A stretch of 22,828 bases of DNA, from NCBI GenBank assembly GCA_003598085.1, contig QZKU01000118.1:1-22828 (forward strand). The letters are read 5' to 3'. Origin of the DNA: Candidatus Abyssobacteria bacterium SURF_5 (GTDB lineage: Bacteria; Abyssobacteria; SURF-5). Below the pieces are notes generated by a model. It had not been told where the DNA came from. It searched no databases and saw only the letters and a program-made list of their open reading frames with translations. Shown piece by piece: positions 1 through 22,828 of this stretch (positions within the stretch are counted from its first letter, which is position 1; every line of letters begins with the position of its first letter). The translations under genes were made by a program, and so were the position numbers.

Positions 1-135
1 TGTCCTCCTCTCTTTGATTTCCCTACAACTACAACCAAAGATTGGAGCACAAAGCTGGCCGCTTTGTCTACTTTTACAGAAATTAGCCTACACTACCATC
101 AAAAGAAGAAATGAGATTTATGATAATCGACCGGT

Positions 136-1095
136 TTACTTCTCTCTTTCTTTAGTCGCTTTTCGAATCCCAACCCTGACTTCTGGAAGCTCAATTGATT
201 TCTTAAGGAGGTCGATCTTCCTCTCCAGTTTCTTCTGAAGTTCATCGCTTTCTTTATTGATCATAGCTAGGAATCTTTGAAGATATTCTTCTTGAATGAC
301 ATCGATAGGAAAATCTCCCTCAAGTTCTTTTGACCTTATAGTTCTATGTAAAAGCAAGTGCTTCGTTGGTTTCAATTTGTATTGTTTTCCAGCTACGCGA
401 CATTCGTAGATAGATCCAGAAAATATCAGGAGAGGGTAGATCAAGGATAATCTGACTCTGTTTTGAGGACAAGACTTCTTAAATTCTTCCACAAAATATA
501 TCGTGGCCTTTACGAGGCTTTCAACTGAGGAATATAAATCATCATGGGACGTGATCCATTTTCCTTTGTCCTTCTTCAGTCTACAGAACTGTCTCGCTAT
601 CCACTGCGGATTAGCGCTGTGATGAAACGTGTCGAATCGCACGTGACTAGAGATTGGAGTTTTCCATTGAGACGTGGCATTTTCAAATACAACTTCAGGT
701 TGACCCGTGAACACAGCAGGGGCCATCCAATCTGGCACAGATTCTTTTTGGCTAAAAAAGACGACTGGGTATAAATTATTTTTGCATTCAGCAAGCAATT
801 CGGTAAATAGACAATGATTAAATTCTTCATTAAGTTCTCTCACGGACAAAGCCTTTATGTCTATCTCACGTGATTTTCCCGTATCTTGGTCTTGATACTG
901 TTCGTTTGGGGTGACTGAAAAACCGCACTTCTCGATAATAGGGCAAAGCCGCTGTTCAAGAAGATAACCAGACCTCTGTAATGCCTCCATTATTTCAGTG
1001 TTAGAAGGTTGCTCATTACATCCTCTCAGGTTTTTAACTCCATCAATAATACTGCTTTTCCTAGTGTTTTCTTTCATTTCAGACGCTTTCTCCAC
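136..1095 (-). CDS. PD-(D/E)XK nuclease-like hypothetical protein
   Basis: No named family was recognised. The N-terminal third shows the spacing of a restriction-endonuclease-like core: a helix with Glu47 (SGYLLEQRL), then REID with Asp79, then a strand ending in ECK (Glu103, Lys105). This E...D...ExK order is the PD-(D/E)XK signature, so DNA cleavage is a plausible but inferred role. The C-terminal part (about 180-319) has no motif I recognise and ends in a charged, probably coiled-coil helix (about 275-315). There is no signal peptide or membrane segment, so it should be cytoplasmic. The start given is GTG at 1095; an ATG six codons in (1077) is equally possible, and neither has a good ribosome binding site. 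The gene is strikingly AT-rich (60 sampled bases at 241-300 are about 32% GC, against about 57% at 2401-2460), which suggests recent transfer. It lies downstream of, and co-directional with, the type I restriction operon, separated by a decayed gene. Confidence 0.6.
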   Translation of the reverse strand: MEKASEMKENTRKSSIIDGVKNLRGCNEQPSNTEIMEALQRSGYLLEQRLCPIIEKCGFSVTPNEQYQDQDTGKSREIDIKALSVRELNEEFNHCLFTELLAECKNNLYPVVFFSQKESVPDWMAPAVFTGQPEVVFENATSQWKTPISSHVRFDTFHHSANPQWIARQFCRLKKDKGKWITSHDDLYSSVESLVKATIYFVEEFKKSCPQNRVRLSLIYPLLIFSGSIYECRVAGKQYKLKPTKHLLLHRTIRSKELEGDFPIDVIQEEYLQRFLAMINKESDELQKKLERKIDLLKKSIELPEVRVGIRKATKEREK

Positions 1096-1139
1096 CCGCT
1101 ATTCTCGCCTCTTTCTCCGAATGGAGCGGAATGGGCTCT

Positions 1140-1589
1140 TTAAACTTCGTTTAAAGCATGTGCGCATCTTTCTTCTGCCGGTACCATAGAAGACGCTGGC
1201 GCTTCTCGTTTAATGCTTCCATCCTCTTTCGAAAGCAATTTGGTGCAGTCCGTTATCTCTGTGATCAGGCGGGTGAGGCGGTGGGTCTTTTTCTGCCATT
1301 GTTTTTCGGTCAGCTTGGCGATGTGGCCGTCAAACAGTCAGTCGAGAAATTCCCTATACAAAAGCGAGCGTCCCCATCGGCCGCCCCTTTTTATTTGAAC
1401 CCGCTTTCCGCCCTTCAGGAGAAACCTTCCGTAATAATCTCTCCGGACTTTCTTCTGCCAGCCTCGCTCTTGATTGCGGAAGAAGATAGGACATGCTCCC
1501 GAAGAAGAGGGCAATGACACATTTTTATTCGCTCTCTGCTTTACTGCCTGATGTTTGCAGTGCAAGACCTGACCAAGACTTGACACCAA
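1140..1589 (-). pseudogene. Decayed gene with in-frame TGA, possibly mobile-element derived
   Basis: An open frame from about 1589 runs to a TGA at 1338-1340. The same frame then continues protein-like for another 65 codons to a TAA at 1140-1142. Across the stop the translation stays coherent: GRWGRSLLYREFLD, stop, LFDGHIAKLTEKQWQKK, then a basic, helix-rich tail. That continuity argues for one former protein broken by a single nonsense change. No family could be named. The basic, aromatic-rich composition and nearby repeat-like DNA make a transposase or similar remnant possible, but this is inference. The 5' part (about 1500-1589) looks like repeat DNA rather than coding sequence, so the original start is uncertain. 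Confidence 0.45.
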
Positions 1590-1604
1590 TTCTCTTCTGG
1601 GTTG

Positions 1605-2345
1605 TTATGCCGTGCGGTTCGCATCATCCTCCTTGTAATTGGCTGCGAGAGCGTCGTGGAGTGCACGAATGTTCTCGATTCCCTCGTTGCCGGCGAGGGT
1701 TTCCACGTTAAAGCCGAGGCAGATGTCGATGTCTTTCTTCGACATGTAGTTGCCGTGGATCAACAGCTCACGGATCTGGTCGATGGCATCGGGGTATTCG
1801 CGTTCTTCGGGGTCATGGCTCTGGAGCAGGAATTCGCGGTAGCAGTGTTCGATGACGCACCTGGAGTGGGTCTGGATTTCGTCCACCGCGCGGAGGACCT
1901 CGCTAATCTTGATATCAAGAGCGTCTTGCGTACTGAAAAAGATATTGCCGTTGGGGTGGGCGGCGTCGTTGCGGTCGGTCACAAGCTTGGCGTACGTACC
2001 GATCTTGCCGTTGTCGCAGGCGATGAGCTTAAGGAAGCGCAGGATGGTCTTTTCGTTGACGGTACTGAAGACGAAGGGCGAGGTGGCTTCAAGTAACGCC
2101 TTCTCGTCTCGCGCGAAACCAATCAGCCCTTTTTCGAAATCCTCAGGTCGTGTTTTCTTGATCTGCCAGATGTTGAAATAGACGAAGCTCATGGTGAGCA
2201 TGTGGTAGGCAAGGAACGCGAACTGGAACTTGCCGTGGGTGTAGTTGCTCTCGAAGGCGTCCCAGAGGAACTTGATGTATTCCTCCTCTTTGGGGCTCTT
2301 GAAGGAGAGCGGCAGGTAATTACCTAGGTCGGCGGCTTCTTCCAT
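1605..2345 (-). CDS. HEPN-motif protein, third gene of the type I R-M operon
   Basis: A 246-residue soluble, mainly helical protein with no family name I can give. The key observation is RNDAAH at residues 125-130, followed by PNG. It matches the R-x4-H signature of HEPN superfamily ribonucleases, including the preferred polar residue after the Arg. In that family the Arg and His form the RNase active site, usually in a dimer. The flanking sequence (about 20-65 and 95-170) reads as amphipathic helices, as a four-helix HEPN bundle would need. The ATG lies 3 bp after the hsdMS stop codon, and its Shine-Dalgarno-like GAGG is inside the end of hsdMS, so translation is probably coupled and the protein made with the methylase. 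By analogy with anticodon nucleases such as PrrC, which sit in type I loci, it may be a back-up RNA-cutting effector. A structural or regulatory role is also possible. Confidence 0.7.
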   Translation of the reverse strand: MEEAADLGNYLPLSFKSPKEEEYIKFLWDAFESNYTHGKFQFAFLAYHMLTMSFVYFNIWQIKKTRPEDFEKGLIGFARDEKALLEATSPFVFSTVNEKTILRFLKLIACDNGKIGTYAKLVTDRNDAAHPNGNIFFSTQDALDIKISEVLRAVDEIQTHSRCVIEHCYREFLLQSHDPEEREYPDAIDQIRELLIHGNYMSKKDIDICLGFNVETLAGNEGIENIRALHDALAANYKEDDANRTA

Positions 2346-2348
2346 TTC

Positions 2349-4865
2349 TCAATCCTCTGCCGGGGCCGGTTCATCTTCGCCCCAGACGCGGGCGAGGGTG
2401 GCCAGGATCTTTTTCTCAAAGCGCGAAATAAGTTCGCGGTTGGCGGCGACCAGCGCCTGTTCGGTTTCGATTTCGGCGACGATGGCTTGTTGGGTGGCGA
2501 GGGGCGGAAGAGGGATTTTATAGTTCTCCACAACTGCTCTTGGAACACGCTGCAATCCTCCGGTTCCCGTCATCTGCGGTGTAGCCCACGCCTGAAATGC
2601 TTGCGTTGCGACACACATAAAAACCCACTCCGGGAGGAGACCATCGGTAGGTCTCAGAACATAGAATTCACTTGAGCCGAAACCGATGCCATTGCGGAGC
2701 CCACGTGCTATGCCGGCCTTTCCGTTTTCAAAACAAGGCGTCACCTTCGCCAGAAGGACATCGCCGTCTTTGAAGTAGGTGTAGCTCGTGGTCACCTCGT
2801 CTAATTGCTTCGTTTCCCTTGGTTCGAAGAACATCTCATGCTCGCCGATGTCTGACATAGGGACGAATGACACGACTGTTGAACCTTCAAGGTCAGCAAC
2901 CTCGGACTTGCGGGGATTCACAATGCAAGCCTCGCCAAGCTCCACCATCGGCCAGTCGGGGTGGATCGGAATGTGGGGGCGGTAGTTGTCTAGGACGGCG
3001 CGGGCGCCGTCAATGACTTTCTGGTAGCCCTCGATCTCCGCCACGATCTCCATCTGTGCCTCCAGCGGTGGCAGGGGAATGGTGATTTCACTGAATTCGA
3101 GACTAATGCCTCCAATGATGCCTTTGATGTACGGCCTGAGTTTGTCTTGAAAGGCACTGGCCCGGACCGCGCAATAAAGGTAGTAGGGATGGATGGATTG
3201 CTTCGCCCGAAGAATGAAGACGTGCTCATTCACGGCAGATGGCATATCATGGGTAAAGAAACCGGTCTTTCCGGTGGTCGCACCATCTTTTACGATGAGC
3301 ACATCGCCTCTTTGAAGAATGCCCTTTTTCATTCCTCGAAAATGATCTTTAGAGATGTACTTCATCTTGTTTAAACGGATGCTTCCTTTTTCGTCAATCT
3401 GTTCCCCACCAATGCTCGGGATGCCTGAGTCAATAGCACCGCCTTTCTGACGCGAGCCGCTTTCAATTACGGCAACCGCCCCAAGTGGAACCATCGGAAA
3501 GTGCGCGGTATCAGCACCATTCTCCCGATACCGTTCTCCGCTGAGGTTGTAGTCGCCATTTGCTGTGACCTTTTCTTTCGGCACGATCAGACCGCAGCTG
3601 ATCTGGACCTCTGCGGTGGGTTTGCGGCTACGGAGGGCCTGGAGACAGGCGACGAGTTCGGCCTGGACCTGCGGGATGTCATTCTTTTCGATGGCGCGGC
3701 GCTGGGCGCCGAGACCGAAGCCATCATTCTCGATCTTGAAGAAGGCGATGGTGTCGCTCTGCCGAGCGAGAGACTTGTCGAGGATGAGGATGGAGGTCTT
3801 CACCCCGGAATAGGGATTGAACACGCCCGCCGGCAGGGAGACGACGGCGACGAGGTAGTTTTCGACGAGCATCTTACGCAGTTCTTTGTAGGCGGTCTGG
3901 CTCTGGAAGATGATGCCCTCGGGTACGATAATGCCGGCGCGGCCGGTAGGGGTAAGGTGCTCCGCCATGTAGTCAACGAACAGGACTTCACTGCGCTTGG
4001 CCCGGATGGAGAAGCGGCGGTGAGGTTTGATGCCGCCTTTCGGCGACATGAAGGGCGGATTGGCGAGGATGACGTCGGCAACCTCGTTCCAGCGCTCCTC
4101 GGAAGTGAGGGTGTCGTATTCGTAGATATGCGGATCAGTGAAACCGTGGAGGTAGAGGTTCACCAGGGAGAGGCGCACCATGTCGGGCGAAATGTCGTAA
4201 CCTTTTATGTTATTGGCGAGGCGGCCGCGATCGTCGGGCGTGAGCTTGCTGTGGCCCTTGTCGTCGGTGTTGGCGCCGAGGATGTGCTTGTAGGCGGATA
4301 TGAGAAATCCGGCGGTGCCGCAGGCAGGGTCGAGAATGACCTCGCCCTTCTGCGGGGCCACGACCTCGACTATGAAGTCAATGATGTGGCGCGGCGTGCG
4401 AAACTGGCCGGCGTCGCCCTGTGAGCCGAGCACCGAAAGCAGATATTCAAAGGCGTCGCCCAAGCGCTCGGAGTGGTCGTACTCGAACTCGTCGATGATC
4501 TTTAGAAACGCCCTGAGCGTCTCGGGGTCGCGGTACGGCAGGTAGGCGTTTTTGAAGATGTCCCGGAAGAGCGGCGGGATGCCGGGATTCTCGGGCATCT
4601 TGGTAATGCCTTCGGCATAGAGGCCAAGCATCGTGTGGCCGCCAAGGCCGGGACTCATCAGCTTCGCCCAGCCGTAGCGGGCGAACTCGCCGGTGAAGAA
4701 CTTCCGCTTACCGCCTAGTTCCTCGGACTCGGCATCCATATCATCCATAAACTTGTAGATCAGCGCGATGGTGATCTGCTCGACCTGGGACTTCGGATCG
4801 GGAAGCTTTCCGACGAGGATGTCGCGGGCGGTGTCGATGCGGCGTTTGGTGTCGTTGTCGAGCAT
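2349..4865 (-). CDS. hsdM: Type I restriction-modification fused methylase-specificity protein (HsdM-HsdS)
   Basis: A single 838-residue chain carries both modification functions of a type I system. Residues 1-430 are HsdM: an N-terminal helical domain, the AdoMet-binding motif DPACGTAGF (179-187), then the catalytic NPPF (269-272) of an N6-adenine methyltransferase. Residues about 455-835 are a complete HsdS. It has a first target recognition domain (to about 600), a conserved helical spacer beginning PLPPLEAQMEIVAEIE, a second recognition domain (about 638-790), and a second spacer helix beginning PLPPLATQQAIVAEIE. Two recognition domains imply a bipartite DNA target. HsdM and HsdS are usually separate proteins; here no stop or frameshift separates them. 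The ATG has AAGGGG five bases upstream, inside the end of hsdR 10 bp away. The protein should methylate host DNA and, with HsdR, form the restriction complex. Confidence 0.93.
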   Translation of the reverse strand: MLDNDTKRRIDTARDILVGKLPDPKSQVEQITIALIYKFMDDMDAESEELGGKRKFFTGEFARYGWAKLMSPGLGGHTMLGLYAEGITKMPENPGIPPLFRDIFKNAYLPYRDPETLRAFLKIIDEFEYDHSERLGDAFEYLLSVLGSQGDAGQFRTPRHIIDFIVEVVAPQKGEVILDPACGTAGFLISAYKHILGANTDDKGHSKLTPDDRGRLANNIKGYDISPDMVRLSLVNLYLHGFTDPHIYEYDTLTSEERWNEVADVILANPPFMSPKGGIKPHRRFSIRAKRSEVLFVDYMAEHLTPTGRAGIIVPEGIIFQSQTAYKELRKMLVENYLVAVVSLPAGVFNPYSGVKTSILILDKSLARQSDTIAFFKIENDGFGLGAQRRAIEKNDIPQVQAELVACLQALRSRKPTAEVQISCGLIVPKEKVTANGDYNLSGERYRENGADTAHFPMVPLGAVAVIESGSRQKGGAIDSGIPSIGGEQIDEKGSIRLNKMKYISKDHFRGMKKGILQRGDVLIVKDGATTGKTGFFTHDMPSAVNEHVFILRAKQSIHPYYLYCAVRASAFQDKLRPYIKGIIGGISLEFSEITIPLPPLEAQMEIVAEIEGYQKVIDGARAVLDNYRPHIPIHPDWPMVELGEACIVNPRKSEVADLEGSTVVSFVPMSDIGEHEMFFEPRETKQLDEVTTSYTYFKDGDVLLAKVTPCFENGKAGIARGLRNGIGFGSSEFYVLRPTDGLLPEWVFMCVATQAFQAWATPQMTGTGGLQRVPRAVVENYKIPLPPLATQQAIVAEIETEQALVAANRELISRFEKKILATLARVWGEDEPAPAED

Positions 4866-4875
4866 GAGATCCCCT

Positions 4876-7416
4876 TCAAGCGGCGAACTGGTTCAAAGAG
4901 ACGTAGTCCTTGATGTATTCAGGGACGAGCGTGCGGTACTTCTTCGGCACGGCTCGGAAGTCCCGTGTCGAGAACACGGGGTTGGTCGCAAGATCAGTGA
5001 ACTGGCGGGTGTCGATGATGTCCCTCACGCGCCCGCTGGTGACGTAAGCCTTGAAGTAGTTCTTGATGGCCGGGATGGCGGTAGCTTCTTCGGGCTTGTA
5101 GTCGGCGACGAACTTGGCGAATTCTTCCTCCAGCAGCTCGTCTTTGGATTTGAAACGCGGAATGAGGCCGAAGATCTTTTCCAGAATCTCACGCAGTGTT
5201 ATGCGGCGGTCCACGGCAGCAGCTTTGCGCAGCTTGTCGAGGGTGTAGTACTCCTCTGGCTTGTCGAAGACCTCGCGGTTCACGTAGTCTATCACGCGAT
5301 CCCACTGTCCGGCCTCGACGGCAGAAGCGACGGTTTCATCGGCGCGGATTGTGTCTTCGAACTTCTCGAAGAACATGCGGTCGATCTTCATTCCCTCGAA
5401 GCCGATAGTCTCTTCGTTGATCATGGAGAGGATGTCGGCGCCCAAGTATTGGTAAGTGCCGCCCACGACCACCGGGCCTTTGCCTCCTCCCTCGCCGGGG
5501 CCCATTCCTTTCGGCCGAGGGAGTTTCAGTACTTCGTCGTAGTTGAACTTCTCCTCGAAGTATTCGCAGTTGGCAAAAAAGTCAAAGAGCTTGAAGGTTT
5601 TCTTCAACGGTTTCTGCACAACGTCCCTGAGGCTGTCATCGAGGAGTTGGTCCAGAAAGTTGTGTGTACGCGTGCCGCGTCCCTTGATCTGGATGAAGTC
5701 TGTGGGTGAAAAGATCGGACGGAAGAGACCGAGGTTCAGGATGTCGGTGCAGTCGTAGCCGGTTGTCATCATGCCGACCGTTACGCAAACCCGGGCTTTG
5801 CTGGTTTTGTAGGCAGGCAAGAAGTTACACGAGCCGAGCAGGTTGTTGTTGCTGAAGTTAACGGTGAATTGTTGGGCATCGGGTATCTGTGAGGTCACCT
5901 GCACGGCGAAGTCAGACTGGTATTTGCCGGGAAACATGCGGTCGGCCATCTCGTTGAGAACCTTTGTCAGTTTGGTAGCGTGGGGCTGGCTGACGGCAAA
6001 GATGATCGACTTGCCGATTTCGCCGCTGACCGGGTCGCGCAGGGCGTTCTCAAGAAACGTCTTGCAGAACAGTTGGTTGGTGGCGTCCGAAAAGAAGCGC
6101 TTTTCGAATTCGCGTTGCTTGAAGGCCTGCTGTTGATCCTCGCCGGTATCGTCCGCGAACGAAACGATGAAGCCCTCTTCTGAAAGAAGTTCGGTTGTGA
6201 TCTCGCTACGGGCGTCCACCACCGTGGGACTGATGAGGTAGCCCTCCTTCACGCCGTCCAGCAAAGAATAGCGGAAGGTGGGTTGGCTGTTCTCGCAGCC
6301 GAAGGTGCGGTAGGTGTCCAGCAGCAAGCGACGCTCGGCCTCGCGCGGGTCGCGGGTGCCCGGATTCGAACTGTCGAATCTGCGGAGGTAGTCGCGTGGA
6401 GTGGCGGTGAGGCCCAGCTTGTAGCCGATGAAGTAGTCGAAGACGGCTCGGGCATTGCCACCGATGGAGCGGTGCGCTTCGTCGGAGATAACGAGATCAA
6501 AGTCAGTCGGCGAGAAAAGCCGTTGGTACTTGTTGTTGAATAGCAGTGACTGCACCGTTGTAACCACAATCTCCGCCCGCTGCCAGTCGTCTCGATTCTC
6601 CTTGTAGATCACCGCCTTGAAATCGGCGGACACCAGCGCGATAAAGGCTTTCCGGGCCTGTTCCTCCAGTTCGAGCCGATCCACCAGGAAGAGGACGCGC
6701 CGTACGTTGCCGGAACGGAGGAAGAGCTTGATTACGGCAGCGGCAGTCAGGGTCTTTCCGGTGCCGGTGGCCATTTCGAACAGGAAGCGGTCCTTGCCTT
6801 CGCCTATTGCGGCCTGAAGGCGATGGATGGCCTTGAGCTGATAGGGCCGGAGAAAGCGAAGTTTGTTGGCCTGGATGTAGCCGGGCCGCTCCGCTTCAAT
6901 CCGCCACCCTGCCTCGGATCGGTAGTTCGGGCGCTGGGTGAGAACGATGTAATCGTCGCCCACTTGCTCCTCCACCAGACGCTGTGGGTTGGGCGTGATC
7001 TTCTGGTAGCCGACGACCGAGTCGGGTGTCGGAAACGAAGTGATGATGTAAGGGTTGCCGCGTTCGAGATCCCAGAAGTAGTGCAGATTGCCGTTGGAGA
7101 GGATGACGAAGCGGCAGTTCTGTGAGCGGGCGTACTTGCGGGCCTGCTCCTTGCCGATCAGCGGATCCTTTTCCTCGGACTTGGCCTCCAGGACGATGAG
7201 CGGGAAGCTTTTGGCGTCGAGCAGCAGGAAGTCGATGAAGCCTTTTTTGGTTTTCTCGAAATTGTTCCCAAGGGCGTCCAGATCGATTGATTTGATGGCG
7301 ACGCCCGGTTCGAGGCGCACGTTGGGGGGCTTGTTCCCCTCCGCAAAGAAACGCCAGCCAGCCGCTTCAAGCAGCTTGTTGATCTTGATTCGAGCTGTGG
7401 CTTCTTTCTTGGGCAC
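4876..7416 (-). CDS. hsdR: Type I restriction enzyme R subunit (HsdR)
   Basis: This is the ATP-dependent translocase and nuclease subunit of the type I system. Its order is the expected one: an N-terminal nuclease domain with Asp62 and the pair Glu77-x-Lys79 (VLEAKS), then a superfamily 2 helicase motor. The motor has Walker A ATGTGKT (216-222), DEAH (312-315), motif III-like TATP (about 337-340) and motif VI QIKGRGTR (576-583). The C-terminal 200 residues form a helical domain of the EcoEI HsdR C-terminal type. At 846 residues it is near the length of EcoEI-like (type IB) subunits. The start is GTG at 7416, preceded directly and in frame by ATG-TAA; no ATG in the first part of the protein is a better choice, and the ribosome binding site is weak. 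It is the first gene of the hsdR-hsdMS-HEPN operon. Confidence 0.95.
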   Translation of the reverse strand: MPKKEATARIKINKLLEAAGWRFFAEGNKPPNVRLEPGVAIKSIDLDALGNNFEKTKKGFIDFLLLDAKSFPLIVLEAKSEEKDPLIGKEQARKYARSQNCRFVILSNGNLHYFWDLERGNPYIITSFPTPDSVVGYQKITPNPQRLVEEQVGDDYIVLTQRPNYRSEAGWRIEAERPGYIQANKLRFLRPYQLKAIHRLQAAIGEGKDRFLFEMATGTGKTLTAAAVIKLFLRSGNVRRVLFLVDRLELEEQARKAFIALVSADFKAVIYKENRDDWQRAEIVVTTVQSLLFNNKYQRLFSPTDFDLVISDEAHRSIGGNARAVFDYFIGYKLGLTATPRDYLRRFDSSNPGTRDPREAERRLLLDTYRTFGCENSQPTFRYSLLDGVKEGYLISPTVVDARSEITTELLSEEGFIVSFADDTGEDQQQAFKQREFEKRFFSDATNQLFCKTFLENALRDPVSGEIGKSIIFAVSQPHATKLTKVLNEMADRMFPGKYQSDFAVQVTSQIPDAQQFTVNFSNNNLLGSCNFLPAYKTSKARVCVTVGMMTTGYDCTDILNLGLFRPIFSPTDFIQIKGRGTRTHNFLDQLLDDSLRDVVQKPLKKTFKLFDFFANCEYFEEKFNYDEVLKLPRPKGMGPGEGGGKGPVVVGGTYQYLGADILSMINEETIGFEGMKIDRMFFEKFEDTIRADETVASAVEAGQWDRVIDYVNREVFDKPEEYYTLDKLRKAAAVDRRITLREILEKIFGLIPRFKSKDELLEEEFAKFVADYKPEEATAIPAIKNYFKAYVTSGRVRDIIDTRQFTDLATNPVFSTRDFRAVPKKYRTLVPEYIKDYVSLNQFAA

Positions 7417-8039
7417 TTACATTTCTCGCTCAGCGATGGTGGTCAGGTGAAGAAGGGGTCGGGCCTACACTTTTGACGAGTCGCCTGCTCTCTCCAGCGA
7501 ATCCAAGCAGTGGACAGCATAAGACTCTGATAATCGGGGACAGCCATTTTGCTGCTTCCTTATCATTTTCCGGTAGGTCGCCCAGTGCGGCAACATCATA
7601 CCACTGAGTGTGAAGAAAATCAATCGGAATGCAGACCACAGGTGACAGTCCACGGTCCACAGGGAATCAAACAAAAAGGCGGAACGAGAAGGATAGTCGG
7701 GAGGGAGGAGTCGGGAGACTGGGGTGAAAATGGGTTCAAGGTCCAATGTTCAAGGTCCAAAGTCGAAAGAAGCTACCTCTGTTTGCTCTGTTTGCTCTGT
7801 TTGCTCCTGTGGATCCTTTCTTGGCGTGTCGGCGTTCAAAGAATTTCTTTGTGCCTTTGTGTCTTGGTGGTTAGATTTCGTCTTTTCTCCGTGCTCCTCA
7901 GTGGCCTCCGTGGTGAATGAACGGTTTCAGGTTTCAAGTTCCAGGTTCCAAGTTGAGCCGAAGCGGCGAGAGCAAGGGAAAATCGAAAGTCGACAACAGA
8001 GAGTAGGAGAAGGTTTCTTCAAGACGCCTGCTCAAATTC
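7417..8039. repeat. Gene-free repeat debris between hsdR and higA
   Basis: About 620 bp without a credible gene; short open frames here are translations of repeats. It contains GGGGTCGGGCCTACAC (starting 7455) and ATCGGGGACAGCCATTTTG (7533-7551), which resemble from memory end sequences seen near REP-associated transposases. It also holds 'ggttcaaggtccaa'-type phrases (7733-7762 and 7923-7954), a 9-bp tandem repeat, and a phrase block at about 7833-7920 (tttgtgcctttgtgtcttgg, ctccgtgctcctcagtgg) of a type scattered through many environmental genomes. No convincing promoter for hsdR was identified in it. Confidence 0.6.
7777..7803. repeat. Tandem repeat, three exact copies of CTCTGTTTG
   Basis: Three perfect head-to-tail 9-bp units are followed by the related CTCCTGTG. 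The phrase CTCTGTTTGCTCCTGTG also occurs at about 9111-9127, so the unit belongs to the dispersed repeats on both sides of the toxin-antitoxin pair. Confidence 0.9.
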
Positions 8040-8315
8040 CTATGCAATTTTCACTTCGAGTTTCTTTCCTAATGCAGAGGCTGTCTTTTTCAGCGTGGAC
8101 AGCTTCACATCTTCCGCATGGTTTTCAATCCGGGAAATTGCGGTTTTCTTGGTCCCGATCCTGCGAGCCAGTTCCTCCTGGGTCAAGCCCGCCGAGACGC
8201 GAGCCTCGCGAAGGATCACGCCAATTTTGAATTGTTCGTACCCCTCTTCGTAACCTTGGGCAAATTCTTTCTCTTTCTTTTTTCTTTTCTTGACGTATTT
8301 ATTGAGATCGCTCAT
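8040..8315 (-). CDS. higA: HigA-type antitoxin, XRE-family helix-turn-helix protein
   Basis: A 91-residue protein with a basic N-terminal stretch (KKRKKKEKE, about residues 9-17) and a XRE/Cro helix-turn-helix at about residues 33-88. The recognition region reads GLTQEELARRIGTKKTAIS, followed by RIENHAEDVKLSTL. Such proteins neutralise the partner toxin by direct binding and repress their own promoter. Its ATG overlaps the toxin stop codon by 4 bp (ATGA), so the two are translationally coupled in toxin-first order, which is typical of higBA loci and the reverse of most toxin-antitoxin operons. It is inferred to bind the inverted repeat upstream of the toxin gene. The symbol rests on family and gene order, not on a database match. 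Confidence 0.88.
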   Translation of the reverse strand: MSDLNKYVKKRKKKEKEFAQGYEEGYEQFKIGVILREARVSAGLTQEELARRIGTKKTAISRIENHAEDVKLSTLKKTASALGKKLEVKIA

Positions 8316-8662
8316 TTCTTTCTCCTTTCGAGGAAGTCCCGCCTCATGGCTTCGGCCTTCCTTATTTCAGATATCGGGGTCACCCGGCTCTTCTTCATGA
8401 ATCCATGAGTCAAAACAACAGTGGCATCGTCAGCAAAGAAGCAGAGAATTCTATATGTGTTCGAGCCAAATGTTATTCGGCACTCCCAGATTTCTTCAGT
8501 TGCGACCAACTTCTTGAAATATATCGATGGAACCCTTTCCAGGTCCTCCACAAGCTTGAGAACCCACGTCACCTTTCTGGCAGCCTTGCCTGGCAAAGAG
8601 TCTAAAAACTTCTCGATGGGACATTTCCCTTCGCCGGTCTTGTAGAACATCACCGTTCTCAT
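8312..8662 (-). CDS. higB: HigB/RelE-type toxin, phage Gp49-like family
   Basis: A 116-residue basic protein of the Gp49-like (HigB) branch of the RelE/ParE superfamily. Supporting features are the N-terminal strand and KTGEGKCPIEKFLDSLP, the central LWECRI-like segment (here EIWECRITFGSNTYRILCF, about residues 57-75), and the C-terminal LTHGFMKKSRVTPISEIRKA, a stretch typical of the family. Members cut mRNA on the ribosome and halt growth until antitoxin is renewed. It is the first gene of a two-gene operon. The start codon lies only nine bases from the operator and has no evident ribosome binding site, so a leaderless message is possible. The pair sits between two repeat-filled intergenic stretches and may stabilise the island. 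Confidence 0.88.
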   Translation of the reverse strand: MRTVMFYKTGEGKCPIEKFLDSLPGKAARKVTWVLKLVEDLERVPSIYFKKLVATEEIWECRITFGSNTYRILCFFADDATVVLTHGFMKKSRVTPISEIRKAEAMRRDFLERRKK

Positions 8663-8668
8663 ATCAGC

Positions 8669-8697
8669 AGGTTAACATGTATGTTAACTGAAGTCAA
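8669..8697 (-). promoter_or_regulatory. higBA promoter with perfect inverted-repeat operator
   Basis: Reading the minus strand, a -35 TTGACT (8692-8697) and a -10 TAACCT (8669-8674) are 17 bp apart. Between and over them lies a perfect inverted repeat, GTTAACAT-GT-ATGTTAAC (8671-8688), which overlaps the -10 element. Binding there should block RNA polymerase, so this is the likely site of autorepression by the antitoxin. The expected transcription start (about 8662) coincides with the A of the higB ATG. Confidence 0.75.
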
Positions 8698-8741
8698 GAG
8701 ATGAACGCTACGGGAAGGAACAGTTCCAGGTTCAAAGCATG

Positions 8742-8761
8742 CCCCGGACCCTGATCCGGGG
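8742..8761. repeat. Stem-loop CCCCGGA-N6-TCCGGGG, copy 1
   Basis: A perfect 7-bp inverted repeat around a 6-base loop. The same arms recur at 8917-8936 with a different loop, so it is a repeated element rather than chance. It lacks the T-run of a terminator. Confidence 0.85.
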
Positions 8762-8790
8762 TTTCAAGTTGAAAAAGATGCAGGTAAGAT

Positions 8791-8820
8791 GCAAACCACA
8801 GGCGGGATGCCCATGCCACC
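8791..8820. repeat. Dispersed 30-bp repeat, copy 1
   Basis: It begins gcaaaccacaggcggga and ends gccacc. It matches 27 of 30 bases with the copy at 9149-9178; all three differences are C/T transitions. Confidence 0.85.
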
Positions 8821-8845
8821 GGGAAAGCGAGGAAGGTTCATATGA

Positions 8846-8862
8846 CCACGCGAGCCGCGTGG
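8846..8862. repeat. Stem-loop CCACGCG-AGC-CGCGTGG
   Basis: A perfect 7-bp inverted repeat with a 3-base loop. It is related in arm sequence to the stem-loop at 9089-9105, which suggests a family built on CACGCG/CGCGTG. Confidence 0.8.
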
Positions 8863-8916
8863 CAGGCATGGCTGCGCCGCGTATTCTGGATTCCCGCCTA
8901 AGGCCTGCGGGAATGA

Positions 8917-8936
8917 CCCCGGATCGGAGTCCGGGG
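8917..8936. repeat. Stem-loop CCCCGGA-N6-TCCGGGG, copy 2
   Basis: Same arms as 8742-8761, with loop TCGGAG. It follows directly after another inverted repeat (ATTCCCGC...GCGGGAAT), so the two make a compound palindromic element. Confidence 0.85.
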
Positions 8937-9063
8937 CAGGCTCGTGAAAAATCCGTGTGCATCTGTGTCGTTATCTGTGGTCAGAAATTAGTTCAAGGTT
9001 CAATGTTCAAAGTTCAAGATTCCAGTTCACGGGTCCAAGCGGAAAGACCTATTGGAGATATGG

Positions 9064-9105
9064 CTGACTACGTGGCCCACGTGGTCAGTCACGCGTTTCG
9101 CGTGA
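9064..9105. repeat. Two adjacent strong palindromes
   Basis: The first (9064-9088) is a 25-bp palindrome, CTGACTACGTGG around a central C, with 12-base arms and one T-G pairing. The second (9089-9105) is TCACGCG-TTT-CGCGTGA, perfect over 7 bp. They abut with no gap. Neither has a following T-run. Confidence 0.85.
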
Positions 9106-9148
9106 TTTCCTCTGTTTGCTCCTGTGAGCAGGTCTTTTAGCTGTAAAG

Positions 9149-9178
9149 GCAAACCACAGGCGGGACGCCTATGCTACC
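9149..9178. repeat. Dispersed 30-bp repeat, copy 2
   Basis: Second copy of the element at 8791-8820, in the same orientation. Its right neighbour includes another copy of the 'gtttcaggttgaaaaa' phrase, as does the left neighbour of copy 1. Confidence 0.85.
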
Positions 9179-9318
9179 AAACAAGAAGAACAGTTTCAGG
9201 TTCAAAGTTTCAGGTTGAAAAATTGCAGGTAGGATGCCTGCGCTACGAAAGAGGAAAAGTCGAGATGAGGAATTCTTTTACCAGAGCGCCCGTTTCCGCT
9301 AGTCTTTGGCCGTTCGCC

Positions 9319-9348
9319 TTGAAAAAGGCGCCGTTTTGGCGATATGAT
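9319..9348 (+). promoter_or_regulatory. Promoter for the DUF2007-type gene
   Basis: TTGAAA (9319-9324) and TATGAT (9343-9348) are 18 bp apart, each one base off the sigma70 consensus. The -35 overlaps a perfect stem-loop, CGCCTT-GAAA-AAGGCG (9315-9330). The predicted start is near 9355, about 89 bases before the gene. Confidence 0.55.
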
Positions 9349-9354
9349 AATGCA

Positions 9355-9443
9355 GAAGGCGGGACGAGCTGAGGTTGGGGGAACCCGCCGCAAAGGGAGA
9401 AGGGCGGAAGGCGAGTTTGCCTTTCGCGCGAGGGAGAAGCAGT
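9355..9443 (+). promoter_or_regulatory. GC-rich structured 5' leader of unknown class
   Basis: The leader between the predicted start site and the ATG can fold into a stem GGCGGG/CCCGCC (9358-9363 with 9384-9389). A second stem is AAAGG/CCTTT (9392-9396 with 9420-9424). The ribosome binding site AGGGAG (9431-9436) lies just outside the second stem. I compared it from memory with several common riboswitch classes and found no match. Confidence 0.35.
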
Positions 9444-9740
9444 ATGACGGGAGACAAGCATAAGAACAGGTTTTTTATCTCTGAAGACGGCGGCGTTTCT
9501 CTGCCGGCGGAGAGTCTGTTCGAGAAACTTGTGACAATCGCGATTTTCAAAGAGCCATTTTATGCCTATCTTTCCAAGGCAGTCCTCGATGCCGAAGGGA
9601 TAGCGTGCTCGATCTCCGACGAGGACACTTCGGGTTTCAGCATTTTCTCGCGCGCTAAAGCGGGTTACCGACTCAGGGTGACGGAATCAAAGGCCGAGAA
9701 AGCCATCCACCTGTTGTTGCAGGAATCGACCGAGGAGTAA
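9444..9740 (+). CDS. DUF2007-type small protein
   Basis: A 98-residue soluble protein. Residues about 28-93 (KLVTIAIFKEPFYAYLSKAV, LDAEGIACSISDEDT, then GYRLRVTESKAEKAIHLL) have the two-lobed alpha/beta pattern of the DUF2007 family, described as putative prokaryotic signal-transducing proteins of unknown mechanism. The start chosen is ATG 9444, because AGGGAGAAG precedes it at good spacing. A longer frame opens upstream at 9375, but that segment reads as structured leader. An MFS transporter gene begins 85 bp downstream on the same strand, so the two may be co-transcribed. Function is not established. Confidence 0.72.
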   Translation: MTGDKHKNRFFISEDGGVSLPAESLFEKLVTIAIFKEPFYAYLSKAVLDAEGIACSISDEDTSGFSIFSRAKAGYRLRVTESKAEKAIHLLLQESTEE

Positions 9741-9825
9741 GTTCCAGCACTCCCACAACGTAATCCCACATCGAATCTTTGGCGCAATACCGCAAGTTCA
9801 CAATTAAGGCGGAGGGGCAACGCAT

Positions 9826-11046
9826 TTGGAAACAGCTAAAATCGGATACAGGAAAATGGCTCTGATCGGGGTCGGCTGGTTCGGCCTGACTTTCTTCTGG
9901 GGCCTCCATACGGGGCCGATGCCCCTCTTTCTGAAAACCTTTACCGACTCGAAATTCAATATCGCGATGGTGCTCAGCCTCGCGGGAGTTTCCGGATGCA
10001 TCGTGCCGCCGATCGTGGGCTACATCAGCGACCGCAGCCGCAGCCGCTACGGCCGGCGCCGGCCCTACATTTTCATGGGGAGCATCGGTGTTCTCCTGTG
10101 CATCTTGAGCCTGCCGTACGCCCATGCCTTCTGGTTGGTCGCTGTTTTGTGCGGAACAACCTACTTCTCGCTCAGGTTTTCGGAGACTCCCTATCTGTCG
10201 CTGCTGCCCGACGTCACGCCGCCCGAGCAGCGCAGCACCGCAAGCGGAATCATGAACCTTTTTGGCAGCGTGGCGTTGATCTCGTTCTTCGTCATCAGCT
10301 TCAGCCTGTGGGAGAAGTACCCGAACATGGTATTTCGTCTGGTTGCCGTTGTCTGTTTCGGAGCGCTGCTGCTCGCAATCAGCCTGCTCGCTGAACCCGG
10401 GATCGCTGCACGATCCTCCTCCGCAAGCCGACCATCTGTGATCGGCTACCTCCGGAATATCATTAAAGAAGGAAACGCGGTCGGCTTCTTTTTCGCGCAG
10501 TTCTTCTGGTGGCTCGGCTTCTGGATGGTATCGGCGTTTGCCACGCTGTTTGCGGTCGAAGAGCTGCGGATTCCCGAGGGCGAGGCTTTTTTGGTGCTGG
10601 TCGCCTTCGCAATTGTGGCGACGCTATTCGTGGTGCCACTCGGAATGATGGGAGACCGGTTCGGACGAAAAGGGATTCTGTCGCTGATGGTCGCTCTGTG
10701 GGCGGTAACGGAGCTGCTTGTGGGCTTCTCTCAGAACCTGACGCAGGCCGTCATCCTGGTGGGCTTGACCGCAATTCCTTACGCCGCCGTTATGGGCGTG
10801 GGATATGCCTTTTTTCTGGACCTGATCCCGCGGGAGCGGACCGCCGAATTCGTCGGCTTCAGCATTATCAGCATTGCAACCTCGCAGATCATCGGACCGC
10901 TCGTCGGCGGGAAAATCATCGATACGCTCGGCTACCGCTCACTGTTTCCCGTAACGGCTGCTTTCATGGTCGTGGGGCTTGTGCTTCTCCAATTCATCCG
11001 ACCGCGGAGGGCGGTCGAGGCGATGCCGGTTCCGGACCAGGCCTGA
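9826..11046 (+). CDS. MFS transporter, SLC45/GPH-like
   Basis: A 406-residue inner-membrane transporter with about 12 hydrophobic segments. The loop between helices 2 and 3 reads GYISDRSRSRYGRRRP (65-80), the form seen in SLC45 and GPH-type sugar transporters. A weaker repeat of the signature, GMMGDRFGRKGIL, appears at the start of the second half (about 273-285). The family moves sugars or glycosides, mostly with protons or sodium; the substrate cannot be told from sequence. The start is TTG at 9826, supported by GGAGGGG eight bases upstream; an ATG at 9856 is the alternative but has only a close AGGA. The 3' end overlaps the end of the opposite-strand RND gene by 53 bp. Confidence 0.88.
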   Translation: METAKIGYRKMALIGVGWFGLTFFWGLHTGPMPLFLKTFTDSKFNIAMVLSLAGVSGCIVPPIVGYISDRSRSRYGRRRPYIFMGSIGVLLCILSLPYAHAFWLVAVLCGTTYFSLRFSETPYLSLLPDVTPPEQRSTASGIMNLFGSVALISFFVISFSLWEKYPNMVFRLVAVVCFGALLLAISLLAEPGIAARSSSASRPSVIGYLRNIIKEGNAVGFFFAQFFWWLGFWMVSAFATLFAVEELRIPEGEAFLVLVAFAIVATLFVVPLGMMGDRFGRKGILSLMVALWAVTELLVGFSQNLTQAVILVGLTAIPYAAVMGVGYAFFLDLIPRERTAEFVGFSIISIATSQIIGPLVGGKIIDTLGYRSLFPVTAAFMVVGLVLLQFIRPRRAVEAMPVPDQA

Positions 11047-14000
11047 GCCGTTCGTCTTCTTCCGATGCATGAACAGGCTTCAGATGCAGTTTCTCCAGCA
11101 ATTTCACGAAGCGCTGCCCGAAATCATCGATCAGCGAGTAAGCGACCGGAACGATGAACAGCGTGAGCAACGTCGAGGAGATGAGCCCTCCGGCAGTCGC
11201 TACACCCATCGGACGGCGGGATTCAGCGCCGGCGCCCAATCCGAGCGCGATCGGCAAGACGCCGCCGATTGTCGAGATCGCTGTCATCAATATCGGGCGC
11301 AGACGAATACCAGACGCCTCGATAACCGCTTCACGCCGCGGCATACCTTGCCGGCGCCGCTGATTGATGAATTCGACCAGCAGAATCGAGTTCTTCGTCG
11401 CGATGCCCACCAGCACGATTATCCCGATGAAACTGAAAATGTTGAAGGTCATGCCGGCGAGAAGGAGTGCGCCAAATGATCCGATAAAGGCGAGCGGAAG
11501 CGCAAGCAAGATGGTGAACGGGTGAACGAACGAGTTGAATTGCGCAGCGAGTACGAGGTACGTGAACACGACCGACAGGAGAAGGGCCATCAGCAGTGCG
11601 GTGAAGGATTCCATCATGGTCTCACTCGTGCCGGCAAGCGCCGTGCTGAATTCGCCGGTCAGGCGCCGCTCCGAAATGGCGTTTATCTTTTCCAGCGCCT
11701 CGCCGAGCGGAAGGTTCTCGGTGTTGGCAGTGAGTGTCACTGATCTCTGGCGGTTAAACCGGTTGATTTCCGCCGGGCCGACTGTCTCCTCAAAATTGAG
11801 AATGCTGCTGAGGCGAATCAACTCGCCTTTGACATTACGGACATAGATGTCATCGATATGCTTCGGCACCTCGCGGTCCGCCGCCTTGAACTGTACCACC
11901 ACCTCGTAGGATTCGCCCCCCTCTTTGAAATCGGTGATATCGTCTCCGCCCAGCAGAACGCGCATCGCTTGAGCGGCATCCGCGATCGAAATGCCCATAT
12001 CGGCCGCACGATTCCGGTCCACTTCGACGCGCAGTTTCGGTTTATTTATTTCCAGATCGCTATCTACGTCCACGAGTCCCGGTACCTGATTCATGTCGGC
12101 CATCATGTTCTCGGCGCCCTCTCGCAGGGCGTCGATGTCGGGATTCAAGAGTACGAACTGCACCGGCTTGTTGCGCCCCTGCTGAATCGGGGAGGGCTCC
12201 GTCAGAAACACCAGAAAGCCGGGTATCTGGTTCAGCTTCGAGCGAAGGTCGGCCATAACTTCCTGCTGGCGCCGCTGGCCCTTGGCCTGTCGCTCCCTCA
12301 GCGGATGCAGCCGAACAAACGACATGGCCTCGTTCACTTTCGAGACGGTCCGTGACATCCCGATGGCGGTGAAAAATGTTCTTACCTCCGGCGTCTCTTG
12401 CAGAATCGCTTCGACTTCGCGCAGATACTTGTCCGTGTACTGCACCGTCGCCCCCTGGGGGCCCTTCATGAATATAATGATCGATCCCCGATCCTCGGGC
12501 GGTGTCATCTCCGTTCCGAGCGACAGAAAGAAAAAGACGCTGATAATAACGCTGGCGAGGCCGACCGCAACCATGAGCGCGCGGTGTCGCAAGCAGACGC
12601 GAAGCGCCGAGCGATAGCCTTCCCGCATGCGCCTCTCCCAGCTATCGACCGTTTTCAGAAGGAATCCCTCTTCTTTTCGGGCCGAAAAAAACTGCGAGTT
12701 GAGCATCGGCGTCAGTGACAGCGCGATGAAGGTGGAGAACGAAACGGATATGAAAACGGTCAGGCCGAATTCAAAAAAGAACCTTCCGATCAGGCCGGTG
12801 ACGAAAGCGACCGGAATGAACACGGCATCGAGTGCAAGCGTAGTTGCAATTGCGGCGAACGCGACTTCGTTCGTGCCGGTCAGGCTCGCCTGCACCGGGC
12901 CCTTTCCGAGGGAAATATGACGCGAAGTATTCTCGACGACTACGATGGCATCATCAACGATTACACCGACGGCGATAACCAGTCCGAGCAACGTCAGGTT
13001 GTTCAGCGTGAAATCAAGGAAATACATGACCCCGAAGGCGGCCAGGATCGAGGTGGGGATGGCGATGGCGACAATGATCGATCCGCGCACGCTCCCGAGG
13101 AAAACAAAGACGACGAGCGATGCCAAAATCGCTCCCTGTATCAGCGATTCTTTCGCCTGATCGACAGACTCGCGCACGTACTCGGATGCGTCGAAGGCGA
13201 CGGTGACCTCATAACCCGGCGGCAGATCCGGCCTCAGCTTATCCAGTTCCGCTTTGACCGCGTCGGCGACGGCGACGGTATTCGCCTGGCTCTGCTTGAC
13301 GATCCCCAGCCCGATCGACGGTATCCCATTAAAACGGGCCAGCGCGCGGTAGGATTCCGGTCCCGGCGTTGCTTCGCCCACGTCGCGCAGCCGCACCGGC
13401 GCGCCTCCTCGATATGCCACAATCAGATCGTTGAACGCGCCGACCGATTTGAACTGGCCCTCGGTCTTGATGACATATTCCCGAAGCTGTCCCTCGATGC
13501 GACCGCTCGGGATCTCGACGTTCTCCGATCGGAGCGCGCGCGCAACGTCATTGATGGTAATGTCATAAGCGGCCAGCCGCTCCGCATCGAGCCACAGGCG
13601 AACCGCGAAGCGCGTCTGGCCGCCAATGGTTATCTCGCCGATGCCTTTCAGTTTTTCAAGCCGATCCTTCAGGACGTTCTCGGTGAAGTCGTTAATTTCG
13701 ATCCGGCTCTTTTCGGGATGAGTGACCGCAATCCACATGATCGCCTGAGCGTCGATATCAAATTTCTGGATGCGAGGCTCATCGATTTCATCGGGAAGAT
13801 CGCGGCGAATGGCTGACACTTTATCACGAACATCCTGCGCCGCCACATCGATATCCCGCTCGAGCTCGAATTCGGCCGTTATCGAAGCCCCACCCTCGGC
13901 GCTCACCGATCTGAGCGTCTTGATTCCTTCGACGGTATTGACGACCTCCTCGATTTTGTCGGTGACTTCTGTTTCAACAATTTCAGGACTCGCGCCGGGA

Positions 14001-14152
14001 TAAGTAACATTGATATTGACAATCGGCCAGTCCACGTCGGGCAACTCGCGCACCGGGAGGCGCATCAGCCCGATAATACCGAACACAATCAGCACCGTCG
14101 TCATGACCGCCGCCAGAACCGGCCGGCGTATGCTCACCTCGGGAAGAAACAT
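10994..14152 (-). CDS. RND multidrug efflux pump, inner-membrane subunit (AcrB-like)
   Basis: A 1052-residue proton-driven pump of the HAE1 RND family that would export toxic compounds from the periplasm and inner membrane through a tripartite complex. It has the typical N-terminus (FLPEVSIRRPVLAAV), two large periplasmic domains, and transmembrane helix 4 with the proton-relay Asp pair (VIVDDAIVVVEN, about residues 397-408). The matching Lys is in helix 10 (GIATKNSILLVEF). The start is placed at ATG 14152 rather than the upstream frame start 14227. It then begins at the usual N-terminus, has AGGGA upstream, and leaves 16 bp after the adaptor gene instead of overlapping it. It is the last gene of the tetR-adaptor-pump operon. 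The C-terminal 20 residues are Pro/Glu-rich and overlap the transporter gene on the other strand. No outer-membrane channel gene is present, so a TolC-like partner must be elsewhere. Confidence 0.95.
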   Translation of the reverse strand: MFLPEVSIRRPVLAAVMTTVLIVFGIIGLMRLPVRELPDVDWPIVNINVTYPGASPEIVETEVTDKIEEVVNTVEGIKTLRSVSAEGGASITAEFELERDIDVAAQDVRDKVSAIRRDLPDEIDEPRIQKFDIDAQAIMWIAVTHPEKSRIEINDFTENVLKDRLEKLKGIGEITIGGQTRFAVRLWLDAERLAAYDITINDVARALRSENVEIPSGRIEGQLREYVIKTEGQFKSVGAFNDLIVAYRGGAPVRLRDVGEATPGPESYRALARFNGIPSIGLGIVKQSQANTVAVADAVKAELDKLRPDLPPGYEVTVAFDASEYVRESVDQAKESLIQGAILASLVVFVFLGSVRGSIIVAIAIPTSILAAFGVMYFLDFTLNNLTLLGLVIAVGVIVDDAIVVVENTSRHISLGKGPVQASLTGTNEVAFAAIATTLALDAVFIPVAFVTGLIGRFFFEFGLTVFISVSFSTFIALSLTPMLNSQFFSARKEEGFLLKTVDSWERRMREGYRSALRVCLRHRALMVAVGLASVIISVFFFLSLGTEMTPPEDRGSIIIFMKGPQGATVQYTDKYLREVEAILQETPEVRTFFTAIGMSRTVSKVNEAMSFVRLHPLRERQAKGQRRQQEVMADLRSKLNQIPGFLVFLTEPSPIQQGRNKPVQFVLLNPDIDALREGAENMMADMNQVPGLVDVDSDLEINKPKLRVEVDRNRAADMGISIADAAQAMRVLLGGDDITDFKEGGESYEVVVQFKAADREVPKHIDDIYVRNVKGELIRLSSILNFEETVGPAEINRFNRQRSVTLTANTENLPLGEALEKINAISERRLTGEFSTALAGTSETMMESFTALLMALLLSVVFTYLVLAAQFNSFVHPFTILLALPLAFIGSFGALLLAGMTFNIFSFIGIIVLVGIATKNSILLVEFINQRRRQGMPRREAVIEASGIRLRPILMTAISTIGGVLPIALGLGAGAESRRPMGVATAGGLISSTLLTLFIVPVAYSLIDDFGQRFVKLLEKLHLKPVHASEEDERLRPGPEPASPRPPSAVG

Positions 14153-14168
14153 GGCATATCCCTGAATA

Positions 14169-15374
14169 TCACTTTGTGCCGTTCTGTCGGTCGCTCCGGC
14201 GCACGCGCACCGGATATCCGTCGGCAACTTTTTGCTGGCCTGCAGTGATTACAACCTGTTCGCGCTCCAGACCCTCGAGCACCTCGACCATTCCTTCCAG
14301 ATGCTGGCCGAGAACCACTTTCTTCAAATGTGCTTCCGTATCATTCACTACGTATACAAAAGTTTCGCCCTCGCGCGGCACAACCGCCGCCTCCGGAATC
14401 ACAATCGCCTGCTCGTGCACCTCCAGGACCAGGCGCACGGTTCCAAATTGACCCGGCTGCAGCAGGTTCTCCTTATTGGGCAAGCGCGCCTTCAATTTGA
14501 CGGTTCGCGTGGCCGGGTCCGTCGTGGGGCTGATGTAGGTGGTTGCTCCCGAGAATATCCGCCCGGCAATCGACGGCATCTCGAAAATAACGGATTGTCC
14601 CGTCGAAAGTCGACTGCGGTATTTCTCGGGGACGGAAAATGCAATTTCTATGGGGTCCAGCACAACCAGCTCGACCAGCGGCGTGCCCGGCTCGACCAAA
14701 TCGCCGGGACTCACCAGGCGCTCTCCCAGGACGCCGCTCAGAGGGGCTCTTATGTATGCATCGGCCTCATTCTCCTTTGCCATGCTGATCCTGGTCGCTG
14801 CAGCCGCCGCCTCTTTCTCGGCTCGCCGAAAAGCCGCCTTTGCTTCTTCAACCGCGGCCTGCGCACTGTCGTAAGCTGATTTGGATTGAATGTATTGAGA
14901 TTCGCTGATTATCCCGCTTTCGAAAAGCTCTTTGTCGCGCCCGTAGGTGCTCCTCCTGTTTTCCACTTCCGCCTCGGTCCGCTTTATGGTCGCCTGGGCT
15001 AGGTCCTTCGCCGCGAGCGCGGTCTGCAGCGCCTCTTCGGCCTGCTGCACTCCGAGAAGCAGCTTTCGGGTATCCAGTTTCACCAGGAGGTCGCCCTGCT
15101 CGACCTGCTGGTTTTCAACGAACAAAATCTGCTCGACGATCGCACGAATCTCCGGCGCGACTTTTACGCGGTCAATCGCCTCGAGCGAACCGACCGCCCG
15201 CACGACCACCTGCACGTCCTGCACAGTTACCGGCGAGGCGTCAACAAGAGTCACGCGAGGCTCTTTGTTCGTCTCCACCGACTTCTTTTCACTGCACCCG
15301 TCAAAGAGCGCGATCGAAAGCAAAACACCAAGCACAAGCGGTGAAACAGCTATTTTGCTGATGCGGGGGCTCAT
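14169..15374 (-). CDS. RND efflux membrane fusion protein (AcrA/HlyD family adaptor)
   Basis: A 401-residue periplasmic adaptor that links the RND pump to an outer-membrane channel. After an N-terminal hydrophobic segment there is a Cys at position 27 (LFDGC), probably a lipidation site although the box is not canonical. Then come a barrel-sandwich half (VKVAPEIRAIVEQILFVENQ), a long coiled-coil hairpin (about residues 95-205, rich in Ala, Glu and Lys), the second lipoyl half (AYIRAPLSGVLGERLVSPGD) and the beta-barrel and membrane-proximal domains. The start is ATG 15374, because AGGAAG lies a few bases upstream and the signal sequence then begins MSPRISK; the longer frame adds a basic tail unlike a signal peptide. 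It follows the TetR gene by 57 bp and precedes the pump by 16 bp. Confidence 0.93.
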   Translation of the reverse strand: MSPRISKIAVSPLVLGVLLSIALFDGCSEKKSVETNKEPRVTLVDASPVTVQDVQVVVRAVGSLEAIDRVKVAPEIRAIVEQILFVENQQVEQGDLLVKLDTRKLLLGVQQAEEALQTALAAKDLAQATIKRTEAEVENRRSTYGRDKELFESGIISESQYIQSKSAYDSAQAAVEEAKAAFRRAEKEAAAAATRISMAKENEADAYIRAPLSGVLGERLVSPGDLVEPGTPLVELVVLDPIEIAFSVPEKYRSRLSTGQSVIFEMPSIAGRIFSGATTYISPTTDPATRTVKLKARLPNKENLLQPGQFGTVRLVLEVHEQAIVIPEAAVVPREGETFVYVVNDTEAHLKKVVLGQHLEGMVEVLEGLEREQVVITAGQQKVADGYPVRVRRSDRQNGTK

Positions 15375-15431
15375 ATTCTTCTTCCTGTTATTTTCGGGAG
15401 AAAAGCGTTTTCCGGCCATACGCGTTATCAA

Positions 15432-16112
15432 TCAATATTCCCGGCCGATCGAATCGATTTCCGGCCGGCAAATTCCCTGCAAAACAACCCCATTCAAAAA
15501 GATTCTTTTGATCTCACTCGCCAGTTGGTCGGTTGAACCCTCGTTACCCGACCGCAGCCACCGCACGAGGGCGCTGTTGCTGACGGCCTCGAATGCCGTC
15601 GCGAGAGCGTCCGGGTCGACCTTGATGAAAACGTTGCAGGTCGTGCCTCTGCGGAAAATTTCCGAGAGCCAGCTAAGGTAGCCTTCATATAAGGAGGTCA
15701 CTCCTTCTCTCAGCTCTCGCTGAAAACTGTATCCCATGCCTCGAAATTCGCTGACATAGATCCTGAAAAACGCCTTGTTTGCAAGAAAATATTCTATCTT
15801 TGTGTCGATCAGGCGCTCGATCTGCGTCAGAGGATCAGCCGTTTTCTCAACCGATTGTCTGTATTTTTGAATGAATTCGCCGACTTTATGCTCGACGATG
15901 CGCTTGTAGATTTCGTCTTTGCTTTTGAAGAAGGAGTATAGGGTTCCGACGGAAAATTCCGCCTCTCTCGCGATCTCCGACACTTGCGCGGCAAAGAAAC
16001 CCCTGCGGGAGAAAACCTTCTCGGCTGCCTCCAGGATTTCGCATTCGCGGCGGAGTCGTTCTCGCTCTTTTCGGCAGAGCTTGCTGTGTTGGGGGGTGAT
16101 CTGCGCGGTCAT
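15432..16112 (-). CDS. TetR/AcrR-family transcriptional regulator
   Basis: A 226-residue repressor-type protein. The N-terminal helix-turn-helix reads AAEKVFSRRGFFAAQVSEIA, then REAEFSVGTLYSFFKSKDEIY, a clear TetR signature. The C-terminal 150 residues are the helical ligand-binding and dimer domain with no motif that names a ligand. It is first in an operon with the adaptor and RND pump, so it most likely represses the pump and itself until an inducer binds. The start is ATG 16112, because the upstream ATG at 16145 lies inside the -10 element; AAGGA occurs somewhat upstream at longer than ideal spacing. Inverted repeats in its promoter are candidate operators. The neighbouring ADP-ribosylglycohydrolase gene diverges and could share this control. 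Confidence 0.92.
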   Translation of the reverse strand: MTAQITPQHSKLCRKERERLRRECEILEAAEKVFSRRGFFAAQVSEIAREAEFSVGTLYSFFKSKDEIYKRIVEHKVGEFIQKYRQSVEKTADPLTQIERLIDTKIEYFLANKAFFRIYVSEFRGMGYSFQRELREGVTSLYEGYLSWLSEIFRRGTTCNVFIKVDPDALATAFEAVSNSALVRWLRSGNEGSTDQLASEIKRIFLNGVVLQGICRPEIDSIGREY

Positions 16113-16117
16113 ATGAA

Positions 16118-16143
16118 GAATCCGATTCCTTGAATTGAGATTC
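16118..16143. promoter_or_regulatory. Candidate TetR operator in the tetR leader
   Basis: Two palindromes lie side by side between the -10 element and the start codon. GAATCCGATTC (16118-16128) is perfect around its centre and GAATTGAGATTC (16132-16143) has 4-bp GAAT/ATTC arms. Binding here would repress tetR and, through the operon, the pump. Which of these repeats is used is not known. Confidence 0.4.
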
Positions 16144-16172
16144 ATTTTATGAACTTGCGTTCGGAAAGTCAA
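16144..16172 (-). promoter_or_regulatory. Promoter of the tetR-adaptor-RND operon
   Basis: On the minus strand TTGACT (16167-16172) is separated by exactly 17 bp from TAAAAT (16144-16149), both one base off consensus. A further inverted repeat, AACTTG/CAAGTT (16152-16157 with 16170-16175, 12-bp gap), covers the spacer and the -35. It is another place a repressor could act. The predicted start is near 16137. Confidence 0.75.
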
Positions 16173-16207
16173 GTTGCGGCACGCCCTGAAAAGTACGCGC
16201 CGGCACA

Positions 16208-16236
16208 TTTACAAAAAATCCCGTTTTTGGTAAGAT
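16208..16236 (+). promoter_or_regulatory. Promoter of the ADP-ribosylglycohydrolase-mannosidase operon
   Basis: TTTACA (16208-16213) and TAAGAT (16231-16236) are 17 bp apart. The predicted start is near 16243, leaving an untranslated leader of about 18 bases. The -35 boxes of this and the divergent tetR promoter are only 35 bp apart, so one bound protein could affect both. Confidence 0.65.
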
Positions 16237-16260
16237 GCCTCCGGAAACAGGTCTTGGCTA

Positions 16261-17253
16261 ATGACGAAGAGGGTACGTGATAAATTTCTCGGTTCGATCG
16301 TGGGCTGTGCGGTCGGCGACGCTCTGGGCGCTCCTTTTGAAGGGCTCCCGCCGCCATCCATTCAAATCGCCGGCGCCGCCGAAATCCATTTTAGAAAAAT
16401 TGCCGGCTACCCGCTTGGCCAGTATACGGACGACACGCAGATGACGCTTGCAATTGTGAGAGCGATCTGTCGCGCCGGAAAAGTTGACGGCGCCGAGATT
16501 GCCGCCGAGTTCGTTCGATTATGGAACACGGGCGAAATTGTGGGCGCCGGAGCAAGTTGCAGCGAGGGCGTCTATAACATCTATGAACGAGGAATGAAGT
16601 GGTCAGAAGCGGGAACACCTATCGGACGCGCCGGTAACGGGGCGGCGATGCGGGCGGCTCCGATCGGGCTGTGGAACTGTTTGCACCCCGACCGCATACC
16701 GCACGACGCCGAAATCTCCAGCATTGTCACTCATAAGGACCCGCGATCCATCGCCGGCGCGATAGCCGTGGCAGAAGGGGTGCGCCTGAATCTGGCTGTC
16801 GAATCTCTCGATCCCGCCGATTATTTGAAGAAAATCAGCGCCGCCGTGCGCCCGGCCAGCACCGTTTTCTCTCGATATCTGGACCTGCTTGGCCGGTGGA
16901 TCACGCTCGAGCCGGACGAAGCGCTTCGGCTGATTTATGCGTCGGGCGAGCCCGAGGTTGGCCCGCGCCAGCCGCGGGGGATCAGCGGGTATGTGATTCC
17001 CAGCGTGCTGTGCTCCCTCTTTTTCTTTCTGAAGACGCCCCGCGATTTCCTTGCAACCGTTATTGGAGCAATTCGAGCCGGCGGCGATACCGACACAACA
17101 GCCGCCATCGCAGGAGCGATCAGCGGCGCGCTCAACGGGATACAGGCGATCCCTTGGCGGCTCGTGGAAGCGCTTAAAGATTCTCAGGAGATACTGGCGC
17201 TGGCGGAAGAATTTTACGAGGCCGCTGCACGGAAAGGGCAAGTAAAGGATTGA
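16261..17253 (+). CDS. ADP-ribosylglycohydrolase-family protein (DraG/ARH-like)
   Basis: A 330-residue, all-helical cytoplasmic protein of the ADP-ribosyl-glycohydrolase fold. The binuclear metal site is visible: GDALGAPFEG near the N-terminus, YTDDTQM (Thr56, Asp57, Asp58), and GGDTDTTAAIAGAISGA (Asp276, Asp278, Thr279). Family members hydrolyse the N- or O-glycosidic bond of ADP-ribose attached to proteins or small molecules; other branches act on different ribosides. Here the gene is joined by only 4 bp to a beta-mannosidase-like gene, so a role in glycoside breakdown is as plausible as reversal of protein ADP-ribosylation. No partner ADP-ribosyltransferase gene is in the window. The ribosome binding site is weak (ACAGGT at about 10 bases). 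Confidence 0.9.
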   Translation: MTKRVRDKFLGSIVGCAVGDALGAPFEGLPPPSIQIAGAAEIHFRKIAGYPLGQYTDDTQMTLAIVRAICRAGKVDGAEIAAEFVRLWNTGEIVGAGASCSEGVYNIYERGMKWSEAGTPIGRAGNGAAMRAAPIGLWNCLHPDRIPHDAEISSIVTHKDPRSIAGAIAVAEGVRLNLAVESLDPADYLKKISAAVRPASTVFSRYLDLLGRWITLEPDEALRLIYASGEPEVGPRQPRGISGYVIPSVLCSLFFFLKTPRDFLATVIGAIRAGGDTDTTAAIAGAISGALNGIQAIPWRLVEALKDSQEILALAEEFYEAAARKGQVKD

Positions 17254-17257
17254 TGGC

Positions 17258-19549
17258 ATGAGGCATCGCAGCTCCTTTTCGCTTGATGGCGCCGATTGGC
17301 GCGTGGGATACAAGAAAATCTATGACGGTTTTGCATCGGGCACAATAGCCGAAGCCGAGAAGATGACCGAATGGTTTAAGGCAACCGTTCCCGGCAATGT
17401 TCGCGCCGATTTGATGGCCGCTGAACGGCTGCCCGACCTGTTCGTCGGGACAAATAATGAGCGGGCGCAGTGGGTGAACGACTGTGTGTGGTGGTACGCG
17501 AAGAAATTCGCGCCTCCTACAGCCAAATTCAAGCGGTACTTTCTTGAGTTCTGCGGAATCGATTACCTCAGCCAGGTCTATCTCAACGGGCGCAAACTCG
17601 GCCAGCACGAAGGCATGTTCGGCCACCATCAGTATGATGTCTCCTCGATCATCAAGGAGCAGAACCTCATAAACGTGCGGATCATGGGGTCCTCGTTCCT
17701 TCCGAAACCTTCGATATCGCCGTGGGAGCGACTGGTTTCGAAAATCGGGAAACCGCTCCAGGGCGGCGCCGAAGTGTTTCCCGAACGGATAGAGACGCTG
17801 AAATGTCAGATGAGCTTCGGCTGGGACTTTGCTCCCGATATGCGCACGATGGGAATCTGGGACGAGGTCAGCTTGATCGGGTGCGGCAACATTTTTATAG
17901 GGCAAACCTCCATCACGACCAATGTTTTTCGAGAGCTGGGCACGGCGAAACTGCAGATAAGACTTCTGCTGAACTCCGCGGTCGCGACGCAAATCCGTCT
18001 CGTCGTCAGGCTGCGGCCCGCGAATTTCTCCGGTTCCGCTCACAGCTTCAGCTTTACCGCCTTTGTAAAGAAAGGCGCCGAGATCATCGAGCGCAATATT
18101 GCACTGGAGGACGCGCGCCTGTGGAACCCGTGGGACAGGGGCGAGCCGAATCTTTACGAACTTGCAATCAGCGTGTATGAAGGCGACACGATCAGCGACC
18201 AGGTGGTCGAACTTGTCGGGATCAGGGAAATACATCTCGAGCGCAATCCGCAGACGCCGCGGGGGAACCTTGACTGGACCTTCATGATCAATGGGGAACG
18301 GGAGTTTATCCGCGGCGCCAACTGGGTTCCCGCCGATTCGCTGATGGGCCGCCTGCGAAAGCAGGATTATGAGGAACTCATCGGCATGGCCAGGAAAATC
18401 CATGTCAACATGCTCCGGGTCTGGGGCGGCGGGCTGCGCGAGAAGAGGTACTTTTATGAAATCTGTTCGCGCGAGGGCATCCTGGTGTGGCAGGAGTTTC
18501 CCTTTGCATGCCTCTTTCTGGGGCATCTTTCGACGAGCGAATCCTTCCTGCGGAGAGCCGAAAAGGAGGTCGCCGCGATTGCAAAGACGGTGGGTAATTA
18601 TCCCTGTGTTGCGGCATACTGCGGCGGCAACGAATTGAGCCCCACCCGCAATAGCGCGCTGCTTACCCGGGTCGCGCAGACCGTGAGGGCGATCGATCCC
18701 GCCAAACTATTTATCCCGGCCTCTCCCGGCAAGGGTGATACACACAACTGGTTTATCTGGCATGGCTGCGGCAATATCCGCGATTATCGCAGCGACGGCG
18801 CCCAGTTCGCCAGTGAATTCGGACTTCAGGCCGTCCCCTCGGTCGATTCCCTGAAACGGTTTGTGACCGACGGCTCGCTTTGGCCGCCGGGCGAAGAGTG
18901 GGAATATCACCGGGCGGACCTGAGGAAACTGGAACGATATGTCGGGCCGGCGGCCAGTTTTGAAAAGCCGGAATTTTTTGTTGAGACCAGCCAACGCGTT
19001 CAGGCATTTGCGCTTCAGACCGCGATTGAACACTATCGAAGACGCAAGTACGAGTGCAGCGGCGTCATCTTCTGGCAACTGAACGATCCCTGGCCGGCGA
19101 TCTCCTGGAGCGTCGTCGATTATTACCGCAATCCGAAGCTGGCCTACCACGCGCTGAAGGACATCTACAACCCGATCCTTGTAAGCCTGAAGTTCGATCT
19201 GAGGCGGCACGAGCCCGGAGAAATCGTCCCAATCGAGGTGTGGGTTATCAATGACTTGCTGCAATCGCTCGAAGATTGCCGGCTCGATGTCTCATTGAAT
19301 GAGAACGGCAAGCCAATCATGAAACTGGGTTTTGACATTGGAACAGTCCCTCCCGACACCTCGCAGATGTCGCTCCACTTCAGCCTCAAGATGCCCGCCC
19401 GCCGTTCAGCCTGCATGCTGGCCGCAGTGTTGCGATCCGGCGAGAAGGTTGTCTCAAAGAACGCCTACGATCTGAACATGTGGGATGCGGGCGAGCCCAC
19501 CTGGTGGGACCGCGCCTACAATCGCATGGGCGGGTGGGTCTTGAAGTGA
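17258..19549 (+). CDS. Glycoside hydrolase family 2 enzyme, beta-mannosidase-like
   Basis: A 763-residue retaining glycosidase. Domains in order are an N-terminal jelly-roll sugar-binding domain (about 1-205), an immunoglobulin-like GH2 domain (about 210-325), a TIM barrel (about 330-640) and a C-terminal beta domain. Beta-mannosidase features are LRVWGGG (396-402 area), WQEFPFACLF, the acid/base Glu459 in YCGGNEL, and the nucleophile Glu520 in FASEFG. WQLNDPWPAISWS (606-618) is also characteristic. There is no signal peptide, so it likely acts in the cytoplasm on imported mannosides or short oligosaccharides. A related specificity such as exo-glucosaminidase cannot be excluded. AAAGGA nine bases upstream supports the ATG, and it lies 4 bp after the ADP-ribosylglycohydrolase gene, so the two should be co-expressed. 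Confidence 0.9.
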   Translation: MRHRSSFSLDGADWRVGYKKIYDGFASGTIAEAEKMTEWFKATVPGNVRADLMAAERLPDLFVGTNNERAQWVNDCVWWYAKKFAPPTAKFKRYFLEFCGIDYLSQVYLNGRKLGQHEGMFGHHQYDVSSIIKEQNLINVRIMGSSFLPKPSISPWERLVSKIGKPLQGGAEVFPERIETLKCQMSFGWDFAPDMRTMGIWDEVSLIGCGNIFIGQTSITTNVFRELGTAKLQIRLLLNSAVATQIRLVVRLRPANFSGSAHSFSFTAFVKKGAEIIERNIALEDARLWNPWDRGEPNLYELAISVYEGDTISDQVVELVGIREIHLERNPQTPRGNLDWTFMINGEREFIRGANWVPADSLMGRLRKQDYEELIGMARKIHVNMLRVWGGGLREKRYFYEICSREGILVWQEFPFACLFLGHLSTSESFLRRAEKEVAAIAKTVGNYPCVAAYCGGNELSPTRNSALLTRVAQTVRAIDPAKLFIPASPGKGDTHNWFIWHGCGNIRDYRSDGAQFASEFGLQAVPSVDSLKRFVTDGSLWPPGEEWEYHRADLRKLERYVGPAASFEKPEFFVETSQRVQAFALQTAIEHYRRRKYECSGVIFWQLNDPWPAISWSVVDYYRNPKLAYHALKDIYNPILVSLKFDLRRHEPGEIVPIEVWVINDLLQSLEDCRLDVSLNENGKPIMKLGFDIGTVPPDTSQMSLHFSLKMPARRSACMLAAVLRSGEKVVSKNAYDLNMWDAGEPTWWDRAYNRMGGWVLK

Positions 19550-19619
19550 TTGCCGTCCCGAGAGTGGATAGAAGAGCAGCGAATCGCAGCTTCTTTACGG
19601 ATCGCTTCTTTGATGTCGT

Positions 19620-20168
19620 TTATTCGGGAACGCCATCTTGAATTTTTTGAAATGTATACGTCCTTTTTCCTCGCTGTTTCAGCCGAAACAGGTTGCCGCC
19701 GGTTACGCCTTCCATGATATTCTTCTCTTTCATGTGATGATCGCTGAACGACAAGATCCCATCCGGCCGTAATACCCGGTGCAGTTCTCGCAGGATGCCT
19801 GCCTGGTCACCGAGCATATGAAAAATATCATAGAGCAGCACGACGTCGACCGATTCCGTGTCCAGTTGAGCGGGACTATCAGCAAGAATCGTCTGAACAT
19901 TTTTCAGGCGGTTCGCGGCGGCGCGTTGTTTCACTTTCTGTATCGCCTTTTCATGGAGGTCCAGAGCGTATACCTTTCCCGATTCGCCGACGATTTGGGC
20001 CGCCGCAATCGTTAGGCTGCCGGGTCCGCATCCGTAATCGAGCACGTGGTGTCCCGGTCGGATATCGACTTCGGCCAGCACCAATTCCGGCGGGCGAATC
20101 AGGTCCCGGATTTTGAAGATAAACGACATGCCGGCGAAAAAGGCGTTAGGCATCGGCTTGTCCATCAT
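19620..20168 (-). CDS. Class I SAM-dependent methyltransferase
   Basis: A 182-residue cytoplasmic methyltransferase of the Methyltransf_11/UbiE-like type. The AdoMet-binding motif I is VLDYGCGPGS (42-51), with the acidic end of strand 2 at VYALDLHEKA. A motif II/III-like DVVLLYDIFHML and LRPDGILSFSDHHM complete the core. The substrate is not evident. The start ATG is one of two adjacent (20168 and 20165), with GGAGG and GAGGA just upstream. It is 64 bp beyond the enolase-superfamily gene on the same strand and may be its operon partner. It ends 70 bp from the end of the convergent mannosidase gene. Confidence 0.88.
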   Translation of the reverse strand: MMDKPMPNAFFAGMSFIFKIRDLIRPPELVLAEVDIRPGHHVLDYGCGPGSLTIAAAQIVGESGKVYALDLHEKAIQKVKQRAAANRLKNVQTILADSPAQLDTESVDVVLLYDIFHMLGDQAGILRELHRVLRPDGILSFSDHHMKEKNIMEGVTGGNLFRLKQRGKRTYTFQKIQDGVPE

Positions 20169-20232
20169 CGATCCTCCCTCCAGAAAATTATAAGGCGGTG
20201 CAGGCGAACGGGAAGAGGCCTGAACGTGAAAC

Positions 20233-21417
20233 CTAAGCTTCTACTACGATGGTGGGGCCGGTACGATACTGCTCGAGCGCATCTTCGTCCAGCCTCACGC
20301 CCCAGCCCGGCCCTGTTGGAACGCGGGCGAAGCCGTCCGAATAATCAAGCGGATCCACTACCAGGTCATTTTCCAGCATGACATGCCCGAAGAGCTCGAT
20401 GGCGTGTCCGAGCGAATGATATTTTGCCGCCGCAAGATGGATCTGCATAGCTGACGCAATGCCCAGCGTCTGATTGTGTATCACGATCCCAATGCCGCGC
20501 TGTTCGGCATAAGTTATCGCGCGAAGGGCATTCGTGACGCCGCCGGGACGTTCCGAATTGATGCCGATGACCCCGACGGCCTTAAGCTCGACAAGTGTGA
20601 CGATGTCCTGCAATGAAAAGCAGCCCTCGTGCGCCATGAGCGGCGTATCCACCCGGCCCTGCACGTAGGCCATTCCCGGGTAATCGGTGGCGCGAACCGG
20701 TTGTTCGGCAAAATCGATTCCGAACGGCTCTATCGCCTTGATTGCACGGATCGCCTCGGGCGGAGAGTAGGCTTGATTGTAATCGACTCGGATGCGAACC
20801 TCGTTGCCGAACGCCTCGCGAATCGCGTCGACGATCCGCACGTCTTCCTTTATGCTGGCGCCGAGTTTGAGGCGGAAAGTCTTGAATCCTTCCCCATTAA
20901 AATAGCGGGCGAAGGCGACCATCGATTCGATGTCCATCAGGGCAATCAGGGCGGCCAGGGGAATTTTATCGGTCGACCGGCCGCCGATGAAGTCGCTCGC
21001 AGGCCTGCCCGTGATTCGGCCCATCAAGTCGTAGCAAGCCATGTCGAGCAGTCCCTTTGCCACTTCGTTGCGGGTGACGTTTATCTCCATGCGGTGGCGA
21101 ATGCGTTCTACGTGAAACGGGCTTTCGCCAACCGCATACTTGCCGAGGGCGCTGTGAATCGCGTCGATGATTTGGGCGGGGGAGACGCCCGTCTCAGGCA
21201 GCCACACAAACGCCTCGCCGAGTCCGACACTGCCGTCGTCGGCCGTTACTTTGCAGATGACAAACTCGCCGCCGAGCCATGCCTCTTCCGCGGCTATGGC
21301 CATGCCCAGTCCTCCGGCGCCCGCTTGCATCGCCTGCCTCACGGTCTCGAAGAACGGCACATATATCGGCGTCAGTTCGATGCTGGTGATCTTGATATCC
21401 GATTTTCCGTTGTCCAT
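20233..21417 (-). CDS. Enolase-superfamily enzyme (mandelate racemase/muconate lactonizing-like)
   Basis: A 394-residue cytoplasmic enzyme with an N-terminal capping domain (about 1-135) and a TIM barrel. The superfamily abstracts the alpha-proton of a carboxylate and stabilises the enolate with Mg2+. Visible residues are Lys184 (FRLKLG, with Arg182 in place of the usual first Lys of KxK), metal ligands Asp212 (RVDYNQ), Glu238 (DFAEQP) and Glu264 (MAHEG), and His314 (IVIHNQ). At the position that is Lys in muconate-type or Asp in mandelate-type enzymes there is Asn287 (GINSERPGG). Active-site chemistry therefore differs from both textbook groups, and the substrate is unknown. The start ATG has only a weak GGGA upstream. 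It lies 85 bp downstream of alx on the same strand. Confidence 0.9.
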   Translation of the reverse strand: MDNGKSDIKITSIELTPIYVPFFETVRQAMQAGAGGLGMAIAAEEAWLGGEFVICKVTADDGSVGLGEAFVWLPETGVSPAQIIDAIHSALGKYAVGESPFHVERIRHRMEINVTRNEVAKGLLDMACYDLMGRITGRPASDFIGGRSTDKIPLAALIALMDIESMVAFARYFNGEGFKTFRLKLGASIKEDVRIVDAIREAFGNEVRIRVDYNQAYSPPEAIRAIKAIEPFGIDFAEQPVRATDYPGMAYVQGRVDTPLMAHEGCFSLQDIVTLVELKAVGVIGINSERPGGVTNALRAITYAEQRGIGIVIHNQTLGIASAMQIHLAAAKYHSLGHAIELFGHVMLENDLVVDPLDYSDGFARVPTGPGWGVRLDEDALEQYRTGPTIVVEA

Positions 21418-21502
21418 TTTCCCGCTCGCTGAAAGAACCTTGTGCCATGCTGCTCGACGGAGTATATCTTATCCGGAGGAGTAAATCAAAAAGCCTGCGT
21501 GT

Positions 21503-22468
21503 TCAGTCGCCCAGTGGGTCCGCGCCGGGCTCCACCTGCGGGAGGGGAAGCAGTTGTTCTCTCTTCGGAAAGATGAGAGACGCGACGACCGAGCCGAGGA
21601 GGATGAAGGCGATGACGCCGAGCGCCAGGACGACCGGTATTTCGATGTACTCTGAACACATCATTTTTATGCCCACAAAGGCGAGGACGGCGGAGAGGCC
21701 GTAGTTCAGGTGGTGAAAAAGCTGCATCATTCCGCTCAACGCGAAATACAATGCCCGCAGTCCCAGGATGGCGAAAACGTTGGAGCTGTATACGATGAAG
21801 GGATCGGTCGTAATGGCGAGAATGGCGGGAATGGAATCGAGCGCAAAGATGATGTCGGTGGTTTCGATCACGAGGAGCACGACAAGAAGAGGAGTTGCGA
21901 CGAATCGACCGGCATCTCGGAAAAAAAACCGGCTGCCGACGTATTGCTCGGTGATCCCGAAGAAACGGCGAAACAGCCTGAGGACCGGATTCCTCTCAGG
22001 ATGGATTTCCTTTTCTTTTTCGAACGCCATCCGGATACCGGTTATGACGAGAAATGGCCCGAAAACATATATGATCCAGTGGAACCGCTCCATCAGCGCC
22101 ACGCCTGTCGCTATGAAAACCGCTCTCATCACGAGGGCGCCCAGGATGCCCCAGAAAAGCACCCGATGCTGATGAACGCGCGGGACACTGAAGTATGAGA
22201 AGACGAGCAGGAAGACGAACAGATTATCAACGCTCAGCGATTTCTCGAGCAGATAGCCGGTCAGAAAATTCAGCGCCGTTTCGGGTCCCTTGACGAAATA
22301 GATGCCGACGTTGAACAGCAGCGCCAGAATTATCCACAGAACCGTCCAGAGCAGAGACTCCCTGATCCCGACAGCGTGCGCCTTTCGGTGAAAAAAGCCG
22401 AGGTCCACGGCCAGCATCGCGAGCACGAAAAGATTGAATCCAACCCACGCCAGAAGCTGGTTTGACAT
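21503..22468 (-). CDS. alx: Alx/TerC-family manganese exporter
   Basis: A 321-residue integral inner-membrane protein with about eight to nine helices. The length equals that of E. coli Alx as I recall it, and key stretches match it closely. These are LTGYLLEKSLSVDNLFVFLLVFSYFSVP, the acidic helix VIETTDIIFALDSIPAILAITTDPFIV, and NVFAILGLRALYF. The conserved Asp/Glu residues in the helices are thought to coordinate and move metal ions. Alx and its relatives export Mn2+; the manganese riboswitch directly upstream strongly supports the same role here. The ATG has AAGGAG about ten bases upstream. It is followed 85 bp later by the enolase-superfamily gene, so readthrough into that gene is possible. 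Confidence 0.93.
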   Translation of the reverse strand: MSNQLLAWVGFNLFVLAMLAVDLGFFHRKAHAVGIRESLLWTVLWIILALLFNVGIYFVKGPETALNFLTGYLLEKSLSVDNLFVFLLVFSYFSVPRVHQHRVLFWGILGALVMRAVFIATGVALMERFHWIIYVFGPFLVITGIRMAFEKEKEIHPERNPVLRLFRRFFGITEQYVGSRFFFRDAGRFVATPLLVVLLVIETTDIIFALDSIPAILAITTDPFIVYSSNVFAILGLRALYFALSGMMQLFHHLNYGLSAVLAFVGIKMMCSEYIEIPVVLALGVIAFILLGSVVASLIFPKREQLLPLPQVEPGADPLGD

Positions 22469-22538
22469 CAGTACTCGACTCCTTTTGCCGTTGAGGCCGT
22501 TCTTTTACTTCTCACCTGCTCTCGCACTGTCCCGAAAG

Positions 22539-22587
22539 AAAAAAACCTTTGCTGCACCGAATATTCGATATTCGCTGCGGCAAAGGT
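22539..22587 (-). terminator. Riboswitch-controlled intrinsic terminator before alx
   Basis: On the minus strand ACCTTTGC (22580-22587) pairs with GCAAAGGT (22545-22552). The inner pairings GCA/TGC and CGAATAT/ATATTCG make one long, nearly perfect hairpin around a CGA loop. A run of T follows (22539-22545). The first strand overlaps the 3' side of the aptamer's P1 helix (CCTTT), so terminator and ligand-bound aptamer should exclude each other. Confidence 0.85.
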
Positions 22588-22678
22588 CTTGCTTGCTAGA
22601 AACCGCATTAGCCAGCGCTACCGGCCTGTCATGAACGGGCGTGTTGACGGCGACGCTGAACAGCTACTCCCCTTATTG
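22582..22678 (-). ncRNA. yybP-ykoY manganese riboswitch aptamer
   Basis: The leader begins AATAAGGGGAGTAGC, the hallmark 5' consensus of yybP-ykoY aptamers, followed by CGTCAACACGC and closing with GCAAGACCTTTGCC. The P1 helix can form between AAGG near the 5' end and CCTT near 22582-22586. A second helix, CAGCG/CGCTG, closes the arm in between. Members bind Mn2+ (with Mg2+) and turn on Mn exporters. Position directly before alx, a consensus promoter ending at its first base, and the following terminator all fit an ON switch acting on transcription. Exact helix boundaries are my reading and would need a covariance model. Confidence 0.85.
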
Positions 22679-22683
22679 CTAAT

Positions 22684-22712
22684 AAGGTAGCATCTTCATG
22701 ATTCTTTGTCAA
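22684..22712 (-). promoter_or_regulatory. Promoter for the alx riboswitch leader
   Basis: On the minus strand a perfect -35 TTGACA (22707-22712) lies 17 bp from TACCTT (22684-22689), which is preceded by TGC, an extended -10. The predicted start near 22677 coincides with the first bases of the riboswitch, so the RNA begins essentially at the aptamer. Confidence 0.8.
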
Positions 22713-22828
22713 GCGGCGGCGACTGACACCTTAGGGCTTACGCATCTAAATCGGCCCTTGGGGGCGGATTTTTGCTGACTGCTCCTTCTTATTGGCTCTG
22801 TTGGGTTTCCTTTGTGGTTTTGGAGATG
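22713..22828. other. Window-end intergenic region with terminator-like hairpin
   Basis: No gene is seen. A hairpin, AAATC-G-GCCC-TTGG-GGGC-G-GATTT (22748-22771), is followed by two further T on the plus strand. It could terminate a plus-strand transcript, although no plus-strand gene precedes it within the window. The string TTAGGGCTTACGCA (22731-22744) resembles insertion-sequence ends, but this is only a resemblance. Confidence 0.3.

Follow-up and report, generated by a model that had tools for sequence, protein, structure and literature searches.

HEPN ribonucleases (RNases) encoded in restriction–modification (R-M) operons were described as second-line effectors in 2013 by Anantharaman et al., who covered at least 16 HEPN clades (PMC3710099). 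In the type Ic locus EcoprrI, the RNase PrrC stays quiet under the R-M enzyme and is loosed when restriction fails (PMC3710099, PMC3874165). Accessory defence genes inside type I R-M loci have also been described, for example DarTG2 in the RptR island (PMC12255303), and a 2024 preprint by Payne et al. is cited for defence genes embedded in such loci (doi 10.1101/2024.01.29.577857).

Here we describe a gene, named C, that closes a type I R-M operon in a 22,828-nucleotide stretch of Candidatus Abyssobacteria bacterium SURF_5 DNA (hereafter, the window). Like PrrC in EcoprrI, C is a predicted HEPN RNase whose gene belongs to a type I R-M operon and for which a second line of defence is proposed (PMC3710099, PMC3874165). 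Whereas PrrC has an N-terminal ABC-ATPase domain and is found with separate hsdM, hsdS and hsdR genes, C is a stand-alone protein of 246 amino acids with a short helical C-terminal extension, encoded behind an M–S fusion. A first-pass annotation made from the sequence alone had drawn the same distinction between a small stand-alone protein and a large ABC-ATPase fusion, and scans with Pfam, NCBIfam and PADLOC agree with it in detecting no ABC-ATPase domain in C.

The principle is shared with AbiJ, AbiU2, Abi2/AbiF/AbiD, ApeA and others, which are stand-alone HEPN proteins linked to R-M systems (Anantharaman et al. 2013), but the C family could not be matched to a clade named in the text of that paper and is tied to one lineage of hsdR with fused hsdMS. 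Compared with known embedded defence genes, the slot for additional genes lies here between hsdMS and a conserved HEPN gene, and C itself has no PADLOC model. Our literature search, with subscription papers and preprints outside its scope, returned no description of the family. Because HEPN RNases in R-M operons and embedded defence genes are both known, we regard the C family as new but its kind as known. We propose, with a probability of roughly 58%, that C is an HEPN-family endoribonuclease and a second effector of its type I R-M system, in which M and S are fused, and that it is guarded by the R-M enzyme and released when restriction fails.

The operon and its third gene

The operon and the predicted active site of C occupy the following positions of the window:

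4876..7416, minus strand: hsdR, 846 amino acids, GTG start; type I restriction subunit with HSDR_N nuclease and ResIII/SF2 translocase
2349..4865, minus strand: hsdMS, 838 amino acids; N6-adenine methyltransferase fused to a specificity subunit with two target-recognition (TRD) stretches
2343..2351, minus strand: junction of the hsdMS stop and the C start, TGA-GAA-ATG, that is, 3 bp from stop codon to ATG
1605..2345, minus strand: C, the HEPN-like gene, 246 amino acids; closes the operon downstream of hsdR and hsdMS
1956..1973, minus strand: R125-N126-D-A-A-H130 (RNDAAH), the predicted HEPN active-site motif, residues 125–130 of C

All the parts of a type I R-M system are present in the window, namely an HsdR nuclease with an SF2 motor, HsdM and a two-TRD HsdS, with M and S fused. 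HsdR matches Pfam HSDR_N (1.7e-6) and ResIII (4.6e-38) and PADLOC REase_I (2.9e-55); HsdMS matches Pfam N6_Mtase (1.9e-49) and, in two stretches, Methylase_S, as well as PADLOC MTase_I (5.1e-94) and Specificity_I (4.8e-63). The spacing between hsdR and hsdMS is 10 bp. Gene coordinates and junction sequence confirm the earlier claim of a third gene 3 bp after hsdMS in the same operon as hsdR, and RNDAAH does lie at residues 125–130 (nucleotides 1973–1956). No antitoxin or ATPase regulator was found alongside C, a point against the proposed role.

The minus-strand gene at 136–1095 was rejected as a fourth member of the operon, because none of the C loci examined has a homologue of it; it encodes 319 amino acids without a Pfam family, and a REID...ECK string resembling a PD-(D/E)xK nuclease was noticed by eye. 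Just before hsdR, at about 7430–7547 (minus strand), a short frame beginning MAVPDYQSLML looks by eye like the start of an Mrr-type protein and is perhaps a remnant. Upstream of the operon, at 8312–8662 (minus strand), lies a Gp49/HigB-like toxin gene (Pfam, 2.2e-17).

Linkage to restriction–modification and optional presence

Scanning 84,980 species genomes recovered 61 loci that encode a relative of C, spread over many phyla by genome titles, several of them metagenome bins for which phylum labels carry a binning risk. In 59 of 68 locus rows (one row being a duplicate contig), hsdM/hsdS lies upstream of C on the same strand; the remaining nine comprise contig ends, fragments (for example, L061 and L042) and one locus, L002, that has a slot-type gene in its upstream kilobase. 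No intact C without hsdMS was found among the loci with enough upstream sequence. The same gene order occurs on a Paracoccus plasmid and on four IMG/VR contigs, two of which are among the 68 rows. The linkage of C to one R-M type, hsdR with fused hsdMS, is near-exclusive, and C has so far been found only with this type.

A homologue that is only about 25–30% identical and keeps R-N-x3-H is encoded on a gut scaffold recorded as phage (L154, MT836552.1). It starts 2 bp after a 976-amino-acid fusion of HSDR_N, methylase and specificity parts (R-M-S; L154:3871-6801) that has no SF2 motor match. A scan of viral contigs with the L154 protein gave no further match. The scaffold also carries serine recombinase and RhuM-like genes, the latter named by eye.

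The reverse search took HsdR as its start, spanned about 1,600 genomes and counted operons with enough downstream sequence. Only 4 of the 22 related R-MS operons found in this way carry C, and the R-M enzyme therefore does not need it. The methylase tree mixes operons with and without C (14 changes; mean of the shuffles, 15.1), and near-identical operons differ in its presence: L023, with C, and L102, without it, are 94% identical in HsdR and 98% in HsdM, and L049 and L104 form a second such pair (HsdR 95%). These three observations together mark C as an optional module. A required subunit of the R-M enzyme is rejected by the close relatives that lack C, and the annotation's description of C as ‘welded’ onto the operon was overstated, as many close R-MS operons do without it.

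Where present, C is under purifying selection, with a constraint like that of its R-M partners (median dN/dS 0.153 for C, 0.131 for hsdR and 0.146 for hsdM); in close relatives lacking C, the R-MS operon is intact and equally constrained. Pairwise distances correlate at 0.585 between R and C, 0.613 between M and C and 0.811 between R and M, a correlation that is no proof of contact and may partly reflect shared transfer history.

The optional, scattered distribution, the L023/L102 pair and the many unrelated defence genes in the slot next to C (below) would all suit a different reading, in which C is an autonomous phage-sensing HEPN toxin or abortive-infection protein that merely rides the promoter and mobility of the R-M operon and is free of R-M control. 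Such a toxin should also turn up elsewhere, yet every intact C with sufficient upstream sequence sits behind hsdMS; moreover, its distances track those of R and M, and the linkage to R-M persists down to 30% identity. We consider this reading possible, although unlikely.

The slot between hsdMS and C

At many C loci, one to three genes, known or candidate defence genes of many kinds, are fitted precisely into the space between hsdMS and C, with a few bases at the junctions (L005, L009, L010, L011, L015, L020, L023–L026, L030, L045, L054, L057 and L118). Among the relatives, the hsdMS/C junction is a 3-bp gap, a 4-bp overlap or an inserted gene. The slot contents at C loci include Mrr-like PDC-S02, AAA_13 ATPases of the PDC-S06/PrrC-RloC kind, SIR2-HerA pairs, DUF4917, AbiC, a DRT UG13b reverse transcriptase, an ABC-3C set and a PHP/ATPase protein, and in operons without C the same position holds FRG, ABC-3C, TrlF and others. 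On the Escherichia coli IncF plasmids L165 and L166, a close C-less relative of the R-M operon is followed by a gene for a TrlF-family ATPase, and similar matches occur in 52 E. coli plasmid records.

We tested whether C decays when the slot holds another effector, and found this unsupported: C is disrupted at 5 of 19 loci with a slot insert and at 3 of 38 without one (Fisher p = 0.10, not significant). A second variable position, between hsdR and hsdMS, was seen at L011, L045, L054, L107 and L115 and at L043, L112 and L118; it holds KilA-N/RhuM-like proteins of 276 amino acids or four-helix-bundle proteins, named by eye.

A broader and rather doubtful reading would take the whole unit as a modular cassette, hsdR-hsdMS-[cargo]-HEPN, in which a DNA-sensing R-M core, a closing HEPN RNase and a slot for interchangeable effectors share one scheme of sensing and translation. 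Its effectors would be Mrr-like proteins, PrrC/RloC-type ABC ATPases, SIR2-HerA, a defence reverse transcriptase, ABC-3C, AbiC and others.

Active-site motif and predicted fold

The C protein of the window has three R-x4-H strings, starting at residues 125, 162 and 192, and when its residues are shuffled, R[NDH]xxxH turns up by chance in 6% of cases; RNDAAH in one protein, taken alone, is weak evidence and not significant. The motif gains significance across the relatives, because all 49 full or near-full family members (the window protein included) have R125, N126 and H130, as does the 25–30% identical L154 homologue. With that homologue added, only 21 columns remain invariant, these three among them. 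The strings at 162 and 192 are not conserved among relatives. C thus carries the HEPN signature R-x4-6-H with a polar residue after the arginine. Many HEPN families also have an Ex3[KR] motif with a conserved acidic residue; in the C family E81 and E98 are conserved, and neither is at Ex3[KR] spacing with a K or R.

An AlphaFold2 model of the window protein (pLDDT 91.7) has long helices at residues 18–36, 40–65, 112–128 and 140–176, followed by the helical C-terminal extension, and the motif bridges the end of the third of these long helices and the break behind it. The predicted four-helix core with the motif at the end of helix 3 is what is expected of HEPN, with modest Z values. In a second-look alignment, the best structural matches in the Protein Data Bank (PDB) were AF0298 (2hsb, Z 8.1), SSO P95883 (2q00, 8.0) and a Thermus HEPN protein (1wwp, 7.3), with further matches to HepT (6.5), Csm6 (6.1) and AbiV (5.8). 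The model of L049, a 45% identical relative (pLDDT 91.6), matched the sacsin HEPN domain (Z 7.6), AF0298/2hsb (7.6), HepT (6.9), LsoA (6.4) and P95883/2q00 (6.2), with a gap below these matches and unrelated folds from Z 5.1. For both models, the best matches are nearly all HEPN domains.

For helical proteins, Z values of 6–8 are modest, and Foldseek by itself, run with the window protein, returned nothing significant in the PDB (E > 1) or in viral libraries; the fold call therefore rests on the agreement of the two models, the position of the motif and the sequence profile. The nearest named HEPN sequence family is RiboL-PSP-HEPN (PF18735), although the window protein matches it at E 0.0071 and 16.7 bits, below the curated cut-off of 28.4, has no L-PSP fusion and lies in a different context. 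Weak matches to PF18735 were found in 23 of 32 C relatives (best, 4.9e-4), and hhalign of the C family against a profile of PF18735 members gathered in this analysis gave E 7.9e-4 and a probability of 25%, with R-N-x3-H in register (control, E 0.33). No homologue emerged when the PDB was searched by sequence, either with the C protein or with its profile; NCBIfam, PADLOC and PHROGs provided no convincing model for C, and Pfam none above cut-off. Taken together, C is predicted to have an HEPN-like fold. The two refutation tests that the first-pass annotation had set for its HEPN assignment both came out in its favour: homologues recur beside hsdM/hsdR with the motif arginine and histidine kept, and HEPN domains are the top matches of the predicted fold.

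An HEPN fold need not be catalytic, and non-catalytic HEPN proteins exist (PMC3710099). C might instead be a structural or regulatory R-M accessory, such as an RNA-binding or expression-control subunit, to which its many invariant positions besides R, N and H and the conservation of its C-terminal helical extension (R182, Y200, D205 and C209) would be well suited. However, R-x4-6-H is lost in non-catalytic HEPNs (PMC3710099) and is kept throughout the C family, and the intact, equally constrained operons without C also argue against such a subunit; we judge this improbable. The motif might also have arisen by chance in a helical protein of another kind, as its frequency in shuffles, the sub-threshold Pfam match and the Foldseek result could suggest. 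This reading is largely refuted and very improbable given the family-wide invariance, the HEPN top matches with two models, the HEPN-like location of the motif at the end of a helix and ahead of a break, and the in-register profile alignment.

A proposed guarded RNase as second line of defence

Because the pairing of C with R-M recurs in many phyla with its presumed active site unchanged, we consider C probably a back-up weapon. Metal-independent endoribonuclease activity is a trait of the HEPN superfamily. For C, we infer RNase activity, inhibition by R-M, a trigger and an RNA target as follows. C would probably be made in step with hsdMS, given the 3-bp spacing, and would probably be held inactive by the methylase/specificity complex or by the whole restriction complex. 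If restriction were blocked or overwhelmed, C would cut RNA, most likely host tRNA or mRNA, and the resulting dormancy or cell death would stop phage production. If C is guarded, the M–S part may be a likelier guard than the HsdR motor, because the R-M-S fusion beside the L154 homologue shows no match to an SF2 motor. For a PrrC-like control of C, with silencing by the R-M complex and release by anti-restriction factors, the linkage to R-M is circumstantial evidence. A two-tier defence, with DNA cutting by HsdR and RNA cutting by C, is plausible by analogy with EcoprrI and PrrC.

C adds a widespread, unannotated HEPN family that has been detected only in R-M operons. The position between hsdMS and C also offers a compact target in searches for new defence genes. 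The near-identical R-M operons with and without C are natural pairs for testing the PrrC-type ‘guarded RNase’ idea, which thereby becomes approachable in a small protein without an ATPase sensor of its own.
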